Part shown: positions 1-64,000 of the stretch, one piece after another | Position numbering within the stretch: position 1 is the first letter of the stretch | Layout: every line of letters starts with the position of its first letter | The notes under the pieces: model-generated | Seen by the model: the letters and a program-made list of their open reading frames with translations, nothing else | Told to the model about the DNA's origin: nothing | Database searches by the model: none | Program-made: the position numbers and the translations under genes | Origin: Candidatus Woesearchaeota archaeon | GTDB taxonomy: Archaea; Nanobdellota; Nanobdellia; Woesearchaeales; UBA12501 | Assembly: GCA_030651375.1 (NCBI GenBank) | Contig: JAUSFM010000015.1 | Coordinates: 1-64,000, forward strand | Reading direction: 5' to 3' | Length of the DNA stretch: 64,000 nt

Positions 1-1
1 G

Positions 2-163
2 GGAGATTTTAACCGAGGCGGACGAAGTAACTTCGACGGACCGCGAGAAATGCACACCGCAACCTGCGCAGACTGTGGCAAGGAATGTCAAGTTCCTTTC
101 AAGCCCCAAGAAGGCAGACCAGTGTACTGCAGAGACTGTTACGCAAAGAAGAAAACATACTAG
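2..163 (+). CDS. CxxC zinc-binding protein, C-terminal part (5' truncated)
   Basis: The frame is open from base 2 and ends at TAG 161-163, so the gene starts before the window. The visible 53 residues begin with a Gly/Arg-rich stretch (GGRS, DGPRE) and end in a short metal-binding module: CADC, about 15 residues, then CRDC, followed by a basic tail KKKTY. Four cysteines in two CxxC pairs suggest one structural zinc. Such CxxC-x17-CxxC modules behind RG-rich segments are common in small proteins of DPANN archaea and CPR bacteria, and are presumed to bind nucleic acid. An ATG at 50 could start a 37-residue protein, but the in-frame RG-rich sequence before it makes truncation more likely. The exact function is unknown. 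Confidence 0.6.
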   Translation, partial: GDFNRGGRSNFDGPREMHTATCADCGKECQVPFKPQEGRPVYCRDCYAKKKTY

Positions 164-183
164 ACGTGTGGATTACTTCTGAA

Positions 184-219
184 CTTTTTTACTCTTTTTT
201 TTATTCTTATTTTTTTTGT
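184..219 (+). terminator. T-rich archaeal-type terminator
   Basis: Several T runs (actttttt, ctttttttt, attttttttg) follow about 20 bases after the stop codon of the zinc-protein gene. Oligo-T runs without a hairpin are the usual archaeal intrinsic termination signal. The same stretch also lies just beyond the end of the leftward gene at 227-595. Confidence 0.45.
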
Positions 220-226
220 TAGTGTG

Positions 227-595
227 TTATTGTTGCAGATAGAACTCAACAATGGTATCGCCGGGAAGGTGTGGATTATCGGCAGCAGCCAAGGGCAATT
301 CACTAAGAGGGTTTAGTTTCGGTGCACCATAGCATGCAAGCCGTGTTTCTAATTGGTCACGGGAAGAATATGCCTGGGGAAGTGCTGTTTCAAAATGGGT
401 TTTTACTGCGCCCGGAGTATGTTCAGCAACTGCATCACACCATGATGCAAGCACGCTTAAAAAAGCATCAATGCATCCTGAGGGAGTCTCGCCGCGAGCA
501 GTTGCTGTAATGCCTTCGCTCCCGACAAAAAAAGGTGAAACACCGGATTCATGTGTAGGGAGAATGTATGCCTGAATTCGGTAGGGTTGGCCCAT
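227..595 (-). CDS. unknown 122-residue protein, possibly HicB-like fold
   Basis: I do not recognise this protein. It is acidic, with one moderately conserved-looking stretch (TARGETPSGCIDAF) that faintly recalls the beta-alpha core of HicB/UPF0150 proteins; this is a weak impression only. No signal peptide or membrane segment is visible. The start ATG (593-595) lies two bases after the stop of the 37-residue gene at 598-711, and the upstream gene's last codons provide a GAGGT ribosome-binding site. The two genes are therefore probably one transcript with translational coupling. Confidence 0.55.
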   Translation of the reverse strand: MGQPYRIQAYILPTHESGVSPFFVGSEGITATARGETPSGCIDAFLSVLASWCDAVAEHTPGAVKTHFETALPQAYSSRDQLETRLACYGAPKLNPLSELPLAAADNPHLPGDTIVEFYLQQ

Positions 596-597
596 AG

Positions 598-711
598 TTA
601 CCTCGTGATGTACTTGTTCTTAATAAAAACCTGCACAACGGGCCCGATTAAATAACCAATGGCTGATTCAACAGCCTGCTTAACTTTGTTGTCTACTTCT
701 TCAAAATTCAT
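598..711 (-). CDS. unknown 37-residue small protein
   Basis: This short frame reads MNFEEVDNKVKQ... and ends ...KNKYITR. The N-terminal half is charged and helical-looking. The middle (SAIGYLIGPVVQVFI) is hydrophobic enough for a short membrane or protein-binding helix, and the end is basic. It is too short for ordinary ORF calling, but support comes from a TATA-like box (733-742) centred 27 bases before its ATG and from its tight linkage to the downstream gene. It could be the small partner of a two-gene toxin-antitoxin-like or membrane-peptide unit. That is inference, and no family is recognised. Confidence 0.5.
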   Translation of the reverse strand: MNFEEVDNKVKQAVESAIGYLIGPVVQVFIKNKYITR

Positions 712-732
712 AGATGTTCAGAACCTAAATGA

Positions 733-742
733 CTATTTAAAG
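733..742 (-). promoter_or_regulatory. TATA box for the 37-aa/122-aa unit
   Basis: On the minus strand this reads CTTTAAATAG. Its centre is about 27 bases from the ATG at 711, which predicts a leaderless transcript. Confidence 0.5.
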
Positions 743-820
743 ATTGTGCCAACGGAAATGCCTCCGTTTGTTGCCCCAGAGTATTACCTTTTTTATATAT
801 TTTTTTAAAAAATAGACACA

Positions 821-828
821 TTTATAAA
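821..828 (+). promoter_or_regulatory. TATA box for the nucleotidyltransferase pair
   Basis: TTTATAAA is centred about 28 bases before ATG 853, giving transcription start at or within a few bases of the start codon. A purine-rich segment lies just upstream, as expected for a BRE. Confidence 0.55.
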
Positions 829-852
829 CATCCGTATATTTTAAGTAACAAA

Positions 853-1512
853 ATGATCATTTACAACCCCCATAACGAAGATATAATCAAGGAGCGGATA
901 GAACAGGCAGAAGCCATCCTGCACGGGATTCCAGCGAAGTATTGCTTTATCACTGGTTCTTTTCTCTATAAAGAGAGCTACAAGGATATTGACGTGTTTG
1001 TACTATCCCGAACACAAAAAAAGTTAAAAAGCACGAACAAAAAGGTGAAAATAACGGTTCTTGATTTTAATGACCTATACTCTTTGTTGTATCATTCTGT
1101 ATCGAAGAGCTGTATCGCAAAGAATATCCTTCCAAAAAAACCGCTCAAAGTAACAATGTCTGATTACTGGAATGTTATTAATGAAGCAGTCCCAACACTA
1201 TTGAACAAAAAAGAAAAATTTCATAAAAATGTGCGTTTTCTTGTTCTGTATACCGAATATTTTAAGACCGGAGCGATTTTTGACACATTCGAACTTGCTC
1301 AAAAGATTAATTCGTTTAGAAATTACAAAGAAATTCTTGAGTATATCAAAACAGAAGTACCAAAGGTGATAGGTAAAGGAGCAAAACCATCATACCTCAA
1401 ACGCTTTTTTTATACCCAAGCGGGGTATTATAGAGATCTTTGTGAGTATGATGCACAAAATTTTTTATATACCTTGACTCACGAAGCAGCGCACGGTGTA
1501 GTCCATGGTTAA
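853..1512 (+). CDS. nucleotidyltransferase-fold protein (DNA polymerase beta-like)
   Basis: The 219-residue protein carries a minimal nucleotidyltransferase signature near residues 34-49: a GS dipeptide (ITGSF) followed by KDIDVFV, which fits the GSx(9-12)DxD pattern of pol-beta-type transferases. The rest is largely helical and basic, with several aromatic residues. MNT/AbiEii-type antitoxins and stand-alone nucleotide or protein AMPylating enzymes share this fold. The gene overlaps the next by eight bases (1505-1512), so the products are probably made together at a fixed ratio. The TATA box at 821 supports the start. Sequence outside the motif is not recognised, so substrate and partner are inferred from context only. 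Confidence 0.65.
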   Translation: MIIYNPHNEDIIKERIEQAEAILHGIPAKYCFITGSFLYKESYKDIDVFVLSRTQKKLKSTNKKVKITVLDFNDLYSLLYHSVSKSCIAKNILPKKPLKVTMSDYWNVINEAVPTLLNKKEKFHKNVRFLVLYTEYFKTGAIFDTFELAQKINSFRNYKEILEYIKTEVPKVIGKGAKPSYLKRFFYTQAGYYRDLCEYDAQNFLYTLTHEAAHGVVHG

Positions 1513-1879
1513 TCCTGAAGAATTTAAGCAAAAGATTAAAGAATTGATTGCACAAGAATATAAGATAGAATTTCTTGGTGATACGGTTGATGAGATTCTA
1601 AGCCAGCTTACGGAAACAAAAGCAGAAAAAATATACCAGTGGATACAGGACGTAGTTCAAAAGAATATCCAACCAATATTCGTCGGATCAAAAAAACCAT
1701 ATAAGGAATGGGCTATCAGTCAACTTCTTACGTTTCGTTATCCGTTTACGGTTGGAAACAGTGAGTATAGAATTCTGTTCGTGAAAGTAAAAAATTCGAT
1801 ATATATCGAATTCCATCTGGGGGATCATAAGTATTATGATAAAGTGAGAAAAGAACTTGAACTCACAAAGAAAAGCTAA
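1505..1879 (+). CDS. RelE/ParE-like small protein, possible toxin
   Basis: The protein has 124 residues. The N-terminal 70 residues are helical and charged. The C-terminal part (VGNSEYRILFVKVKN, then IEFHLGDHKYYDKV) resembles the last strands and the HxxxYYxK region of RelE/HigB-type ribonuclease toxins. The start overlaps the end of the nucleotidyltransferase gene by eight bases. The pairing suggests a toxin-antitoxin or RNA-modifying unit, but typical MNT partners are HEPN proteins and not RelE-like ones, so the assignment is tentative. There is no membrane segment. Confidence 0.5.
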   Translation: MVNPEEFKQKIKELIAQEYKIEFLGDTVDEILSQLTETKAEKIYQWIQDVVQKNIQPIFVGSKKPYKEWAISQLLTFRYPFTVGNSEYRILFVKVKNSIYIEFHLGDHKYYDKVRKELELTKKS

Positions 1880-1890
1880 ATCAACACGCC

Positions 1891-3477
1891 CTACCGCTCA
1901 ATATACTTATTCTTAATGCTCACGCTGACAAAGGGCCCCGTGTGAAACGCATGCAACTCGACCAGCGGCATAAAGTTTTTTGGAAACTCGCGCATGGCTT
2001 GTGCGTATTCCCTGCTGTATTTTTTCATGCCTTGCATGATTGTTTTCTGGCATTCCCGCTTCAGTACAGCAGTCGGATGAATACCTTTGGCAAGCTCAAT
2101 ATTCACGCTGAAGAATGCGTCTTTGCTGAATTCGTATTTTTGTGAAATCTGGAACGTGTTGATGTGTTTGTATAGTTCCTTGTTTGTCAGCAACGCCGAT
2201 TCGACTTGTTGAGGATACACGTTAGTGCCGTTGATGGAAATGGTTGAGTCCGTTCTCCCTCCGATCCACAAAAAGGGAAGTTGGAGTGCATCCTTGCGGT
2301 ACTCGGCAAATTTTTTGGCAAAGCGCGGCACGGTCTTGGCAAGCGAGCGGATGAATTCATCGTACCGCAGCACGCCACCGTGGTCGTGAATGTTATATTT
2401 GACCATGATGTTGGGAATTTTCGAATTGAGCTTGGTGACGTTGAATTCTTTTTTGTCTTTTGAATTTTCAATGTAGTGCAGCGTGGGGTCATACTGGAAC
2501 ACCATCGGTGTTTCAGAGCTACCGAATAATTGTTTTGAAACCTCGGGCTGGTTGTCAAGGAGTTCTTTAATCATGACACAGAGCGGCGTTTCAATGCCCA
2601 TGGCAGTATCGAGGTCAGAGGAGCCGTAGGACGAGAATATCTGCGCGCCCTTTCGCAAGCGTGACAACATATATTTGCGCCAGCCCTTGACAAATCCCTC
2701 GCCACCGGTGAGAAGGTCAATCGCGTATCGCTTCCAGTTGAGCTTTCCCGAATCAACAAGGTTCTTGAGGAATGGTGGATAGCCGCCGATGATATATTTG
2801 TATTCAGGGCCAAATATTTTCATGGTCTCAATGACATTCTCAATGCTGGGGCCGATATTTTTCACAATGCCCACATGCTCGAAAAAGTAACAGAACTTCA
2901 AGTCAGCGGTCCATGGGCCGAGACTCCAGCAGCTCAACACAATGTACCGGTTTGATGACGGGTGAAAAATATACTCGGTTTCAAAATTCACTTCTTTGAG
3001 CAGTATCTGGTTTTCTTCTGCTGCCTCAATCCAGTTGGTTGGTTTGCCGGTGCTTCCGGAACTTTCAACCAGCAGGCCGAATCGTGGCAGCATGCTGCTC
3101 CGGCATTGCTTGACAAATGAATATTTGTGCACATAGTTGGCTTTGTCCAATTCTGGCACCGCGTCATGGAACTGCTGCACCGTGCGGATGGTACTCGGGT
3201 CGACATGGTGTTTCAGAAGGTAATTCTTGTACGCAGGAATGGTTTTGGCACACTGTTTGAACACGGATAAAGCCCGCCGCTGGCCAATGATTTCAAGCAC
3301 TTCAGGATTTATTTTTTTAAGGAATAACTTGGTGCCCTTGTAACTGGACAGGTTTACATATTCGAGAAAGGAAATCCATGATACGGGCGCGTATGTTGCA
3401 ACAAGTTTGGTAAGCACTGAATCACCGCTTTTTTGATGAATTTTTGATGAGCTGTTGATACTCTGTTGAGGTATCAC
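1891..3477 (-). CDS. phenylacetate-CoA ligase-like adenylate-forming enzyme
   Basis: The 528-residue protein belongs to the PaaK/CapK branch of the ANL superfamily, which activates a carboxylate as acyl-AMP and usually transfers it to CoA. The visible signatures are the P-loop SSGSTGKPTNW near residue 140, the SSYGSSD segment near 284, and the C-terminal GGRTDS followed by INGTNVYPQQVE, typical of the hinge and C-domain of PaaK. The usual family length is about 430-450, so this one has an extended N-terminus. Start GTG (3475-3477) has a strong GAGGTG context and a minus-strand TATA box centred about 25 bases upstream. It stands alone. The substrate cannot be told from sequence; an aryl acid, a fatty acid or a carrier-bound acyl group are all possible. 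Confidence 0.75.
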   Translation of the reverse strand: MIPQQSINSSSKIHQKSGDSVLTKLVATYAPVSWISFLEYVNLSSYKGTKLFLKKINPEVLEIIGQRRALSVFKQCAKTIPAYKNYLLKHHVDPSTIRTVQQFHDAVPELDKANYVHKYSFVKQCRSSMLPRFGLLVESSGSTGKPTNWIEAAEENQILLKEVNFETEYIFHPSSNRYIVLSCWSLGPWTADLKFCYFFEHVGIVKNIGPSIENVIETMKIFGPEYKYIIGGYPPFLKNLVDSGKLNWKRYAIDLLTGGEGFVKGWRKYMLSRLRKGAQIFSSYGSSDLDTAMGIETPLCVMIKELLDNQPEVSKQLFGSSETPMVFQYDPTLHYIENSKDKKEFNVTKLNSKIPNIMVKYNIHDHGGVLRYDEFIRSLAKTVPRFAKKFAEYRKDALQLPFLWIGGRTDSTISINGTNVYPQQVESALLTNKELYKHINTFQISQKYEFSKDAFFSVNIELAKGIHPTAVLKRECQKTIMQGMKKYSREYAQAMREFPKNFMPLVELHAFHTGPFVSVSIKNKYIER

Positions 3478-3495
3478 CTCGTTTTAGGGAGTGGA

Positions 3496-3535
3496 GTTTA
3501 TATAGTTTACTTGAGCACAATAAAGCTTAAATACC
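3496..3535. promoter_or_regulatory. divergent promoters of PaaK-like gene and kinase gene
   Basis: The segment 3496-3508 reads as AAACTATATAAAC on the minus strand and serves the GTG at 3477. GCTTAAATACC at 3525-3535 on the plus strand is centred 30 bases before ATG 3560. The two cores lie about 20 bases apart, back to back. Confidence 0.5.
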
Positions 3536-3559
3536 TGTTATTATTGATGGGTGGTTATT

Positions 3560-5494
3560 ATGGATGATGCGACATTAGTCGAGCGGCTCGAAGGCATGAA
3601 ACGCGAAGATATGCAGCAAGACCTCTCCTGCTTTGCAACCGGGTACTTGGTACTCGAAGCAAGAGAGCGCGGCATTGAAGGGTTCACCCAAGGCCTTCCG
3701 CCCTGGATGACGCTTGATTACCTTATGGATTCAAGAAATACTGTGCCGCACGGAGTCTTTCGCATGCTTGCGCAGCGGATTAAAGACAATGCGGGAAACC
3801 AGAGCCCTGACCTCATCCGTGATGTGGCTCACCGCGCTGTTGAATTTGATGATGTGGTAACGAGCATGGTACGCCGTGTTGGCAGCATTTGGGCGGGACT
3901 CTGGACCACCACATTTCTGGGCAATTTTATCACCAAAGACCAGTATGTTAATGTGAAAAGAATTGGAAGAGAGGGCAAGACAGTCAGAGGAAGGGCCATT
4001 CATTATTTTATGGAACCGATGAAGGAGTTGTATTATGAGCAAAGCACCGCAACCCGAGGGTATTATGAGTTTCTTCCACTGTTGTGGCAGAGAAGTGTGC
4101 CGGGAGTACAACCCATGCGGGTTGAACAAGTAGTATCACGATTCTCACCTGAAAAATTATTGAACGAAGACTATGCGTTTGCCGCTCGTGCACTCGGCAT
4201 CAAAGATGTTACTCGTGATAAAGAAGGAAAATTGTGTATCGATGGAGAAGTATATGGATTGCCCGTTGCTGAGGAGGAGATAGTCAGGGCATGGGGCATG
4301 GATCGAACGAAAATTAGGTATGCAAGCAAACCAATACGCATGATTAAACCAGTAGAATTTAATGGTGAAACGATTCTTCCAAAAAATGCTATTTTTGATG
4401 GGCCAGCAAGTGTATACCAGTGGGAGTACGACAAACTGCCGTGGTACGCAGGACTGCGAATGGTCATTGCTGGAGTCCAGGAACGCATTGGCGGCACACG
4501 CCACCTTAAGAATGCGCTTGAAGAAGAGAAACAACAACGGATGCTTGCAGAAAAAAACCGTGAACGTGCTCAAAAGAATTATGAGCTGGCGGAAGAGCAA
4601 CGAGGACTTGCCGAAGCTCGTGCCGCAGAGATGCAACAACTCCTGTATGCCCAAGACCATGAAGTACGCGGTGAGGGGAATGTCGCCGTTAATGAACTCA
4701 ACCGCGCTGAAAAAAGATTTGGTGAGTTTAGAACAACACTTGACAATATTCTCGGGGACCTTGAACAAGGGATTCAAAGTATGATTGCTACTTCAACGAC
4801 GAGTGGTGTTGACGAGGGAAAACTTGGCGAGATGTTCGGACCGGTTATTCTTTGTTACGAAAGTCTTGAGCGAGTGTTGAGTGAAACAACCGTTGGAAAT
4901 GTTGCAATGAGAATAAGCCTTGCCCGACGCCGCATTGAATATGTGCAGTCATTCTTGAGAAACATCAGCTTTTATTCGCGAGTGGATATTAATGCACTCG
5001 GAGCTGAAGCGCCTGCTGGTAGTTTCTTTGAGGCATTGGAAGAAAGCATCAAAATGTATAATGAGGACAATGTGGCAACTGCTCACCGGCTGGGTAATGA
5101 ACCAGAACTGATAATGCTTAACGCAACAAGAGAGTATGACGGGCCGATCTCGGTACCTCATGAAGCTGCGCAGATGATTATGTATAATCTCATGCGCAAC
5201 TCACAGGAATTAGGCACAAAAAAAGTTGATTTGACCGTCACCGACAATGGTGAGAGAGTAACGGTTCATTATCGTGATTACACGGGAATGCCCATGAGTC
5301 CAGCAATTGCACACGCCTATGAACGAGGAGAAGCACCGCCCAGCCAAGGAAGCCACCTCGGATTGGGTAATCGAATTATCCATCGTGTTGTTTCAACCAT
5401 GGGAGGTACACTCCGTGTGGCGCCTGAAACAGACGGCACCAGTTTTTTCATTCAATTTAAAAAAGTTAACGATGTGAGGTATACCTATGCCTGA
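3560..5494 (+). CDS. histidine kinase-like ATPase with coiled coil
   Basis: This is a 644-residue soluble protein. Residues 1-310 are an unrecognised, probably sensory region. About 312-385 is a long charged coiled coil (EEEKQQR, AEKNRERAQ, AEEQRGLAEA) that contains a candidate phospho-acceptor His in QDHEVRGEG. About 480-640 is a HATPase_c (GHKL) domain with an N-box NLMRNSQE, a G1-like DYTGMP, and a G2 box SHLGLGNRI, ending GTSFFIQF. The His-box is atypical, so autokinase activity is an inference. An upstream GTG at 3551 is also open, but the TATA box at 3525 favours ATG 3560. The next gene, a receiver protein, overlaps by eight bases, which supports a two-component pair. No membrane segment is visible, so the signal is presumably intracellular. 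Confidence 0.7.
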   Translation: MDDATLVERLEGMKREDMQQDLSCFATGYLVLEARERGIEGFTQGLPPWMTLDYLMDSRNTVPHGVFRMLAQRIKDNAGNQSPDLIRDVAHRAVEFDDVVTSMVRRVGSIWAGLWTTTFLGNFITKDQYVNVKRIGREGKTVRGRAIHYFMEPMKELYYEQSTATRGYYEFLPLLWQRSVPGVQPMRVEQVVSRFSPEKLLNEDYAFAARALGIKDVTRDKEGKLCIDGEVYGLPVAEEEIVRAWGMDRTKIRYASKPIRMIKPVEFNGETILPKNAIFDGPASVYQWEYDKLPWYAGLRMVIAGVQERIGGTRHLKNALEEEKQQRMLAEKNRERAQKNYELAEEQRGLAEARAAEMQQLLYAQDHEVRGEGNVAVNELNRAEKRFGEFRTTLDNILGDLEQGIQSMIATSTTSGVDEGKLGEMFGPVILCYESLERVLSETTVGNVAMRISLARRRIEYVQSFLRNISFYSRVDINALGAEAPAGSFFEALEESIKMYNEDNVATAHRLGNEPELIMLNATREYDGPISVPHEAAQMIMYNLMRNSQELGTKKVDLTVTDNGERVTVHYRDYTGMPMSPAIAHAYERGEAPPSQGSHLGLGNRIIHRVVSTMGGTLRVAPETDGTSFFIQFKKVNDVRYTYA

Positions 5495-6866
5495 AGATAA
5501 CCCATTAGACCGATTTAGACATCGCGCGCCAGCGCAAACGGCACCAGTTGCCGCCTCAGCACCACAAAGTGAGACATTTGATTATGGACTCCGGCGACTG
5601 TTAGCCATGTACCAGTTACAGCCGGCAGATGCACGCATCGGCTTTGCTGACGACAAGCCAACAGAACTCGCCGACAAAAGCGATATTCTTAAGCCATTAG
5701 CAATTCCTTTTGTCCCGCTGCATCTTACCGGTGATAAAGTGCCGTTAGAGATGGTGGTTGCTGAAGCACGAAAGCATAATGTCGTGCTGCTGTTAATGGA
5801 CCATAATTTTACCGGCGGCAACGGCATTCAGTATGCGCGTGATATTTTTTATGAATGCCTGGATATTGATGCGCAGCGTTACATGTTGCCGGTAGTATTT
5901 TCTGCGGTGGATCGGGCAACTGCAGACGTTGAGCTCCAGCGCCAATTTCCGTTTATTCCGTTCATTTCAAAAAATCAGTCAGAGGAAGGAATCCGTGTTG
6001 CGGTTCAGCGTGCATTCATACAGGCAGTTTTGTGGCGAACATCCCGCCAGAAATATGACAGTCTTGAAACGGCGTTTGCCCAGATAAAAGAGGATTATGA
6101 AAGATTAAAACGACAACTCGAACCAGTGCAGCAGTTCGCTGAACCGTCCAAGGCACCAAAGGGAGAAATGAGTATATATCGCACGCCGCAATTTGCTGGA
6201 GAGCTGACCGACCATCTTGTCGGAAATTGCTCGTATTTAGATGACACCTCAGTTCGGCGAATAGCCAAAAGCAGAATAAAAATGGACTGGCCATCAGAGC
6301 TTGAATTAGTTGATGTTGATTCAGCATACCACCTTTTTATGGGAAATGCCCCACCAAAAGATGTGAGCAGGCCATACACAATGTTGCTGAATGATGTTGA
6401 AAGGATTATCGAACAGGCAGCACGTGATGATGCGCGCGCCAAGAGTCGACCGCTTCCAACAATAAACAACCCAACGGTTCAACAGTACCTATTTCAGTTT
6501 TCCAGTGGAGATAGTGGAAAAACAGTACTTGGTAGGGGAAATGAAACAGACCTTGATATCGTGTTGTCGGTTGTTGTTGCAGAGAACGCAGCAAGTCTTC
6601 TGGCAGTGCCGAATGTTGAACGCGCAGTAATGCGGTTTGTGAGCTATATGACTGAGACGTTTGCTGCACGATCAAAAATAAGGCAGCCAACTGAACCGAT
6701 GTCGGGTTTCAGAGCATATGAAGTTGCAGTGCGCATCCCCGGGTTTTATGAACCAACGGGAGCAGCAAGCGTCGAGGTTGTACAGACTGAGCTACCGTCA
6801 CAAGGAGCAGCACGACCACAGGCTATTGGCCGAATTGAACTGCGTCGAAGCTATCTTGGCCACTAA
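5487..6866 (+). CDS. receiver-domain protein with novel C-terminal region
   Basis: The 459-residue partner of the preceding kinase has a diverged response-regulator receiver domain at about residues 48-175: acidic pair D55-D56 (GFADDKP), phospho-acceptor D105 (LLLMDHNF), S139 (VVFSA) and K162 (FISKN), in the right order and spacing. A short coiled coil follows (about 185-210), then about 250 residues that I do not recognise and that show no HTH or known output motif. The start ATG lies inside the end of the kinase gene (ATGCCTGA), implying coupled translation. The 3' end overlaps the convergent gene by four bases. The output is unknown; it may act through protein contacts rather than DNA binding. 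Confidence 0.65.
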   Translation: MPEDNPLDRFRHRAPAQTAPVAASAPQSETFDYGLRRLLAMYQLQPADARIGFADDKPTELADKSDILKPLAIPFVPLHLTGDKVPLEMVVAEARKHNVVLLLMDHNFTGGNGIQYARDIFYECLDIDAQRYMLPVVFSAVDRATADVELQRQFPFIPFISKNQSEEGIRVAVQRAFIQAVLWRTSRQKYDSLETAFAQIKEDYERLKRQLEPVQQFAEPSKAPKGEMSIYRTPQFAGELTDHLVGNCSYLDDTSVRRIAKSRIKMDWPSELELVDVDSAYHLFMGNAPPKDVSRPYTMLLNDVERIIEQAARDDARAKSRPLPTINNPTVQQYLFQFSSGDSGKTVLGRGNETDLDIVLSVVVAENAASLLAVPNVERAVMRFVSYMTETFAARSKIRQPTEPMSGFRAYEVAVRIPGFYEPTGAASVEVVQTELPSQGAARPQAIGRIELRRSYLGH

Positions 6867-7198
6867 ACATTCTCCAAATACCCGCGGGTGTGGAGATAGT
6901 AACTGACCGCAGTGCCGAGCAGAAAAAACAATATCACGAGCTTCCATTGGCCGTACCGTGTGCCCAATACATATCCGAACAGAAGCGCGAGGCCGATCAG
7001 GTAGAACGGGAAGCTGTAGCTTTTCTCATAAATTAATCGGCCTGCAAGAAGCCCAAAAAGAAAAATAACAACGTAACTCAAGAACGCGCTTTCCAGTGTG
7101 ATGGAAAAAACAAAGCCGATGCCCAGCACAATAAAACAAACGAGTTCTACCCACCATGCAGAAAGGTCAATAACACCACGCGCGTTCATAGGTTTCAT
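6863..7198 (-). CDS. small four-helix membrane protein
   Basis: The 111-residue protein is almost entirely hydrophobic, with about four membrane-spanning segments (starting near residues 14, 38, 64 and 85) and short polar loops. The N-terminus MKPMNARG is basic. I do not recognise a family. The gene follows the M50-like gene by nine bases, with a GAGATGAG ribosome-binding site before ATG 7198, so the two are one operon and may form a membrane complex. Confidence 0.55.
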   Translation of the reverse strand: MKPMNARGVIDLSAWWVELVCFIVLGIGFVFSITLESAFLSYVVIFLFGLLAGRLIYEKSYSFPFYLIGLALLFGYVLGTRYGQWKLVILFFLLGTAVSYYLHTRGYLENV

Positions 7199-7207
7199 AT
7201 TCTCATC

Positions 7208-7978
7208 TCACCATCCCGCTTTGTTCCAGTAGGGAATCTCACGGAACCAGTTGTAGCAGAACCACGTAATGACGCCAATCAAAAATCCGATAATCAGCGA
7301 GACAAACGGCGGCAGGAAGTAGAGCAGCACTGCCATGCTCCAGATGAATCCGATGGAAAAAAAGTAGGCAAGCCGCGAACCATAAAATCCGTGCGAACCA
7401 TCCAGTGGTGGAATCGGCAGAATCGTAAACGCACCCAACCAGATGTTTACAATCATTGCCTTGAGGAGCAAGGGGTTGCCAGGGAAAAAGACCAGCATCC
7501 ATTTGAAAAACGTCGCGAGCAGCATATTTGCAAACGGCCCCCAGAAGCCGACCACGGCAATGTCAAAGTGGTTCATGCCGAAACGAAACGCACCCAAACG
7601 GTGGCCTGCCATATGAAAGAACAGCACACCACCAGGTAGGAGCAGCCAGAGTTTGCCGTTGCTCACAATGGCAACAGCGACGCCAGCGAGCAGGCCATAC
7701 AGCCACATGCGGAATTCAACTTTGAAGCCGAGCATGAGCCCTGCGATGCGCTGGAGCGAGATATGAAACAGTAGGCCGAGCAGGACAATAAGCACTGCAT
7801 TGAACAGGTTGCGCAAGCCGACGAATGCATTGAATGAGGTAGCACCCCACTCGTTGAATGAGACAATGAACGCAACGAGGAGCGTAGAAATAATCAGCGC
7901 GCGCATCTCTTCGCCGCTGAACTTGAAATAGCGCCGGATAACATCAAGAATGTTGCTGGGTGTTTGATACATAACCAT
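7208..7978 (-). CDS. M50 site-2-protease-like membrane protein, degenerate active site
   Basis: The 256-residue polytopic membrane protein matches the archaeal M50 (S2P-type) layout: the segment KVEFRMW after the first core helix, a Gly-Pro-Asn segment (WGPFANMLLA), and LPIPPLDGSH, the usual third metal-ligand motif. Where the HExxH zinc motif belongs (before VEFRMW, residues 72-76) it reads HISLQ, so the catalytic Glu and second His are missing. A separate HMAGH occurs near 122-126 but also lacks Glu. It is probably a non-proteolytic relative or a very altered enzyme. The start ATG 7978 is backed by a TATA box 27 bases upstream. It is co-transcribed with the small membrane protein after it. 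Confidence 0.65.
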   Translation of the reverse strand: MVMYQTPSNILDVIRRYFKFSGEEMRALIISTLLVAFIVSFNEWGATSFNAFVGLRNLFNAVLIVLLGLLFHISLQRIAGLMLGFKVEFRMWLYGLLAGVAVAIVSNGKLWLLLPGGVLFFHMAGHRLGAFRFGMNHFDIAVVGFWGPFANMLLATFFKWMLVFFPGNPLLLKAMIVNIWLGAFTILPIPPLDGSHGFYGSRLAYFFSIGFIWSMAVLLYFLPPFVSLIIGFLIGVITWFCYNWFREIPYWNKAGW

Positions 7979-8000
7979 GGAGGTATTTGGAGAGAATACT

Positions 8001-8010
8001 ATTTATATAG
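8001..8010 (-). promoter_or_regulatory. TATA box of the M50-like operon
   Basis: On the minus strand this reads CTATATAAAT. The centre is 27 bases from the ATG at 7978. Confidence 0.5.
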
Positions 8011-8058
8011 TTTGTCGTGAGAAAAGAAAAATCAAGAACAGTCACTCGCGTAGCCGTG

Positions 8059-8316
8059 CTAAAACTGCATCTGCACGTTGAATCGCTGCATACCCGGTCC
8101 GGGACGGAGAAGCAATTGAAGTTCGCGTACGTCAAACGGCACGACGTTGGGGTCAAATCCTCCTTTGATTAAAGAAATCTCGGCTTCTAACCGTTGCCAT
8201 CCAGTATATCGCGTGCAAACTGCTTTGGCATAATGGCTTTTTTGATCAAGACTTGGATCGGATACATTTTTTCCAAACCATTGAATCGCGTTTTGAATTT
8301 CGGAATCGATAGACAT
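8059..8316 (-). CDS. unknown 85-residue protein
   Basis: The open frame extends upstream into the TraB gene, but the sensible start is ATG 8314-8316, preceded by a GAGGGGC ribosome-binding site and 19 bases after the TraB stop. The product, beginning MSIDSEIQNA, is soluble and mixed in charge, with no recognised motif. It probably shares the transcript of the TraB-family gene. Confidence 0.5.
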   Translation of the reverse strand: MSIDSEIQNAIQWFGKNVSDPSLDQKSHYAKAVCTRYTGWQRLEAEISLIKGGFDPNVVPFDVRELQLLLRPGPGMQRFNVQMQF

Positions 8317-8335
8317 AGTGCCCCTCGTTTCTTGG

Positions 8336-9019
8336 TTATTTATTAATTTTCTGCAACAGCGCACGCATTCCCTCTTCATGCCCTGCTCCCACCACTGCAA
8401 GAATTTTTTTGTCAGGATGAAGATGCAGAAGCCGAACAAGTTGATACGCCATATACTCATTTCGTTCTTGAATGAGCACACGATAGAGCGAGGGATATCG
8501 CTTCTTAATTTCGCGAATCAGCCGTGCGATTAATTTGGTAGAGGGTACGCGGGAAAGGTCGAGCGTGAACACGCCGTATTTTTTCATCTGCCGCTGCGGA
8601 AAAAACAGTGCCATCAGGATATCACCAAGCAATCTCATTTTTTCTCTGAGGGTGAATTGCTGGGAAAACCGCGCCAGCGTCACTTCAATGTTCTGGTCGA
8701 TGAGAAACACCTGCAGTTTGCGCTTCTGCGCTGCGCGCACCGCGGCAAGCATGTCAGCGCCAGGAAGCACACCCACCTGCGCCCCCAGTCTTTTCTGCAT
8801 GTAGGCTCCAATCAGGGCGAACACTGCACCAGTAACGCCCACCCTGGGCACGAGCTGGAAAAATGAAGCGCGCCGCTGTTTGTGGGTAAGCGCCTCAAGC
8901 CGACCGGCGTCCAGCTCGACAGCGACAATATCAGGCAGGTGTTTTTCGATTGCTGACTCGATGGCGCGGACGCTTTCTTCAGCAATGTGGGAGGTGCCGA
9001 GCAAAATAACGTGTTTCAT
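8336..9019 (-). CDS. TraB/PrgY/GumN family protein
   Basis: The 227-residue protein has the family's conserved pieces: LLGTSHIAEES at the N-terminus, VAVELDAGR near residue 36, a central GVLPGADMLAA with VFLIDQNI, and VVGAGHEEGM near the C-terminus. TraB/PrgY proteins and the related TIKI metalloproteases share a GxxH fold; bacterial PrgY lowers pheromone signalling, and archaeal roles are unknown. The open frame runs 27 residues further upstream, but a TATA box (9041-9050) centred 26 bases from ATG 9019 fixes the start. One hydrophobic segment is visible (VGVTGAVFALIGAYM). An 85-residue unknown gene follows. Confidence 0.75.
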   Translation of the reverse strand: MKHVILLGTSHIAEESVRAIESAIEKHLPDIVAVELDAGRLEALTHKQRRASFFQLVPRVGVTGAVFALIGAYMQKRLGAQVGVLPGADMLAAVRAAQKRKLQVFLIDQNIEVTLARFSQQFTLREKMRLLGDILMALFFPQRQMKKYGVFTLDLSRVPSTKLIARLIREIKKRYPSLYRVLIQERNEYMAYQLVRLLHLHPDKKILAVVGAGHEEGMRALLQKINK

Positions 9020-9040
9020 ACAGCCCGTAAAAAGGTAAAA

Positions 9041-9050
9041 CTTTATAAAT
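9041..9050 (-). promoter_or_regulatory. TATA box of the TraB-family gene
   Basis: The minus strand reads ATTTATAAAG, centred about 26 bases before ATG 9019. This rules against the longer N-terminus. Confidence 0.55.
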
Positions 9051-9136
9051 ATTCGTTCCTGATTGTATGCTATCAAGTGCAACAAAATATTTAAATACAC
9101 AGCCGATTCCAGAGCAATCAGAAGGATAGGTGTACT

Positions 9137-9412
9137 ATGCTTAAGATGCGACGACTCTCAGAAACCTACAATATGAAAGTGTTCACTGATTCTGGTGACT
9201 ATTTTGGGGACATTGAAGAAACCCTGATGACCAAAACCAAGGTCTTTGGCTGGCGCATTCGCGCAACCAAGAATTCGTACCTCAACAAAGTGCTCGGTTC
9301 TGCAAAAGGAGTTATTGTACCGCACCAGCTTGTTAAGAATATCGGCGATATTATGATTATCTCGCGCGCTGCAGTGCCGAATTACACCCCTGAAGAAGCA
9401 GTAGCTGAATAA
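9137..9412 (+). CDS. PRC-barrel domain protein
   Basis: The 91-residue protein is a single PRC-barrel: RRLSETYNMKVFTDSG, GDYFGDIEETLM, GWRIRA, GVIVPHQLVKNIGDIMII. Members with this pattern (MKVFTDxGxYFG) are abundant in archaea and may contact RNA or cell-division proteins; the CdpB proteins that bind SepF are PRC-barrel proteins. A GTG/AGG ribosome-binding context precedes ATG 9137, and a TATA-like AATATTTAAATAC lies about 45 bases upstream. A second PRC-barrel gene occurs at 50741-51004. The family call is firm and the function is not. Confidence 0.8.
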   Translation: MLKMRRLSETYNMKVFTDSGDYFGDIEETLMTKTKVFGWRIRATKNSYLNKVLGSAKGVIVPHQLVKNIGDIMIISRAAVPNYTPEEAVAE

Positions 9413-9469
9413 GAAGAGTATTTATAACTTTTTTTCTTTTCTGAAGTGGTTTATATACGCTGCCAGAAA

Positions 9470-9480
9470 GTTTTAAAAAG
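9470..9480 (+). promoter_or_regulatory. TATA box of the lipid-kinase gene
   Basis: GTTTTAAAAAG is centred 29 bases before ATG 9504, implying a leaderless message. Confidence 0.45.
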
Positions 9481-9503
9481 CCGATTGGCACATACAAGAG
9501 ATA

Positions 9504-10418
9504 ATGGGAAAACAAAACAGGCTTCTTTTGATTTACAACCCTCATGCGCACAGCGGCAAGAGCATTACCGATCTGCCGGACATTCTTGAATATTTCAAAG
9601 ACCATGATGTTTCAGTTGATGTGGTGGAAACCAATGGGCCAGATGACGCAACAAAAAAAGCAGCAGCGGCGTGCGCAACCTATGCAACAATTGTTGCTGC
9701 GGGCGGCGATGGCACGATCAACGAAGTGATTAATGGTATTGTCAGCGGGAAAAATAAGAAAAAAAACAAAAACAAGAAGCAGCCACGATTAGGCATTATT
9801 CCTATGGGCACTGAAAATGTGCTTGCCCAAGAGCTGGGAATTTCTCTTGACCCGTACAAAGCATGCGAACGCATTATCAAAGGAACCGCCCATGCTGTTG
9901 ACCTTGGTGTTGCAAGAACAAGTACGAAGAAACGATATTTTATTATCGCATCGGGCATTGGATTTGACGCCCATATCGCAAACAGCATTGACCCGGCGCT
10001 GAAAAAGCTCATCGGCAGCACTGCATATGTACTCACTGGGTTGAGAGAGCTGTTCAACTATACGCCCTCGAACATGCGCATAAAAATAAATGGAGTTGAG
10101 TGCCGCGGCTATTTTGTTATTGTCGGCAATGCGAAATTGTATGGCGGTGGCACCATGCTGACACACAAGGCAGATATGACGGATGGTCTTCTGGACGCAT
10201 GCATTTTGCAGAGCAGAGATGTGTTTAATTTCATCAAGTTCTTGTTTGGTGTGGCAATTCAGAAGCATGACTATTTTGAGAACGTCGTGTATGCGCACAC
10301 CAAAAAACTGTCTATTGAATCAGACAAGCCCGTGCTGGTGCATGTTGATTGTGAAATTCTGGGGACGACACCAGTGGAAATTCAAGTATGCCCGAAGAAG
10401 TTGGAAATTATACATTAA
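9504..10418 (+). CDS. diacylglycerol/sphingosine kinase family lipid kinase
   Basis: The 304-residue protein is of the DAGK catalytic-domain (YegS/DgkB) family, which phosphorylates a lipid hydroxyl with ATP. The visible landmarks are LLIYNPHAHSG at the start, the nucleotide-binding AAGGDGTINEVINGI near residue 70, GIIPMGTENVLAQELG near 98, and SGIGFDAHI near 155. The C-terminal half has the family beta-sandwich feel (VIVGNAKLYGGG, MTDGLLDACIL). A lysine-rich insert (KNKKKNKNKKQ) follows the GGDGT loop. The likely substrate is an archaeal lipid precursor or diacylglycerol analogue. The gene's end overlaps the convergent MetK-like gene by four bases. Confidence 0.8.
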   Translation: MGKQNRLLLIYNPHAHSGKSITDLPDILEYFKDHDVSVDVVETNGPDDATKKAAAACATYATIVAAGGDGTINEVINGIVSGKNKKKNKNKKQPRLGIIPMGTENVLAQELGISLDPYKACERIIKGTAHAVDLGVARTSTKKRYFIIASGIGFDAHIANSIDPALKKLIGSTAYVLTGLRELFNYTPSNMRIKINGVECRGYFVIVGNAKLYGGGTMLTHKADMTDGLLDACILQSRDVFNFIKFLFGVAIQKHDYFENVVYAHTKKLSIESDKPVLVHVDCEILGTTPVEIQVCPKKLEIIH

Positions 10419-11596
10419 AGGCGTCCACGATGGCTGTCGGAGAGTGGAGGAGGAGCATAGTTTCCTTTCTTGTTCCATGGAAACGAGGGAGCATGGAAAA
10501 AATCAGACGAGCCAACAATCGCATGATACAAATTAGGACTACGCAAATCAAATCGATTGATTGCGCCCGATATGTGTAAAGGAATGTTGTCGCGAACCCA
10601 TGCTTCAAGTTTTTCTTGGGGGAGTTTTCCCGTACCATTTGTGGTGATATTCAATCCGACCTCTTCTCTGCCGATAGTGTAGCCCAGCGCAACGCGTGCA
10701 AAATCAGCAAGGCCATGCGCAACAACCTGCACGGCGATGTAGCGTGCGAGAAACGTACCGGTAGCTGAAGGTTTAGTGGGATCTTCTCCACTGAATGAGT
10801 CTTCCATACAGCCGTACGTGCCAAATCCATCACGGTAGGGTTTTGCTTCACGGGTGCCTTCATCAACTTCCCACCCGCCGGTATGCCACGCGCCAAGCCC
10901 GTTGATGACCAATAATGGAGTGCCCAATGAAACTGAGTATCGATTTTCGGTGCGGCCGAGAAGTTCACTAACACGACCACCAAGATGCAAACGAAGAGCC
11001 TCAATAGAAAGTGAATGGTCGTGCTGAACAGCGAGAGTGATAGTGGAGAGATTTACTAAACGTGAGCCACTGTATACTGCTTCAACACCCACTTTGCCGT
11101 CAGGTTGTAGGCCTGCCAACCCTGATGGAGAATCCTGATAGAGGTGATCAATAAGATCGCGAATCTCAACCGCAAGATACCGCTCCCAAGGAAGATGATG
11201 AGGGGATGTACGGTAGGCAACCGCGATTGGATTGCCTGAATCACCAGCGCAAGAATTTGCTGCAAGCGAATCTGCTTGCGACTTAAAGAAAAAATCCCAC
11301 ACAAAATCGGTCGTGCCAAGATGAGATTGATGAACCTTGTTGTAGTGCGCAACCAGCCGCCGATGGAGTTCTGGATATGTATCTTCAGTAAGAACTGACG
11401 CTGAAACTTCACCTGAAATACAGAGACGAGGTTTCTGAAGTGCACGAGAGAAACCACCGGCAACCCGCACATCAAATCGTGCTAGAGGATTACGTTCAAG
11501 AAAATACGCGCCAATCAGATGAGCTAATCCTGATTCCAGCTCATCCGGCTTTCCCCGCCGGCCTGCTTCAAATGAATGGATAATTCGCTCAGCCAT
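10415..11596 (-). CDS. divergent bacterial-type S-adenosylmethionine synthetase-like protein
   Basis: The 393-residue protein aligns by eye along the bacterial/eukaryotic MetK fold. It has PDELESG where MetK has HPDK, SGEV, CAGDSGNPI for the GAGDQG loop, LQPDGKVGVE for RPDxKxQV, and then DSFSGEDPTKPSATG and ARYIAVQVVAHGLAD, which closely resemble FSGKDPTK and ARYVAKNIVAAGLAD. Key residues differ: the N-terminal catalytic His is Lys (GKPDE), the following Lys is Glu, the SGKDP lysine is Glu, and the GRKI lysine segment is altered. Archaea normally use a different MAT family. It may be a pseudo-enzyme or have another substrate. ATG 11596 fits the TATA box (11619-11630) better than ATG 11605. 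Confidence 0.65.
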   Translation of the reverse strand: MAERIIHSFEAGRRGKPDELESGLAHLIGAYFLERNPLARFDVRVAGGFSRALQKPRLCISGEVSASVLTEDTYPELHRRLVAHYNKVHQSHLGTTDFVWDFFFKSQADSLAANSCAGDSGNPIAVAYRTSPHHLPWERYLAVEIRDLIDHLYQDSPSGLAGLQPDGKVGVEAVYSGSRLVNLSTITLAVQHDHSLSIEALRLHLGGRVSELLGRTENRYSVSLGTPLLVINGLGAWHTGGWEVDEGTREAKPYRDGFGTYGCMEDSFSGEDPTKPSATGTFLARYIAVQVVAHGLADFARVALGYTIGREEVGLNITTNGTGKLPQEKLEAWVRDNIPLHISGAINRFDLRSPNLYHAIVGSSDFFHAPSFPWNKKGNYAPPPLSDSHRGRL

Positions 11597-11618
11597 ACCT
11601 CGCATGAGCGAAGAAGGA

Positions 11619-11630
11619 ATTTAAAAAATT
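11619..11630 (-). promoter_or_regulatory. TATA box of the MetK-like gene
   Basis: An AATTTTTTAAATT core on the minus strand is centred about 27 bases before ATG 11596. Confidence 0.4.
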
Positions 11631-11683
11631 AACTACTCGTGCAAGTCGGATTGGAATAAGGCAAAATCAACGATCAGTTAGTT

Positions 11684-12253
11684 TCAACTATTCTTCGCTG
11701 CCTGTTCCTCTCCTCGTTTCAGCAGCGTTTTCAGAAGGTCCCACAATAATTCGCGCACTTTGGCGTGCTCTTCTTCGATGGAGGCGTGCAGAGTTCCGAG
11801 CTGATTCGTCAGCTCTTCTATTTTTTTATTTTTTTCTTCCATTGTGAGGTTGGTTGTTTTGAGCGCTTCGAGTTGCGCCGTGAGGTCTTGTTTGGTTATT
11901 TCGATTTTATCATTGAGCTGGCTGATTTCATCAAACCTGCCTTGTGCGTCCTGCACAGCCATGCCAGTAACGCCTGAAACAGGAGCTTGTTTTAAAAAAA
12001 AGAAGGTGAGAAAAATAAGCAATACCAGCGCACCGCCAAGGATAAAGGGTTTGATTGGAAGCTGAGAAATTTTTTGTGATGATGCTGACGATGAGAAATC
12101 ACGCTCCTTTGCGTGCATGATCATCGTGTTGTAAATGAAATTAACTTTGTGATAATCATAGCCCTTGTTTAGCAAAATATCACGAACATATTCCTTGCTG
12201 AATCCTTTTTCAAGGCCTTCTCTGAAAAAGTGGCGGATAAGCTCGTCGTTCAT
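11684..12253 (-). CDS. single-pass membrane protein with cytoplasmic helical domain and coiled coil
   Basis: The 189-residue protein has an N-terminal UBA-like helical region (IRHFFREGLEKGFSKE, LLNKGYDYHKV), one membrane helix at about 69-87 (PFILGGALVLLIFLTFFFL), then a short VSGVTGMAVQ linker and a long coiled coil (about 105-180; KIEITKQDL, KNKKIEELTNQL). It may form oligomers at the membrane. The upstream gene overlaps it by four bases (ATGA, 12250-12253), so the two are made together. Similar short membrane coiled-coil proteins with such N-termini are common in DPANN genomes, but no function is known to me. Confidence 0.6.
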   Translation of the reverse strand: MNDELIRHFFREGLEKGFSKEYVRDILLNKGYDYHKVNFIYNTMIMHAKERDFSSSASSQKISQLPIKPFILGGALVLLIFLTFFFLKQAPVSGVTGMAVQDAQGRFDEISQLNDKIEITKQDLTAQLEALKTTNLTMEEKNKKIEELTNQLGTLHASIEEEHAKVRELLWDLLKTLLKRGEEQAAKNS

Positions 12254-12789
12254 GAATCATCCTCTTTTTTTGCTGATGCAGTTGAAATATGAAGTGGATA
12301 CGCTTCAGAAAGGGCATGTTCTTTTATGTTTTTCGTTAATTCATCTTCAGTTGTCTCTTCCACGGTGTCAAACAAAGCAGTGAGACCCAGTTTCAGCCCG
12401 GAACCACCAGTAATCAGCTGATGCGTTGCCGGATGGATAGCCCATTGCTTTGCCCTGCCTGAAAACGGGTTAACAAAGTAAATGCAGAGCTGTTTGTGCA
12501 TGTTGACCAGCGCATCCCAGTGGTGAATAAGTGCTTCAAAGTTTCTTTTGGTATTTGCCACCACGATGCCAAAAGAAGTGGTGCTGTGTGCCTTAATGTC
12601 CTGAAGCTCCTTGACCAAATCCTGCGGAAAGGGCTTGACGTAAAACACCTGCACTGTGCCATTGTGCTGGACCAGCGTGAGCTTGTTCTTATCGACTGTA
12701 ATAGAGGAAAACCTTTTGAAGATAAGGTCCTTATTTTTCAAAAACAAGGCCATCCAATCGGTTAAGAAATCTGTAATGCTGATGTCCAT
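12250..12789 (-). CDS. unknown 179-residue soluble protein
   Basis: I do not recognise this protein. It begins MDISITDFLTDWMALF and has alternating beta and alpha segments (SSITVDKNKLTLVQHNG, SFGIVVANTKRNFEALI, CIYFVNPFSG), which suggest a small mixed alpha/beta or Rossmann-like domain. It is mildly acidic towards the C-terminus. The first codon of the open frame is GTG 12792, but ATG 12789 follows directly with a GAGGTG ribosome-binding site and a TATA box at about 12816-12828. It overlaps the membrane coiled-coil gene by four bases, so it is probably its cytoplasmic partner. Confidence 0.55.
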   Translation of the reverse strand: MDISITDFLTDWMALFLKNKDLIFKRFSSITVDKNKLTLVQHNGTVQVFYVKPFPQDLVKELQDIKAHSTTSFGIVVANTKRNFEALIHHWDALVNMHKQLCIYFVNPFSGRAKQWAIHPATHQLITGGSGLKLGLTALFDTVEETTEDELTKNIKEHALSEAYPLHISTASAKKEDDS

Positions 12790-12818
12790 CACCTCGATAC
12801 TTTTATGGAGTGACAGGT

Positions 12819-13199
12819 TTATAAATTTTGTTGGGGAAAAAACAGCAACGTGGTTCCTAATTTTAATTTTCGTGCCTTAACTGTACCTTGTTTGACCTCA
12901 ATCGCATACCGAAACGTTATCGGGGGGGTGTAAGCCGTAAACGGGAGAAAATGTTCCTTTATCGCAACAATCCGTTTCTTCGAATCCAAGAAAATGATAT
13001 CTATCGGAAAAAACACGAAAAACATGTGAAAGCTGCGTATTCTCTCATCCGGGAAAACAAACAGTAAGTTCTTTTGTCTGGAAAACATCAAACCACGGCA
13101 CCGCAACCATGCTGTTGCGCACATACCCGCTTTAAATAGGGGCCTGTGTGGCACGGACTGTTTTTTGCTGTTTTTCCGGAAAATCTTGACGTTGTTCAC
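12819..13199 (-). CDS. DUF192 family protein
   Basis: The 126-residue product contains a DUF192 (COG1430) domain: RGLMFSRQKNLLFVF, SFHMFFVFFPIDIIFLD, RIVAIKEHFLPF, FRYAIEVKQG, LKLGTTLLF. The family's conserved order RGLM...F.M....PLDIIFLD...Y.LEL..G is intact. Many members are exported, but no signal peptide is visible here. The start is uncertain: GTG 13199 gives a basic 25-residue leader, and ATG 13124 is an internal choice. A TATA-like CTATTTAAAG at 13130-13140 sits too close to either and might drive a shorter form. The function of the family is unknown. Confidence 0.65.
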   Translation of the reverse strand: MNNVKIFRKNSKKQSVPHRPLFKAGMCATAWLRCRGLMFSRQKNLLFVFPDERIRSFHMFFVFFPIDIIFLDSKKRIVAIKEHFLPFTAYTPPITFRYAIEVKQGTVKARKLKLGTTLLFFPQQNL

Positions 13200-13310
13200 G
13201 AGCTAAAACACCATTTTAACGCAGTTTTAAGGCTTATAACGCACTATGCGCAGCCATACCCTCTTTAAAATAGAAGCATTTATAAACTTTTACCTATTTA
13301 TAAAGTGATA

Positions 13311-13320
13311 AATTTAAATA
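13311..13320 (+). promoter_or_regulatory. TATA box of the TBP gene
   Basis: AATTTAAATA is centred about 29 bases before ATG 13344. A second TATA-like TTTATAAAG lies at about 13297-13305. TBP may bind here and control its own gene. Confidence 0.5.
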
Positions 13321-13343
13321 AAATACGTTTGGGGGTACTACCT

Positions 13344-13940
13344 ATGGCTACTGCAACCACTGTGCCAGCAAAAACAGCTACTGTTCCATCAAAAGCGTTA
13401 CCAGGACGCGAAATAAAAGTGGTGAACATTGTTGTTTCAGCCTCACTTGGCCACGATATTCCACTGGAAAAGATGGCCGCGACGCTGTCGAACACGGAAT
13501 ACAATCCGGAACAATTTCCCGGCCTTGTGATTCGGATTAAAGAGCCGAAAACATCAGCGCTCATCTTCAGCTCGGGAAAAATTGTGTGCACCGGCGCACG
13601 TTCTATGGACAAGGTCTACGAATCTATTGATAAGATCATAAAAAGCCTTGAAAAAATCAACATCAAGATCAAGGTACGGCCCGTCGTGAAGATCCAGAAC
13701 ATCGTTGCCTCCGGCAGAGTGGGAATGGACCTGAATTTAAACACGCTGGCCATGAAGCTTGAGAATACTGAATACGAGCCGGAACAATTCCCGGGTCTTG
13801 TGTACAAGCTTGCTGAAGCAAAGGCAACATTCCTGTTGTTCAGTAACGGCAAAGTTGTTTGCACGGGAACCAAGAGCGAAGCCGAAGTGCACCTTGCGCT
13901 CGACAAGCTCATTGAAAACCTCAAGAAGATTGTGAAGTAA
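13344..13940 (+). CDS. tbp: TATA-box-binding protein TBP
   Basis: The 198-residue protein has the two direct repeats of the TBP saddle. In each repeat a strand (VVNIVVSASLG; IQNIVASGRVG) is followed by ATLSNTEYNPEQFPGLV or AMKLENTEYEPEQFPGLV, then a SGKIVCTG or NGKVVCTG strand. It binds promoter TATA boxes and recruits TFB and RNA polymerase. A Thr/Ala/Pro-rich leader of about 20 residues precedes the first repeat. The open frame reaches GTG 13305, but ATG 13344 fits the upstream TATA box. A T-rich terminator follows. Confidence 0.95.
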   Translation: MATATTVPAKTATVPSKALPGREIKVVNIVVSASLGHDIPLEKMAATLSNTEYNPEQFPGLVIRIKEPKTSALIFSSGKIVCTGARSMDKVYESIDKIIKSLEKINIKIKVRPVVKIQNIVASGRVGMDLNLNTLAMKLENTEYEPEQFPGLVYKLAEAKATFLLFSNGKVVCTGTKSEAEVHLALDKLIENLKKIVK

Positions 13941-13971
13941 TTAATTTTTTATTTATTTCTTATTTTTTTAG
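13941..13971 (+). terminator. T-rich terminator after tbp
   Basis: Directly after the stop codon the sequence has three T runs (aatttttta, atttatttc, attttttta), which is a typical archaeal terminator. Confidence 0.5.
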
Positions 13972-13994
13972 TTAGTACGTCTGCCAACCCGAAA

Positions 13995-14005
13995 GTTTAA
14001 TAAAC
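13995..14005 (+). promoter_or_regulatory. TATA box of hicBA
   Basis: GTTTAATAAAC is centred 26 bases before ATG 14026. Its palindromic shape could also make it part of an operator for HicB, which usually represses its own promoter. Confidence 0.5.
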
Positions 14006-14025
14006 GTCAGTGGTTTCTAACAGGT

Positions 14026-14250
14026 ATGGCACGAACATTTCACGTACTCATAGAACAGGACGAGGATGGAGGATATGTTGGCAAGGTTGCTGAACTCCAA
14101 GGATGCCTCAGCCAAGGCGATACGCTGGATGAGCTGATGTCCAACATAAAAGAGGCAATTGAACTCTGCCTTGAAGTAGCAGAAGAAGAAAAGGGGGGAG
14201 TGAGTAAAGACCAAATAAAATTTGTCGGCGTTCAAGAGGTACAGGTGTAA
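14026..14250 (+). CDS. hicB: HicB-like antitoxin
   Basis: The 74-residue protein has the HicB/UPF0150 fold pattern: FHVLIEQDEDGGYVGKV, ELQGCLSQGDTLDELMSNI, KEAIELCLEV. It would neutralise the HicA ribonuclease encoded immediately after it. It is short and lacks the C-terminal DNA-binding domain found in some HicB proteins. The order here is antitoxin first. TATA box 13995-14005 supports a leaderless start. Confidence 0.85.
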   Translation: MARTFHVLIEQDEDGGYVGKVAELQGCLSQGDTLDELMSNIKEAIELCLEVAEEEKGGVSKDQIKFVGVQEVQV

Positions 14251-14253
14251 GTT

Positions 14254-14478
14254 TTGAAGCTTCCGCTTCTCTCTTCAAAAGAGGCATGTAGATTTCTTGA
14301 AAAAGAAGGTTTTCAAATCGTTCGCCAAAAAGGCAGTCACCGATTCTACCGCCACCCTGATGGCAGAACAACGGTCGTGCCTGTCCATTCCAACAAGGAC
14401 ATAAAAAGAGGCCTGCTGAAAGGCATACTGGATGAAATAAAAATGAGCAGGGAAGATTTTTTTGCTAAATACTGCTAA
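14254..14478 (+). CDS. hicA: HicA-like mRNA interferase toxin
   Basis: The 74-residue protein has a dsRNA-binding-like HicA fold: LSSKEACRFLEKEGF, then QKGSHRFYRHPDG, which holds the conserved catalytic His (GSH), followed by TTVVPVHSNKDIKRGLL and ILDEIKMS. HicA toxins cleave mRNA. The only upstream start in a sensible place is TTG 14254, three bases after the hicB stop; a weak start would keep toxin level below antitoxin level. All visible key residues are present, so the toxin looks active. Confidence 0.85.
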   Translation: MKLPLLSSKEACRFLEKEGFQIVRQKGSHRFYRHPDGRTTVVPVHSNKDIKRGLLKGILDEIKMSREDFFAKYC

Positions 14479-14523
14479 CCCAGCACAATTAACTTAATAA
14501 ATACAAACAATTTCTTTGACGCC

Positions 14524-14943
14524 ATGACTATCAGAAATACGCTTGCCAGCATCGTCAGCGCAGCAGTGCTTGCTCTGCCAGGATGTGGATTTGATACAAA
14601 GGACTGCGGCCAATACAAATTTGAGGGAATAATGCGCAGCGAGCATGGTCTTGTTGAAGAGGTGTATGTTTCATTTTGGTCACAAGAGCAGGAGTTCAGC
14701 AGACATACCCATGTGTTAACTGTAAACAGTAGTTATTATCACAGCATTGATAAGTACACAGACGAGAACGGAGACTTTAGAGTAGATGAATTTAGTACGC
14801 AAACAGGAAGTCTCACCCCCACTACCTATAGGTGGGGCGAGGTGGGAGCTCCGGTTCTTCGTGAAGCCCAAAAGAGATTTGATGATTATCTTAGCAAAAT
14901 TAGAGAGATGAAACAACATGAGGGTTTAGAGTCGTTACGTTAG
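14524..14943 (+). CDS. predicted lipoprotein of unknown function
   Basis: The 139-residue protein begins with a short basic N-terminus and a hydrophobic stretch (LASIVSAAVLALPGCGF) whose LPGC matches a lipobox, with Cys at about residue 21. It is therefore probably exported and lipid-anchored. The mature part has mixed charge, with a strand-rich central region (VYVSFWSQEQEF, HVLTVNSSYY) and a charged C-terminal helix. I recognise no family. A TATA-like TTAATAAATAC lies about 30 bases before the ATG. It stands alone between hicA and mcm. Confidence 0.6.
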   Translation: MTIRNTLASIVSAAVLALPGCGFDTKDCGQYKFEGIMRSEHGLVEEVYVSFWSQEQEFSRHTHVLTVNSSYYHSIDKYTDENGDFRVDEFSTQTGSLTPTTYRWGEVGAPVLREAQKRFDDYLSKIREMKQHEGLESLR

Positions 14944-15026
14944 TGACGTGTTCTTATTATTATTATATCTACCAACTCCACACTAATTAACTTAATAAAC
15001 CCCATTCGGTTCCCTCCAGAGGGAGG

Positions 15027-17054
15027 GTGGTAGACATCGAGGCAGTAGAACAAATTAGGCGGTTTGAGGAATTCATCCAGCGTAATGCCTATCCGCTTCT
15101 TCTTAAAAATGTGAGTGCCGGCATCCAAAGCCTTGCCCTTGATTGTGGAGAACTCGCACAATTTGACCCCGAACTGGTAGACAGCCTTCTTGATGATCCG
15201 GAAGAAGTTATCAAGGCAGCAGAGATGGCAGTCTTGGAATTGGATCTTCCGAGCAAGCCAAAGGATTTCAAAATCAGGTTCAAGAATCTTCCCTCAACGC
15301 AGAAAGTCATGATTCGTGACATCCGGAGCAAACATGTCGGCCGGTTTCTGTCAGTCAATGGTATTGTCAGACAAAAATCAGATGTCCGCCCCCAAGTCAC
15401 CAGCGCGCGGTTTGAATGCCCGAGCTGTGGAAATGTTATTTCAGTGCTCCAGCTTGATACCAAATTCAAAGACCCCAGCCGATGCGGCTGTGGAAGAAAA
15501 GGAAAATTTAAACTGTTGAGCAAAGAAATGGTCGATGCCCAGCGCATTGTGCTGGAAGAATCTCCGGACAATCTCGACGGCGGCGACCAGCCGAAGCGTA
15601 TGGACATTTTTTTAAAACAAGACCTTGTCAGCCCGCTCACTGACCGAAAAACAAATCCCGGCACAAAAATTCTCATTAATGGGATAGTCAAGGAAGTGCC
15701 CATCACGCTGAAAGAAGGCGGCCAGTCGATTCGATTCGATTTGCTGGTTGAAGCAAACTATGTCCAGCCGATTGACGAAGACGTTCTTGAAATGGGCATC
15801 ACGCCAGAAGAAGAGGCAAGAATAAAACAGATTGCCGGAGACCCGCAGGTCTATGAAAAACTTGCGTACTCATTGGCACCGTCGATTTACGGCCACGACA
15901 GAACCAAAGAAGCAATCGTGATGCAACTCGTCGGGGGCTGCCATAAAAAAAGAGAAGACGGCACCAGAACCAGAGGAGACTTGCACGTGCTGCTCATTGG
16001 CGACCCTGGCGCAGGAAAATCAATGCTGCTTAAACGAAGCCAGGTTGTTGCGCCGAAATCACGCTACGTCACGGGAAAAGGCGCAACCGGCGCAGGACTC
16101 ACGGCAGCAGTTGTCCGTGACGAATTTCTCAAGGGATGGGCACTGGAAGCAGGCGCGTTGGTTCTTGCAAACAACGGATTTGTCATGATTGACGAGCTTG
16201 ATAAAATGTCGAAGGAAGACCGCAGCGCCATGCACGAAGCGCTTGAGCAGCAAACCGTCAGCATCAGCAAGGCAAACATTCAGGCAACACTCCGGTGCGA
16301 AACAACCGTGCTTGCCGCAGCCAATCCGAAGTTCGGTAGGTTTGACCCGTATGAAATGATTGCAAAACAAATTGACCTGCCGCCCACGTTGATCAACCGA
16401 TTTGATCTTATTTTTCCGATTAAAGATTTGCCTGACGCAAAAAATGATGCAAAAATGGCAAGCTTCATCCTCGCCCTCCACAAGGAGGGAATAAAGGAAG
16501 ATGTTGAAATAGAAACTGACATGCTACGCAAGTTCATTGCGTACGTACGAAAAAACATTCATCCCAAGCTGACTGATGAGGCCATTGAGGAGATCAAAGA
16601 TTATTATGTCAGCATGCGCAACACGGGGCAGGAGGAAGCAGGGATTAAATCTATTCCAATCACGGCACGCCAGCTCGAGGCGCTCGTCCGGCTTTCTGAA
16701 GCCAGCGCAAAAGTCCGGCTCTCGGCAACCGTGAGCAGAGAAGATGCCAAGCGTGCAATCAGCCTTGTTGATTATTGCCTCCGGCAGATTGGCCTCGACA
16801 AAGAAACCGGTAAGATCGACATAGACCGAATCACCAGCGGCATTAGCGCTTCGCAACGCAACAGAATTGTTATCGTGAAAGAGATTATTAGCGAAGTGGA
16901 AAAGGCTATGGGAAAAACCGTCCCAGTAGAAGAAGTAATCCGCGCAGCAGAAGAAAAAGGAATTCCCCGAGAACAGGTTGATGAAGTTATTGAAAAATTA
17001 AAGCGCGCCGGTGATATTTTCGAGCCGAAAAAAGGATTTGTCACCCGCATTTGA
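15027..17054 (+). CDS. mcm: minichromosome maintenance replicative helicase MCM
   Basis: The 675-residue protein is a full-length archaeal MCM, the hexameric 3'-5' helicase at the fork. The N-terminal domain has a zinc site (CPSCGN, CGCGRKG near residues 131-160). The AAA+ core has Walker A GDPGAGKS at about 325-332, Walker B MIDELDKM, sensor-1 LAAANP, and the arginine finger motif NRFDLIF. The C-terminal winged helix (about 610-675) is present. No intein interrupts the Walker region. Start GTG 15027 follows a strong GAGGGAGG ribosome-binding site. The rpa-like gene follows 20 bases later in the same operon. Confidence 0.95.
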   Translation: MVDIEAVEQIRRFEEFIQRNAYPLLLKNVSAGIQSLALDCGELAQFDPELVDSLLDDPEEVIKAAEMAVLELDLPSKPKDFKIRFKNLPSTQKVMIRDIRSKHVGRFLSVNGIVRQKSDVRPQVTSARFECPSCGNVISVLQLDTKFKDPSRCGCGRKGKFKLLSKEMVDAQRIVLEESPDNLDGGDQPKRMDIFLKQDLVSPLTDRKTNPGTKILINGIVKEVPITLKEGGQSIRFDLLVEANYVQPIDEDVLEMGITPEEEARIKQIAGDPQVYEKLAYSLAPSIYGHDRTKEAIVMQLVGGCHKKREDGTRTRGDLHVLLIGDPGAGKSMLLKRSQVVAPKSRYVTGKGATGAGLTAAVVRDEFLKGWALEAGALVLANNGFVMIDELDKMSKEDRSAMHEALEQQTVSISKANIQATLRCETTVLAAANPKFGRFDPYEMIAKQIDLPPTLINRFDLIFPIKDLPDAKNDAKMASFILALHKEGIKEDVEIETDMLRKFIAYVRKNIHPKLTDEAIEEIKDYYVSMRNTGQEEAGIKSIPITARQLEALVRLSEASAKVRLSATVSREDAKRAISLVDYCLRQIGLDKETGKIDIDRITSGISASQRNRIVIVKEIISEVEKAMGKTVPVEEVIRAAEEKGIPREQVDEVIEKLKRAGDIFEPKKGFVTRI

Positions 17055-17074
17055 AAAACGATTGAGGAGCAATC

Positions 17075-17728
17075 ATGCCGATTGAGATAAAAGACATTGC
17101 CCAACAGCCTGTTCAGCGCCAGCCCGCAAAAAAAGTGCGGATTCAGGAAATTACGGACGCGCAGTATGTTGCGGCAGAAGGATGGAACCCTAATGTGCTG
17201 CGTATCAACAATGAAGACGTAGCGCGTGTCAACATTCTCGGTGCGGTGGTGGCGAAGGCAACAACTGAAATTTTCAATTATGATTTTTTCACACTTGACG
17301 ACGGAACCGGGAAGATTACCGTACGTTCTTTTGAAAATAAAAATCTTTCAAAGAATTTTGACGTTGGTACCATAGCTATGGTAATTGGCAGGCCGCGCGA
17401 ATATGGAGGCGAAGTGTACATCGCACCGGAGATTGTAAAAAAAATAGAGGATACCGCATGGGTTGAACTCCGCAAACTTGAGCTGGAAACCCGGCCAGTG
17501 ACCGTTGCACCGGCAGCGCAAAAAGAAAATACCTCGGACATTGTTGTTGAAAAAGAAAGCAATCCTGACGAACGAGTCATTGAGTACATTAAACAGAAGG
17601 ACAGCGGCGAAGGAGTTGACGTGGAAGAAATTATCGGGAGGTACGCAGATGCGCAGATGGTTATCCAGCGGCTCCAGCTCCAAGGAGATATTTTTGAGGT
17701 GCGGCCGGGACGCGTGAAGGTGCTGTAA
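17075..17728 (+). CDS. RPA/SSB-like OB-fold single-stranded DNA-binding protein
   Basis: The 217-residue protein has one OB-fold at about residues 45-135 (ARVNILGAVVAK, YDFFTLDDGTGKITVRSFE, VGTIAMVIGRPREYGGEVYIAPE), closely resembling the RPA32-like or RPA41-like proteins of archaea. The C-terminal part (about 165-217, VIEYIKQKDSGEGVDVEEI to GDIFEVRPGRVKVL) is a winged-helix domain like that of RPA32. It is in one operon with mcm, which fits coating and handling of single-stranded DNA at the fork. ATG 17075 has an AGGAGC ribosome-binding site. Confidence 0.85.
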   Translation: MPIEIKDIAQQPVQRQPAKKVRIQEITDAQYVAAEGWNPNVLRINNEDVARVNILGAVVAKATTEIFNYDFFTLDDGTGKITVRSFENKNLSKNFDVGTIAMVIGRPREYGGEVYIAPEIVKKIEDTAWVELRKLELETRPVTVAPAAQKENTSDIVVEKESNPDERVIEYIKQKDSGEGVDVEEIIGRYADAQMVIQRLQLQGDIFEVRPGRVKVL

Positions 17729-17741
17729 AAGAAAATAAAGA

Positions 17742-18488
17742 TTATTTGTTCTTGATTAGCAGTGCAGATTTTGGTTTTTGTTTAGCTTGTTTCCAGAGTA
17801 TTTCAAAATATTTGTTGTAACTATCAGCTAACGCTGCATTTTTGATACGGATAACGGTAAACGGTTCCCAGATCAATATGCCAACATTATCACCCCACAC
17901 ATAGGTGGGAGTTGGATTAAATGATTCTGAGGGCAAATACCGATAAAATACAGTGGGATAATCATACACAAATGTAACATCATCTCGAGTAAGGATTCGT
18001 TCGGTAAATCCTCTTTTTTTCTCTTCTTTGAAATACCAGTCCATGAAGGGTCCTAGTTTTTTTTGGAACATTGTTTCATCTATTCCGAAAATGACTTTGT
18101 CTTTCCCTTCCCTGAGAACATCATTGAGCAGGGTTTTTACTCCTTCAACCCCTTCGTACACTTCCACCACCAGCTGGTCTTTTGAAAAATCAGATAACTT
18201 TGCCAGATCAGGGAGGAGAGTAGTCACTATATGTTCCTTTTCTTTAACATAATCGACAAGCTTGTGGGGGTGGGTGGCTTTGTAGTGCTTAACTCCCCCT
18301 TTAATAACAAAATTGACCAAGCCTTTTGCAAGTAATTTTTCTAAAAAATCGTACACATTGGTTCGGTGTATCTTTACTTCTTTGGTGATTTTTGCGACGG
18401 TGGTGGATCCTAATTTGAGGAGCCCAAGGTATATCTTGCTCTCACCGTCGCTAAGGCCGACAGTTCTAAGACCTTGATGTAAATCCAT
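17742..18488 (-). CDS. TrmB-family transcription regulator
   Basis: The 248-residue protein has an N-terminal TrmB-type winged helix: LRTVGLSDGESKIYLGLLKLGSTTVAKI, then IHRTNVYDFLEKLLAKGLVNFVIKGGVKHYKA. A short coiled coil follows, and then the C-terminal TrmB effector domain, which resembles phospholipase D-like folds (VVEVYEGVEGVKTLL, KVIFGIDE). TrmB regulators often sense sugars. Starts at TTG 18503, ATG 18497 and ATG 18488 are in frame; the TATA box at 18511-18519 favours 18488. It is transcribed away from the unknown gene at 18598, a likely target. Confidence 0.8.
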   Translation of the reverse strand: MDLHQGLRTVGLSDGESKIYLGLLKLGSTTVAKITKEVKIHRTNVYDFLEKLLAKGLVNFVIKGGVKHYKATHPHKLVDYVKEKEHIVTTLLPDLAKLSDFSKDQLVVEVYEGVEGVKTLLNDVLREGKDKVIFGIDETMFQKKLGPFMDWYFKEEKKRGFTERILTRDDVTFVYDYPTVFYRYLPSESFNPTPTYVWGDNVGILIWEPFTVIRIKNAALADSYNKYFEILWKQAKQKPKSALLIKNK

Positions 18489-18510
18489 ACGCTGCATAAA
18501 CAATAACCTG

Positions 18511-18544
18511 TATATAAATCTTGCTGTCTGAAAAAAGACAACAA
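18511..18544. promoter_or_regulatory. TrmB promoter with adjacent inverted repeat (candidate operator)
   Basis: TATATAAAT at 18511-18519 serves the leftward regulator. Immediately beside it, TTGCTGTCT (18521-18529) and AGACAACAA (18536-18544) form an 8-of-9 inverted repeat with a six-base spacer. A rightward TATA-like TTATATAG follows at about 18549 for the gene at 18598. The repeat between two divergent promoters is a natural regulator site. Confidence 0.45.
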
Positions 18545-18597
18545 AGACTTATATAGTTTATGAATAATTTTTTACTAAAAAGGGATAAAAAACTAAA

Positions 18598-19296
18598 ATG
18601 TGCTCAGAAAAAAATACAAACGGATTATTTGAAGTCCACATAGCAGGACCAAAAACAGACGCAGAAGTAGCACGTCGGATATTTGAGGATCTCAGAGAAG
18701 CAGGATTACCAAAGAGTAAATTCTTTTTAAACGTGTACAATATTTTAGGTGATGAAATGTATGAGCATGTGATGTGTACACCCCCAACAGGACATGATTT
18801 GGATGAGCCAGGATGGATGACCACGGTAAAAACGCCTGATTTTGAAGAAGCTAAAAAAAAGGTTTTAGCAGGGATGGACCTGTTGAAACAGCATGGTTTA
18901 CGAGGTAATTTTGAAGTTGAGCGAGTGATTACTGAAGGAGTACCTGATTTCCCTATTGACATAGAAAAAGAATTTCCTGGCTATCGGCGAGTGCAGGATA
19001 GTCCCCTTTATGAAAACCATATTATTTGGAAAGACCTCGAAACGAAATTGCCGTCAAACAACGAGATTGTTGAGGAATTCCAGCGTAGTTTTGGTATAAC
19101 CCCTCACCAGATTGTTGACTTTTCCAGAGCCCTATCAGGACAATCATTAGTTTCGCGTGTCGCCACGATCTACCAGCCGAGTAGAGAAACGGCATTAGAG
19201 TGGGGATTGAGGTTAACGTCTGATAAACAATTAACAGGACATAGGTATATTGTAACAGAACAAGTATGTTTAGTGGGAGAACTAAAAACAGATTGA
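18598..19296 (+). CDS. unknown 232-residue soluble protein
   Basis: I do not recognise this protein. It starts MCSEKNTNGLFEVHIAG and has two related-looking acidic alpha/beta halves, with segments such as GPKTDAEVARRIFEDLREAG and CTPPTGHDLDEPGWMTTVK. The C-terminal third (ETALEWGLRL, TGHRYIVTEQVCLVGEL) is mixed. It has no signal peptide or membrane helix. It is divergent from the TrmB-type regulator at 17742-18488 across a 109-base region with an inverted repeat, so it is probably that regulator's target. Confidence 0.6.
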   Translation: MCSEKNTNGLFEVHIAGPKTDAEVARRIFEDLREAGLPKSKFFLNVYNILGDEMYEHVMCTPPTGHDLDEPGWMTTVKTPDFEEAKKKVLAGMDLLKQHGLRGNFEVERVITEGVPDFPIDIEKEFPGYRRVQDSPLYENHIIWKDLETKLPSNNEIVEEFQRSFGITPHQIVDFSRALSGQSLVSRVATIYQPSRETALEWGLRLTSDKQLTGHRYIVTEQVCLVGELKTD

Positions 19297-19340
19297 TCTT
19301 CTGTTGGTTATTCCTTGTCTTGTTTGATTAATTAAATTTC

Positions 19341-20192
19341 TCAAAAAATAATTGGTGTCACATACACTTCTAACAGCCCGGCGACAAACAGCACGGCAAC
19401 TGCAATCAGTACCAGGTCGGCAGCGTCAAAGACAATGCGCTCGAAGTTGTCCGACGACAAATCGTGCTGGATGACGGCAACAGAAATAATTCCGCCGGCA
19501 AGCCCGCCGATAAAATAGGCAAGAATTTCCGGGATGCCATGAAACAGATAGCGCATGAACCCAAACGACACCACGCCGGCGAATCCAGTAATTTTTGCAA
19601 GGCCAAGCGATGAAACTGCAGAGGCAAGATTTTTCTTAATGAACGAGCCAATGGCAACGGCAACAACTGAAGCGTTCCATGTTAGAATAAATATCGCGCC
19701 GCTGCCGTAGAAAAAAGAAAACAAAATGCAGAAAATAAGCACTTTGATGTTGTTGAAAAATATTTTATTGAACAAGTCAACCGAGGTGAGGCTGCCTAAA
19801 ACTGAATGGGCATTGATGTTTTTGATGGTGGTAATTTGAATCTCGAACAGCTTTTGGCTTACCTCAGTTGGCAAAAAAAGGTACCACGCGACAAATGAAA
19901 TAACCGTACCGAGAAAAAGACACATGAAAAACGTCAACGCACGCGCGTGTTCCCTCAGAAGTTTTCGCTCCGGCAGAGGCAGAAGATCTTTCTGCTCTTC
20001 AAATTTCATGGTGTTGTAAAAAAGCGGCACACACGCAAACACCGTTAAAAAAACAGCGATGAGCCCTGCCATGGTCTCAAAAATTTGGATGCTGATGAAG
20101 AGTGCAACCGTTGAAAAGAGGATGCCGAGAAACACCATCTCCCATGGCTTTTTTTCCGCGGTGTAAGGTGTGATGAGAGACTCTAAAACCAT
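19341..20192 (-). CDS. SpoIIM/DUF95 family integral membrane protein
   Basis: The 283-residue protein has about six to seven membrane segments and matches the stage II sporulation protein M family (COG1300): the segment FNKIFFNNIKVLIFCILFSF followed by GSGAIFILTWNASVVAVAIG, and FLFHGIPEI-like FHGIPEILAYFIGG, then a C-terminal helix FVAGLLEVYVTPII. Archaeal members are common; they may take part in membrane or envelope organisation, but function is unproven. The start is backed by a TATA box on the minus strand centred 27 bases upstream (20213-20225). Confidence 0.8.
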   Translation of the reverse strand: MVLESLITPYTAEKKPWEMVFLGILFSTVALFISIQIFETMAGLIAVFLTVFACVPLFYNTMKFEEQKDLLPLPERKLLREHARALTFFMCLFLGTVISFVAWYLFLPTEVSQKLFEIQITTIKNINAHSVLGSLTSVDLFNKIFFNNIKVLIFCILFSFFYGSGAIFILTWNASVVAVAIGSFIKKNLASAVSSLGLAKITGFAGVVSFGFMRYLFHGIPEILAYFIGGLAGGIISVAVIQHDLSSDNFERIVFDAADLVLIAVAVLFVAGLLEVYVTPIIF

Positions 20193-20212
20193 ACAATTCT
20201 CAAGAGGAAATT

Positions 20213-20264
20213 AGTTTATAAAGTTTCTGAATAAAAAGCAAGATAAAAGGAAGATTTATATAGC
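20213..20264. promoter_or_regulatory. divergent promoters of spoIIM-like and aIF2-beta genes
   Basis: AACTTTATAAAC (minus strand, about 20213-20225) is centred 27 bases from ATG 20192. GATTTATATAGC (plus, 20253-20264) is centred 28 bases from ATG 20286. Both predict leaderless messages. Confidence 0.55.
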
Positions 20265-20285
20265 TCCGGCAAAAACGAAAGAACT

Positions 20286-20690
20286 ATGGAATACGAAGAA
20301 ATGCTTACCAAGGCAGAAGGTGAAATGCCACAGATTGTGGCGGAAAAGCACCGTTTTGAGATGCCAAAAGCACAAGGATATTTGCAGGGAAACAAAACAG
20401 TCATCAGTAATTTTCTCCAGATGTGTAGCTACTTCCGCAGAAAGCCGGAACACGTGCTCAAATTTTTGCTGAAAGAGCTTGCAACACCCGGCGATGTGCG
20501 CAGCGGTATGCTCATGCTTGGAACCAAGGTGGCATCGGCAAAGATTAATGAAAAACTCCAAAAATATGCAGATGAATATGTGCTGTGCGGCGACTGCGGC
20601 AAGCCCGACACGAATATTGAGAAAGAAAAAGATGTGACGCTTCTCAAATGCACGGCCTGCGGCAGCAAGCATCCTATAAAGGGAGTTTGA
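20286..20690 (+). CDS. translation initiation factor aIF2 subunit beta
   Basis: The 134-residue protein is a full aIF2-beta: N-terminal helix (YEEMLTKAEGEMP), the core eIF2B_5 domain (KTVISNFLQMCSYFRRKPEHVLKFLLKELAT, SGMLMLGTKV) and a C-terminal zinc ribbon with four cysteines (CGDCGKPDT, CTACGSKHP). It forms part of the trimer that brings initiator tRNA to the ribosome. Its length is typical for archaea. Confidence 0.95.
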   Translation: MEYEEMLTKAEGEMPQIVAEKHRFEMPKAQGYLQGNKTVISNFLQMCSYFRRKPEHVLKFLLKELATPGDVRSGMLMLGTKVASAKINEKLQKYADEYVLCGDCGKPDTNIEKEKDVTLLKCTACGSKHPIKGV

Positions 20691-20730
20691 AGTAGATACC
20701 GACCATATTATTCATACTTATAGTTTATAT

Positions 20731-23700
20731 TCATCCAAACCACGCCCCCAGCCCTGATTGTTTTTCTTTGTCCTTGCCAAAAACTTCTTCAATCCTGCGT
20801 TTGGTCAATTCAAGATTTTGTCGCACATAGACCGGAACATTATATTTTCGCGCAAGGCTTAACGAGGGCTCAAGATATTTTACAATCGACCCTTCGGAAA
20901 TCGTGAACAACAAATTTCCTTTACAGACGGTGCATTTGCCAATCAGCGGCGGCCGCCTGAATTTTTCATTGCATTTCACGCAGCGGAACTCCTGCATGGA
21001 AAATTTACGGAGATTTCCGCGGATATCACGGATAAAGTGTTTCTCAATCACCCGCGTCGCGACATCGGTTTCATCGACTGCAATTATTTTCTCGGCCAAG
21101 AGCATCTGGCCCCGTAGCTTTTCTTCCATGGATGGCAAAATTTTGTAGGCCGAGACGCGCACGCCGTCATTGATATTAGTTATCGGATGGGTGTATCCGA
21201 TGTTTTCATATTGTTGCGGAGTATCAAGCCGTTTCCGCAACTGCTCGATATCAATCTCTCCTGTTTTTTTGTACTGCGCACCTGCCTCGTAGAGTGAAAG
21301 GGGATATCCAGTTACTGTATCCAGTCCCAAGACCATGTCATCAACTTCGGACGGCACCAGCCGGATGGTGAGAACAAGCGGCGAATCCATGGTGCGTGAG
21401 CCGCGCGCATCTGGCAGGAATTGCCGCGAAAAATTGAGCAGCGCATCCATGAGCAGCATGATACACGCTTCGTCGCCGTCACAGTCACGGCGCATGGCAG
21501 CGTGATAGAGCGGATGCGCATACAGCCCTTGGATTTTTGAAAAGCCGATGATTCTGCCGACAATGCCTGCAGAGATGTGTGGTGCAAGCCCGATAACGAG
21601 ATGGCCAACGATATCCCGCGGCTCTTTCAGGCAGTAGAACGGTGGAAGCTTGTAAAAAGTTTGAAGCAATTCGTCAACAAAGTTTGCAATGCGGAAGAGC
21701 ACTTCATCACCGGGAAGTTCCATCGAATCGCTGCCGCTCGGGATGATAAGGTCTTGGGGCTTTAGTTCAAGAATTTGCTCGGCATCTTCAAGGGACTTGC
21801 CAAAAATATCTTTAACATACCCCATTTTTTTAAGCTGGGAAAGAGGAGTTTCAATTTCACACGGCTTGAAATGAGTCAACGGAAGCTCCGACATATCATA
21901 GCGTGTGGTTCCATCTTTGTTGACATAGATATCATGTTTTGCACGGAGAATCCCTTTGGCAAGATGTTCAGGTGTGTGGTCTTTGTTTGCTGTGCCGCGC
22001 ACTCCTTTAATCAGATCAGGATAGTTGGTCAAGCCCAAGAGGCTGACTGCTGATTGAAAATAATGGTTGATATCAATAGGACGCTGATAAAAAGACGTGC
22101 ACGGGCCATGCGGCGGACAGCGTGGTTTTTCTTTCGGCCCGCACTCTTTGCAGAAGTAGAGCTGTTTGGTTGGCTCACGGCATGTTTCGCAAAAGGAGTA
22201 GATTGTTTCTTTTGAACACTGCACACAAGTAAAAAAAGGAAATTGCCCGGTAACTTTTTTTTCTGCAATTGCTGCCTGAAAACTCCGCAGCCTACCGCCT
22301 TCATCGCCGACTGGAAACAAGAGATGAGGAGAACCGGTGAGTTTTCGCATTTTTGATTTTTCTGGCCTGCCCATGCGCGCGCCGATAAAGGTGCCGGATT
22401 TGTCCTTCACAGTGAAAGGAGAGAGGGTATTGAGCATATCAAGCCCCGATCCTGCCAAAACACCTGAACCTGAAATACTGCCAAGCCGCTCGACAAACGA
22501 TTCATCGAGCAAAAGCATGGCCAATAAAATAGTTGCCTGCTGTTTTTCAATAACAATATGGTCGGGGGTTTGTTTGTGGGGCAGGCCTATTTTTTCGAGC
22601 AGCGCTTTTTCTTCTTGTTTAAGCAGGAGAATGATTTTATCAATATCCCCCGCTTCTGTTTTGTGCAGTTTTCCTGAAGAAAGCCAACGTCCAAGCTTGA
22701 CAAATTCTTCACCACTCAATGCGCCCCAATGCCAAGTATACAGCGGATGGAGCGGCACGCCAAGGCCGGATGATAGGGCAAGCGCTGTTGCTGCAGATGG
22801 CCGGAACAGAAAATAATTTTCAAAAAAAGAACTGATTTCTTCAAGAGATACGTTTAGGTGTGCTGCAATTTTCTCATATACGGCTGAAGAATAGCGAATC
22901 AATCCTGCTTGTTTTTCGAGCGGTGTAACGTCAAGTTTCTCGCTGCACGCCTTTTCCACATCTTGCACATGCCATTCTTCACAATACCCGACGGGCACCA
23001 GCACGTGGCCATTTTCTGAAAAGTCACCATAATTATACAAAATGTCGCCAAGAAAAAGAATTTTATCAACTTCTTTATTGCACGCCTTGGCGTCTGCTAT
23101 ACTAAACAAACGCACCACATCACCATTTTTGAGCTTGACAATTGGCCCTTCAATGGTGTCGCATACGGTGACGGATGCTGCCTTGCCCGGCCGCTCAACC
23201 TTGAGCTGGGTGCCAACCGCGATGTAACTGTCGAGAATAATTTGGGTTGCTGGATGCAACGCGGTTGCGCTGAATCCGGACGTGCGTGTTCGGCCCATGC
23301 GCAGGCGAAAGCCGCCGTGCCGCATGGGATGCGTCAGCACAGGCCTGCCTGCAACCAAGTCTTTGATATACACATAATTGGGGCTTATGCCGGTGGTTGG
23401 CTGTTCTTTCTTGTCCTGTTTTTTCTCTGCCTTGATTGATTTTTGCAACTCAAGAAAATCTTTCAGAAAATCCCACTCAAGAGAAAAATCAGCGCCCCAT
23501 TTTTGGAGGCGCTTCCAGAGCTTGGGCGCTTTTTGCGCAATGCCTTCAGCAAGCACCAGACACACGCCACCACGAATCCGATTAGTTTCAACACGGGGCA
23601 GGTCTTTATGGTTTGAGACCTCAAGCTGTTCAGTCGGGTCACCATTTATCTCAACGGGAATGCGGCGAACTAAATACTCAATTTCCTGCTCTGATGGAAA

Positions 23701-24354
23701 ATATTGAAGGTTGGTGATGCGCTCGTGATAATCACGCACTTCAGTAACATAGCGCTTGATCTCATCTTCAGTTGGGTCAAATGGTGCATAGCCCATTTGT
23801 TTTCGCACATAATCGGCAATGAGCACTGAAACAGATGCAGCCGTACCTCCTGCCCCTCGAATTGGGCCGGCGTAGAAAACAGAAAAGTATTCTTTGCCTG
23901 CGCTTGTTTTTTTGATGCGCAATTCAATAAATCCTTCTAATGGTGCGGCGACAATGCCTGCAGTGCTGTAGGCCATGCCAGTACGGATGCCGACTTCCAT
24001 TGCCTTTTTCTTGTCAGAGAAGCTACAGAATTTTTCTTGGGCAACTTCTTTTGCAATGAGCAGTGCAACTTCCCATGCGCCGGCACCGTATTGTTTTTCG
24101 AGCTCAAGAATTCGCGCAGTCATACGAGTACCAACGATCTCAGGTGCGGCCGCTGAAACAATACCCTCGACGCGTTCAGCCATGTTGTGGGCAATGGGAA
24201 TGTCGACTTTTTTTTCAGGGTCAAACCCTTTTTCACGCGCTTTCTGCGCAACAACGTAGGCCTCGCCAGTTTGTACCTCAATCTCTTCTAGATACGCTTT
24301 CATTTCCGGACTTGCAGGTTCTTGCGGGGGGATAGGTTGCATGGGGTTGCTCAA
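20731..24354 (-). CDS. polC: DNA polymerase D large subunit DP2
   Basis: The 1207-residue protein is the catalytic subunit of the archaeal replicative polymerase PolD. The N-terminal KH-like and catalytic regions show FSVFYAGPIRGAGGTA near residue 155 and the double-psi barrel DCDGDEACIMLLMDAL near 960. Cysteine pairs near 705-745 (CVQCSKET, CETCREP, CKECGP) and near 1135-1155 (CVKCNEK, CTVCKG) mark zinc sites. It ends QSGLGAWFG, a PCNA-interacting PIP box at residues 1199-1206. There is no intein. Its start overlaps the DP1 stop by four bases, giving the operon orc1/cdc6-DP1-DP2. Confidence 0.95.
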   Translation of the reverse strand: MSNPMQPIPPQEPASPEMKAYLEEIEVQTGEAYVVAQKAREKGFDPEKKVDIPIAHNMAERVEGIVSAAAPEIVGTRMTARILELEKQYGAGAWEVALLIAKEVAQEKFCSFSDKKKAMEVGIRTGMAYSTAGIVAAPLEGFIELRIKKTSAGKEYFSVFYAGPIRGAGGTAASVSVLIADYVRKQMGYAPFDPTEDEIKRYVTEVRDYHERITNLQYFPSEQEIEYLVRRIPVEINGDPTEQLEVSNHKDLPRVETNRIRGGVCLVLAEGIAQKAPKLWKRLQKWGADFSLEWDFLKDFLELQKSIKAEKKQDKKEQPTTGISPNYVYIKDLVAGRPVLTHPMRHGGFRLRMGRTRTSGFSATALHPATQIILDSYIAVGTQLKVERPGKAASVTVCDTIEGPIVKLKNGDVVRLFSIADAKACNKEVDKILFLGDILYNYGDFSENGHVLVPVGYCEEWHVQDVEKACSEKLDVTPLEKQAGLIRYSSAVYEKIAAHLNVSLEEISSFFENYFLFRPSAATALALSSGLGVPLHPLYTWHWGALSGEEFVKLGRWLSSGKLHKTEAGDIDKIILLLKQEEKALLEKIGLPHKQTPDHIVIEKQQATILLAMLLLDESFVERLGSISGSGVLAGSGLDMLNTLSPFTVKDKSGTFIGARMGRPEKSKMRKLTGSPHLLFPVGDEGGRLRSFQAAIAEKKVTGQFPFFTCVQCSKETIYSFCETCREPTKQLYFCKECGPKEKPRCPPHGPCTSFYQRPIDINHYFQSAVSLLGLTNYPDLIKGVRGTANKDHTPEHLAKGILRAKHDIYVNKDGTTRYDMSELPLTHFKPCEIETPLSQLKKMGYVKDIFGKSLEDAEQILELKPQDLIIPSGSDSMELPGDEVLFRIANFVDELLQTFYKLPPFYCLKEPRDIVGHLVIGLAPHISAGIVGRIIGFSKIQGLYAHPLYHAAMRRDCDGDEACIMLLMDALLNFSRQFLPDARGSRTMDSPLVLTIRLVPSEVDDMVLGLDTVTGYPLSLYEAGAQYKKTGEIDIEQLRKRLDTPQQYENIGYTHPITNINDGVRVSAYKILPSMEEKLRGQMLLAEKIIAVDETDVATRVIEKHFIRDIRGNLRKFSMQEFRCVKCNEKFRRPPLIGKCTVCKGNLLFTISEGSIVKYLEPSLSLARKYNVPVYVRQNLELTKRRIEEVFGKDKEKQSGLGAWFG

Positions 24355-25871
24355 AATTTAAGGATTTTTATTTTGCGCGTGCGCAAATCTGCGTAAAAAA
24401 CTCTGCCAGGGTCAGGAATATGGCCTACTTTTTCTTGATACGCGGTTTTGCCCTGCCAGCAGCTTGCGCAAATCAGCGTCACGTGCTTGTACTGCGCTGC
24501 GGTTGCCTTGTGCAGATGGCCAACGGTAAAAAAGTCAGGCACTTTCTCAATCACCATGGGATCGCACTGCGGATCAGGAATAGATTGAGTTGCATTATGG
24601 GTTGGCGCAAGGTGGCGGCGCTTGAGCAGCATGGTCATCACTAGATCAGCGCGGTCATAGCCGCCTGCTTCGCGAATCGCATTTGATTCAGCGATAAAAT
24701 AATCAAAACTGCAGCCGTGATACACGAGAATATCAAAGCCGGAAAAGGTATCTGACTCTTCAAGCCGAATGAAAGAGGGACTGCTAACCAGCGTCACATT
24801 CGGCAGGGTATAAAGTGTAGGAGCATATTCTTTACTCAGCACCGGCTGGGGTTCGGCAAGGCGCACTGCATCGTGGTTTCCCGGGCAGATAATGATGCGG
24901 AGATGAGGTGGGATTTTTTTAAGGTAGGTAGCAAGCTGCTCATATTGGGCATACACATCTCGAATGGCAAGATCCTCTTCTTGCCCAGGGTATACCCCAA
25001 CACCATCGACCACATCACCGAGCAGAAAAACATATTTGAGTTTTTTTACCATCTCATGCTGGTGCTCGTCACCCTCTTCCCCATTAAGCCAGCTAATGAA
25101 CCGGAGAAATGATTCTTCAAGAAATTGCTTGCTTCCAATGTGAAGGTCTGAGGTAAACACCGCGCCGCAATCATAGTCTAATTTTTTCAGCTCGCGATGG
25201 GGAATGTCAGGATAAATAATATTGTCTGCAAAAATAATTTTATTCCCAGTCTTGCCTGTAATCCCGATAACTTCATCAAGAAAAATTTCTTTCGCAACAC
25301 GAAAAAGATCGGGCCGGGTTTTGTTGAGAATTACTTTGATGATGCCGGTCGGGTCTTCAAGCTCAAGCATGATGTTTTTGTTTTTTGTCTCTGCCTTGCT
25401 CTTGACCATCCCGATAATGCTTGCCTTCTCTTTCTCATTTTTTGCCAGCACGCGGCTGATGGAAAGGCTGTCTTCAAGCTCTTTTCGTACCTGCAGAATT
25501 CCTCGCAGCGATTCGTAGCGCTTGGTGTAAAAGGAGACAAAATCTTCCACCGTGCGCTTTTTGGTTTCACCAGTATACGTGAAAATGATTTTGCATTGGG
25601 GTGCGCGGATCTGGTCTGCGTGCTGAAGCGGAGCATGCGGTGGCGACACTAACGACACTATCGGGTGATGATGCATTTGCACCACAGGAAGAGGAAGGTG
25701 GGGAGTGATGTACTCGAGAAACGATTCCCGCTCATGGTCATTTGAAAAAAGGCCGAGCAAATCTGCAGGGCAGGTTGATGCTGAACCCAAGGTTTGAATG
25801 AGGTCGGGAGCCACTAAAATTTTTTTGTTCAGTAGGTAGGTAACAATTTTTTTTGTGGTGCTGTTATCCAT
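24351..25871 (-). CDS. polB: DNA polymerase D small subunit DP1
   Basis: The 506-residue protein has an Mre11-like phosphodiesterase domain, giving PolD its 3'-5' proofreading activity: SDLHIGS, LGDVVDGVGV, CPGNHDAV, VYHGCS and VGHLHKA appear in order over the second half. An OB-fold (about 150-230, SIIGMVKSKAETKNKN, GIIKVILN) precedes it, and an N-terminal helical domain opens the protein. The frame is open 23 residues further up, but ATG 25869-25871 overlaps the cdc6 stop by eight bases (ATGGATAA), the natural coupled start. All visible metal ligands are kept. Confidence 0.93.
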   Translation of the reverse strand: MDNSTTKKIVTYLLNKKILVAPDLIQTLGSASTCPADLLGLFSNDHERESFLEYITPHLPLPVVQMHHHPIVSLVSPPHAPLQHADQIRAPQCKIIFTYTGETKKRTVEDFVSFYTKRYESLRGILQVRKELEDSLSISRVLAKNEKEKASIIGMVKSKAETKNKNIMLELEDPTGIIKVILNKTRPDLFRVAKEIFLDEVIGITGKTGNKIIFADNIIYPDIPHRELKKLDYDCGAVFTSDLHIGSKQFLEESFLRFISWLNGEEGDEHQHEMVKKLKYVFLLGDVVDGVGVYPGQEEDLAIRDVYAQYEQLATYLKKIPPHLRIIICPGNHDAVRLAEPQPVLSKEYAPTLYTLPNVTLVSSPSFIRLEESDTFSGFDILVYHGCSFDYFIAESNAIREAGGYDRADLVMTMLLKRRHLAPTHNATQSIPDPQCDPMVIEKVPDFFTVGHLHKATAAQYKHVTLICASCWQGKTAYQEKVGHIPDPGRVFYADLRTRKIKILKF

Positions 25872-27129
25872 GGGTACCACCGGTGATGCCGAGTTCTTTT
25901 TCCAGCACGTCAACAACTCGCTGCTGGAGATCAGGCGCAAGGGATGATAGAATTTCTTTTGTCCTCCCGTATCTTCCTTTGGATGTCACACGGGCGGTTA
26001 TGATGCCGAGCATATCAAGTTCGCCGACAATGTCGGAGAAGCGCCGCTGAGTGAGCGGGCGGAGCTTTGCTATGGCGCACAGTTTTTGGTAGAGCTGGTA
26101 TGCTTCACCAGTGAGCGCTGGTTGGCTGGTCTGCTTGAACAGTTTTAACAAAGCATAAAAAACGCACTGGAACTGGCGGGGGTGAGTGATGATGAGGTCC
26201 ATGACGCGCTCTTTTTCTATTTTTTCCTCAGCAGTATCGAGATGTTCCAAGGTGACGCATGGTGCATTGGTACGGTCGGCGATTTCTCCTGCCACTCGCA
26301 GCATTTCCAGCGCCATGCGTGCATCGCCATGCTCGCGGGCTGCGCGGGCTGCGCATTTTTCTATGACGCCTGCACTAATGGCGCCTGCGTTGAATGCGTC
26401 TGCTGCGCGCTCGCGGAGAATGTCTTGAATTTGCAGAGCGTTGTACGGTGGAAAGACGAGCTCTTCTTCAGAGAGCGATGATTTGACACGCGGATCAAGG
26501 GAGTCAACAAACATGAGGTCGTTGGAAATGCCGATGAGGGATAACTGCGCCTTTTTGAGCTCGGCATTAATTCTGGTGAAGTTGTATAAAATTTCATCAC
26601 CAACTTTTTTGACGAGTTGGTCGATTTCGTCGAGAATGATAAGTACAATTTGCTCTTTTTCATCAAGAACAGTGTAAAATGTTTTGTAGATTTCATCAGT
26701 TGGCAGGCCGGTAACAGGTATTTCTTTGCCGAATTCGCGCGCGAGCTGGGCAATAAGCCGGTATTCGGTGTCGGCAACACGCTTGAGCTTGCAGTTGAAG
26801 TAAAGTATAGTTATTGGAATGTTTTGCTGTTGGGCAACTTTTTTGAGGGATTGGGTGGTATGGAGAACAGTGAGTGTTTTACCAGTGCCTGTTTTACCAT
26901 AAATAAATAGGTTTGACGGCTTGTTCAGGCGAAGGGTTGGCGCGAGAATGTTTGCGACTTGTTTGATTTGGTCCTGCCGATGGGGAATGTTGTCAGGGGT
27001 GTGGTTGTATTGGAAGACTTTTTTGTTCTTAAAAATAGATGTTTTGCCCAGAAAAGAGGTAAAAAGACTATCAGTACATGGCTCTGTCGGTTCCTGTTCT
27101 TTGTCTATCACACCTACCACCCCAACCAC
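25864..27129 (-). CDS. orc1: Orc1/Cdc6 replication initiator
   Basis: The 421-residue AAA+ protein recognises origins and loads MCM. It has Walker A YGKTGTGKT near residue 77, Walker B LIILDEIDQL near 165, the initiator-specific region and a C-terminal winged helix (about 330-415, EAYQLYQKLCAIAKLRPLTQRRFSDIVGELDMLGII). The N-terminus TSFLGKTSIFKN is typical. Start GTG 27129 is one of several in-frame GTGs (27111 is another), so the first residues are uncertain. The upstream gap holds ORB-like sites, consistent with binding next to its own gene. It heads the PolD operon. Confidence 0.92.
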   Translation of the reverse strand: MVGVVGVIDKEQEPTEPCTDSLFTSFLGKTSIFKNKKVFQYNHTPDNIPHRQDQIKQVANILAPTLRLNKPSNLFIYGKTGTGKTLTVLHTTQSLKKVAQQQNIPITILYFNCKLKRVADTEYRLIAQLAREFGKEIPVTGLPTDEIYKTFYTVLDEKEQIVLIILDEIDQLVKKVGDEILYNFTRINAELKKAQLSLIGISNDLMFVDSLDPRVKSSLSEEELVFPPYNALQIQDILRERAADAFNAGAISAGVIEKCAARAAREHGDARMALEMLRVAGEIADRTNAPCVTLEHLDTAEEKIEKERVMDLIITHPRQFQCVFYALLKLFKQTSQPALTGEAYQLYQKLCAIAKLRPLTQRRFSDIVGELDMLGIITARVTSKGRYGRTKEILSSLAPDLQQRVVDVLEKELGITGGTHG

Positions 27130-27158
27130 CCTTACTTTTATTTCCCCCCATTCCCCTG

Positions 27159-27180
27159 ACCCCTTTGTTTCCTATGGAGA
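27159..27180 (-). other. origin recognition box (ORB)-like element 1
   Basis: On the minus strand it reads TCTCCATAGGAAAC followed by AAAGGGGT. This fits the archaeal ORB pattern of a TCCAnnnGAAAC core with a 3' G-string almost exactly. It sits about 30 bases upstream of the cdc6 start. Confidence 0.65.
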
Positions 27181-27630
27181 ATGAGATGGGGTGGTGGGGG
27201 AGTTTAAATGGTTTGTTGTTTGGTATTTAGCGGTGTTTGCTTGCTTGTTTGAAAACGGATTTAAGAAAAAATGGCGACTGTTGTTTTGTCTTCAAAGTGA
27301 TAGTAATTAGGTTTTATTTTTTTAAAGCTAGTTATTAAAAAAGTATGAAAATATTTAAAATAATAAAACCATATTAAAACATAATAAAAGTACTTTTAAG
27401 CTTATATATAATATTTCTATATAGTAATTATTTATATATATATTTATATCTATTTTATTCTTTATTTTTTTGTTTTCTTTTCATTTTCTTTTCCTTTTTT
27501 GTTCTTTTTTACTCTTTCTTTTTCTCCCATTTTTCATTTGTTTTCCACCTTCTTTTCCATTCCTTTTCTCTTTTCTTTGCTTTTGTTTCCCTTCCTTCCT
27601 CTCTTTCATACCTTTCCTTCCCTCTTCATA

Positions 27631-27652
27631 TTTCCATACGAAATCAAGGGGA
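27631..27652 (+). other. origin recognition box (ORB)-like element 2
   Basis: On the plus strand it reads TTTCCATACGAAATC followed by AAGGGGA: the same TTCCAnnnGAAAnnAAGGGG pattern as element 1, in inverted orientation about 450 bases away. A weaker minus-strand match (AAGGAAACAAACC) lies at about 27668-27685. Confidence 0.55.
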
Positions 27653-27801
27653 CACAGGGTCTTTAGTGGTGGTTTGTTTCCTTGTTGGGTACTAAAACAA
27701 ACAAAAACCATTATTTGTTATCACTCCACAATACTCAAAATGGAAAGGTTTATATATCTCCCCCCTTTTTCATACTTCACATTTAACCAACAAGTGATAC
27801 T

Positions 27802-28599
27802 ATGTTATTCCAAAAGCAATTTTTATCAAAACTGAAGGAATTCGGGCTGAACAGCTATGAGAGCAAGCTCTGGGCAGCCCTGTTAAGCCGTGGTGTTTCG
27901 ACTGCTGGTGAGCTTTCTGACATTGCCAACGTTCCAAGAAGCAGAAGTTATGATGTTCTTGAAAGCCTTGAAAAGAAGGGATTTATCATAATGAAGCTCG
28001 GCAAGCCCATTAAATATGTTGCCGTGTCGCCTGAAGAAGTTGTCGAGAGAGTCAAGAAACACGTCAAGGAAGACTCTGAAACACAGGTGCAGATGCTCGA
28101 CGAACTCAAAGGCTCAAAAACACTTGAAGAATTAAAAGTGCTCCACACTCAAGGTGTTGACCTTATCGAGCCGACCGACCTTTCCGGCTGCCTCAAGGGC
28201 CGCAACTCTTTTTACAACCATCTTGATATGATTATCAAAAATGCCAACGAGTCTGTTGTGCTCGCCACAACTTCTGAAGGGTTCCTACGCAAGGCAAAAG
28301 CGCTTGCTTCTTCGCTGCGCAAGGCAAAAGGCAAGGGCATCAAGATACGCATTCTTACTCCTGCAACCAATGAAGTGAAACAGGCAGCCAAAGACCTGAA
28401 ACAATATGCTGATATTCGATTTGTTCAATCATTAAATTCACGGTTCTGTGCTATCGACGGCAAACAAGCATGCTTTTCGTTACTTGCTGACAAAGAAGTG
28501 CACCCAACCTATGATTGTGCAGTGTGGATACATTCTGAAGTTCTTGCAACAACGCTTGAAAAATACTTCGAGCTTGAATGGAAGAACGCACAGGCGTAA
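27802..28599 (+). CDS. TrmB-family transcription regulator (paralogue A)
   Basis: The 265-residue protein has a TrmB-type winged helix (FGLNSYESKLWAALLSRGV, STAGELSDIANVPRSRSYDV, LESLEKKGF), a linker coiled coil, and a C-terminal effector domain with PLD-like strands (SVVLATTSEGFLRKA, GIKIRILTP, FCAIDGKQACF). A close paralogue lies at 35961-36764 on the other strand; the two share long identical stretches in the HTH. A TATA box TTTATATAT at 27748-27756 is about 50 bases before the ATG, so this transcript has a short leader. It is the first gene to the right of the putative origin; no regulated operon is obvious. Confidence 0.85.
   Translation: MLFQKQFLSKLKEFGLNSYESKLWAALLSRGVSTAGELSDIANVPRSRSYDVLESLEKKGFIIMKLGKPIKYVAVSPEEVVERVKKHVKEDSETQVQMLDELKGSKTLEELKVLHTQGVDLIEPTDLSGCLKGRNSFYNHLDMIIKNANESVVLATTSEGFLRKAKALASSLRKAKGKGIKIRILTPATNEVKQAAKDLKQYADIRFVQSLNSRFCAIDGKQACFSLLADKEVHPTYDCAVWIHSEVLATTLEKYFELEWKNAQA
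27889..27984 (+). repeat. inverted long repeat, copy 1 (in TrmB paralogue A)
   Basis: This 96-base segment encoding the DNA-recognition helices is roughly 90% identical, base for base, to the reverse complement of 36579-36674. The mismatches are almost all silent. This suggests a fairly recent duplication or gene conversion. Confidence 0.7.
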
Positions 28600-28685
28600 A
28601 ATCAAAACGACACATATTTTCTTGAAATAAACTCATAAACTTTTTATACTCCACTTCTCATAATACAGAAAAAGCAGGTGATTAT

Positions 28686-28901
28686 ATGGGACTAAGTCTT
28701 AGTGGAGTCATTCTCGCCATTATCCTCGGTACGCTCGCCGCGATTGTCTATAGTCTCCGCATTTTGGTTCTGCTCGAACGCAGAATTGCGCGCATTGACC
28801 TGACGCTCATGACCTTAAGCGACAAAATTTTCAAGGAAGAGGTCAAGATTGAGCGCGCCGAACGCAAGATCGAGCACTACATAAAAAATAAGAAGAGATA
28901 A
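28686..28901 (+). CDS. small membrane protein with charged helical tail
   Basis: The 71-residue protein has one membrane helix at about residues 5-28 (LSGVILAIILGTLAAIVYSL), then a highly charged amphipathic helix (EEVKIERAERKIEHYI) ending in KNKKR. The topology is probably N-out with a cytoplasmic tail, or a coiled-coil dimer. An AGGTGA ribosome-binding site lies before the ATG, and a TATA-like CTTTTTATACTCC about 45 bases upstream. The family is not recognised. A T-rich terminator (about 28904-28925) follows. Confidence 0.6.
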   Translation: MGLSLSGVILAIILGTLAAIVYSLRILVLLERRIARIDLTLMTLSDKIFKEEVKIERAERKIEHYIKNKKR

Positions 28902-29032
28902 ATTTGTCTTCTTTTTTGTTTTTTGATACTTAGTTAGTTCTATCTCTTTTTATCCATACTCAAAATTAAACTACTTTCGAGTACTGACATAACGAAAGGT
29001 TTATATAGTATTGATTATCTACTTTCAAGACT

Positions 29033-30262
29033 ATGAAGCTTCAATCCCTTATCCTTATTGTTCTGGCAGTGTTGTTCAGCCTGCCCGTAGCAGCCCTCGG
29101 CAACGACTTTCTTGTTCCCGCTGGCGCAGTCATTGACCTTCACCAATATGATGAGATATTCAATCCGTATGCAGAAGGAAACGTTCTTCCTCCATCTTCC
29201 TATTCCGACATTAATCCTAACCCACAACCACTCTTTATCCGCGACCTTGCTGTTGATATTTTCAGATTCGAAGCACCGGCAGGAACACACGTTGGAGACT
29301 ATGTCACCCTTATCGGCACCATCAAAAACAACGGTATGTTTTCTGTGCCGCTAAATTACGCTTTTTTCATGAACGGCCAAAATCTTGGGCCAGCAGTTCC
29401 TCGCGAGCTTAACCAATTCTGGGACGGCGTTGCAGACTTCATTCAACCCGGTGAAAGCAGAATGGTGGTCAAATCCGTTCAGCTTACTGCTGCAGGAGAA
29501 ATCTCATTGCAATTAAAGGCAGATCCATTCAACCTGATTCAAGAAAGCAGAGAAACAAACAACACGCGCAGCATCCGCATTGTGGTACAACCAGTTCCAC
29601 CTGCAGAAGTACCACCTGCTCCGGAAAATAATCCTCCTGCCGATAACCAAAACAATGTTTCTCCTCCTGCAAATAATCCTCCTATCAATAACCCTCCAGC
29701 TAACAATGCCCCACCCCAGGACAATAGTGTGACTCGCGCCGAGGCGCGGACAGCACTGCGCGACGCAGATGATCAGTGCACTGATGCGTCAACGTCTATT
29801 GACCATGCGCGCACCGCGTTGAGCAACAATGCACTGGTTAATTTCGACCGCAATGAAGTTAACCGGCAGGCCAGCACACTCACCGATGCCCGCAAGGCAC
29901 TGCGTGACGGCAACACCGCCTACGACCGCAGTGAGTATGTATCAGCAAACAATAAGGCAGACACGGCTCAAAAGAAATGCGATCGCATTGTGAGCAAACT
30001 GGCCTTTACTGATGTTAGTTCCGCGTCGCTGCCTTCAGCAACAAATTACAATTATGTTCCGCAACAGCGTGCAGCGGTTGGCCAGCCGACTGAACCAAGC
30101 GACGACGTTCAGCTCATCCGTTCACAGCAGAAAATAACAAAAGAAGAAGTTCCGGTCGAAGATACTACTGCAACACCTTGGCTCATTGCGAGCATTATTA
30201 TCGGCTCATTCTTGGTGCTGGGCGAATTATCTGCATTGGCTTATTTTGTGTTTAAGAAATAA
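29033..30262 (+). CDS. exported CARDB-domain protein with C-terminal membrane anchor
   Basis: The 409-residue surface protein starts with a signal peptide (LILIVLAVLFSLPVAALG, cleavage likely near residue 23). About 70-190 is a CARDB/COG1361-type adhesin domain (VTLIGTIKNNGMFSVP, ESRETNNTRSIRI). A Pro/Asn-rich linker (NNPPADNQNN, NNPPINNPPANNAPP) follows at about 200-230, then a helical charged domain, and a C-terminal membrane helix (WLIASIIIGSFLVLGEL) with a lysine stop. It resembles archaeal S-layer-associated or adhesion proteins. The promoter has TTTATATAG at about 29000-29008, and a direct repeat CTACTTTC occurs at 28971 and 29019. Confidence 0.7.
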   Translation: MKLQSLILIVLAVLFSLPVAALGNDFLVPAGAVIDLHQYDEIFNPYAEGNVLPPSSYSDINPNPQPLFIRDLAVDIFRFEAPAGTHVGDYVTLIGTIKNNGMFSVPLNYAFFMNGQNLGPAVPRELNQFWDGVADFIQPGESRMVVKSVQLTAAGEISLQLKADPFNLIQESRETNNTRSIRIVVQPVPPAEVPPAPENNPPADNQNNVSPPANNPPINNPPANNAPPQDNSVTRAEARTALRDADDQCTDASTSIDHARTALSNNALVNFDRNEVNRQASTLTDARKALRDGNTAYDRSEYVSANNKADTAQKKCDRIVSKLAFTDVSSASLPSATNYNYVPQQRAAVGQPTEPSDDVQLIRSQQKITKEEVPVEDTTATPWLIASIIIGSFLVLGELSALAYFVFKK

Positions 30263-30275
30263 TTCTCTTCACAAA

Positions 30276-30286
30276 CTTTTTATACG
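30276..30286 (+). promoter_or_regulatory. TATA box of the R15P isomerase/eIF2B family gene
   Basis: CTTTTTATACG is centred 26 bases before ATG 30307. Confidence 0.5.
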
Positions 30287-30306
30287 CTCTCTTCCTAAAC
30301 AGTTCT

Positions 30307-31185
30307 ATGCTTCACCGCTTTAAAAAAATTCTCACTGACATCAAATCTCTCAAGATTCAAGGCGCCACGAATGTCGCGAAAGCAGCAGTAGATGGTCTAT
30401 CCCTCGTTGCTGCAATGAGCACCGAGAAAAACCTCAAAAAAAATCTTGTCCAAGCAGCGCTTCTTCTCACAAAAACACGGCCCACCGAGCCGGCATTACG
30501 AAACATTCTCCGCTACCTTCTCACCCATACAAAAAATAAAAAAACATTCAGCCACGCACGGCAATGGGCACAGCGCTATTTTTCTTCAGCAGAACAGAAA
30601 ACCATTGCGCACGGCCTGAAAAAAATAAAAACAAGCGCAACCCTCTACACCCACTGCCATTCTTCAACCGTCACCCACCTTTTCATTGCAGCGCACAAGA
30701 AAGGAAAAAAAATTCGTGTATGCAACACTGAAACACGCCCTCTGCTCCAAGGAAGAAAAACAGCAGCAGAACTCACCCATTCCGGCATTCACGTTGACTA
30801 TTACGATGACGATGCCGTGAAAACAGCAATGCTCAAAAGCAGCGTCGCGTTTCTCGGTGCCGATGCAATCACGCCAACTGTTGTATACAACAAAGTTGGC
30901 TCATCGCTCGTGGGTGAATACGCCCATGCCCATCAGATTCCACTCTATATTTGCACATGCGCCTTAAAATTTGATCCAGCAATCATCCGTGGAAAAAAAG
31001 AAGTTGTTGAAGAACGCAATCCTGCCGAAGTGTGGGCGCGCGCGCCGCGCGGCGTTCACGTACACAACCCTGCGTTTGATGCGATTGACGGAAAGCACAT
31101 CGCCGGCATTATTTCAGAGCTCGGCATCCACCGCTTGCCGGTGTTCATAAAAAAAGTGAAGAAAGCATATCCTTGGCTCGTCTAA
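30307..31185 (+). CDS. ribose-1,5-bisphosphate isomerase / eIF2B alpha family protein
   Basis: The 292-residue protein belongs to the eIF2B/R15P-isomerase/MTNA superfamily. The helical N-terminus leads to a Rossmann-like C-domain with VCNTETRPLLQGRKTA, HVDYYDDDAV, VAFLGADAITP, VVYNKVGSSLVGEYAHAH, and NPAFDAIDGKHI. In DPANN and other archaea such genes often act in the AMP pathway that feeds form III RuBisCO, isomerising ribose-1,5-bisphosphate to ribulose-1,5-bisphosphate; others are called aIF2B subunits. The GADAI acid residue is present. No RuBisCO or AMP phosphorylase is in this window, so the role is not decided. Confidence 0.8.
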   Translation: MLHRFKKILTDIKSLKIQGATNVAKAAVDGLSLVAAMSTEKNLKKNLVQAALLLTKTRPTEPALRNILRYLLTHTKNKKTFSHARQWAQRYFSSAEQKTIAHGLKKIKTSATLYTHCHSSTVTHLFIAAHKKGKKIRVCNTETRPLLQGRKTAAELTHSGIHVDYYDDDAVKTAMLKSSVAFLGADAITPTVVYNKVGSSLVGEYAHAHQIPLYICTCALKFDPAIIRGKKEVVEERNPAEVWARAPRGVHVHNPAFDAIDGKHIAGIISELGIHRLPVFIKKVKKAYPWLV

Positions 31186-31188
31186 ATT

Positions 31189-31776
31189 TTAGCGCCGCTT
31201 TTTCTTGAGTTTCTTTTTTGGCGCACCAACGTCTCTTTTTTCCTTTTTTTCAGTTTTTGCCAGTGCTGGTTTCTTTTTTTCAATCTCACGGCGTAACAGC
31301 TCTATCTCCTGTTCTAATCCGCGTATTTTTTCTGCATTATCGACCTGTTCCATCAATCCACCGCATTCCGGGCATTTGTAATTAAAATCAACCGCGCGGT
31401 CAAAGGTGAGCCGCATGCACTTGCTGTGGCACATAAAGAAATGGCTGCTTTTCTCTTTCCGAGCCTGCTCAGTGAGCTTTTCGAACAGTTCACGCTTGAG
31501 GTGGCTCGTCAGGAACTTGATGCGACGGTTATTAAACGTCCAATAATAGATATACCATCCTTTTTGCTTGTCTTTCTTGCGGGTGAAAGAGACCAAGTTT
31601 GCGTGGTAGAGCCGATAGAGCTTGTTGCGCACTACGTTAATCTCTTCCTTGAGTTTGATAGCGAGGAGAAATTCAGACACATTGATTTTATTCCGTAACG
31701 CTCGGTACAAGGGTAGCGTTTCCTCTCCTGCAACCTTTCTAATGATATTTTCCACGAGCTGGTTTGATGGATTCAT
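31189..31776 (-). CDS. tfe: transcription factor E (TFE/TFIIE-alpha homologue)
   Basis: The 195-residue protein has an extended winged helix (about 5-95, VSEFLLAIKLKEEINVVRNKLYRL, KKDKQKGWYIYYWTFN), then a zinc ribbon with FMCHSKCMRLTF and YKCPECGGLM (about residues 115-143), and a coiled coil with a very basic tail (KKKLKKKRR). TFE helps open promoter DNA with RNA polymerase. The GGGAGGCAGC before ATG 31776 is a ribosome-binding site. The basic tail is longer than in many archaeal TFEs. Confidence 0.9.
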   Translation of the reverse strand: MNPSNQLVENIIRKVAGEETLPLYRALRNKINVSEFLLAIKLKEEINVVRNKLYRLYHANLVSFTRKKDKQKGWYIYYWTFNNRRIKFLTSHLKRELFEKLTEQARKEKSSHFFMCHSKCMRLTFDRAVDFNYKCPECGGLMEQVDNAEKIRGLEQEIELLRREIEKKKPALAKTEKKEKRDVGAPKKKLKKKRR

Positions 31777-31884
31777 GCTGCCTCCCTATTTATAAATGTA
31801 GGAAGGTTCTTTTATGGATTCCTCTGTTTTTAAACCTTTCGTCATTTTATTTATAAAGGGCTTTTTTATTGCATCTCATCAAAA

Positions 31885-31896
31885 GCTTTATAAAAG
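31885..31896 (+). promoter_or_regulatory. TATA box of the L34e-L14e operon
   Basis: GCTTTATAAAAG is centred 27 bases before ATG 31917, fixing the short L34e start. Confidence 0.55.
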
Positions 31897-31916
31897 GGCT
31901 CCTTTTCCGAAAGGAT

Positions 31917-32198
31917 ATGCCAGCAGGAAGCAGAAAATCACACACCTACCGCCGGGTTTTTCAGCGCGTGCCGAGCGGAGTATCGCGGCTCTTCTACAAA
32001 AAGCGCAAGCCCTCCAAAGCAGTGTGCGGTTCCTGTAAACTGGTGTTGCCAGGTGTTGCGTGCGCAACGCCGCGGAAGATGCAGAACATGTCAAAATCTT
32101 CCAAGCGTCCTGAACGGCCCTTTGGCGGTGTGCTCTGCACGCGCTGCATGCGCAGCGTGATGGTCGCAAAAGCGCGCAGTATGAAACTTACCGAGTGA
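31917..32198 (+). CDS. rpl34e: ribosomal protein L34e
   Basis: The 93-residue basic protein begins MPAGSRKSHTYRRVF and has the L34e zinc-ribbon cysteines CGSCK and CTRCM, with the conserved RPFGGVLC. It is a large-subunit ribosomal protein shared by archaea and eukaryotes. An upstream in-frame ATG (31869) would overlap the TATA box, so ATG 31917 is preferred. The L14e gene follows at once. Confidence 0.93.
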   Translation: MPAGSRKSHTYRRVFQRVPSGVSRLFYKKRKPSKAVCGSCKLVLPGVACATPRKMQNMSKSSKRPERPFGGVLCTRCMRSVMVAKARSMKLTE

Positions 32199-32203
32199 TA
32201 CTC

Positions 32204-32533
32204 ATGAGCAACGATGTATTTTCAGTGGGGCGCGTGTGCGTCAAGATTGCCGGCAGGGATGCCGGTGCAACATGTGTTGTGGTTGACTCGGTTGACAGTC
32301 ACACCGTGCTGGTTGATGGCCAGACGCGGCGCAGAAAATGCAACACAATTCACCTCGAGGCATTGCCTAACATTCTTCCTCTCAAAAAAGGTGCTTCTCA
32401 CACGGATGTTGAAAAAGAATTCAAGAAGCTGCATCTTCCCGTGCTGAACACCAAACCAAAGAAAGCGGTCGAGAAAAAAGAAACCGCGCGACACGCACGG
32501 GAAGACAAGAAATCAAAAGCGAAAACTGCGTAA
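32204..32533 (+). CDS. rpl14e: ribosomal protein L14e
   Basis: The 109-residue protein starts with the KOW/SH3-like domain of L14e: FSVGRVCVKIAGRDAGATCVVVD, then VLVDGQTRRRKCNTIHLEALP. A lysine/alanine-rich C-terminal tail of about 45 residues binds rRNA. ATG 32204 lies five bases after the L34e stop. Archaeal L14e is often next to L34e, as here. Confidence 0.92.
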   Translation: MSNDVFSVGRVCVKIAGRDAGATCVVVDSVDSHTVLVDGQTRRRKCNTIHLEALPNILPLKKGASHTDVEKEFKKLHLPVLNTKPKKAVEKKETARHAREDKKSKAKTA

Positions 32534-32537
32534 TTCT

Positions 32538-32580
32538 TAATTTTTTACCACTCTTTTTTTAAATTAATTTTTTATCTTTT
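32538..32580. terminator. T/A-rich region between convergent genes
   Basis: The run TTAATTTTTTACC, CTTTTTTTAAATTAATTTTTTATC follows the L14e stop and reaches the 3' end of the convergent pheT gene. It could terminate both directions. Confidence 0.45.
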
Positions 32581-34227
32581 CAGTATCTTATACAGTTCGG
32601 TCAAATTTAATTCACACAGCGCCACTGGATTTTCCAGCTTAAACTTGTTCAGCACTTCAGGATGTATTTCTCCGACATACACAATATCAACACCCGAGAC
32701 CCGCACGCGCCCGACCCTGCCGGGGATGAAGGTGCCATGTTCGGTTTCGCGTGTTTCTCCCTTCAATCCGAACTGGCTCAGAAGATACTCGACAATCTGT
32801 TTTATCTCGGTAAAATCTGCCTTGCCGTGGGTCGTTGCGATACAGACGCGTTCAGTTTCCTCAACACCGGTTTCAGTGTCTCCGTGCTTAAACACGCGCC
32901 CAATCTCAAACACACGCTGAGGGTATTCTGCTCCGATGTTGCGCTGGAGCACCTGCAGAATGCTGGGCGCAAGCCAGAACCGGAGCGAGTTATACTCAAG
33001 GCTGACAGGGTCAATGATACTGACGACCTTTTTTTCATCAGCCGCAAGCAGGCACTGGGCTGTTTGCGTACTTTCATCAATAAGCGAATATGATTTTGTC
33101 TCAAGCAATCCCAGCCCAATAAGAAGTTCAACGACTTTTGTTTTGAATACTTCAAAGGAGTCTTCTTCTGCAATGGTTGCGACCGCAGGTATTTTTTCTT
33201 CAAAATTTTCATAGCCGTACGCAATGGCAACATCTTCGACAAGGTCAGCACTGTGGATGATATCAGCGCGATACGCGGGGATCAGCGCGTTGCCTTTTTC
33301 ATAGCCAAAGCCCATGCGTTCAAGTAGTTCCTTGATTTCTTTTTCCTTCAGTGTGAGGCCGAGGCGTTTGTTGATGTAAGGAAGGTCAACCTTCATCTTT
33401 TCCGGTGTAAGATCGGGCGTCGTAACCGTTTTATCCGGATACACGATGTCCATGCTGTATATTTCGCCGCCCATATCGGCAAGCGTGGTGACAAAAATAT
33501 TGAGCGCGACGCTGACGTTGTTCCAGTCGGTGCCGGTACATTCGATAAACACTTCAGTGGTTGTCTCGTCTATTTTTCCAGTGTCGTTCGAATTGGTGTA
33601 GGGGAGCATAGACAGCACATTATTTTTGTTGTCAATAAAAAATGGATATTTTTTCCAGCCCTGGGCAATATGTTTGTACTCCTTTCCTTTTGGATGGAGT
33701 TCCTCAACATCACTTGCAGGAATTTTCTTCGGAAAGCCGAGCGGCTGGAACATGACTTCGTGTGGGTCTTTTGCAATGTATTGAATCGGGAAATTAATAG
33801 TGTTTAGTGGGTACAATCCGTACGCTGATTTTTTCCGGTTCCTGCCATGCGTGGTGGCGAGCTTTTCCTGCACCTGCATGATCTCGCGGATGCGCTCGTC
33901 GTTGAATGAGAGTTTTTTGACAATGGCACAGGCAGTGTACGGCCGCATGGCCACACTTTTGTCAACAACAACTTTCAGGCCGCTCTTCTTTACCATGTAT
34001 TCGCGCAGCCCTGTTTTTTCGCCGATGAACGCAGAAAACGAGCGCGCGAATCCTTGTTCAGACAGCCAGTCCGGTCGGTTGGGAAACACTTCGACGTGAA
34101 TCTCGGTGTCAGTCACTGATTCAAGGTCAGTGCCGATCATTGAGATGCGCTCCTTGAGTTTCTCGAGCGGGAGCTTCTTGCTCACAAGCTTTTCAAACAC
34201 ATTCCGGTTGAGGGTTACGGTTGGCAT
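32572..34227 (-). CDS. pheT: phenylalanyl-tRNA synthetase beta subunit
   Basis: The 551-residue protein is the archaeal-type PheRS beta. The N-terminal B1 domain (PTVTLNRNVFEKLV) is followed by the B3/4 editing region (YPLNTINFPIQYIAKDPHEV), a B5 domain (PDKTVTTPDLTPEKMKVDLPYINKRLGLTL), and the catalytic-like domain (SLEYNSLRFWLAPSILQVLQRNI, YPQRVFEIGRVF). It lacks the C-terminal ferredoxin-like domain of bacterial PheT, as is normal in archaea. It starts one base after the pheS stop. Confidence 0.93.
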   Translation of the reverse strand: MPTVTLNRNVFEKLVSKKLPLEKLKERISMIGTDLESVTDTEIHVEVFPNRPDWLSEQGFARSFSAFIGEKTGLREYMVKKSGLKVVVDKSVAMRPYTACAIVKKLSFNDERIREIMQVQEKLATTHGRNRKKSAYGLYPLNTINFPIQYIAKDPHEVMFQPLGFPKKIPASDVEELHPKGKEYKHIAQGWKKYPFFIDNKNNVLSMLPYTNSNDTGKIDETTTEVFIECTGTDWNNVSVALNIFVTTLADMGGEIYSMDIVYPDKTVTTPDLTPEKMKVDLPYINKRLGLTLKEKEIKELLERMGFGYEKGNALIPAYRADIIHSADLVEDVAIAYGYENFEEKIPAVATIAEEDSFEVFKTKVVELLIGLGLLETKSYSLIDESTQTAQCLLAADEKKVVSIIDPVSLEYNSLRFWLAPSILQVLQRNIGAEYPQRVFEIGRVFKHGDTETGVEETERVCIATTHGKADFTEIKQIVEYLLSQFGLKGETRETEHGTFIPGRVGRVRVSGVDIVYVGEIHPEVLNKFKLENPVALCELNLTELYKILKR

Positions 34228-34228
34228 G

Positions 34229-35824
34229 TTATTTCATCCACACCTTCACATTGCGTAGTTTTTTTATATCATTTGCGTACAGGTCGCGAATATCAGTAAA
34301 CTGGTAGTAATCTGCGATAATGCGCTCAAGCCCCAGTCCCCATGCAAGCACAGGGATATCTTCGCCGAGGAGCGGTACCACGACTTCAGGCCGGAAAATT
34401 CCTGCACCACCCAGTTCAATCCATTCCTTTTTCACCGGGTGCCAGACATCAACTTCACAGCTTGGTTCAGTGTACGGAAAGTGCGCCGGGCGTATGCGCG
34501 CGTCTGGAAATCCCATTTTCCTGAAAAATAATTTTAAGTATCCTTTCAGGTGCTTCAGGTTTGCGTCAGGGTCAATAACAATACCATCCACTTGGTGGAA
34601 CTCAAAGAGGTGTTTCCAGTCGAGCGCCTCGTTTCTGAATACCTTTCCAACGGCAAAGAATTTTGCCGGCAAGTCTTGTTTTTTGAGCTGGGAAAGTTTC
34701 AGTGCACTCAACACCGTTGTATGCGTGCGGAGCAGCACCTTCATTGCCTCTTCAGGGCTCCAAGGCGCCTGCCAGCCCTTGCTGCCGGTTGTGCCGCCGT
34801 GCTCATGCACTGCCTTGACCTTTTCGCTGATAGGGGGAAGCTTTCCGCGGGTAAATGTTTCCTGCCCGATAAAAAAAGTATCCTGCATGAGCCGCGCCGG
34901 GTGGTCTTGCGGAATGAAGAGCGCGTCAAGATTCCAGAACGATGTTTGCACATAATTGCCGGTCATTTCCTTAAATCCCAAATCAAGCCATATTTTTTTG
35001 ATGTACTCGGTTGATTGGGTGACGAAATGTTTTTTCCCTCCGCTGATGGTAGGCACATTGATTGCAACATCATAACCACGAAAATTCTTTTTTTTCCACG
35101 TGCCCTGGGTAATTGCTTCAGAAGTAAGCCGGTCAACCACTGCTTGTTTGGTTATGCCCAGCACTGCGTCTGCTTGTGCAACTGTTTTGCCCAATGCAGT
35201 GAGCGTTGTGGTTTTGTCTTTGCGCAGGATTGTTTTGATAACAAACTTGCGCTGCTTGAACTGTTCGTAGAATCCTTTTTCATCCGGCGTGAACTGTGCA
35301 ATGTCTTTGCCGTGCTCAAGTTTTTTTAGGAATGTTTCTTCGATGGTTTCCTGCGTCCCCAGTTTTTTTCCGTTGGGGGTGATTGTCAGTTTCAGGCCCG
35401 GCTTCAATTCAATGGCACCCTTTTTTTTCAGCAGGCCGATGCAGACTTGCACTTCTTCTTTGGTGAGGCCTGCTGCTTCAGGAATATCGGTTAAGGTGAG
35501 TTCTTTCTTTTTTTTCTCGGCTTCTGTCAGTGCTGCAAGAAATCGTTTTTCAGGAAGGCCTTTTTTGGTGTACAGCCGGCCGTTGCTGTCCAGCTCTGCC
35601 ATTTCCCGTTCGCTGCTCGTGAGCGTAACCAGCTCTTTGTTTGAAAGCCACTGGAGCGCGCGAACAGTTTCTGTTTCTCCAAGATTTGCGATTTTTGCCA
35701 GCTGCTCAATTCCTAAGGTTTCATGTTCCGCAAGAATCGGCAGTACTTTGCGCTCAAAGAGGTGGAGCTGGCCAAGTATCTTTTTTATTTCTTTTATGTC
35801 TTCGGTGCTGGCGTCGGTTTTCAT
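34229..35824 (-). CDS. pheS: phenylalanyl-tRNA synthetase alpha subunit
   Basis: The 531-residue protein is the archaeal/eukaryotic PheRS alpha. The first 170 residues form winged-helix domains that contact tRNA (TETVRALQWLSNKELVTL, LTKEEVQVCIGLLKKKGAI). The C-terminal class II domain shows motif 2 (KFFAVGKVFRNEALDWKHLFEFHQVDG), PSCEVDVWHP with ELGGAGIFRPE, and motif 3 VLAWGLGLERI. A TATA-like GTATATAAAC lies about 40 bases upstream. It forms an operon with pheT. Confidence 0.94.
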   Translation of the reverse strand: MKTDASTEDIKEIKKILGQLHLFERKVLPILAEHETLGIEQLAKIANLGETETVRALQWLSNKELVTLTSSEREMAELDSNGRLYTKKGLPEKRFLAALTEAEKKKKELTLTDIPEAAGLTKEEVQVCIGLLKKKGAIELKPGLKLTITPNGKKLGTQETIEETFLKKLEHGKDIAQFTPDEKGFYEQFKQRKFVIKTILRKDKTTTLTALGKTVAQADAVLGITKQAVVDRLTSEAITQGTWKKKNFRGYDVAINVPTISGGKKHFVTQSTEYIKKIWLDLGFKEMTGNYVQTSFWNLDALFIPQDHPARLMQDTFFIGQETFTRGKLPPISEKVKAVHEHGGTTGSKGWQAPWSPEEAMKVLLRTHTTVLSALKLSQLKKQDLPAKFFAVGKVFRNEALDWKHLFEFHQVDGIVIDPDANLKHLKGYLKLFFRKMGFPDARIRPAHFPYTEPSCEVDVWHPVKKEWIELGGAGIFRPEVVVPLLGEDIPVLAWGLGLERIIADYYQFTDIRDLYANDIKKLRNVKVWMK

Positions 35825-35960
35825 GGTTTCCCCGTGGAAACGGTGGGGCAGGCGGTTGTTTATATACTTTTGTCCTGATTTTTAATATTTTTACTTATGC
35901 CCATTTCTATCTTAGTATGCATTTAAAAAAGAGAGAATAAAAATAAAAAATGTGCATAAT

Positions 35961-36764
35961 TTACTTAATCGGCTTCATATCTCGCCATGCCGTGTCAAAC
36001 AGGCTTTCCATGGTTCGGGCGAAGAATGGCGAGTTGACCCAGATGCCGAGGTCATAGCTCGGGTGCACGTCCTTGTCATCCAGCACCATGAAAATAAGTT
36101 CTTTCCCGTCGACAATGCAGAATCGCGCGTTGCTGTCAACATTGCGGATTTCCGCGAGGTTGCGCAGATCCTTGACTGCTTCGGAAGATTCTTTGGTAAG
36201 TGGCGCCGCAATTCTAATTTTTACACCGCGCTTTTTCAGGCGCTCAAAGGTTGACTTGAGGCCTTCTGCCTTGCGGATCAGGCCAGTTGCCGTGGTCATC
36301 AGGGTTACGGAATTTTCTGCGTTTCTAATTGTGAGTTCAAGATGATTGTCAAGGTTGTGCCTGCCGCGCAGGCTGCCAGAAAGATCAGTTGGCTCAATCA
36401 GGTCAATGCCTTGGGTGTGGAGTGTCTTGAGCTCTTCAAGCACATCGGTGCCTTTCATCTCTTCAAGCCGTTTGACACGCTCGTCTGCTTCAACTTTCAT
36501 GTTTTTCTTGACGCGCTCAACAACTTCTTCAGGAGCGACTGCAATATATTTTATCGGCTTGCCGAGCTTGGTTATGGCAAATCCTTTTTTCTCAAGGCTT
36601 TCAAGAACATCATAACTTCTACTTCGTGGAACATTAGCAATGTCAGAAAGCTCACCAGCAGTCGAAACACCGCGAGAGAGCAGCGCTGTCCAGATTTTAA
36701 CTTCATAGAGATTGAGTGCGAAGTATCGGCGGAGCTTGCTTAAAAATTCTTCTTTGACGATCAT
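35961..36764 (-). CDS. TrmB-family transcription regulator (paralogue B)
   Basis: The 267-residue paralogue of the gene at 27802 has the same winged helix (WTALLSRGVSTAGELSDIA, NVPRSRSYDVLESLEKKGF), the same TQGIDLIEPTDLSGSLRGR segment and the same C-terminal effector fold (SVTLMTTATGLIRKA, GVKIRIAAP, RFCIVDGKELIF). The divergence is mostly in the last 100 residues, where the ligand would bind, suggesting two regulators with related DNA targets but different signals. The upstream region has a TATA box (36781-36792) and CTACTAC repeats. Confidence 0.85.
   Translation of the reverse strand: MIVKEEFLSKLRRYFALNLYEVKIWTALLSRGVSTAGELSDIANVPRSRSYDVLESLEKKGFAITKLGKPIKYIAVAPEEVVERVKKNMKVEADERVKRLEEMKGTDVLEELKTLHTQGIDLIEPTDLSGSLRGRHNLDNHLELTIRNAENSVTLMTTATGLIRKAEGLKSTFERLKKRGVKIRIAAPLTKESSEAVKDLRNLAEIRNVDSNARFCIVDGKELIFMVLDDKDVHPSYDLGIWVNSPFFARTMESLFDTAWRDMKPIK
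36579..36674 (-). repeat. inverted long repeat, copy 2 (in TrmB paralogue B)
   Basis: This is the partner of 27889-27984, in opposite orientation 8.6 kb away. It is about 90% identical over 96 bases, through the HTH-coding part. Such inverted copies could recombine and invert the interval. Confidence 0.7.
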
Positions 36765-37129
36765 TGTCTAACCCCCCTCTTTTTTATAAACCGTTATTGT
36801 GTGTTAGTAGCTACTACGGTGCTACTACTTAATATATGTTACGCTTTTTTACTTTTTTTCAGACACAACACTTTTCTGAGGGGCTCGCGTTTTTACTGGC
36901 GAGTGGATTCTCGGCTTTTTATGCTCTTTTATAAGTGTTGTGTGCCTACTGGTGAATAAAAATCAGTCTGTATAAAAAGTTTCTTCTCTTCTAATGGGCG
37001 CGTTGAATCATACACTATCCGGTGCGTGGTTTGTGATACTCTCTTTTTTGTTGGCATTTTGTTACCTCTGCAGGGAAAACAGTTTTTGAAATGACAAAAT
37101 ATAAAAGATTCAATCATTTCCGGCTCTCC
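36765..37129. promoter_or_regulatory. gene-free region with repeat cluster and two divergent promoters
   Basis: This 365-base region has no credible gene. On the left is a minus-strand TATA box (36781-36792, GGTTTATAAA) for the TrmB paralogue. Just upstream of it a 12-base palindrome TAGTAGCTACTA (36805-36816) overlaps a direct repeat CTACTAC (36811-36817 and 36822-36828, spaced 11 bases, about one helical turn). On the right AAATATAAAAG at 37097-37107 lies 28 bases before ATG 37130. Minus-strand CTTTTTATACAG at about 36975 is another TATA-like element with no gene behind it; a small RNA cannot be excluded. Confidence 0.5.
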
Positions 37130-37762
37130 ATGCGAATGATTGACTTTGCCAAAACCGAGGAATTTCTTAAAAAATACGCCCTCAAAACCCCCAAAGCGGA
37201 ACTGGTAGCAGGTTTCAGCAGCGCAGCCAAGGAAAAACTGCGCAGCGCAGCCAGCAAGTTCGGTTTTCCGGTTGTTTTGAAGGTGATTTCCAAGGATATT
37301 CCCTGCATGAGCGCCGTTGGTGTGGTGCAGACGGTTGATTCTCCCGAACTCTTCGACAAAATACATGAAACGCTGCTCAAGAATCTCAAAAAAAAGAAGC
37401 CCAATGCAAAAGTGCAGGGTATCCTGGTGCAGAAGCATATATCTGGGCAGTTCCTCATTGTCGTTGTCCGGCATGATGCCCAATTTGGTGCTGTGGTGCA
37501 GATTGGTGCCGGCGTCGGCGCGGGATGCTGCACTGAACTGGAGCCGTTGGGCATTGCACACATGGCCACTGGTTTTGCGCCGCTGGACAAGAAACATGCT
37601 GAAGCAATGGCCGCAGCAGTGCCAACACCACCTGCTTCTCTTGCTGATTTCCTGGTAAAAGTTTCACGCTGCGGCGCAGAACAGCACCTTGACCTGGCCG
37701 TGGATGTCTTTTTCACGAGCGCTGGCATCGAGGTTGTTGATGCAAAATTGTTTGAATGCTAA
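37130..37762 (+). CDS. acdB: ADP-forming acyl-CoA synthetase, beta (ATP-grasp) subunit
   Basis: The 210-residue protein is the ATP-grasp subunit of NDP-forming acetyl-CoA-type synthetase (ACD), which makes ATP from ADP, phosphate and acyl-CoA. The visible segments are AELVAGFSSAAKEKL, FPVVLKVISKDIPCMSAVG, QGILVQKHISGQFLIVVVRHDAQFGAVVQIG, and AVDVFFTSAGIEVVDAKL. The TATA box at 37097 favours ATG 37130 over an upstream ATG at 37091. The alpha subunit gene follows after 38 bases. Together they would give substrate-level phosphorylation in a fermentative cell. Confidence 0.85.
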   Translation: MRMIDFAKTEEFLKKYALKTPKAELVAGFSSAAKEKLRSAASKFGFPVVLKVISKDIPCMSAVGVVQTVDSPELFDKIHETLLKNLKKKKPNAKVQGILVQKHISGQFLIVVVRHDAQFGAVVQIGAGVGAGCCTELEPLGIAHMATGFAPLDKKHAEAMAAAVPTPPASLADFLVKVSRCGAEQHLDLAVDVFFTSAGIEVVDAKLFEC

Positions 37763-37800
37763 ATGAATGCTGAACCGAACTACTCCACCGACTGATTCCC

Positions 37801-39282
37801 ATGGCACTAAAACAAAAAACAGACAAGGAAAAACTGGAAAAACAAGAAAAAAAGCAGACCATCAGCGGCGCGAACACTGACCATCTCACTGCGCTTTTTG
37901 CGCCGTGCAGCATCGCTGTCATCGGCGCGTCGTCCCATGAAAAATCTGCAGGGTACGCGGTGCTGAAAAGCCTCGCGCGCGGCGGCGCCTTCTTGAGCGA
38001 AACCGGAGTTGCCTTCAGCGGCGCGCTGTTTGCAGTCAATCCAACCACTGAATTTATTCTCGGCTACAAATGCTTCAAAAGCGTGCTTGACATTCCCGAA
38101 TTGGTTGATGCCGCTGTCCTGTGCGTGCCGGCAAAATCAGTCCTTTCTGTTATCAAAGAATGCGCGAAAAAACAGGTCAAGGTGGCAACCATTCTCGCTG
38201 CAGGATTTGGTGAAACTGACGACGCTGGAAAAAAACTCCAAGAACAAGTTCTTGCGATTGCACGGCAGGCAAAGATGCGTGTGCTCGGCCCCAACAGCAT
38301 GGGCGTTATTCGACCGTTCATCAACATGAACGCCAGCTTTGCTGCCACCATGCCATCCTCTGGTTCTATCGCGTTCCTGAGCCAGTCCGGCTCTCTCGCA
38401 AACACCATACTCGCCAGTCCCGCTGCAAAACGATATGGTTTCAGCTGTGTGGTGAGCTATGGCAATGCTGCTGATATCGACGAATCAGACCTCATGGCGT
38501 GGCTTGCTGACGATCTCGAAACAAAATCCATCGCGCTCTACTTAGAAGGATGCCGCGACGGCAGAAAACTTCTCGCTGTTGCCGAACAATTATCCAAAGT
38601 GAAACCCGTTATTGTGCTCAAAGGCGGTGCTACCCATGCAGGCGCTGCGGCAGTTGCCCGTCACCACGGCATTAACGCTGGAAATCCTGTTTTGTATCAT
38701 ACTGCGTTTGAACAAGCCGGCGTGATTGAAGCACACACCGTCGAAGAATTGTTTGAGTTTGCCAAAACCGCTGCCTCCCAGCCATCGGCGCAAAACAGCA
38801 TTGCGGTTGTCACGAATAGCGGCGCTGCAGCAGTGCTTGCTGCTGATGCCGCAGAGCGCCATGGCGTGCATCTTGTGCAGTTGAAAGATGCAGTGATGAA
38901 AAAGCTTGGCGCGGTTCTCGCACCGTTTGCCACACACCAGTTCATCCCATCTCATCCGCTTGATCTGGGCGATGACGCCCAGCCGCAGAGTTTTCGCGCA
39001 GCTCTCGGAGTGTTGCTTGACCAAGAATCAGTGCAGGGCGTTATCGTCGTGCATACTCTGCAGGCAATGTCGTCGGTTGACGAAGTTGCACGCGTGGTTG
39101 CTGAAGCGCGCAATGCGCACAGCGGCAAGCCCGTGCTCACCGTCGGCTTCATGAATCGCTTTTCCAAAGATGCGCTCCATGTACTCGAACAAAATGGCAT
39201 TCCTGACTTTTCCGACGTGCACCGCGCCGTCAAAGCAATGAAGATGCTGATACTGCGCGGAGAACGGCTCGCGAAGAAATAA
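37801..39282 (+). CDS. acdA: ADP-forming acyl-CoA synthetase, alpha (CoA-binding/ligase) subunit
   Basis: The 493-residue protein has the CoA-binding domain (FAPCSIAVIGASSHEKSAGYAV, LFAVNPTTEFILGYKC, LDIPELVDAAVLCVP), succinyl-CoA-ligase-like domains (VLGPNSMGVIRP, IAFLSQSGSLANTIL, VVSYGNAADIDESDL) and a region RHHGINAGNPVLYHTAFEQAG that holds the phospho-His site seen as HTGALAG in other ACDs. A charged lysine-rich leader of about 20 residues precedes it. With the beta gene upstream, it forms an ACD enzyme with separate subunits. The acyl substrate (acetate, branched or aryl) is not decided. Confidence 0.85.
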   Translation: MALKQKTDKEKLEKQEKKQTISGANTDHLTALFAPCSIAVIGASSHEKSAGYAVLKSLARGGAFLSETGVAFSGALFAVNPTTEFILGYKCFKSVLDIPELVDAAVLCVPAKSVLSVIKECAKKQVKVATILAAGFGETDDAGKKLQEQVLAIARQAKMRVLGPNSMGVIRPFINMNASFAATMPSSGSIAFLSQSGSLANTILASPAAKRYGFSCVVSYGNAADIDESDLMAWLADDLETKSIALYLEGCRDGRKLLAVAEQLSKVKPVIVLKGGATHAGAAAVARHHGINAGNPVLYHTAFEQAGVIEAHTVEELFEFAKTAASQPSAQNSIAVVTNSGAAAVLAADAAERHGVHLVQLKDAVMKKLGAVLAPFATHQFIPSHPLDLGDDAQPQSFRAALGVLLDQESVQGVIVVHTLQAMSSVDEVARVVAEARNAHSGKPVLTVGFMNRFSKDALHVLEQNGIPDFSDVHRAVKAMKMLILRGERLAKK

Positions 39283-39335
39283 GTAAATTGAATAACTAAA
39301 TTAATTAGTTTCTCAAAAATCGGCGAATCTCATTT

Positions 39336-40412
39336 TCACTGGTTCCACTCCAACTTATACCGCAGCAGCGCGGCGATGCCACCGAGGCCGTCAATCTTTT
39401 TGCCGCCGTCGTGGGATGAGCTGATAAGGTTGATGGTGGCTTTCATGTTCTCTGCGCTTCGAAGCACCGCGTCCACTTCGTCGTATTTTTTGTGCTCTTT
39501 GGCTGTTCTGATAAAATCTTCAGTGACGAGCACGGTTTCCACCGCACCCTGCGCAACGGCATTTTTTACATCACGGAATCCGTAGGTTACTTTTCCTTGC
39601 TTGCTAATCTCTTCGAGCACTTTTTCAGCCAGTGCAATTTCTTTTGCCACGCGGTCCTGTTTCAGCACGCTCATCACCTCAGGTCGCTTGATGACTTCAT
39701 TAAAAGCAGTTTCATCAACTGATGAGCAGGTCGCAAGCACGGTTTTGTGCTTGAGTTTTTCGTCGGTAATCCGCACGGCGAGTTCTTCTTTCCAGAATGC
39801 CGGGCTGGCAAGGATGATGCTGTCATACTTGTTTCGCTCATCGTATTCTTTAATCGCGTTGATGACTTCTCCATAAAATTCTTTTTTCGACTCGGTTGCC
39901 CCTGCGCCCGCGCCTGCTTTTTTAGCAACATCACCAGTCAGTTTCACGAGAAGCTGGTAGCCGAAATGTTTGAGCTGTGCAAGGTATGCTTCTTCCCGGT
40001 CAACGACACACAGGAGAATTTTTGGGCCGTGGTCCTCGGTTGCTTCCTTGAGCCGCTGCAGCTGAAACTGGTGCCATACTGGCTTGATGATGCTGACAAT
40101 AGTGTGCTCTTCAATAGCAAAAGTGTGGTGCGAGCCTCTGCTCACATCTTCAGGCCCTTCAATAATAATGCCATTGGCCCGAAGCGCATCGCCCTCAAGA
40201 CTTATTTTTTCCACCTTGATGCTAAGAAACACCGGCTTTTTGACCACTGCAGCATTCCGGTCAGTTTCGCCGCCTATTTTTATCTTGCGTAGCGTGGTGC
40301 CTGCAAGAATGTCTCCCTCGTCGATAACTGTGTTGAGGTACCAGAGGTCGTTGAGGTTGTCAACCTGTACCTTAACCGTACCCTGTTTGAGGTGAGAATG
40401 AATAATTTTCAT
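39336..40412 (-). CDS. pelA: Pelota, mRNA surveillance/ribosome rescue factor
   Basis: The 358-residue protein is a full archaeal Pelota (Dom34). The N-terminal Sm-like domain (LWYLNTVIDEGDILAGTTLRKIKIGG, LRANGIIIEGPEDVSRGSHH) is followed by the middle domain (ILLCVVDREEAYLAQLKHFG, SIILASPAFWKEEL) and the C-terminal L30e-like domain (KVTYGFRDVKNAVAQGAVETVLVTEDF). It splits stalled ribosomes with ABCE1 and lacks the GGQ release-factor motif, as expected. It is monocistronic. Confidence 0.94.
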   Translation of the reverse strand: MKIIHSHLKQGTVKVQVDNLNDLWYLNTVIDEGDILAGTTLRKIKIGGETDRNAAVVKKPVFLSIKVEKISLEGDALRANGIIIEGPEDVSRGSHHTFAIEEHTIVSIIKPVWHQFQLQRLKEATEDHGPKILLCVVDREEAYLAQLKHFGYQLLVKLTGDVAKKAGAGAGATESKKEFYGEVINAIKEYDERNKYDSIILASPAFWKEELAVRITDEKLKHKTVLATCSSVDETAFNEVIKRPEVMSVLKQDRVAKEIALAEKVLEEISKQGKVTYGFRDVKNAVAQGAVETVLVTEDFIRTAKEHKKYDEVDAVLRSAENMKATINLISSSHDGGKKIDGLGGIAALLRYKLEWNQ

Positions 40413-40588
40413 CGTGAGGGGAGAGTAAGGCAGGTGAGTTTTGTTTTTGCCTCACTTCTGCTTGCTTTTGTCCCGAATGGAGTGATTGCGCCTGTTTTTG
40501 CGTTGATTGCCTTGTTTTGCCGAGAATTAATAGAAAAACATTTATATAAAAAGTTATTTATTTTATAAAGGCATTACAAGGTGCGATA

Positions 40589-41776
40589 ATGGTCTTTGGG
40601 AAAAAAGAGGCAACTACAAAAAAAGCTCAGTCAACGGGCACCGGCGCAGCCGTGCTGATACTGCTCATTGCTGCGCTCATCATCATTTACATTCTCTTCC
40701 TGCCGCCGCAGGCGCGCCAGGAAATTCTCCAAGAGCAAGGCACCGGGCAAATCGGTTCTGGTGCGGGCTTTAAGGAGCTTCTCATCGAATCGCCGGGAAA
40801 AATTGAAGTGCTCCAGTCCGGCTCTGTCGAGCATAATCTTCCCGCGGTGAATCTCTTTAGTACCACACAGGCCGTGGTTATCAAGACCATTTCCAGTGTG
40901 TATACCAAGCATGGCTGGCTTGACAGCCAGTCTGCTAATGTCACTTTTGCCCTTGAAAATGTGGCGAGCACCGACAACGTGCTGTTGAGCTTTGCCCTGC
41001 GCACGACGCGCGGCCGGCTCATCATCAAGCTGAATGGCTATGAAATCTTCAACAGCGAACCCCGTCCAACAATGGAGCCCGTGCGCATTCCCCACGAGCT
41101 TCTCAAGGAATCAAACCTGCTTACGTTTGAAGCGTCAGAGGTCGGCTTCAAGTTCTGGACCACCAATGAGCACGAGCTTGAAAACCTCAAGCTCACTGCA
41201 GAAGTGACCGATGTTACCACGCAGGAAGCCAAGACCGTGTTCCACGTGACCACCACTGAAAAAGACAACATCAACCGCGTGTTCCTCAAGTTCATTCCCG
41301 AGTGCACCCAAGACAAGATTGGCGTACTGGATGTTTTCCTGAACAACCACAATGTCTTCTCCGCAGTGCCAGACTGTGGTGTGTTGCGGTCGATTGAGCT
41401 GGCGCCGGAATACCTCATCAGCGGCGAGAACGCGCTGCTGTTTAAGACAGCAAAAGGTGTGTATGTCATTGACCTCATTCAGGTGAAAGCACAGCTCAAA
41501 GAAATCAGTTATCCCTCCTATTATTTTGACATCAAGCCAGAAGTGTATGATGCTATTGTCCACGGCGGTGTGGTTGAGCTCACACTAGAATTTTCCAATG
41601 ATGTTGACCGGAAGTACGCCGACCTGTTTGTAAACGGCCATGCGCAGAGCATTGCAACAACGGCAAACAAGGCAGTCCTTCCAATTACTCCCTTTGTTGC
41701 TCCGGGCAACAATGTCGTTGAAATCCGGCCGCGCACAACGCTGGATGTGGCTAATCTCCGTGTTGTTGCACGATAG
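40589..41776 (+). CDS. membrane-anchored exoprotein of the surface block
   Basis: The 395-residue protein has a basic N-terminus (FGKKEATTKKAQS), one signal-anchor helix at about 19-39 (AAVLILLIAALIIIYILFL), and a 350-residue extracellular part rich in beta strands, with repeated galactose-binding-like patterns (LLSFALRTTRGRLIIKLNGYEIF; VFLKFIPECTQ; LDVFLNNHNVF). These look like three related jelly-roll repeats. It is first in a five-gene, same-strand block that continues with a lytic-transglycosylase-like protein and three lipoproteins. An AAGGTG ribosome-binding site and a TATA box (TTTATATAAA near 40541-40550) precede it. The family is unknown. Confidence 0.65.
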   Translation: MVFGKKEATTKKAQSTGTGAAVLILLIAALIIIYILFLPPQARQEILQEQGTGQIGSGAGFKELLIESPGKIEVLQSGSVEHNLPAVNLFSTTQAVVIKTISSVYTKHGWLDSQSANVTFALENVASTDNVLLSFALRTTRGRLIIKLNGYEIFNSEPRPTMEPVRIPHELLKESNLLTFEASEVGFKFWTTNEHELENLKLTAEVTDVTTQEAKTVFHVTTTEKDNINRVFLKFIPECTQDKIGVLDVFLNNHNVFSAVPDCGVLRSIELAPEYLISGENALLFKTAKGVYVIDLIQVKAQLKEISYPSYYFDIKPEVYDAIVHGGVVELTLEFSNDVDRKYADLFVNGHAQSIATTANKAVLPITPFVAPGNNVVEIRPRTTLDVANLRVVAR

Positions 41777-41849
41777 TTTGTCAACGATACTTTCCCGTAG
41801 TTCACGCAAAAAAGAGGAGGTCTTCTTCTGACCTCGTTCGAGGTTTTCC

Positions 41850-44417
41850 ATGGGTTTTCGCGACAAGGCACAGGCGGTCAAGGATTGGGCAACAACATAT
41901 AATCCGACTCGCGAGCGCCAGCAGTGGGAAAAAATAAAGACTGGAGTTAATCACGCCGGCGCCGGCATGGTCGGGCTTGCAGCGCGTTCGCGTGAATACA
42001 TTGCGCCGGTGGACATCAGCCCGATACGGTTCCTGTTATTTTTGCTCATTGCGCTTGCTGTTCATCTGGTGATTGAGACGCAAACGAGCAACATTTTTTC
42101 CGTTGAGCGAGTTGCAGGCCATCTGCTCATCGCGTTTATTCTCTGTCCGTTTCTTCTTGGGATTTCGCTGCGCGAGCGGTTTGAAGAACTGTTTACTGTT
42201 TTTTTGATTGCACTCTTTTTGCCCCTCATTTTTATGTGGATTTCAACCGGGCTTTCATGGGCAGGCCTTGATGTGCACGTCAGCATTTTTTCCTACCTCA
42301 CCAATCTTTTTTTTGTGCCGGTATGGATTTATTACGCAATATTCCAAGAGCATGTTGACCCGCGCTGGGGTTCCCATTCATTGAAAAACTTTTTTGGCAC
42401 GCTCATTCTACTGTTCTGGATCGCCATAATTCTCATCTCACTCATTCAGCATCTCCAAGACAACAATCTCGAGCAGAAATTCCAATGGGGTGACATTTCA
42501 GCGCAGTACAAGCAAACCGCAGCAGAGCGCGTGAAAGAGCTTCCGAGCATGTTCAAAACTGCTGCCGCCATCTTCGGCGGCAAAATCACTGAACTGTTCA
42601 AGCGGCCGATTCAATACGCTGTCGGCGATGATTATTTCATTGGCAACGTGGAAAAAAGCAAGGAAGAAAAAGTCGGCGTGTATCTCGAAAGTATGCGCGC
42701 TGCTGCGCCACAATTCTTTGAAGACGAGCCGGTTACCGTCTGGGGCATTCTCAAGGCCAAAACCCTGCAGCCCGACAAGATGATTCATGTGGTTACCGAA
42801 TGTGTTGCTATTCCTCTATCACCTGTTGCAGGGCTGCAAAACCGCATCATCGGCGATGCAAATCCGGAAAACCCATCATCCTTACAACTAGTTGCGGATG
42901 TTGCGAATTTTGAGCAGCTCGACCTTTCCTGTGAATTCCCACCAGGACTGCTGCAGCGCGGCTCGCGGAAAATCGGCTTCAACACAACCTTCAATTTCAA
43001 CACCGATGCATATCTAAAATCTTATTTCATGGATCAAGACCGGATGCGTTCGCTCGTGCGTGAAAATATCAATCCACTCACCCAGTATGGCATTACTGAT
43101 CCAACACCGATCGCGATATACACCAATGGTCCGGTCGGTATTGGCATGGAGACAACACGCACCGAAAACGGCGCACTGATTCCGGTCACGATCACGAATC
43201 TTTTCCGTCTTGGAATAACGATAGAAAACAAATGGGAAGGTCGCATTCAATCCGTGCGTAGTGTGCTCTTCCGCTTGCCTGCCGGCACTCATATCGTGGC
43301 AGATTCATGCGACTTTAACGTCGAGGAAGTTCCCTGTGCTCCCGACCTTCCGCTCTGCGGAGATATGGGTGCGGGCACGGACGCAACCGTGATCTATGCC
43401 GTCAGCCCCAGCTCACGTCGAGATCCCAGCGGCACGGTTGCAAAGAGGGGTTTGGATGTGGTCAACCGGCTGTTTGCAGGCGAACGGCGCAAGTACGTTT
43501 CCTTGACTTGTAAAATCAGTTTTGACAATGTCGAAGCAGTGCTCGGCAACACACCGCTTGCTACCCAGTACTTCAAAACGTCAGTTGCATACGATTATGT
43601 TCTTGAAAAATCCATTTCAATAACGCTCAAGCCGGTAAAAGATTTTCTGCCCGCAGCTCCGGACCATGGTGTGGTTGGTCCGGGAATTACTTCCGGCTTT
43701 GAACCCGAACCATACGAAGTGCCGAAATCAGAGGAGGACGCGCTGCGAAAAATCTGGCAGACCTACCACAACGATATTGCTGCAGCAAACCAACAGAGCG
43801 GTGTGCCAAAAGGGCTGATTATGGCGCTCATCGCTGCAGAAACAGGCGACACTAATCCCAACAAAATATCCACCACCGGTGCAGCAGGGCTGGGACAGTT
43901 TACCTATCAATCAAAATTCTTTTCCACCATCAGAAAATGTTGTGTGAAAGAAGCAAGCGAAAGTTCGCCGAATTACTGCGCCAACGAGCGTCAGCGCTGT
44001 GGCAATGATGCATGGTGCGCTATCGGCGGTTATTCATGTAGCCCTGACCAGAACGACCCACTCTACGACGACCGGTTTAATGCGCAGCATTCAATTTTTT
44101 CAATTGCCGAGCGCCTTGCAACTGACATTCGTACCTACAACAAATATGCTGCACGCATCGAATTTGCGCTGGTATCATACAATGCCGGCGGTGCCGTGGT
44201 CACTGCAGCAGTCAAGCAGACCGGCAGCGGCAATCCTTCATGGCCTGAAGTGTCTGCACAGATTACCCCCTCACTCATCCAGTCTTCCCACAAAACCTAC
44301 GCTAACTGGCAATGGGCTGCGCTTCAAGGAAAAGCACGTGAAATCAACAACTATGTTAAAAAAATAACCTCCTTGAGCGAAAAAGCAGAAGCAATTTCCG
44401 AAGGTGAAATTGCATGA
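41850..44417 (+). CDS. five-TM protein with extracellular lytic-transglycosylase (SLT-like) domain
   Basis: The 855-residue protein opens with a basic cytoplasmic segment and about five membrane helices (residues 50-205; FLLFLLIALAVHLVIE, FLIALFLPLIFMWIS, LILLFWIAIILISLIQ). An ectodomain of about 400 residues follows, then at about 635-830 a lysozyme-like SLT/Slt70-type domain: GVPKGLIMALIAAETGD with the probable catalytic Glu664, STTGAAGLGQFTY, a Cys-rich insert, and FALVSYNAGGAVV. Archaea lack murein, so the target is puzzling: it may be bacterial peptidoglycan, host glycan or the cell's own polymer. The next gene overlaps by four bases. Confidence 0.75.
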   Translation: MGFRDKAQAVKDWATTYNPTRERQQWEKIKTGVNHAGAGMVGLAARSREYIAPVDISPIRFLLFLLIALAVHLVIETQTSNIFSVERVAGHLLIAFILCPFLLGISLRERFEELFTVFLIALFLPLIFMWISTGLSWAGLDVHVSIFSYLTNLFFVPVWIYYAIFQEHVDPRWGSHSLKNFFGTLILLFWIAIILISLIQHLQDNNLEQKFQWGDISAQYKQTAAERVKELPSMFKTAAAIFGGKITELFKRPIQYAVGDDYFIGNVEKSKEEKVGVYLESMRAAAPQFFEDEPVTVWGILKAKTLQPDKMIHVVTECVAIPLSPVAGLQNRIIGDANPENPSSLQLVADVANFEQLDLSCEFPPGLLQRGSRKIGFNTTFNFNTDAYLKSYFMDQDRMRSLVRENINPLTQYGITDPTPIAIYTNGPVGIGMETTRTENGALIPVTITNLFRLGITIENKWEGRIQSVRSVLFRLPAGTHIVADSCDFNVEEVPCAPDLPLCGDMGAGTDATVIYAVSPSSRRDPSGTVAKRGLDVVNRLFAGERRKYVSLTCKISFDNVEAVLGNTPLATQYFKTSVAYDYVLEKSISITLKPVKDFLPAAPDHGVVGPGITSGFEPEPYEVPKSEEDALRKIWQTYHNDIAAANQQSGVPKGLIMALIAAETGDTNPNKISTTGAAGLGQFTYQSKFFSTIRKCCVKEASESSPNYCANERQRCGNDAWCAIGGYSCSPDQNDPLYDDRFNAQHSIFSIAERLATDIRTYNKYAARIEFALVSYNAGGAVVTAAVKQTGSGNPSWPEVSAQITPSLIQSSHKTYANWQWAALQGKAREINNYVKKITSLSEKAEAISEGEIA

Positions 44418-45427
44418 GCCGCCCCTTTTGTATCAGTATTGTCGGAATTTTTGCTCTTGTGCTCCTGCTGGCAGGATGCCAATCTCTTTTCAGCAGAGGC
44501 CAATCCGGTGTTGTTCCGCTTCCGGTGCACGTCGGAAAAACCGGACTTGAAATGAGTTTCCTTGAAAATCTTCCGCCTGCGCAGGCCTTTTCTTCAACTC
44601 CCACAACAGAATCAATTTTTCCGGTTGCCGTCAAACTCGCCAACAAGGGCGCTGCCGACATTATCGAAGGATACCTCTCTGTTGGGCTTGAAAAAGATTA
44701 CCTTGAGTTGAAGGACTGGAACATAGAAGGGCAGGAGGCGTTTCACGTCGGCACGAGCAGCGAAAACATCGCCTTTTCCCTTCCTGGCAGGTCGGCGCTT
44801 GATCCGGTTGGCGAGGAAGATGTCGTTGCGCTTAGTGTTAAAGCATTGCCGCTTGATACTCAATCCCAGACGCACACATCGACAATCATCATGACCGCGT
44901 GTTACCAGTACGAAACACTGTCGGCTGCCGAGGTATGCATTAACCCCGAACTATTTACCACCAAACCGATTGAAAAAATCTGCCAGCACGGCGTTACCAG
45001 CATACGCCAAGGCCAAGGAGCGCCGATTGCGATTACGGGCGTTGAAACAAAAATGCTTCCGGGCCCCGGCGTGAGCATACTACCTCAATTTTTGATTACC
45101 CTTGAAAATGTGGCGAAAGGCCAGGCGCTTAATCCGCGTTCAGTTGCGCAGGCGTGTTCCTCATTGCCGCTCACCCACGACGACTGGAACGTCCTTGCAC
45201 TCTCAGACCTTCGGTTTTCACGGTTTTCGCTGGCGCATGGTGATTTTGACTGCTCGCCTGCGCCGCTCCGCCTACGCGATGGAAAAGCTACCCTGCGCTG
45301 CACGCTTAAACCCAATCTCCTGCGCAAAGAGGAAGGCGCCTTCAAGACAACCCTGTTCATGGCGCTTGAGTACGGCTACACGTTTTCCGTTTCAAAAAAT
45401 ATTCAAATTGACAGAATTGTGCAATGA
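44414..45427 (+). CDS. surface lipoprotein 1 of the SLT block
   Basis: The 337-residue protein has a lipoprotein signal peptide ending LLLAGCQS (lipobox Cys at about residue 22). The mature part begins with a short module, KTGLEMSFLENLPP, followed by a CARDB/S-layer-like beta domain (FPVAVKLANKGAADIIEGYL) and conserved Cys pairs. The same module recurs in the next two genes, so the three are tandem paralogues. The start overlaps the SLT gene (ATGA), implying a coupled complex at the outer membrane face. Confidence 0.7.
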   Translation: MSRPFCISIVGIFALVLLLAGCQSLFSRGQSGVVPLPVHVGKTGLEMSFLENLPPAQAFSSTPTTESIFPVAVKLANKGAADIIEGYLSVGLEKDYLELKDWNIEGQEAFHVGTSSENIAFSLPGRSALDPVGEEDVVALSVKALPLDTQSQTHTSTIIMTACYQYETLSAAEVCINPELFTTKPIEKICQHGVTSIRQGQGAPIAITGVETKMLPGPGVSILPQFLITLENVAKGQALNPRSVAQACSSLPLTHDDWNVLALSDLRFSRFSLAHGDFDCSPAPLRLRDGKATLRCTLKPNLLRKEEGAFKTTLFMALEYGYTFSVSKNIQIDRIVQ

Positions 45428-45468
45428 CGTCACAACATTTAAATAACTGGAAACCAAAAATGGCACCT

Positions 45469-46452
45469 ATGTCAAAAAAGAGGATGCGTATACTCCCTAT
45501 TTTTTCTCTCTTCACGCTACTATTTGTTTCACTTTTTATTTCCAGTTGTTCATCATTAAACCAACGAGGCCGTGGTGTTGAAGACTTCAATTTTCATACC
45601 GGTACGCAGGGCATGGAACTGCGGTTTCTTCAGGGCAATCCTCCACAGCGGCTCTATGCAGGCGACCCGCTGAACGTGCTCGTCGAGTACGCCAACAAAG
45701 GTGCGTACCCGGTTGTTGACGGCAGGCTGTACCTGACTGGGTTTGACCGAGAATACCTGCGGTTCGACCGCGAAGAAGTAATTGGTTTCGGTGCTGAAGG
45801 AAAAAGCGCGCTCAATCCCGAAGGCATGATTTCAGAACTTGCCGAATTCAAAGATCCCGCAGTAAGCATGCCACCGGAAACCGACGCGTTTCGCCAAATC
45901 ATAAAAGCAACCGCCTGCTACAGCTACAAGACCTTTGCGTCACCCATGGTGTGCATTGACCCTGACCCGCTGAACATTGAGCCGGCAGACAAAGTATGCC
46001 TGGTGCAGAATGTGGGTATGAATTCCCAAGGCGCTCCGGTTGCGGTAAAATCAGTTGACGTTGATGCTGCGCGCGGCCGCGTCCAGTTCAAGATTACGGT
46101 GCAAAACGTGGGCGGTGGTACCGTGATTGAAAGCAGAAACGGCTACGTTCCCCTTGATCGGTGCCAAGCGTTGTTGTCCCGCGATGAAATCGACAAGGTT
46201 GAAATCCGCGCATTCCTCTCTCAAAATCAGGCGCTCGACTGTAAGCCTGCAGTGATTCGCCTTGTCAACGGCAAGGGATTTGCCTACTGCAGCTTTTCCG
46301 GCCTTGACCCGCGCGCTGATGCGTACATGACCGCGTTGAGCATTGAGCTTTCCTACGGCTACCGAAATTCCGTTGCAACAACAACTGATATTCTCAGCCT
46401 GCCCGGCAGCAATGACCGTTTGCTCCCAAGCCGGTATCTTTTCAGACGATAA
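45469..46452 (+). CDS. surface lipoprotein 2 of the SLT block
   Basis: The 327-residue protein is a paralogue of the preceding one: signal peptide with LFISSCSS (lipobox), then GTQGMELRFLQGNPP, VLVEYANKGAYPVVDGRLYL, a cysteine-bearing KATACYSYKTF segment and a second beta domain (RVQFKITVQNVGGGTVI). The frame is open to ATG 45424, which overlaps the previous stop by four bases. A TATA-like CATTTAAATAAC at about 45436-45447 favours ATG 45469 (or 45460) from an internal promoter. Both modes may operate. Confidence 0.7.
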   Translation: MSKKRMRILPIFSLFTLLFVSLFISSCSSLNQRGRGVEDFNFHTGTQGMELRFLQGNPPQRLYAGDPLNVLVEYANKGAYPVVDGRLYLTGFDREYLRFDREEVIGFGAEGKSALNPEGMISELAEFKDPAVSMPPETDAFRQIIKATACYSYKTFASPMVCIDPDPLNIEPADKVCLVQNVGMNSQGAPVAVKSVDVDAARGRVQFKITVQNVGGGTVIESRNGYVPLDRCQALLSRDEIDKVEIRAFLSQNQALDCKPAVIRLVNGKGFAYCSFSGLDPRADAYMTALSIELSYGYRNSVATTTDILSLPGSNDRLLPSRYLFRR

Positions 46453-46522
46453 CTTTGCGATAAATTTATAAATCCCTTTTCTTCTTGTTTCTTGTTGTGT
46501 ATCAAAGAAAGAGGTCTCAAAG

Positions 46523-47569
46523 ATGAAACACCCGCGCATGCCTGTTCTTGTTGTTCTTTTTGCTCTTCTTGCTTTTTCGCTCACCCTTGCCGGCTGTGCA
46601 GAGCAGAAGCAGGGTATTTCCACGTCTACGCCGTTTCTCGGCGGCACCAATGGGCTGCTTGTTTCCTTTGTGCGTGAAGCACCGCCCGAGTCAATTACTG
46701 ACGATGGCAAATACCCATTTGGCGTTGCGATCCAGCTTGAAAATGGCGGCGAAGCCGACGTGCCGTTTGGCGGCGGCTATGCAGAAATTGTCGGCATTAA
46801 CCCCGTTGATTTTGGCCTTCCGACCCAAGCGTACCTTCGCAGCCCACTCTTGAAAGAAGGAAAACTTTCAGGCGCCCGTAAAAACTTTGACGGCACCGTC
46901 ATTCCCGGCATGCAGACGGTTGTACAATTTCCCTTTGACCCATCAAAACAAATTTCCATGCTGAAATATCTTCCCAATCTTTATGGCAACACCAATGTAA
47001 ACGTCCGCGCGAATGTGTGCTATGATTACCGCACCAAAACAACCACAAAAATATGTGTCAAGCAAAACCTTCTGGCGATTGAGGAAAAACCACCATTGTG
47101 TCTGGTCAACGAGCCAAAGAATCCGCAGAACTCCGGTGCGCCCGTTCACATTACTGCGATGAGTGAAGCACCGATTGGTGAGGACAAAGTTCAGCTGACC
47201 TTTACGATTTCCCATGTTGGAGCCCCGACTGATTCATTCTTTGCCGTTGGCTCGGATTGTGACGACAGCATTACCAACCCACAGAAATACGTTGTCTTTG
47301 TCAATGTGACGTCTGATGTGAACGGGGCATTTGCTGACTGCTCAGGCCTTGAAGACCCTGCAGAAGGCGCAATTGTTGGCCCCAAGGGCGAGCGCCACGG
47401 CGGCTTTGTGCGGATGTACCGCGGCCAGCCGAGAACCGTCACCTGCACCATTGACCTGTCCCACGTCGAGAGCACGTTTGAAGAACTGTTTGAAGTTGAG
47501 CTCCTTTACCGCTATATGCAATCCATCGAGAAGCCGATGCTGATACGTGATGTGTCAGTTTCTAATTGA
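46523..47569 (+). CDS. surface lipoprotein 3 of the SLT block
   Basis: The 348-residue third paralogue has a signal peptide FSLTLAGCAEQ (lipobox Cys at about 24), then GTNGLLVSFVREAPP, FGVAIQLENGGEADVPFGGGY and a Cys-containing ANVCYDYRTKTTTKICVK, followed by a second beta domain (VQLTFTISHVGAP). It has its own TATA box (AATTTATAAATC at about 46463-46474) and a GAGG ribosome-binding site. The GGGYAE variant and fewer shared cysteines mark it as the most diverged copy. Confidence 0.7.
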   Translation: MKHPRMPVLVVLFALLAFSLTLAGCAEQKQGISTSTPFLGGTNGLLVSFVREAPPESITDDGKYPFGVAIQLENGGEADVPFGGGYAEIVGINPVDFGLPTQAYLRSPLLKEGKLSGARKNFDGTVIPGMQTVVQFPFDPSKQISMLKYLPNLYGNTNVNVRANVCYDYRTKTTTKICVKQNLLAIEEKPPLCLVNEPKNPQNSGAPVHITAMSEAPIGEDKVQLTFTISHVGAPTDSFFAVGSDCDDSITNPQKYVVFVNVTSDVNGAFADCSGLEDPAEGAIVGPKGERHGGFVRMYRGQPRTVTCTIDLSHVESTFEELFEVELLYRYMQSIEKPMLIRDVSVSN

Positions 47570-47587
47570 GATGAGAACGGCTCCAAC

Positions 47588-47617
47588 GCTTGTTTATTCT
47601 TTTCTTATTCTTTTTTA
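47588..47617 (+). terminator. T-rich terminator of the surface block
   Basis: TTGTTTATTCTTTTCTTATTCTTTTTT follows shortly after the last lipoprotein stop. The convergent racemase gene ends just beyond it. Confidence 0.45.
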
Positions 47618-48304
47618 AATTAACTGAACTATAGAAGCATCTTCTAATATCTGTATCGTATTTATTATTGGTATGTGTGCGTCTTGATTTGATATCAATC
47701 GGGGCAACTCCGTACATCCTAAAAGTATTCCTTCGGCTCCCCTGTTCTCAAGTTTTTCTATAATCGTTCTCATTTTTTCCTTATCATCCTCTCTAATTTT
47801 ATTATTGATTATTCTTAGAATACATTCACTTACAAACCGCTGATCAATTTCGTTTGGAGTTATTGACTCAATACCTCCTTTTTTGAGTTCAGTGGCATGA
47901 AGTCCAGATTGAATTGTTTTAGTAGAGCCAAGAATCCCTACTTTTGTACGTTTCATTTCTCTGCACTTTTTTGTTGTTTCTTCTACAATGCTCAAAATCG
48001 GCGCCCTTGATTTTTCTCTCAGTTCATCAATAAAGATATGAACTGTATTGCAGGGAATAACAATAAAATCTACATCTAACCTATTCGGGCGGTGTACTGA
48101 CTCCAGCAACAAATCTAAGTGTTCTTGAGATGGGCCTCCCTTAATCAGGCGTTCTTCTGCTTTCTGAGAAATTGGTAGATTATCGAGTACAATGTGTGGC
48201 TGTCTTTTTGTAAAGAGTTTGAACTTCCTATTTACATTAAGGCAAAACGTACATCCTGTTTCAGGCCCGAGTCCTCCAATAACTCCTAAGATTCTTTGTT
48301 TCAT
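47615..48304 (-). CDS. aspartate/glutamate racemase family protein
   Basis: The 229-residue protein shows both catalytic cysteine motifs of the Asp/Glu/hydantoin racemase superfamily: VIPCNTVHIF (near residue 81) and LLGCTELPRLI (near 193), with the N-terminal VIGGLGPETG phosphate-like loop. It is therefore probably an active amino-acid racemase (likely aspartate type, PLP-independent). ATG 48302-48304 overlaps the previous gene's stop as ATGA, so it is translationally coupled to the unknown gene upstream. The neighbours suggest a pathway using a D-amino acid. Confidence 0.8.
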   Translation of the reverse strand: MKQRILGVIGGLGPETGCTFCLNVNRKFKLFTKRQPHIVLDNLPISQKAEERLIKGGPSQEHLDLLLESVHRPNRLDVDFIVIPCNTVHIFIDELREKSRAPILSIVEETTKKCREMKRTKVGILGSTKTIQSGLHATELKKGGIESITPNEIDQRFVSECILRIINNKIREDDKEKMRTIIEKLENRGAEGILLGCTELPRLISNQDAHIPIINTIQILEDASIVQLI

Positions 48305-49161
48305 TTTGTACACCGGTCGAGTACCTGTTGCAGCCTGCTTGCGAGAGGACCTCGTTCTGTTTTCTCTACGGTCTTGTCGTAGAGCCTGATTACTTGGTTG
48401 AGAAATTTCTCGTATGGCTGTGTTGCTTGTTCACCAAATTGTTCGTGAGCTGAAGCTATTTTATTCGCGGCATTTTCATCTGGCTGAAGCATGACTCTTT
48501 CTCCAAGGTTGGTGCAAAAGTAGGGGGCAGCGCGAAGTCTTTTCGGATCAAACGTTCTGCCGGGCGTTACATAGATAAATCCTATTAGGTCATCAAACCG
48601 TCGTTGGAATTCTTTGTCAAATGACCGTTCGTCCGAGTTCTTGCTTCCGTTGAGTGCCCAACCAACTTTGAGATTTACCTGCTGTTCCTGATTGAACCAA
48701 CGCATATCAGTTAGTTCTCTTCTCATGTAGTCATGAGGTGCTTCTATTGTTCTAAGAATATCTCTGTAAGTTGGAGCTTGATCTATCTCTGAAGCTCGTG
48801 CTATGTGCCACCCAGAAAAGCCCATATTTTCTATGGCTCTTTGCAGTGTTTCTTGGTAGCGCCCTGCTAATTCATCGACCGAGTGAGCGTCAAAACCATT
48901 ACTGATTGCGTGAGTATCTGCGACGAGAATATGCTTCGGTACATCAAGTTGTTCTCCGCTAAGAACCATGCTCAAAATATCAATAGGCAAACCTGCACTA
49001 AGCAGGGGAACCCCATTACAGAGGCCAACACCAAAATAGAGTGTATGTGCCTCTGGTATGTCAGACATTCCAGCCAACGATGGCTGGGTCTCAACCAGGG
49101 GCTCTTGGGTGATAAATCGAGCTATATCTTCTTTGCTTCTGATGCGTGATTGGTTTTTCAT
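48301..49161 (-). CDS. unknown protein, possibly HUP-fold (class I aaRS/CDPS-like)
   Basis: The 286-residue soluble protein has a Rossmann-like start (LYFGVGLCNGVPLLSAGLPID) and a second strand with HILVADTHAISNGFDAH, followed by helices and GWHIARASEI. The order and the VAD-H motif recall the HUP core of class I tRNA synthetases and cyclodipeptide synthases, but the HIGH and KMSKS motifs are not evident; a TPGRTFDPKRLRA segment lies near residue 205. This is pattern reading only. It is co-transcribed with an amino-acid racemase and divergent from an Lrp-type regulator, which points to amino-acid metabolism or aminoacyl-tRNA use. Confidence 0.4.
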   Translation of the reverse strand: MKNQSRIRSKEDIARFITQEPLVETQPSLAGMSDIPEAHTLYFGVGLCNGVPLLSAGLPIDILSMVLSGEQLDVPKHILVADTHAISNGFDAHSVDELAGRYQETLQRAIENMGFSGWHIARASEIDQAPTYRDILRTIEAPHDYMRRELTDMRWFNQEQQVNLKVGWALNGSKNSDERSFDKEFQRRFDDLIGFIYVTPGRTFDPKRLRAAPYFCTNLGERVMLQPDENAANKIASAHEQFGEQATQPYEKFLNQVIRLYDKTVEKTERGPLASRLQQVLDRCTK

Positions 49162-49234
49162 GGTATCTCAACGACAAGAAGTGGCGGTACCCTAATGTAC
49201 TTGATTGAATAAAATACGAATATTAAGCAATAAA

Positions 49235-49260
49235 TTTATATATTGTTGAATATTATTCAA
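49235..49260 (+). promoter_or_regulatory. TATA box and palindromic operator of the Lrp-type gene
   Basis: TTTATATAT (49235-49243) is centred 27 bases before ATG 49266. Directly after it lies a perfect 15-base palindrome, TTGAATATTATTCAA (49246-49260), between the TATA box and the start. A partial copy (TTGAATAAAATACGAATATT, from 49205) lies on the side of the divergent racemase operon. Confidence 0.65.
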
Positions 49261-49265
49261 GTTTT

Positions 49266-49715
49266 ATGAAGAACATAACTGAAAAACTGGTTACCTTGTT
49301 CAAAGAAGGCAATTGTACTCCTCAGATAGCTCGCATGGCTAAAAAACTCAAAGAGCCATCAACAACGCTCCATTACAACATCAAGAAGTTAGAAACCGAA
49401 GGAGCTATTAAAACCTATAAGGCAGTATTTGACTACAAAAAAATCGACGAAGGATTCTGTGTTTTTGTACTGATTAGTCTCTCACCAGACGAGTACGGAA
49501 ACCCAGAACATATTGGAAAAGAATTAGCAAAACATCCACAAATAGAGAGTGTTGATATCTGCACCGGTAATTGGGAGATGATTCTCAAAGTGCGAGTTAA
49601 AGATCAAGACGCATACTATAATCTAGTAAAAAATGTCATCTCGAGAAAGGGAATTAACAAAATCGTATCATTAACCTCACTTAAACAATTGAAAACTGAA
49701 TTTGTACTCGTGTGA
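49266..49715 (+). CDS. Lrp/AsnC-family transcription regulator
   Basis: The 149-residue protein has an HTH at the N-terminus (EGNCTPQIARMAKKLKEPSTTLHYNIKKLETEGAI) and a C-terminal RAM (ACT-like) ligand-binding domain (FCVFVLISLSP, VDICTGNWEMILKVRVKD). Members sense amino acids and form octamers. It is divergent from the racemase/HUP-like operon, and a palindrome sits over its own start, so it probably represses itself and controls the operon according to an amino-acid signal. Confidence 0.85.
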   Translation: MKNITEKLVTLFKEGNCTPQIARMAKKLKEPSTTLHYNIKKLETEGAIKTYKAVFDYKKIDEGFCVFVLISLSPDEYGNPEHIGKELAKHPQIESVDICTGNWEMILKVRVKDQDAYYNLVKNVISRKGINKIVSLTSLKQLKTEFVLV

Positions 49716-49739
49716 AGAACAAGCGCGATCTATATTTCT

Positions 49740-50717
49740 TTATATCTTCTTATCCATCATATCTCCCGCCAGCGCAACCTTCGCCAACAGGGCTTCGAGC
49801 TGAATCACATCATCGCTTCCTTCGCTGATGCGGAACTCCGCTTCGCCGCATTCGGCAATGAGTTGCATTTTTTTCCGGTCATCGACTGGTAAGGCAAGAA
49901 TTTCTTTTTGTATCTGCTTCACAATATCCAGCCCGCTTAATCCATAATCAAGCATCACCTTAAGCAGTTGTTTCCGAGCTTCAACAAATTTTCCGGCAAG
50001 TGCGTGTTCGAGCACTTCTTTTAGCTGCGCCGGCTTTGCGTACGAGGCAATAGAATACACCATGTCCTCATCAATTTTTTCGCCCATGGCGGCGCAGCTT
50101 TGGAGAATATTCGCAACCCGCCGGACATCCCCTTCAGCAACTGTTACAATAGCTGTGCTTGCTTCAGGGGTGACCGTGAGTTTCTCGCGCGCTGCAATGC
50201 CGATGATAATCTCTTTGATATCCTCTGGCTTGAGCGGCTTGAACCTGAATACTGCACATCGGCTTTGCACGGGCTCAATAATTTTTGACGAGTAATTACA
50301 GCTGAGAATAAACCGCGTTGTCTGCGTATAATTTTCCATGGTTCTACGCAGTGCCTGCTGTGCCTCCCGTGTCAGGGCGTCGCATTCGTCGAGATAAATA
50401 ATCTTGAATGGCACATCACCAATCGCTTTTGTGCGCGCAAAATCCTTGACCTTGTGCCGCACGACGTCTATGCCGCGCTCGTCGCTTGCGTTCAGCTCGA
50501 GAAAATTATTTCGCCATTCCTCACCAAACATCTTTCTTGCTATGACAAGCGATAGTGTCGTTTTTCCGACGCCGGGCGGCCCAGCAAAGAGCAGGTGCGG
50601 AAGGTTTTTCTGCTCGACCAGCAGCCGTATTTTAGAAACAATCTCCTGCTGGCCATGAATTTCATCAAACGTACCCGGGCGATATTTCTCAGTCCAAATA
50701 GCATAGGTCTCATCCAT
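49740..50717 (-). CDS. rfcS: replication factor C small subunit
   Basis: The 325-residue AAA+ protein is the clamp-loader small subunit: RFC boxes IWTEKYRPGTF, LLFAGPPGVGKTTLSLVIAR (Walker A), IIYLDECDAL (Walker B), FILSCNYSSKIIEPVQSRCAVFRF (sensor 1 and SRC), then the helical collar. It loads PCNA at primer ends. No intein is present. The large subunit is not in the window. A PRC-barrel gene lies 23 bases upstream on the same strand. Confidence 0.95.
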   Translation of the reverse strand: MDETYAIWTEKYRPGTFDEIHGQQEIVSKIRLLVEQKNLPHLLFAGPPGVGKTTLSLVIARKMFGEEWRNNFLELNASDERGIDVVRHKVKDFARTKAIGDVPFKIIYLDECDALTREAQQALRRTMENYTQTTRFILSCNYSSKIIEPVQSRCAVFRFKPLKPEDIKEIIIGIAAREKLTVTPEASTAIVTVAEGDVRRVANILQSCAAMGEKIDEDMVYSIASYAKPAQLKEVLEHALAGKFVEARKQLLKVMLDYGLSGLDIVKQIQKEILALPVDDRKKMQLIAECGEAEFRISEGSDDVIQLEALLAKVALAGDMMDKKI

Positions 50718-50740
50718 TGGCGACCTGACTCACTGAGAAA

Positions 50741-51004
50741 TTATACGACGTCTTCTTCAGCAATGACCATGAAGTCTCCCACCGCAATGACTGCGCTGTA
50801 AGGAATCAGGACGTTGCCGTCTTTGTCTTTTTCCAGCTCGAGCTTCTGCGAGTAGGGCGTTGGGCCCGTCAGCACAATATGGATAAGCTCACCGGTTTTG
50901 GTTTCAAAAATAACGTCTCCTACTTCACCAAATCGCTTGCCGGTCTTAGAAACAACTGTTTTTCCGATAATCTGTTTTGAAAGGCTTTTGTCATCGTCCG
51001 CCAT
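50741..51004 (-). CDS. PRC-barrel domain protein 2
   Basis: The 87-residue protein has the PRC-barrel pattern: LSKQIIGKTVVSKTGKRFGEVGDVIFETKTGELIHIVL, LIPYSAVIAVGDFMVI. It is upstream of rfcS with a 23-base gap and is probably co-transcribed. Archaeal PRC-barrel proteins include cell-division adaptors and RNA-associated proteins; the role here is unknown. It is a second copy, unlike the one at 9137 in its first strands. Confidence 0.75.
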   Translation of the reverse strand: MADDDKSLSKQIIGKTVVSKTGKRFGEVGDVIFETKTGELIHIVLTGPTPYSQKLELEKDKDGNVLIPYSAVIAVGDFMVIAEEDVV

Positions 51005-51143
51005 TGCTATCCCCTCGATCGTGTTGCTGGTCTCCCTCTTTTTTATAAATCTCTAAAACGGGTAGTACTATTTAAATTTTTCTTTTAAAATACTCAGAAT
51101 AACTTAGAATACATTTAAATAATAGTCTCGCATTAAAAAGCAC

Positions 51144-52217
51144 ATGAGCATCGAGGAACGTTTTGGCCTCATCAAAGAGGTTGGCGAGGAAATTCTGACT
51201 GAAGAAGAGCTGCGCGAGCTGCTGGTACAGAATAAGCACCCGGTGGCATACGATGGCTTTGAGCCCAGCGGCACCATGCACATTGCCCAAGGCCTGCTTC
51301 GGGCAATCAACGTCAACAAGATGCTTTCTGCAGGATGTACGTTCACCATGTGGGTTGCCGACTGGTTTGCGTGGGCCAACAATAAGCTCGGCGGCGACCT
51401 CGACAAAATCCATGTGTGCGGCGAGTACATGATTGAAGTGTGGAAAGCATGCGGCATGGACACAGGCAAGGTGAAGTTTGTCTGGGTTTCAGAGAAGGTC
51501 AATGACCCTGAATACTGGAAAATTGTCATGGAAGTTGCCCGGCACTCAACGGTACAGCGTATCCTGCGATGTAGCCAAATCATGGGCCGGAGTGAAAAAG
51601 ACGTTTTGCAGGCATCACAAATCCTCTACCCTTGCATGCAGTGCGCTGACGTGATGTACCTCGACGTGGACATCTGCCAGCTCGGCATGGACCAGCGGAA
51701 AGTCAACGTGCTTGCGCGTGAGCTTGGGCCAAAACTCGGATTCAAAAAGCCCGTCGTTGTTAGCCACCATATGCTCATGGGCCTTGGCCAGCCGCCGAAA
51801 TCAGACCTTGACTCCATTGAACGCGCCACCGAGCTCAAGATGTCAAAATCAAAGCCACACACCGCCATCTTCATGACTGACACTCCCGATATGGTGCGCG
51901 AAAAAATAATGAAAGCCTACTGCCCGGTCGGCGTCACGTTTGAAAATCCGCTCATGGAATACGCAAAATACATCATCTTTCCCAAACAAAACACTCTTTC
52001 CCTTACCCGTCCGGCGAAATTCGGCGGCGACATCACACTGCCAACCTATGCAGAACTTGAACAGCTCTACGCTGCCGGAAAACTCCACCCCATGGACCTC
52101 AAGACCGCGGTTGCAGAAGCCCTGGTGAATCTGCTCGCGCCGGTGCAGAAGCATTTTGCCAGCGGCAAGCCGCAAAAACTCCTCGAGCAGATACGCTCCT
52201 TTGATATCACCCGTTAA
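51144..52217 (+). CDS. tyrS: tyrosyl-tRNA synthetase
   Basis: The 357-residue class I synthetase is of archaeal/eukaryotic type: YDGFEPSGTMHIAQGLL (HIGH region as HIAQ), MWVADWFAWANN, YMIEVWKACGMD, the QLGMDQRKVNVLAREL tyrosine-site helix and KMSKSKPHTAIFMTD (KMSKS loop). It charges tRNA-Tyr. The start is preceded by a TATA-like ACATTTAAATAATAG. Confidence 0.93.
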   Translation: MSIEERFGLIKEVGEEILTEEELRELLVQNKHPVAYDGFEPSGTMHIAQGLLRAINVNKMLSAGCTFTMWVADWFAWANNKLGGDLDKIHVCGEYMIEVWKACGMDTGKVKFVWVSEKVNDPEYWKIVMEVARHSTVQRILRCSQIMGRSEKDVLQASQILYPCMQCADVMYLDVDICQLGMDQRKVNVLARELGPKLGFKKPVVVSHHMLMGLGQPPKSDLDSIERATELKMSKSKPHTAIFMTDTPDMVREKIMKAYCPVGVTFENPLMEYAKYIIFPKQNTLSLTRPAKFGGDITLPTYAELEQLYAAGKLHPMDLKTAVAEALVNLLAPVQKHFASGKPQKLLEQIRSFDITR

Positions 52218-52270
52218 AAAAAGTAAAAAAGTAAAATAAGCATCAAACTATCAAAACCAAGAGGTGTCGT

Positions 52271-53329
52271 GTGTCCCGCATCAGTGCCGTGCAGAACTTA
52301 TTGCGCGCCAAAAAAATCAGCGGCCTCATCATGAGCAATCTGCATGACGACGTGCCGAACCCCAACATTTTCTATTTTCTCGGCGCGCAGGCAAATGGGC
52401 TCGTCGTCATTCCTGCAGCACGCTCTCCGTTGCTTTTTCTCTCGCCGCTTGAAGAAGCCCCACGGCTGAACGCGCGCGTGCGCATCACTCGCTATTCATC
52501 ACGAAAAGACCTTACCTCCTTGCTGAAAAAAGAGCTACGCGGCGCAGCCATCGGCGTTGATGCTGCCCATTGCACTGCCCAAACCTATCTCGCGCTCAAG
52601 CGCCTCACCGGGAAAAAACTTGTTCCTGCATCCGACCTTGTTGACACCTTGCGCAGTGTGAAAAGCCCCAGCGAAGTGCGCATCATGGAAAAAGCATGCA
52701 ACATCAGCGATGCAATTCTTCGTTCATGCATCCAAAAATTCCGCTCGTTTACCACAGAAAAAGACGTCGAGGAATTTCTGATTGCCGAAACAAAAAAAAA
52801 GGGATGCGAACTATCATTTCCTCCGATTGTTGCTTCCGGTGCGCATGCGGCATGCCCGCATTATCACGCAAAAGCAGCCAAACTTGCGCGTGGTTTTTGC
52901 GTTCTTGATTTTGGCGTACGCTATCGCGGATACTGCACTGACACCACGCGAACTATTTTTATCGGCTCTCCCACCCAACACGAGCGTGATGTGTACGATC
53001 GCCTGCGCATTGCGCAGGAATTACTCATTGCGCAATCCGTGCCCGGCACGCAGTGCGGCGCCTTGCACGAAAAAGCAGTTTCCCTTCTGGGGCCGTTTGC
53101 AAAATACTTCATCCACAGCCTCGGCCACGGTGTTGGCTTGGAAATTCATGAAGCACCCGGCGTTGGCGCGCCATCTAAAACAGTGCTCAAGAAGAATATG
53201 GTCATCACGATTGAACCAGGTATCTACCTGCCGAATGAGTATGGCATTCGCATCGAGGATACGATACTTGTTGGAAACGAGCCACGCTCACTGACGCGCA
53301 TTTCAAAAGAACTCATCACTATCGATTAA
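52271..53329 (+). CDS. M24 family metallopeptidase (Xaa-Pro dipeptidase/aminopeptidase P-like)
   Basis: The 352-residue protein has a creatinase-like N-terminal domain and a pita-bread M24 catalytic domain. The five metal ligands are visible: DFGVRYRGYCTDTTRTI (two Asp), HSLGHGVGLEIHE (His), ITIEPG (Glu) and IRIEDT (Glu). SGAHAACPHYHA also matches. It would cleave X-Pro peptides. Start GTG 52271 follows an AGAGGTGTC ribosome-binding site. Confidence 0.88.
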   Translation: MSRISAVQNLLRAKKISGLIMSNLHDDVPNPNIFYFLGAQANGLVVIPAARSPLLFLSPLEEAPRLNARVRITRYSSRKDLTSLLKKELRGAAIGVDAAHCTAQTYLALKRLTGKKLVPASDLVDTLRSVKSPSEVRIMEKACNISDAILRSCIQKFRSFTTEKDVEEFLIAETKKKGCELSFPPIVASGAHAACPHYHAKAAKLARGFCVLDFGVRYRGYCTDTTRTIFIGSPTQHERDVYDRLRIAQELLIAQSVPGTQCGALHEKAVSLLGPFAKYFIHSLGHGVGLEIHEAPGVGAPSKTVLKKNMVITIEPGIYLPNEYGIRIEDTILVGNEPRSLTRISKELITID

Positions 53330-53393
53330 AACTGACTAAACCTAAACTAATAAATTAAAAATGTAAAGAAAAAGAAATAAAAAAAGAGAAATT

Positions 53394-53636
53394 TTATCTT
53401 CTCTTTCTTCGTCCGCCGCGGTTCATCTTGACGCAGGCGACGTTTCCTTTCTTATCAATAAAATACAGGTGGCCTTGTTTTCGCTTGACGCCCACTTTGG
53501 CGACAACCGTCTGGGTTACCTTACCTTTTTTTCGTCCGCGTGCCATTTTTGCGCAGGCGACGTTTCCTTTCTTGTCAAGAAAATATAAATACCCTGATTT
53601 TCGCTTAACCGCGGTATTCGCTACAATCGTTGCCAT
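53394..53636 (-). CDS. small basic protein with two tandem repeats
   Basis: The open frame goes further up, but ATG 53634-53636 with an AAAGAGGT ribosome-binding site gives an 80-residue product made of two near-identical units of about 37 residues: VKRKSGYLYFLDKKGNVACAK and VKRKQGHLYFIDKKGNVACVK, each followed by a Gly/Arg/Lys-rich stretch (ARGRKKGK; NRGGRRKRR). It has a net strong positive charge and single Cys residues in each repeat. It is probably a nucleic-acid-binding or ribosome-associated protein; similar small repeat proteins occur in Woesearchaeota-like genomes. The function is unknown. Confidence 0.65.
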   Translation of the reverse strand: MATIVANTAVKRKSGYLYFLDKKGNVACAKMARGRKKGKVTQTVVAKVGVKRKQGHLYFIDKKGNVACVKMNRGGRRKRR

Positions 53637-53754
53637 GGTTGTACCTCTTTTTTCGTTGTTTAGTATCGTCAGGAATTCAACTGAACCCCCTTCCTGTCGA
53701 GAATATACGCATCTCTCCTTAATAAAGTTTTTGTTTGGCATGGAAAAAACAGAA

Positions 53755-53765
53755 GGTTTATATAG
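53755..53765 (+). promoter_or_regulatory. TATA box of the PAN gene
   Basis: GGTTTATATAG is centred 27 bases before ATG 53787. Confidence 0.55.
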
Positions 53766-53786
53766 CTCTTCGGCGATTCTGTCGTC

Positions 53787-54932
53787 ATGCCTTCAACCAA
53801 CGACGAAGATATTCTGAACAAAGTCATGGCACATTATACTATCGATGTTTCTGCCGTTGAAGAAGAAAATCGGGTGCTCCGCGAGACCGTTAACAGCCTG
53901 AAAGACGAGCTGGGCAAGTTCAACAAAACCCCTCTTTTGATTGCTGAAGTGAAAGAACTTATCGGCGAGAACGTGATTCTCCGGCTCAATAACGGCAATG
54001 AATTTTTTGTTGATGTTTCTTCGGCGTGCAGTGACGCGCGGCCGGGCGACACGGTTCTGGTCGAGCAGCGCAACCTTACCGTCGTCAAAAAACTGTCAAA
54101 ACAGAAAAAGTTTAACGTTGAAAAATTTGTCATCATCGAAAAGCCAACTATTTCGTGGGAACAAATTGGCGGCCTTTCAGTGCAGGCCAATGAAATTCGT
54201 GAAGTTATTGAACTTCCCCTGCTAAAGCCGGAGCTGTTCAAAAAAGTCGGCATCTCGCCACCAAAGGGGATTCTGCTGCACGGTGAGCCGGGCACGGGAA
54301 AAACGCTGCTCGCAAAGGCGGTTGCGGCATCGACCAATTCCACGTTCATTGAAATTGTGGGCTCTGAGCTGGTGCAGAAATTTATTGGCGAGGGCTCAAA
54401 GCTCGTCAAGGAAATTTTTGCCTTGGCACGGGAAAAAGCCCCCTCAATCATTTTCATCGATGAAATCGACGCCATTGCCGCGACGCGCATTGACATCGGC
54501 ACGTCCGGCGAGCGCGAAGTACAGCGCACATTCATGCAGCTGCTTGCTGAAGTGGACGGGTTCAAGCCGTTGGGCAATGTCAAAATAATCGGCTGCACCA
54601 ACCGCAAGGATATTCTCGACCCGGCCATTATGCGGCCCGGCAGGCTTGACCGGATAATTGAGGTACCACCTCCTTCGGTTGAGGGCATCAAGGAAATTTT
54701 CAAGATTCACACAGCGCCGATGAAGCTCGCAAAAATAAATATCGATGAACTCGGCGTGCTGATGACTGGTTTTTCCGGCGCCGACATAAAATCCGTGTGC
54801 ACCGAAGCAGGCTATTTTGCCATCCGTACCGATCGGTTCATCGTCAGCCAGCAGGATTTCAAGAGCGCCATTGAGAAAATCAAAAAAGCGAAGAACGAGG
54901 ATCCGACGGATCACCGCGCAATGTTTGGGTAA
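53787..54932 (+). CDS. pan: proteasome-activating nucleotidase PAN
   Basis: The 381-residue protein has an N-terminal coiled coil (VEEENRVLRETVNSLKDEL), an OB domain (VILRLNNGNEFFVDVSS), then the AAA+ core: ISWEQIGGLSVQ, LLHGEPGTGKTLLAKAVA (Walker A), IIFIDEIDAI (Walker B), DGFKPLGNVKIIGCTN, RPGRLDRIIEV. It unfolds proteins for the 20S proteasome. The C-terminus is MFG where a HbYX motif is expected: Phe replaces Tyr. The proteasome core is not in the window. It is shorter than typical 400-residue PANs. Confidence 0.9.
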   Translation: MPSTNDEDILNKVMAHYTIDVSAVEEENRVLRETVNSLKDELGKFNKTPLLIAEVKELIGENVILRLNNGNEFFVDVSSACSDARPGDTVLVEQRNLTVVKKLSKQKKFNVEKFVIIEKPTISWEQIGGLSVQANEIREVIELPLLKPELFKKVGISPPKGILLHGEPGTGKTLLAKAVAASTNSTFIEIVGSELVQKFIGEGSKLVKEIFALAREKAPSIIFIDEIDAIAATRIDIGTSGEREVQRTFMQLLAEVDGFKPLGNVKIIGCTNRKDILDPAIMRPGRLDRIIEVPPPSVEGIKEIFKIHTAPMKLAKINIDELGVLMTGFSGADIKSVCTEAGYFAIRTDRFIVSQQDFKSAIEKIKKAKNEDPTDHRAMFG

Positions 54933-55141
54933 ATTTTCATATCTCTTTTTTTCCGTATTCTTTAGAACTAAAAAAGAAATAAAAATGCACAGCTCAGCAG
55001 TTACTTCCCTCTGCCACTGCGGCACGGGTGTTCACTTAATCACGGCTGTGCAGCATGAAGAATGGTGCACTAGTATTTAAACCTTTATCAGTATGCTCCA
55101 TCCCCATCAAATTTTTAAACAAAAAATCAATTGTTCTTTCT

Positions 55142-56296
55142 ATGGATTACCGTGATCATATCCTCCAGATGGTGAGCATGAAAGGCCCGATTTTGCCGGC
55201 ACACATAAACCGTGACCTGAAGCGCGACCTCATTTTCACCGCCGCCATGTTGTCCGAGTTGGTGGACAACAAAAAAATGAAGCTCACCCGGCTCAAGGTC
55301 GGCGGCTCACCGTTGTATTACCTTCCCGGACAGGAGCACCGGCTCCAGTATTTTTCAAAACATCTCCATGAAAAAGAGCAAAAGGCCTACGAACTTTTGC
55401 GCACCAATAAAATTCTTGCCGACCGCGAGCAGGAGCCAGTGATTCGCGCGGCGCTGCGTGAAATTAAAGATTTTGCCATGCCGCTTGATGTGACCACCGG
55501 CGGCGCAACCACCTTGTTCTGGAAATGGTATCTCCTGCCACCTTCTGAAGCAGAAACACTCATCAAGGAAAAAATGCTGGGCGTGCAAACCCCCACAGCA
55601 TCAGTGCCCTCTGTTTCGCCAGCATCTTCTTCGCCTCTCTCTGCAATTCCTTTTCCCCTCTCTTCGTCGCCATCGTCGGTTTTTGATGCGATTCAGGAGC
55701 ATAAAAAACAGCTGCTGCAAGAGCTTAGCAACGTGCCTCAACAGATTCCTGTTTCTGAACAAAAACAACCACCTACCCCCTTGCCCTCCTCACCACATTC
55801 GTCATTGCTTTCATCCTCTCAACCAGTGCCGGTGGTAGTGCCCTTGCAAGAACTCGTTGCCGGCAAAAAACAGAAAAAGAAAAAAACAGAAAAAGAAAAA
55901 CGCGTAGAATTCAGTGATCACCAAGAACTGCAGCAAAAACTCAGCGAAGAACAAGAACTGTTCGCGCCGCTTGCCGAGCCAACCGATGACGATTTTTATC
56001 ACACAGTCAAAAAATACTTCGACGCCAATACCATCATCATCAAAAAACTATCCATCATCAGAAAAAACAGCGAGCTTGAAGCAGACATCAGCGTCGCCAG
56101 CGCAGTCGGGCCACTTGCATTTTACTGTCGGGCAAAAAACAAACAGCGCTGTTCAGAAGGAGACCTGAGCACCGTATTTCTTGAGGGTCAGCGCAGAAAA
56201 TTACCCGTGCTGTTTCTCATCACCGGTGAGATTACAAAAAAAGCAACAACCTTATTAAGCAGCGAGTTTACCACAATCACTATCAAAAACCTATAG
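55142..56296 (+). CDS. winged-helix protein with possible PD-(D/E)XK-like domain
   Basis: The 384-residue protein has an N-terminal winged-helix domain (YRDHILQMVSMKGP, INRDLKRDLIFTAAMLSELV, LKVGGSPLYYLPGQE), a helical domain, a long Ser/Pro/Gln-rich linker (about 160-255) with a Lys-rich patch, and a C-terminal domain of about 105 residues. There, ELEADISVASAVGPLAFYCRAKNK resembles a (E)...D...K restriction-endonuclease-like core. ATG 55142 fits the TATA box at 55111-55120; longer upstream frames are not supported. FEN1 follows eight bases later, so it is probably a DNA-repair or replication partner. The function is unknown. Confidence 0.6.
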   Translation: MDYRDHILQMVSMKGPILPAHINRDLKRDLIFTAAMLSELVDNKKMKLTRLKVGGSPLYYLPGQEHRLQYFSKHLHEKEQKAYELLRTNKILADREQEPVIRAALREIKDFAMPLDVTTGGATTLFWKWYLLPPSEAETLIKEKMLGVQTPTASVPSVSPASSSPLSAIPFPLSSSPSSVFDAIQEHKKQLLQELSNVPQQIPVSEQKQPPTPLPSSPHSSLLSSSQPVPVVVPLQELVAGKKQKKKKTEKEKRVEFSDHQELQQKLSEEQELFAPLAEPTDDDFYHTVKKYFDANTIIIKKLSIIRKNSELEADISVASAVGPLAFYCRAKNKQRCSEGDLSTVFLEGQRRKLPVLFLITGEITKKATTLLSSEFTTITIKNL

Positions 56297-56303
56297 GTGG
56301 GGC

Positions 56304-57338
56304 ATGGGAACCAAACTCAAAGACCTCGTCATCAAACAGCCAATCACCATTGACGAGCTGAAAAATAAAACACTCGTCGTTGATTCGTTTAACGTTCTGT
56401 ACCAGTTTCTGACGACGATTCGCATGGGAGACGGTTCGCCGCTGCGGGATTCAGCAGGAAATATCACCTCGCACCTGAACGGCCTTTTCTATCGCACAAC
56501 CAACTTGATGAACCGTGGCCTGCGCCTTGCGTTTGTTTTTGACGGCAAGCCACCGGCGCTGAAAGCGCAGGAACGTGAGAAGCGAAATCAGGCAAAAATT
56601 GAGGCGCAAAAAAAATATGAGCACGCCGCTGCCGAAGAAAACATCGAGGACATGAAAAAATATGGGGCGCGCACCGCCCGCCTGACAAGCGAGATGGTGG
56701 CTGAGGCAAAAAAACTCATTGAAGCGCTTGGCCTGCCCGTTATTCAGGCGCCTTCGGAAGGCGAAGCGCAGGCAGCTTTCATAGTGGCGCAGGGCGATGC
56801 CTTTGCTGAAGTCAGTCAGGATTACGACTGCGTTGTCTTCGGCGTTCCCCGCCTTGTGCGAAACCTCACAGTGTCTGAAAAGCGAAAACTGCCGAGCAAA
56901 CTTGCATACCAAACCGTGGCGCCGGAGCTAATCACACTGAAAGATAATCTCAAATCATGGGGCATTTCACAGGATCAGCTCATTGCCCTTGCTATGCTCG
57001 TTGGCACTGATTTTAACCCGGGCGGCATTCACGGCATCGGCCCGAAAAACGCGCTGAAGCTGGTGAAGAAACATGACACCCATTTTGACGCGCTCTTCAA
57101 AGAAGTCAAATGGAGCGACCATTTTGACACTGACTGGCACGAAATATTTGACACGTTCAAGCACATTCCGACGACAACCGATTATGCGCTTTCGTGGAAG
57201 CCCATCAACACTGAAAAAGTCGTTGAGCTCCTCTGTGAGGCGCACGATTTTTCAAAACAGCGCATTGAAGAGCACCTTGCGAAACTGAGTGAAGCGCAGA
57301 AGGGAAAAAAGCAGAAAGGATTGGGTGACTTTTTCTAA
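56304..57338 (+). CDS. fen: flap endonuclease FEN1
   Basis: The 344-residue protein is a complete archaeal FEN1: MGTKLKDLV start, LVVDSFNVLYQFL, FDGKPPALKAQE, the acidic catalytic residues in PSEGEAQAAF and SQDYDCVVFG, GTDFNPGGIHGIGPKNALKL (helix-hairpin-helix), and a PCNA-binding C-terminus QKGLGDFF (residues 337-344). It cuts Okazaki flaps. It is in an operon with the winged-helix/PD-(D/E)XK-like gene. Confidence 0.95.
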   Translation: MGTKLKDLVIKQPITIDELKNKTLVVDSFNVLYQFLTTIRMGDGSPLRDSAGNITSHLNGLFYRTTNLMNRGLRLAFVFDGKPPALKAQEREKRNQAKIEAQKKYEHAAAEENIEDMKKYGARTARLTSEMVAEAKKLIEALGLPVIQAPSEGEAQAAFIVAQGDAFAEVSQDYDCVVFGVPRLVRNLTVSEKRKLPSKLAYQTVAPELITLKDNLKSWGISQDQLIALAMLVGTDFNPGGIHGIGPKNALKLVKKHDTHFDALFKEVKWSDHFDTDWHEIFDTFKHIPTTTDYALSWKPINTEKVVELLCEAHDFSKQRIEEHLAKLSEAQKGKKQKGLGDFF

Positions 57339-57400
57339 CATCGCTTTTCCCCTCCTATGTCTCCACAAACTTAATAAGCTCTTTTCTCACCAATCGCCGT

Positions 57401-58969
57401 ATGCAACTTCGAGAAGCCCTTACTGGAAGATTAACTGAAAAAGAATTAGGAATTCTCCGCGCATCCTATGACACTGTTGGCACCATTGCTATTCTTGAAA
57501 TCTCTCCGCTTCTCAAAAAAAAAGAAACACTTATTGCACAAGCACTGCTCGATACCAACTCGCACATCAAAACCGTGGTGAAGAAAAAAAGCATCAGGAG
57601 CGGAAAGCTTCGCCTCCAAGACTACACTCATCTGCTCGGTGAAAAAACCACAAAAACAGTTCACAAAGAAAGCGGGCTTGAGTTTCTCCTCGACATCAAA
57701 GATGTTTATTTTTCAGTCCGCCTCTCTTCCGAGCGCCTGCGGGTTGCCCAGCAAATAAAAAAAGGCGAGCTCGTGCTCGTGCTGTTTTCCGGCTGTGCTC
57801 CTTATCCCTGCGTTTTTGCCAAGCACAGCCCGGCAAAAATGATTTATGGCATCGAGTTGAACAAAGAAGGCCATTGGTATGGCCGTGAGAATGTGGTGCG
57901 CAACCGAATTCAAAATGTGTTTCTCATGCAAGGTGATGTTAAGAAAATCTTGCCGGAGATAACCAGACACCTAACCGGATTGAAATGCTCGCTGAACTCC
58001 TCCGAATTCAACACCGTCATGAAACAAAAGCCCTCGTTGGTCGAGCTGTATGTGACCTTCGAAGAATGCATGAGTCCTGTGCTGCTTGAAAAGCGCATCA
58101 AAACCCTTATCACCTATAGCATCGAGCCGGTTGTGCACGCGCCGTGGAACGAAAACGGTGAAAGCACCAGCCTTGCTGCTGATGGCACGCGCCTTGCCAG
58201 AAACCTGCATCTCTATTTCACGCTCGGCAAGCTGGCCAAAAAATACAACATGAAAGTTATTATCCACGCTGCCCACGAGCATGAAGAACGCAGCGACCAC
58301 CGGAAACGCATGCTTGAGAATGTTCCCAAACTACACGACTATTTCCGCTGGTTTTATTTCGAGAACATTGTTCGCTCCTGCAGCAAAAGCCTTACCGACC
58401 TCCAACAGCTCATTGGCTGCGGCATCAAAAATGTGTGCTTTGACACCTGTCACCTGTATGAAGATTTTAAAGACAATAAACTCATGCTGAAAACAGTTGA
58501 AGAATTATTCAACTTGCCGGTCAACCTTTATTTCCATCTTGCGGATTCCGACGGCAGAATCCACGCCATGGAAATCGGCAAAGGAAAGGTTGATTTCAAG
58601 CAGATTGTTCCTTTCTTGACGTCAGGCATTGCCGAGATTGACTGCAAAAATTATAAAAAACCTGGTGAGATGATTCGCAGCAGAAATTTGCTCGGTGCGT
58701 ACCCCAAAAAATTCGATCGGATTCTCATGCCCCTTCCCAAAAGCGCTGAGTCGTTTCTCGGCATCACACTTCAGGCAATCAAGCCCGGTGGCATTATCCA
58801 TTTCTATGATTTTGCCCATGAAAGCGAAATGCCAAAATCAAGCATTGCGAAAATAGGAAAGGCCTGCGCACAGGAAAAGAAAAAATACCAAATTCTTTCA
58901 TGGAACGTGTGCGGAACCTATGCGCCCGGGAAACACCGGGTGTGTGTTGACATTCGTGTCTTGAACTAA
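57401..58969 (+). CDS. Trm5-like tRNA methyltransferase with inserted TIM-barrel domain
   Basis: The 522-residue protein has two parts of a class I SAM methyltransferase resembling archaeal Trm5: residues 1-190 (TVGTIAILEISP, LVLVLFSGCAPYPCVFAK, YGIELNKEGHWYGREN, GDVKKILPEI) and residues 435-522 (KFDRILMPLPKSA, KPGGIIHFYDF, KHRVCVDIRV). Between them about 240 residues form an AP-endonuclease-IV/xylose-isomerase-type TIM barrel, with candidate ligands H246, H289, E321, D348, H351, H379 and E412 in order (VVHAPW, IIHAAHE, YFENIV, CFDTCHLYED, YFHLADSDGRIH, AEIDC). Trm5 alone makes m1G37. The insertion sits between motifs for SAM and the NPPY-type catalytic loop (MPLP). The combined function is unknown. 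Confidence 0.75.
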   Translation: MQLREALTGRLTEKELGILRASYDTVGTIAILEISPLLKKKETLIAQALLDTNSHIKTVVKKKSIRSGKLRLQDYTHLLGEKTTKTVHKESGLEFLLDIKDVYFSVRLSSERLRVAQQIKKGELVLVLFSGCAPYPCVFAKHSPAKMIYGIELNKEGHWYGRENVVRNRIQNVFLMQGDVKKILPEITRHLTGLKCSLNSSEFNTVMKQKPSLVELYVTFEECMSPVLLEKRIKTLITYSIEPVVHAPWNENGESTSLAADGTRLARNLHLYFTLGKLAKKYNMKVIIHAAHEHEERSDHRKRMLENVPKLHDYFRWFYFENIVRSCSKSLTDLQQLIGCGIKNVCFDTCHLYEDFKDNKLMLKTVEELFNLPVNLYFHLADSDGRIHAMEIGKGKVDFKQIVPFLTSGIAEIDCKNYKKPGEMIRSRNLLGAYPKKFDRILMPLPKSAESFLGITLQAIKPGGIIHFYDFAHESEMPKSSIAKIGKACAQEKKKYQILSWNVCGTYAPGKHRVCVDIRVLN

Positions 58970-58974
58970 AAGAA

Positions 58975-59562
58975 TCACGGCCGTATCCACTTGATATCAT
59001 AATACGTGACTGAATCTTCTTCATCCACCACACCGATGAGCAGGTGTTTTTTGGTGCTGTGCGCCACGCGGTTCTTTGCGCTGAATTCGTACCACGTCAT
59101 GGTTGAGCCCTCATGCACCGGATACACAATCCACTTGGCGTGGTCTTCGCCCGGCTTGACGCCGCGCTCGTACACGCGAAAGTCAGCGCCGAACTTGAGC
59201 GCTGTTTTCACAATAAATCCTCGGTTGCGCAGGTCTTTGAAAACGCAGTACTTAATCCAGAACATCGACTCAATTTTTTCTGCGCGGCGAACGAACTGTT
59301 CCTCGCTCATCGGCCTGCCGCGTTTGTCAAGAATGTCCAGTTTTCCTTTTTCAAACAGAAACAATGCCTCGATGAACGTGAGCCGGACACGCTGCCTGCT
59401 GATTGCCCCGAATCTGCTCTGTTCGTAGAATACACGCGCTGCATCGGAATTTTCAGTCAGCACACGCTCGGCAACCATGGTTGCCGCGACTTTCTTTTCA
59501 CTTTTCTTGTCCGTTGTTACGTCTTTTGATTCCTGCTTCTGTTCAATCTTTTCTGGTGTCAT
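58975..59562 (-). CDS. endA: tRNA-splicing endonuclease EndA
   Basis: The 195-residue protein is a homotetramer-type archaeal EndA. The C-terminal domain has the catalytic triad Tyr (FRVYERGVKPG), His (EDHAKWIVYPV) and Lys (STKKHLLIGVV), and ends SVTYYDIKWIRP. The N-terminal leader (EKIEQKQESKD) is charged. The frame is open upstream through the tRNA region, but ATG 59560-59562 is the sensible start; a short acidic leader starting from TTG about 60 bases earlier cannot be ruled out. tRNA-Arg lies just upstream on the same strand. Confidence 0.9.
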   Translation of the reverse strand: MTPEKIEQKQESKDVTTDKKSEKKVAATMVAERVLTENSDAARVFYEQSRFGAISRQRVRLTFIEALFLFEKGKLDILDKRGRPMSEEQFVRRAEKIESMFWIKYCVFKDLRNRGFIVKTALKFGADFRVYERGVKPGEDHAKWIVYPVHEGSTMTWYEFSAKNRVAHSTKKHLLIGVVDEEDSVTYYDIKWIRP

Positions 59563-59680
59563 AGTATTCTCCACAGCGCTGCGTTCTGCCACGATTTGTG
59601 CTGCAGGCAGTGCTGCTTCAATTGTGCTTAGATAAACATAAATGATATTAAAACCTTTGCTTTTGAACAAAAAATAAAAA

Positions 59681-59746
59681 TACGGACCCGGTGGGATGTA
59701 AACCAATCTTTTTTGCTGGCGCAAAAAAGCTTGCACAACGATTGGT
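59681..59746 (-). other. tRNA 3'-end-like fragment and hairpin
   Basis: Bases 59681-59705 (TACGGACCCGGTGGGATGTA then AACC) repeat, with a few changes, the 3' end of the tRNA-Arg at 59796 (TACGGGCCCGGTGGGATTTG then AACC). Next to it, ACCAATC (59702-59708) pairs with GATTGGT (59740-59746), enclosing a hairpin TTTTTTGC-TGGC-GCAAAAAA (59709-59728). It could be a decayed tRNA, an integration-site scar, or a structured small RNA downstream of the tRNA. Confidence 0.45.
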
Positions 59747-59795
59747 GATGTGTCGAAACGCCCCAGACCACGGGCTTCTGGCCTATTACCCAATA

Positions 59796-59870
59796 CGGGC
59801 CCGGTGGGATTTGAACCCACGACCCCCAGCTTAGAAGGCTGGTGCCCTATCCAGACTAGGCTACGGGCCC
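59796..59870 (-). tRNA. tRNA-Arg (anticodon UCU)
   Basis: On the minus strand the gene has acceptor arms GGGCCCG and CGGGCCC, a D-arm, an anticodon stem CCAGC/GCTGG around the loop CTTCTAA (anticodon TCT), a T-arm GTGGG-TTCAAAT-CCCAC and discriminator G. There is no intron and no encoded CCA. A TATA-like element lies at 59896-59907, 27 bases or so upstream. Confidence 0.93.
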
Positions 59871-59895
59871 ATTGATTCTTTCATCTTATTATATT

Positions 59896-59907
59896 GTTTA
59901 TAAAACT
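59896..59907 (-). promoter_or_regulatory. TATA box of tRNA-Arg
   Basis: GTTTTATAAAC on the minus strand, about 30 bases before the mature 5' end of the tRNA. Confidence 0.5.
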
Positions 59908-59924
59908 TTTCCTACTCTCCTGCC

Positions 59925-60791
59925 TCAATCCATAACCGGTATCGGCAGCGCTTTTTGTTTCTGCAGCATATACCCTGCGGCGATAATGCATATCCCCCCC
60001 AGAACCAGATTCATGGTTAGCACTTCGCCGAAGAAAAGGATGCCATATGCCACCGCAAAAATGACTTCGTTATACGAAAATAATCCGTATTCGGCAATGC
60101 TCAAATGGCGAAGTGCATAATACATCAAAAACCCGGCGGCAATGCCAACGAGAAAGCCGTACATGCTTCCCATGCTCGCCTGTGCAACTGTTGGAAGCGG
60201 GCGAGTGAATGCAATAACAGGAATAAAAATAAGGGAGGAAATAAAATTCTGGTGAAACACGAGTTCAGCAGTTGAATGGTCGTTTATTTTTTTCTTAAAA
60301 ATAACAATCATCAGCGCGCCCAGCATGGACGAGCCAAGCATCGCGGTCATGCCGATGATATCCTTGTTAGTCAGACTCAATGCGTGTGCGCTGTACATAA
60401 CAAGAATGCCAACGAATGAAAGCCCGAAGAGGAGCAGCATGCGTTGAGTAACTCGCTCTTTGAGAATAAAAAAACCAAATACCGCGCCCCAAATCGGCCA
60501 CGTATACAATATAATCACTCCGTTGGCAAGCGACGTGTACATATACGCAACATAAAACAGAAACATCCGCGGCGCATTAATAATTGATGCAAAATACAGC
60601 GCGGTGTGCTTTTTACTAAATAATATTGCCCTGCGGAAAAAAATGAAATATGCCAGAAGAACCACAGCAGGAACCGCAACGCGAAAAAACGTCGTGCTCG
60701 TCGCCGGCAAGCCAATTGTTTTTGCAAAAATTCCATTCGCTGCGCCCAGTGCACCGGCAGCAAGCATGGCAAGTAACGGTTTTAGTTGCAT
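59925..60791 (-). CDS. EamA/DMT-family transporter
   Basis: The 288-residue protein has about ten membrane helices in two EamA repeats: MLAAGALGAANGIFAKTIG, RVAVPAVVLLAYFIF, LANGVIILYTWPIWGAVFGFF, then LGSSMLGALMIVIFK, VAYGILFFGEVLTMNLVLGG. DMT transporters export or import amino acids, metabolites or nucleotide sugars. The frame is open to 60836, but the TATA box on the minus strand (60813-60822) points to ATG 60791. It stands alone next to the Topo VI operon. Confidence 0.85.
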   Translation of the reverse strand: MQLKPLLAMLAAGALGAANGIFAKTIGLPATSTTFFRVAVPAVVLLAYFIFFRRAILFSKKHTALYFASIINAPRMFLFYVAYMYTSLANGVIILYTWPIWGAVFGFFILKERVTQRMLLLFGLSFVGILVMYSAHALSLTNKDIIGMTAMLGSSMLGALMIVIFKKKINDHSTAELVFHQNFISSLIFIPVIAFTRPLPTVAQASMGSMYGFLVGIAAGFLMYYALRHLSIAEYGLFSYNEVIFAVAYGILFFGEVLTMNLVLGGICIIAAGYMLQKQKALPIPVMD

Positions 60792-60812
60792 AGCTGAAAC
60801 AAACGAGGCAGT

Positions 60813-60822
60813 GTTTAAATAT
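60813..60822 (-). promoter_or_regulatory. TATA box of the EamA transporter
   Basis: The minus strand reads ATATTTAAAC, centred 27 bases before ATG 60791. Confidence 0.5.
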
Positions 60823-60964
60823 ATTTTGGATGCCACGTTATTTTAAAAACAGTATCCTCTATCAACCCAACAATTTCTTTCCATTCTTCTCAACTGCGTA
60901 TCACCCCCTTCACCGACCTAAACCTTTTTATACCGGAACTTTGAGAACAGCACCACGAACGCCC

Positions 60965-62629
60965 ATGAGTGCCGAACACCAAAAAACCATTATCGCCGAG
61001 GAACTGGCAAAAAACCAGCGCGAGATTTCAGTAGCTGAATTCTTCGAGAAAAACCGTCACCTGCTCGGATTTGACAACAAGCGTAAAGCGCTCCTTACCA
61101 CCATCAAAGAAGCAGTTGACAACTCGCTCGATGCCTGCGAAGAGGCGCGCATACTTCCTGAACTCATTATTGAAATTATCGACATGGGCAATGACCGCTT
61201 CCGTATCATTGTCGAGGATAACGGCCCTGGCATTGTGAAAAAACAAATTCCCAACATCTTCGCTAAACTTCTGTACGGCAGCAAGTTCCACCGGCACAAA
61301 CAGGCGCGCGGCCAGCAGGGCATCGGCATCAGCGCAGCGGCACTGTACGGCCAGCTCACCACCGGGCGCCCGATTCGTATCCTGTCCCGCATTTCAAAAG
61401 GACACCCCGCACACTATTACGAACTCACAATTGATACGTCCACTAACCAGCCGGACATCAAAAAAGAAGAGGAAAAAGAATGGAAAAAAGAGCACGGCAC
61501 GCGCATTGAGCTGGACATTGAAGGAACCTACCAAAAAGGCCCGCAGAGCGTCGATATGTACCTCAAGCAAACCGCGATTACCAATCCGCACGCGACGCTG
61601 ATTTACACCACACCAAAAGCAGAACAGATTATTTTCCCACGAGCGACCGAAATTCTTCCGAAGGAGCCGCTGGAGATCAAGCCACACCCGTACGGTATCG
61701 AGCTCGGCATGCTCATTAAAATGCTTGGCAACACTGAATCGCGTACGCTGCAAAGCTTTTTCACCACTGAATTTTCACGCGTCGGCCCGGGCACGGCAAA
61801 AGAAATTTGCGCCCATGCAAAACTTTTATCAACTATGAAACCGAGTGAAGTAAACCGCGATCAAGCCGAGCGGCTCATTATGGCAATCAAGGAAACAAAA
61901 ATAATCGCGCCGCCGACTGATTGCTTAAGCCCGATTGGCGCAGATGACCTCAAGAAAGGGCTGAAAAAAGAAATCAACGCAGAGTTTTACTGCGCCACCA
62001 CACGGCCGCCGGATGTCTATCGGGGAAACCCCTTCCAAATCGAAGCAGCAATTGCCTACGGCGGCGACCAGCCACTTGAAGAATCAGTTCGCGTGCTCCG
62101 CTACGCAAACCGTGTTCCTCTTCTGCACCAGCAGGCAAGTTGTGCCGCAACCGAAGCAATTATGGAAACCGCATGGCGGACATATGGTTTATCCCAAAGC
62201 AAGGATGCCATTCCCTTTGGGCCAGCAACCATTGTCGTGCATATGTCATCGGTTTGGGTGCCGTTTACCAGCGAAGCAAAAGAAGCCATTGCCCATTATC
62301 CTGAAATCATCAAGGAAATAAAGCTGGCGCTGCAAGAGTGCGGCCGTGAGCTTGCACGGTACACCGGCAAGAAAAAGCGGCTCAACGACGAACTCGAGAA
62401 GCGCGGCTACATTGAAAAATATATTCCCCACATATGCACTGCGCTGAAAGACTTGCTCGGGCTGAAAGAAAAAGACAAGGAAGAAATCAACAAAAACCTC
62501 AAAGAACTGCTCGAGAAAAGCCGTGGTACGCTCGAAAAAATTGAAGATGAAAACGTGGAATACGATGAGGCGTTTGCAAAAATTGGCAAGGAAGAAAAAG
62601 TCGAAGAACCCGAAGAAAGCGAAGACTAA
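60965..62629 (+). CDS. top6B: DNA topoisomerase VI subunit B
   Basis: The 554-residue protein is the ATPase subunit of type IIB topoisomerase: [15 protein letters not shown] (N-box), [13 protein letters not shown] (G1), the [19 protein letters not shown] glycine-rich lid, and the transducer domain with the switch lysine region. The open frame is 45 residues longer upstream, but ATG 60965 opens the conserved part ([26 protein letters not shown]) and has a TATA-like CTTTTTATACC about 35 bases upstream. top6A follows after 15 bases. The C-terminus is very acidic. Confidence 0.93.
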
Positions 62630-62644
62630 CACTGGGTAACCACC

Positions 62645-63751
62645 ATGGCAAAAGACACAACACAAGAATCTGAAAATGTTATCAAGAAAATCATTAGTCT
62701 CGGCAATGATATCTATCTCAAAATCTTGAAGCAGGTGAACCCGCGCATGGTTATGCCGCTTCGTTCGCTCCAGAACGTGAAATACGACGAAAAAGAAGGC
62801 TATTTCGAAGTGGTGGGAAAACTGAAGGGCCGCACGTTGACTGCGTCCACCGTCAAAACGTTTGCACAAACCTTGCTCATGATGAATGAGAGCAAGAAAC
62901 TCATTGAAACTGATGACATTGCCACCAAGAGGGAGATGTACTACATCAGCAAGAACTGGGGCGATGCGCTGTTCCATGAACAGCCGGAATCCGACACCGT
63001 CATGGACGACTTTGAGGCGATGATGGGCGTCAACCGCGAACAAATTGGATTTGTCCCCGAAGAAAAAGGCGGTGCTGTTGCCGGAAAATTGGTTGTTATC
63101 GACAAGGATCCTGAGACAGGAAAAGAATTACGTATCGACTGCACGAAGTTCGGTTCTGGGGCATACAGCGTGCCCACCAGCGTGGAGCACCTCGGGTTTG
63201 AAACCGATGCAAAATTTATTTTGGCGATTGAAACCGCCGGTATGTTCCAGCGTATGGTCAAACACAACTATTGGAAAAAAGCAAACTGCATTTTGATTTC
63301 CATGGGTGGCGTGCCGACGCGAGCATGCCGCCGATTTATCCGCCGGCTTTCAGACGAGAGGCACATTCCAACGTATGTATTCACCGACGGCGATCCGTAC
63401 GGATACCTCAACATTTACCGCACGCTGAAGGTTGGTTCAGGAAACGCCGCGCACATAAACAAATTCTTTTGTGTTCCTAATGCAAAATTTTTGGGTGTGA
63501 CACCACAAGATATTATCGATTACAAACTGCCGACGCACCCGCTGAAGGAGATCGACGTCAAGCGCGTCAAGGACGGCATGAAAAACGATCCGTTTGTCCA
63601 GCACTACAAAGAATGGCAGAAAGCATTAAATCAATTGGTTAGCATGAAGAAGCGTGCAGAACAGCAGGCATTCGCCAAACACCATCTGAATTTTGTTATG
63701 GATACCTACTTACCAGAGAAATTGAAGAACCAGAAGACGTGGCTGCCCTGA
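62645..63751 (+). CDS. top6A: DNA topoisomerase VI subunit A
   Basis: The 368-residue protein is the DNA-cleaving Spo11-like subunit. The catalytic Tyr lies in KREMYYISKN (residue 99 or 100) within the winged-helix 5Y-CAP domain. The Toprim domain has AIETAGMFQRM (metal-binding Glu) and TDGDPYGYLNIYRTLK. It ends HHLNFVMDTYLPEKL. With the B subunit it relaxes DNA and separates daughter chromosomes. Confidence 0.94.
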   Translation: MAKDTTQESENVIKKIISLGNDIYLKILKQVNPRMVMPLRSLQNVKYDEKEGYFEVVGKLKGRTLTASTVKTFAQTLLMMNESKKLIETDDIATKREMYYISKNWGDALFHEQPESDTVMDDFEAMMGVNREQIGFVPEEKGGAVAGKLVVIDKDPETGKELRIDCTKFGSGAYSVPTSVEHLGFETDAKFILAIETAGMFQRMVKHNYWKKANCILISMGGVPTRACRRFIRRLSDERHIPTYVFTDGDPYGYLNIYRTLKVGSGNAAHINKFFCVPNAKFLGVTPQDIIDYKLPTHPLKEIDVKRVKDGMKNDPFVQHYKEWQKALNQLVSMKKRAEQQAFAKHHLNFVMDTYLPEKLKNQKTWLP

Positions 63752-63764
63752 TTAGAATTTAGAA

Positions 63765-64000
63765 TTACAAATACGCTTTAAAAAATTCTCGTGCCGCTGG
63801 AGGCATTTCTGGCTGTGCAGTGCGGTAAGACCACATCAAGCTGCGCATGGAATCGAGCACTGACGGTGCCCCTGCTTCTATTCTGACAATGAAGCGATGG
63901 CCACCAATATCGTACCTGCATTGCGCACCGGTTTTTTCGACGGCAAGTGATGGTTGGACAAGGCTGTTGAGAGGACGTGAGGAAGCAGGATCTTTTTCTA
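63765..64000 (-). CDS. unknown protein, C-terminal part (truncated by window end)
   Basis: A continuous minus-strand frame of 78 codons ends at TAA 63765-63767 and is open to the window edge. It includes SLAVEKTGAQCRYDIG, HRFIVRIEAGAPSVLD and ends MPPAAREFFKAYL. No family is recognised from this piece. It converges on top6A with a 13-base gap. Confidence 0.6.
   Translation of the reverse strand, partial: EKDPASSRPLNSLVQPSLAVEKTGAQCRYDIGGHRFIVRIEAGAPSVLDSMRSLMWSYRTAQPEMPPAAREFFKAYL

Follow-up and report, generated by a model that had tools for sequence, protein, structure and literature searches.

A conserved five-gene surface cassette of Woesearchaeota and related archaea with an exchangeable, predicted murein-cutting tip

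What would a lytic transglycosylase-like enzyme do at the surface of an archaeon, and do the genes that surround it belong with it? Both questions are raised by a block of five genes, A–E, carried on contig C15 of a genome of ~1.3 Mb distributed over 23 contigs. The source organism is a Woesearchaeota-type DPANN archaeon, tiny and probably symbiotic, and a narrow search with gene A returns matches named as Candidatus Woesearchaeota and Nanoarchaeota MAGs. The window, i.e. the whole stretch of DNA analysed, spans 64,000 nucleotides. As originally predicted, all five open reading frames are present on the + strand, and ATGA overlaps are found at two junctions (B/C and C/D). The features of the block and its conserved neighbours, in window coordinates, are as follows.

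40589..41776, + strand: gene A, 395 aa; single-TM protein with a pilin-type N-terminus, a long ectodomain and two invariant Cys
40619..40630, + strand: KKAQ in gene A, directly before the TM; putative class III signal of the prepilin-peptidase type
41850..44417, + strand: gene B, 855 aa; polytopic membrane anchor followed by a conserved ectodomain core and an exchangeable C-terminal putative murein hydrolase
42015..42461, + strand: five predicted TM segments of B (residues ~56-204)
42537..43640, + strand: ectodomain core conserved among B orthologues (residues ~230-597), with invariant Cys at 318, 361, 487 and 554
43641..44414, + strand: variable C-terminal tail of B, bearing the SLT domain in the source genome
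43776..44192, + strand: SLT/GH23 lytic transglycosylase domain of B (predicted); Glu664, GAAGLGQF, SYNAGG and a Cys-rich insert
44414..45427, + strand: gene C, 337 aa; lipoprotein, paralogue of D and E
45424..46452, + strand: gene D, 342 aa; lipoprotein, paralogue of C and E
46523..47569, + strand: gene E, 348 aa; lipoprotein, more distantly paralogous to C and D
39336..40412, - strand: pelota (eRF1-like), conserved upstream neighbour, outside the complex
49740..50717, - strand: replication factor C small subunit (rfcS; sequence-based name), conserved downstream neighbour, outside the complex

An Asp/Glu racemase family gene (47615-48313, - strand) lies immediately 3' of the cassette, and relatives have a different gene at this place.

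The A-B-C/D/E arrangement recurs across the taxonomic order. B has matches in 42 of the 60 relatives searched (in L043, L047 and L049 through the SLT domain only), and the loci compared come from these B-matching relatives and from 20 further genomes of the order. Among the 58 loci from within the order, which include 11 clipped downstream and 8 clipped upstream by contig ends, gene A precedes B in 44, two or more C/D/E genes follow B in 50, pelota is upstream in 40, and rfcS is downstream in 36. The full A-B-C-D-E order between pelota and rfcS is kept in dozens of genera, and the flanks of the block in relatives consist of pelota on the upstream side and of rfcS with PRC-barrel genes on the downstream side, all on the opposite strand. 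Given this synteny across genera, a mobile element is rejected, and the recurrence of the A-B-C/D/E order exceeds chance. Across the class, a profile of the B core finds matches in 119 of 281 genomes. Sister orders have a shorter A-B-C-D form (i.e. A-B-C/D/E-C/D/E) that retains the gene order in different surroundings, and their B proteins are short, mostly ~400-490 aa with one TM, and stop at or near the core. Within the order, at least ~15 genomes of one family (f55; G125, G143, G166, and others) have no clear B-core match; this absence may represent a lineage loss, one that could be compared with lifestyle.

The predicted architecture of B agrees with what was proposed from the source DNA. 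Its hydrophobic segments begin near residues 56, 88, 114, 142, and 181, i.e. a five-TM protein, and the SLT-type residues lie where they were placed (Glu664, GAAGLGQF at 677, and SYNAGG at 776). The tail scores 32.7 bits against the Pfam SLT profile, with a curated cut-off of 21.3, and a profile built from six B tails finds solved lytic transglycosylases (MltC, Slt70, MltE, and MltF) as well as goose lysozyme, with a best E-value of 1.3e-12 (MltC). The catalytic Glu and the (A/S)YN motif are invariant in these six tails. The SLT tip of B is an active-looking murein hydrolase and a predicted lytic transglycosylase. Neither of the two outcomes originally named as refuting has been seen: the genes stay together in relatives, and at the profile level the SLT domain is strongly homologous to solved lytic transglycosylases. 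The core has no match to a Pfam family and no credible solved relative; PDB profile matches to presenilin and the acetylcholine receptor cover TM segments only and are judged to be chance. A relationship between the B core and C/D/E, raised by their similar C-terminal ends, finds no support in hhalign (probability 2.4%). Predicted TM counts of B proteins are mostly odd, and because odd numbers prevail and the Cys residues are conserved, the C-terminus of B is likely to be outside the cell.

The B core can be aligned across its length among orthologues, whereas the C-terminal tail differs. The only enzymatic Pfam domains in B tails come from 6 unrelated murein hydrolase families, namely SLT, GH73 glucosaminidase, Amidase_2, M23, M15, and NlpC/P60. 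In a first set of loci, SLT exceeds the Pfam cut-off in the source genome, L031, L051, L058, L066, and L069, and the other enzymes are Peptidase_M15_4 in L039, Amidase_2 in L064, Glucosaminidase in L067, and Peptidase_M23 in L068. A second set adds NLPC_P60 in L115, SLT in L117 and L124, and Glucosaminidase in L129, with the tail of L125 scoring slightly under the Pfam cut-off for SLT. By eye, the M23, M15, Amidase_2, and GH73 tails retain their usual metal-binding or catalytic residues. The remaining assigned tail domains are fn3 and PKD only, and a Pfam search of 38 B proteins finds no wall-binding domain, the source-genome B having SLT alone. Contamination or an assembly chimaera as the origin of the tip is rejected, given that tail and core share one open frame with the next gene directly after.

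B has a conserved membrane and ectodomain core and an outward-facing C-terminus that is exchanged from one lineage to another. When the tail types are mapped on a tree of 58 B cores, 25 changes are required, compared with 29.6 when labels are shuffled, a count in which L052 is wrongly scored as 'none' owing to a B clipped by a contig end (a B fragment of the same genome, on C109, has SLT). Tail types thus seem scattered over the tree and barely track the core, with the number of swaps uncertain and the tree weakly resolved. About half of the B proteins of the order have no recognisable hydrolase, and several of the genomes concerned are without any SLT, which argues that wall cutting is not the sole role and that the scaffold has a further one. 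Some of these enzyme-less tails resemble a divergent SLT by eye.

The exchange of tips bears on what B would cut. The six hydrolase families differ in fold and in the bonds they attack: SLT and GH73 act on glycan strands, Amidase_2 on the MurNAc-L-Ala bond, and M23, M15, and NlpC/P60 on stem peptides and cross-links. To our knowledge, peptidoglycan alone contains all of these bonds, and we know of no other polymer that offers bonds for amidases, for D-Ala-D-Ala/M15, M23, and NlpC/P60 peptidases, and for glycosidases. Pseudomurein has neither MurNAc nor D-amino acids, and chitin has no peptide. The original prediction left three readings side by side, i.e. a device for attack on a host or prey, a conduit through the wall of a partner, or an enzyme for a different surface glycan. 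The last of these is unlikely because only peptidoglycan has every bond that the six families cut, and because murein-specific peptidases and amidases take the place of SLT in other lineages. The first two gain support, since unrelated murein hydrolases alternate at one position on B and no murein-synthesis pathway is found in the source genome, where MraY is absent and the sole Mur-ligase match resembles FolC and was rejected as a sign of own murein synthesis. We infer that the target of the B tip is bacterial murein.

The source genome also encodes a class A penicillin-binding protein (PBP), which leaves a low probability that the archaeon has some connection with its own murein. This gene (Transgly and Transpeptidase domains) is beside a divergent SLT gene with a Tat signal (the two genes together: L165:25-2403 and L166:17183-18139, contig C3:117183-120449); no murein precursor genes were found in the genome. 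Further matches to the GT51 domain are seen in G002, G014, G019, and G057, and overall GT51 occurs in only 6 of the 60 relatives. Tat-like N-termini are present on other murein hydrolases of the source genome as well, i.e. an M23 peptidase (by Pfam) and an SLT protein (L168:14047-14763 and L169:9247-10260).

The N-termini of the partner proteins suggest how these may reach the surface. The motif [KR][AGS][QDE] stands right before the single TM in 50 of 56 A orthologues; elsewhere it is found in 3 of 142 C/D/E proteins and in 16 (mostly pilin-like) of 199 further proteins that have an N-terminal TM. By sequence it corresponds to the class III signal known from archaeal pilins, minus the usual Glu at +5. 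The A ectodomain is beta-rich by appearance. Searches of Pfam and the PDB return no match for gene A, and homology of A to C/D/E is unsupported by hhalign. Prepilin peptidase (Peptidase_A24) is present in the source genome and in 57 of the 60 relatives, including genomes without T2SSF. The suspected kinship of the three lipoproteins is borne out, with E-values of 1.8e-31 for C-D and 4e-11 for D-E and a GxxGxxxxFxxxxPP module common to C, D, and E. The family has no match to a Pfam family and no credible solved relative, and 158 of its 189 members carry a lipobox near the N-terminus. The source archaeon encodes a bacterial-type lipoprotein signal peptidase II (Peptidase_A8; L168:3549-4043).

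A link with pili or secretion genes, which had been suggested as a further line of evidence, is found in part: a pilin-like operon is present, but canonical pilus assembly is absent in the source genome. Specifically, the T2SSF pilus platform has no match there, with positive controls, and is missing from 13 other relatives, so a canonical type IV pilus is rejected for the source genome. In two sister-order loci (L146 and L150), the order along one strand is a series of pilin-like genes, then B and the C/D/E genes, then an RPA gene, and in a third (L138) the cassette is a few genes away from the pilin-like operon. In Woesearchaeota, including the source genome, this operon is separate from the cassette and adjoins RPA; long operons of pilin-like proteins with class III signals are seen upstream of RPA in L179 (source genome, contig C6), in L180-L183, and in L043, L047, and L049. 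The short pilin-like proteins of cassette-linked and stand-alone operons have weak homology, and their shared synteny with RPA argues more strongly for relating the two groups. The operon also occurs in genomes without the T2SSF platform. Beyond its link with the cassette in these few sister-order genomes, no adhesin or secretion genes linked to the cassette were found, and A-E themselves (cassette only) have no match to a VirB4/VirD4-type ATPase.

The last, variable subunit of the Woesearchaeota pilin-like operon often bears SLT (L043, L047, and L049), and the SLT matches in G006, G015, G020, and G022 coincide with this subunit. The 60 relatives encode ~60 SLT proteins, of which ~7 are B and ~7 occupy the final position of the pilin-like operon; by a rough hand count, this is far above chance for 2 of more than 1000 gene positions. 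Elsewhere, L170 has two pairs (L170:5273-9941 and L170:10505-19901) in which a protein with a class III signal (KKAQISMYL and KKGQISLFI, respectively) is followed by a giant protein, one of 1179 aa with a weak SLT match and the other of more than 2792 aa.

Taken together, we lean towards the view that A-E form a membrane-anchored, outward-facing contact complex whose murein-cutting tip is directed at bacteria. In such a complex, prepilin peptidase would trim A, and signal peptidase II and lipidation would position C, D, and E. B would span the membrane with its C-terminus outside, C, D, and E would assemble around it outside the cell, and A-E together would form a stalk or collar keeping the tip off the membrane. 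The tip, here a predicted lytic transglycosylase, would cut the peptidoglycan of a bacterium touching the archaeal cell, and the purpose at cell contact may be to attach, to gain access, or to feed. Over time the tip would have been repeatedly exchanged for other murein hydrolases or lost, with the scaffold staying. That the five proteins sit in one complex, and that cutting takes place at cell contact, we infer from the evidence above. A wider version is more tentative, and we consider it rather doubtful: a class-wide DPANN contact apparatus made of the pilin-type operon and A-E, with exchangeable murein-cutting tips at both loci, that opens the walls of bacterial hosts or prey and would be a machine for piercing walls with no relation to known secretion systems.

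Other explanations share parts of this evidence. The tip could belong to a surface-bound antibacterial weapon that kills or repels competing bacteria, and neither a conduit nor a symbiosis would be involved. Experiments have shown bacteria to be killed by archaeal peptidoglycan hydrolases, with Nanoarchaeota rich in homologues (PMC12352652), and the patchy, quickly exchanged tips are what an arms race might produce. However, the enzyme is not secreted but fixed to a conserved multi-gene membrane system, many complexes are without it, and none of the wall-binding domains that the surveyed hydrolases have by design of that survey is found in B; we therefore regard a weapon as unlikely. A general surface or secretion machine, in which A-E work together with the class III pilin-like operon in adhesion, in DNA uptake, or in protein export and the hydrolase tip is a dispensable part comparable to VirB1 of conjugation systems, would account for the hydrolase-less cassettes of sister orders and of about half of the order, for the linked pilin-like operon of L138, L146, and L150, and for adhesive Fn3 and PKD tails. 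It is a still less probable explanation, as the cassette has no ATPase or channel, the pilus platform is absent in the source genome and 13 other relatives, and VirB1-type enzymes open the wall of their own producer, which the source cell appears not to have.

A last idea is that the hydrolases act on the envelope of the archaeon itself, e.g. on a residual or borrowed murein layer. The class A PBP beside the Tat-SLT gene, and the GT51 genes of other relatives, speak for such a layer. Against it, MraY is not found, the Mur ligase is FolC-like only, and GT51, in 6 of 60 relatives, is rarer than the hydrolase tips, making action on the own envelope highly improbable. The contact complex aimed at bacteria thus remains the reading we prefer.

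SLT proteins and their possible use against bacteria are already known in these archaea. Castelle et al. 2021 (PMC8204110) describe fam00969, a family of large extracellular proteins with SLT domains from Pacearchaeota and Woesearchaeota, and Vigneron et al. 2022 (PMC9723730) report GH23 genes in 'vampiristic' Woesearchaeota, both proposing bacteria as targets. As far as the relevant parts of these papers go, their proteins are like B in having SLT/GH23 on an extracellular protein in the same archaeal groups (fam00969 being compared by its description only), and neither describes A-E and their synteny, a pilin-type partner with lipoproteins, or an exchange among six hydrolase families. The archaeal modular peptidoglycan hydrolases of PMC12352652 combine a catalytic and a wall-binding domain, and about one-third have signal peptides for secretion. 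They share with the B system archaeal murein hydrolases, a prominence of Nanoarchaeota, and domain shuffling; B differs in that no wall-binding domain is found and in being anchored by a conserved multi-gene system.

Similarities to other delivery systems are also partial. Phage tail-associated lysins (PMC10194240) are described, in the part of that source drawn on here, as a conserved delivery structure with exchangeable murein-cutting domains of several families; A-E resemble them, and VirB1-type lytic transglycosylases, in joining a conserved scaffold to such domains. However, nothing in A, the B core, or C/D/E matches the Pfam families or solved structures of those systems, and the cassette has no ATPase, tape-measure, or channel protein. 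A shares the class III signal motif with subunits of archaeal type IV pili and archaella, with a prepilin peptidase present and a pilin-like operon linked in sister orders. It differs from these subunits in its length of 395 aa and its missing +5 Glu, the cassette differs in the absence of T2SSF from the source genome, and the lipoproteins C/D/E and polytopic B have no counterpart among pilus parts. No family was found to which the proposed A-E complex belongs. Our literature search found no description of the cassette, its class-wide spread, its pilin-type partner, or a six-family hydrolase exchange on one anchor, and no paper documenting attachment of Woesearchaeota to bacterial cells.

The question whether bacteria, rather than other archaea, are what Woesearchaeota and their relatives live on has so far rested on scattered SLT genes. 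The cassette provides a defined and conserved set of surface proteins that can be labelled, expressed, and assayed, and its signature, the exchange of six unrelated murein hydrolase families on a single scaffold, is specific for bacterial walls. Its interchangeable archaeal murein hydrolases are also material for biochemistry. The presence of the cassette suggests that the archaea carrying it touch, open, or attack bacteria.

Follow-up and report, generated by a model that had tools for sequence, protein, structure and literature searches.

The stretch analysed here (hereafter the window) is 64,000 nucleotides of contig JAUSFM010000015.1 from a Candidatus Woesearchaeota archaeon (GCA_030651375.1), and it carries a gene in which one enzyme domain is nested within another. 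The gene (57401–58969, + strand) is read in a single frame of 522 codons without a break, and its 522-aa product combines a Trm5a/Taw22-like methyltransferase with an inserted barrel, as delimited by ORF translation, Pfam and AlphaFold2. From its N-terminus, and always on the + strand, it comprises a D2 domain (TYW2_N_2, residues 3–83, 57407–57649, Pfam), the N-terminal half of a class I methyltransferase (residues 86–187, 57656–57961, with E111, the SAM motif FSGCAPYP, GIELN and GDV, located by Pfam and structure alignment), a TIM barrel (residues 189–434, 57965–58702, delimited by Pfam, AlphaFold2 and Foldseek), and the C-terminal half of the methyltransferase (residues 435–522, 58703–58966, delimited by alignment to Trm5 structures). 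The D1 domain of Trm5b is missing in the window copy, and several fused relatives carry some 70 additional N-terminal residues.

In the window protein, Pfam matches TYW2_N_2 at residues 3–83 (4.5e-17), TRM5-TYW2_MTfase as two stretches, the first at residues 86–186 (6.2e-37), and AP_endonuc_2 at residues 234–406 (5.4e-7). Membership of the TYW2_N plus TRM5-TYW2 methyltransferase family is borne out by Pfam scores of 127.5 bits against 28 and 62.4 against 27.7, and solved Trm5 structures cover residues 18–183 and 437–521, skipping the middle of the protein. AlphaFold2, supplied with an alignment of nine fused proteins, models the whole product at pLDDT 86.7 and pTM 0.85, with the class I strand order broken by an alternating beta/alpha barrel whose predicted strands start at residues 192, 213, 242, 285, 318, 344, 375 and 408, and whose final helix spans 422–431. 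An earlier note, made from the letters of the DNA, had described methyltransferase motifs split between residues 120–190 and 435–522 around a whole inserted barrel of about 240 residues: these limits proved right within a few residues, the insert (~245 residues) lies between ~188 and ~435, and the barrel modelled alone is predicted to be a separate domain (pLDDT 87.8, pTM 0.88) that matches xylose-isomerase-fold enzymes. The barrel enters the fold once the GDV strand (strand 3) and its following helix are complete, ahead of strand 4, which ends in MPLPK. Judged from class I topology, this loop would lie on the side opposite the SAM/G37 pocket, and methylation could therefore continue.

Among solved structures, the best sequence match of the protein is Trm5b (5yac, 2yx1; 3e-39), and Foldseek returns Trm5b/Trm5a for the methyltransferase (4e-21). 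Structure alignment makes R71, E111 and P446 the counterparts of R145, E185 and P267 of MjTrm5, the latter two of which we take to be active-site positions. R145 is an active-site residue in MjTrm5 (PMC5372744). R71, D179, P444 and P446 are unchanged in all 26 fused proteins, and E111 is either E or D. The hallmarks of Trm5b are absent: N265 of NPPY is replaced by P444, giving P-L-P-K, and the ORF begins at D2, without D1. The protein has instead the P-x-P-K that stands in place of NPPY in Trm5a/Taw22, as P444-L-P-K447 (58730–58741, +), which matches both the N265/P267 region of MjTrm5b and the PTPK of P. abyssi Trm5a/Taw22; in the latter, P-T-P-K is thought to permit imG-14 as an additional substrate (PMC7761594). 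The score for the NCBIfam Trm5a/Taw22 equivalog is below the cut-off (152 bits vs 550), in a model that assumes a contiguous protein. The original description of a Trm5-like enzyme thus stands as to the family, and is refined to the Trm5a/Taw22 motif type. The fused gene is the sole Trm5-family gene of the window genome, in which a search for a normal trm5 elsewhere returned no other Trm5 gene and one extra weak match below the cut-off. The outer part of the protein is a complete methyltransferase of Trm5a/Taw22 type, and it probably makes m1G37.

Formation of imG2 requires Taw1 in the cell. Neither Taw1 (PF08608) nor Taw3 (PF02676) has a match in the window genome, rated 100% complete, so that plain m1G37 is the likely product, and the PF08608 match expected alongside imG2 formation of the Taw22 type is missing there. 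Most relatives of the window genome have Taw1. The N. equitans-type dual enzymes are nearest to the window methyltransferase in motif, and the wyosine pathway seems to have been lost in the window genome while the Taw22-type motif persists. Across genomes, Taw1 occurs in 21 of 26 barrel carriers and 43 of 54 others (Fisher p=1.0), Taw3 in 14 of 26 and 34 of 54 (Fisher p=0.47); the barrel as a component of the wyosine pathway was accordingly rejected, its presence being unlinked to either gene.

The barrel itself belongs to the AP_endonuc_2 clan by score when taken alone (32.6 bits vs 31.1), and by its predicted fold, the whole protein scoring slightly under the threshold (30.0). By sequence, the closest solved relatives of its profile are endonuclease IV (2e-4), UVDE (4e-4) and APN1 (8e-4), in alignments that pair their ligands with the putative ones of the barrel, while Foldseek places the D-tagatose 3-epimerase-like structure 3wqo first (1e-8), followed by other 3-epimerases, YcjR and then UVDE (2e-6); structural alignments to D-tagatose/D-psicose 3-epimerase and YcjR run at 8–18% identity. 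The D-tagatose/D-psicose 3-epimerase family binds a single metal through E-D-H-E ligands, with a D-x-x-H motif. For endonuclease IV, the ligand numbering that we assume is H69, H109, E145, D179, H182, H216, D229, H231 and E261. Seven of these nine ligands are conserved in the barrel, and appear in the order that the earlier note had proposed. On the + strand, alignment places putative metal ligands at H246 (58136–58138, the H69 position), H289 (58265–58267, H109), E321 (58361–58363, E145), D348 and H351 of D348-T-C-H351 (58442–58453, D179 and H182) and H379 (58535–58537, H216), and E412 (58634–58636) would correspond to E261 by order in the alignment of fused proteins, outside the printed alignment. 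D229 is absent, and H388 (58562–58564, +), near H231, varies between H, D, E and Y. Two further positions stand out in the alignment (both +): K195 on strand 1 (57983–57985), kept in 25 of 26 fused proteins, and E215 on strand 2 (58043–58045), kept in 26 of 26.

K195, E215, H246, H289, E321, D348, H351, H379 and E412 are all present in 22 of 26 complete fusions; among the remaining ones, G002 lacks H246, G279 lacks H351, and G030 and G271 are degenerate. This conservation accompanies a barrel-to-barrel identity of mostly 25–35%, and barrel dN/dS ranges from 0.04 to 0.25, the barrel being under tighter constraint than its host methyltransferase in a pair from family f41. Since most copies keep their ligands under such purifying selection, most barrels are probably selected as enzymes, and their identity as active metal-dependent enzymes in most carriers is well supported at the sequence level. 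Their net charge extends from -13 to +23, and is often neutral or negative. A separate gene of the window genome (G000:C3:173785) matches the Nfo model TIGR00587 under its cut-off, a model to which the barrel has no match at E<=0.001, and endonuclease IV-like genes separate from the barrel occur in 39 of 45 genomes tested. The barrel as the only AP endonuclease of the cell was rejected, given the separate gene.

The fused gene is preceded by a FEN1/XPG flap endonuclease (56304–57338, +), which adjoins trm5 in relatives whether or not they have the barrel, and followed by the tRNA-splicing endonuclease EndA (58975–59820, - strand), found in the trm5 cluster of many relatives. A recurrent Woesearchaeota cluster, RNase Z - EndA - winged-helix-like gene - FEN1 - EamA transporter - trm5, occurs with or without the barrel (L069, L080, L141, L146), and is rearranged in the window (55055–59820), where FEN1 is preceded by a 413-aa ORF (55055–56296) that has no Pfam match and neighbours FEN1 in relatives too. 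No sugar genes were noticed beside barrel fusions in the neighbourhoods inspected by eye. An origin in a defence system or phage was rejected, the matches being weak and at chance level.

The same insertion, sought in other DPANN genomes, is present at the same site in 32 sampled genomes: 28 of 353 from the same Woesearchaeota order, spanning 17 family groups, and four in other families of the class. The 28 carriers of the order comprise 26 with a recognisable barrel (E<1e-37), on broken contigs in two cases, and the degenerate G030 and G271. Full-length fusions were found in 14 (window included) of 99 relatives searched, and in most of the others the same methyltransferase is free of the insert, its halves lying 0–11 residues apart in nearly all copies checked. 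Small differences aside, the insert always lies between GDV(K/R)xxxP and (K)xFDRIxMPLP. Independent assemblies with the same architecture include JAGLGH010000297, JAHIUF010000017, PCVE01000124, DAOVBM010000004 and JANQNC010000001, and the named carrier records are Woesearchaeota/Nanoarchaeota MAGs. An initial single-sequence scan of the contig collection gave no match; the scan beyond the phylum relied on exact motifs, recovering just part of the known carriers. In the open-access literature searched, no paper was found that joins Trm5 with this barrel, with endonuclease IV or with a Woesearchaeota fusion.

Fused proteins are scattered over the methyltransferase tree, with 16 label changes, at least 4 of them forced, and a single clade of all fusion methyltransferases was rejected (AU p=0.0012). 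Both states occur within families f1 (that of the window), f9, f21, f36, f42 and f60, and even within genus g48, where trm5 lacks the barrel in G050 and has it in G166 in the same gene cluster (RNase Z-EndA-winged-helix gene-FEN1-EamA-trm5, in part named by sequence inspection). The G166 barrel shares 76% identity with family f41 and 31% with G165 of its own family. The methyltransferase of G166 is a mosaic: the N- and C-terminal ends resemble G165 (54–75%), residues ~187–508, barrel included, resemble family f41 (74–79%), and informative sites in the flanks split 24:3 vs 18:62 (0 of 200 permutations, methyltransferase sites alone). Grouping of G165 with G166 is rejected in the barrel tree (AU p=0.0003). 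The G166 barrel was thus demonstrably imported with its flanks from another lineage, in a transfer that must be old since synonymous sites are saturated. Further swaps hinted at by larger trees (G027/G142 and G074/f7) were not significant on testing.

Other copies are decayed or free-standing. The degenerate fused barrels L014 (G030) and L064 (G271) are 192–208 residues long and retain few or none of the metal ligands, with methyltransferase motifs intact. Free-standing barrels are found in G125 (L061, 252 aa), which also has a contiguous Trm5, and in G092 (L050, 260 aa), and the two group together within fused barrels in an unrooted tree. The G125 barrel lies near HisRS-like and MazG-type pyrophosphohydrolase-like genes (by eye). 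The Trm5 of G092 (L068, a 424-aa ORF without the GDV motif) carries, close to the insertion site of the barrel, some ~150 residues that do not resemble it and are possibly a remnant. The barrel insertion is no one-off: it recurs, and it is exchanged laterally.

Taken together, the fused gene product appears to be a genuine two-in-one enzyme, undescribed in the papers searched. The reading that we consider rather probable is a two-domain and probably bifunctional protein: a Trm5a/Taw22-type methyltransferase that holds, in a permissive loop, an accessory active metal-dependent barrel probably acting on bound tRNA. The outer methyltransferase would produce m1G37 on tRNA, unaffected by the insert, and the inner TIM barrel of the AP_endonuc_2 clan would act, in a metal-dependent way, on the tRNA or tRNA end held by the methyltransferase. 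The likeliest chemistry, tentatively, would be multi-metal phosphodiester or ribose-phosphate chemistry of the endonuclease IV/UVDE kind on the held tRNA or a fragment. Barrels would pass from one lineage to another by homologous recombination within the conserved methyltransferase sequence on either side, as in the one case shown, and barrel activity would be accessory, since most relatives lack the barrel, two copies are dead and two genomes have it free-standing. Several points count against a nuclease acting on tRNA: the fold search on the predicted model ranks sugar epimerases above nucleases, the aligned counterparts of D229 and H231 are respectively not conserved and variable, the charge is not consistently basic as that of a nucleic-acid enzyme might be, the free-standing G092 and G125 barrels show that fusion is not always needed, and barrel presence does not follow Taw1 or Taw3.

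Does the barrel act on tRNA at all? It could instead be a small-molecule enzyme, either a hydrolase or one akin to the epimerases/isomerases of sugars or sugar phosphates, that is a free rider: its substrate would be unrelated to tRNA, and fusion to an essential gene would serve only to secure its steady expression. Its top structural matches (D-tagatose/psicose 3-epimerase types and YcjR), the retained common E-D-H-E set with the strand-2 glutamate, the free-standing barrels and a frequently neutral or negative charge all suit such an enzyme, but two further conserved residues, H246 and H289, are ligands of the endonuclease IV/UVDE type, these nucleases are favoured by the sequence profile, no co-localised sugar gene was noticed by eye, and a methyltransferase site that has been used again and again suggests a connection with tRNA; this main rival appears rather unlikely, though far from negligible. 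A barrel that is now mainly structural or tRNA-binding, with catalysis lost or irrelevant, would account for the degenerate barrels retained in G030 and G271 and for the loss of one ligand each in G002 and G279, but every main ligand persists in 22 of 26 fusions despite low barrel identity, and dN/dS stays well below 1, which makes it improbable. We give similarly little credence to a mobile, splice-free in-frame cassette of nuclease type, invading one exact trm5 site across Nanoarchaeota by means of recombination and a nuclease activity of its own, then persisting, decaying and being lost in an intein-like cycle without splicing. Such a homing-like cycle would fit the one point of insertion within a conserved gene, the patchy distribution, allelic empty sites, decayed copies and the import with flanking co-conversion; against it, Pfam finds no intein (Hint) or homing-endonuclease (LAGLIDADG/HNH) domain, just one transfer is clear, ordinary recombination suffices without a nuclease, and the f41 pair has a barrel more constrained than its host. 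We also know of no sequence-specific DNA cutting by the xylose-isomerase/endonuclease IV fold. That two genes were joined artificially, by the assembly or a frameshift, is vanishingly improbable: the frame is open throughout, the barrel is nested within the methyltransferase and not set end to end, and the fusion recurs in independent assemblies and lineages, so that a frameshift or assembly join, the objection that the earlier note had raised against itself, was excluded, and a chimera was rejected with no supporting sign found.

The finding matters for two reasons. In archaea and eukaryotes, Trm5-type m1G37 methylation maintains the reading frame, and a second metal enzyme inside the only Trm5 of many DPANN archaea would point to an unrecognised reaction, which may be linked to tRNA or tRNA turnover. 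The filled, empty, decayed and swapped versions of one locus also amount to a natural experiment on the insertion, exchange and loss of enzyme domains in essential proteins. Trm5 and the barrel superfamily are each well known; the open-access papers searched contained no account of one nested in the other, nor of this arrangement recurring or being exchanged laterally.

Among known systems, Trm5a/Taw22 (P. abyssi Trm5a, PDB 5hji/5wt1; N. equitans Trm5a) shares with the window protein the D2 domain, the class I methyltransferase and P-x-P-K, and N. equitans Trm5a is the only Trm5 of its genome, as in the window genome (PMC7761594); the window protein differs in its 245-residue barrel before strand 4, and its genome in having no Taw1/Taw3 matches. 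Compared with Trm5b (5yac, 2yx1), it lacks D1, has P444 for N265 and carries the inserted barrel. With endonuclease IV, APN1 and UVDE, the barrel has in common the fold and a series of ligands in the order H, H, E, D, H, H, E, but it falls ~40 residues short of the 285 aa of E. coli endonuclease IV, lacks D229, has a variable H231, and adds the near-invariant K195 and E215 and a location inside a methyltransferase. The fold and E-D-H-E ligands of D-tagatose/D-psicose 3-epimerase and YcjR also fit the barrel, to which H246/H289 are added. Lastly, inteins and homing endonucleases likewise occupy one site of a conserved gene patchily, with lateral transfer and decay, whereas the barrel has no splicing or known homing domain, and the insert remains in the protein.
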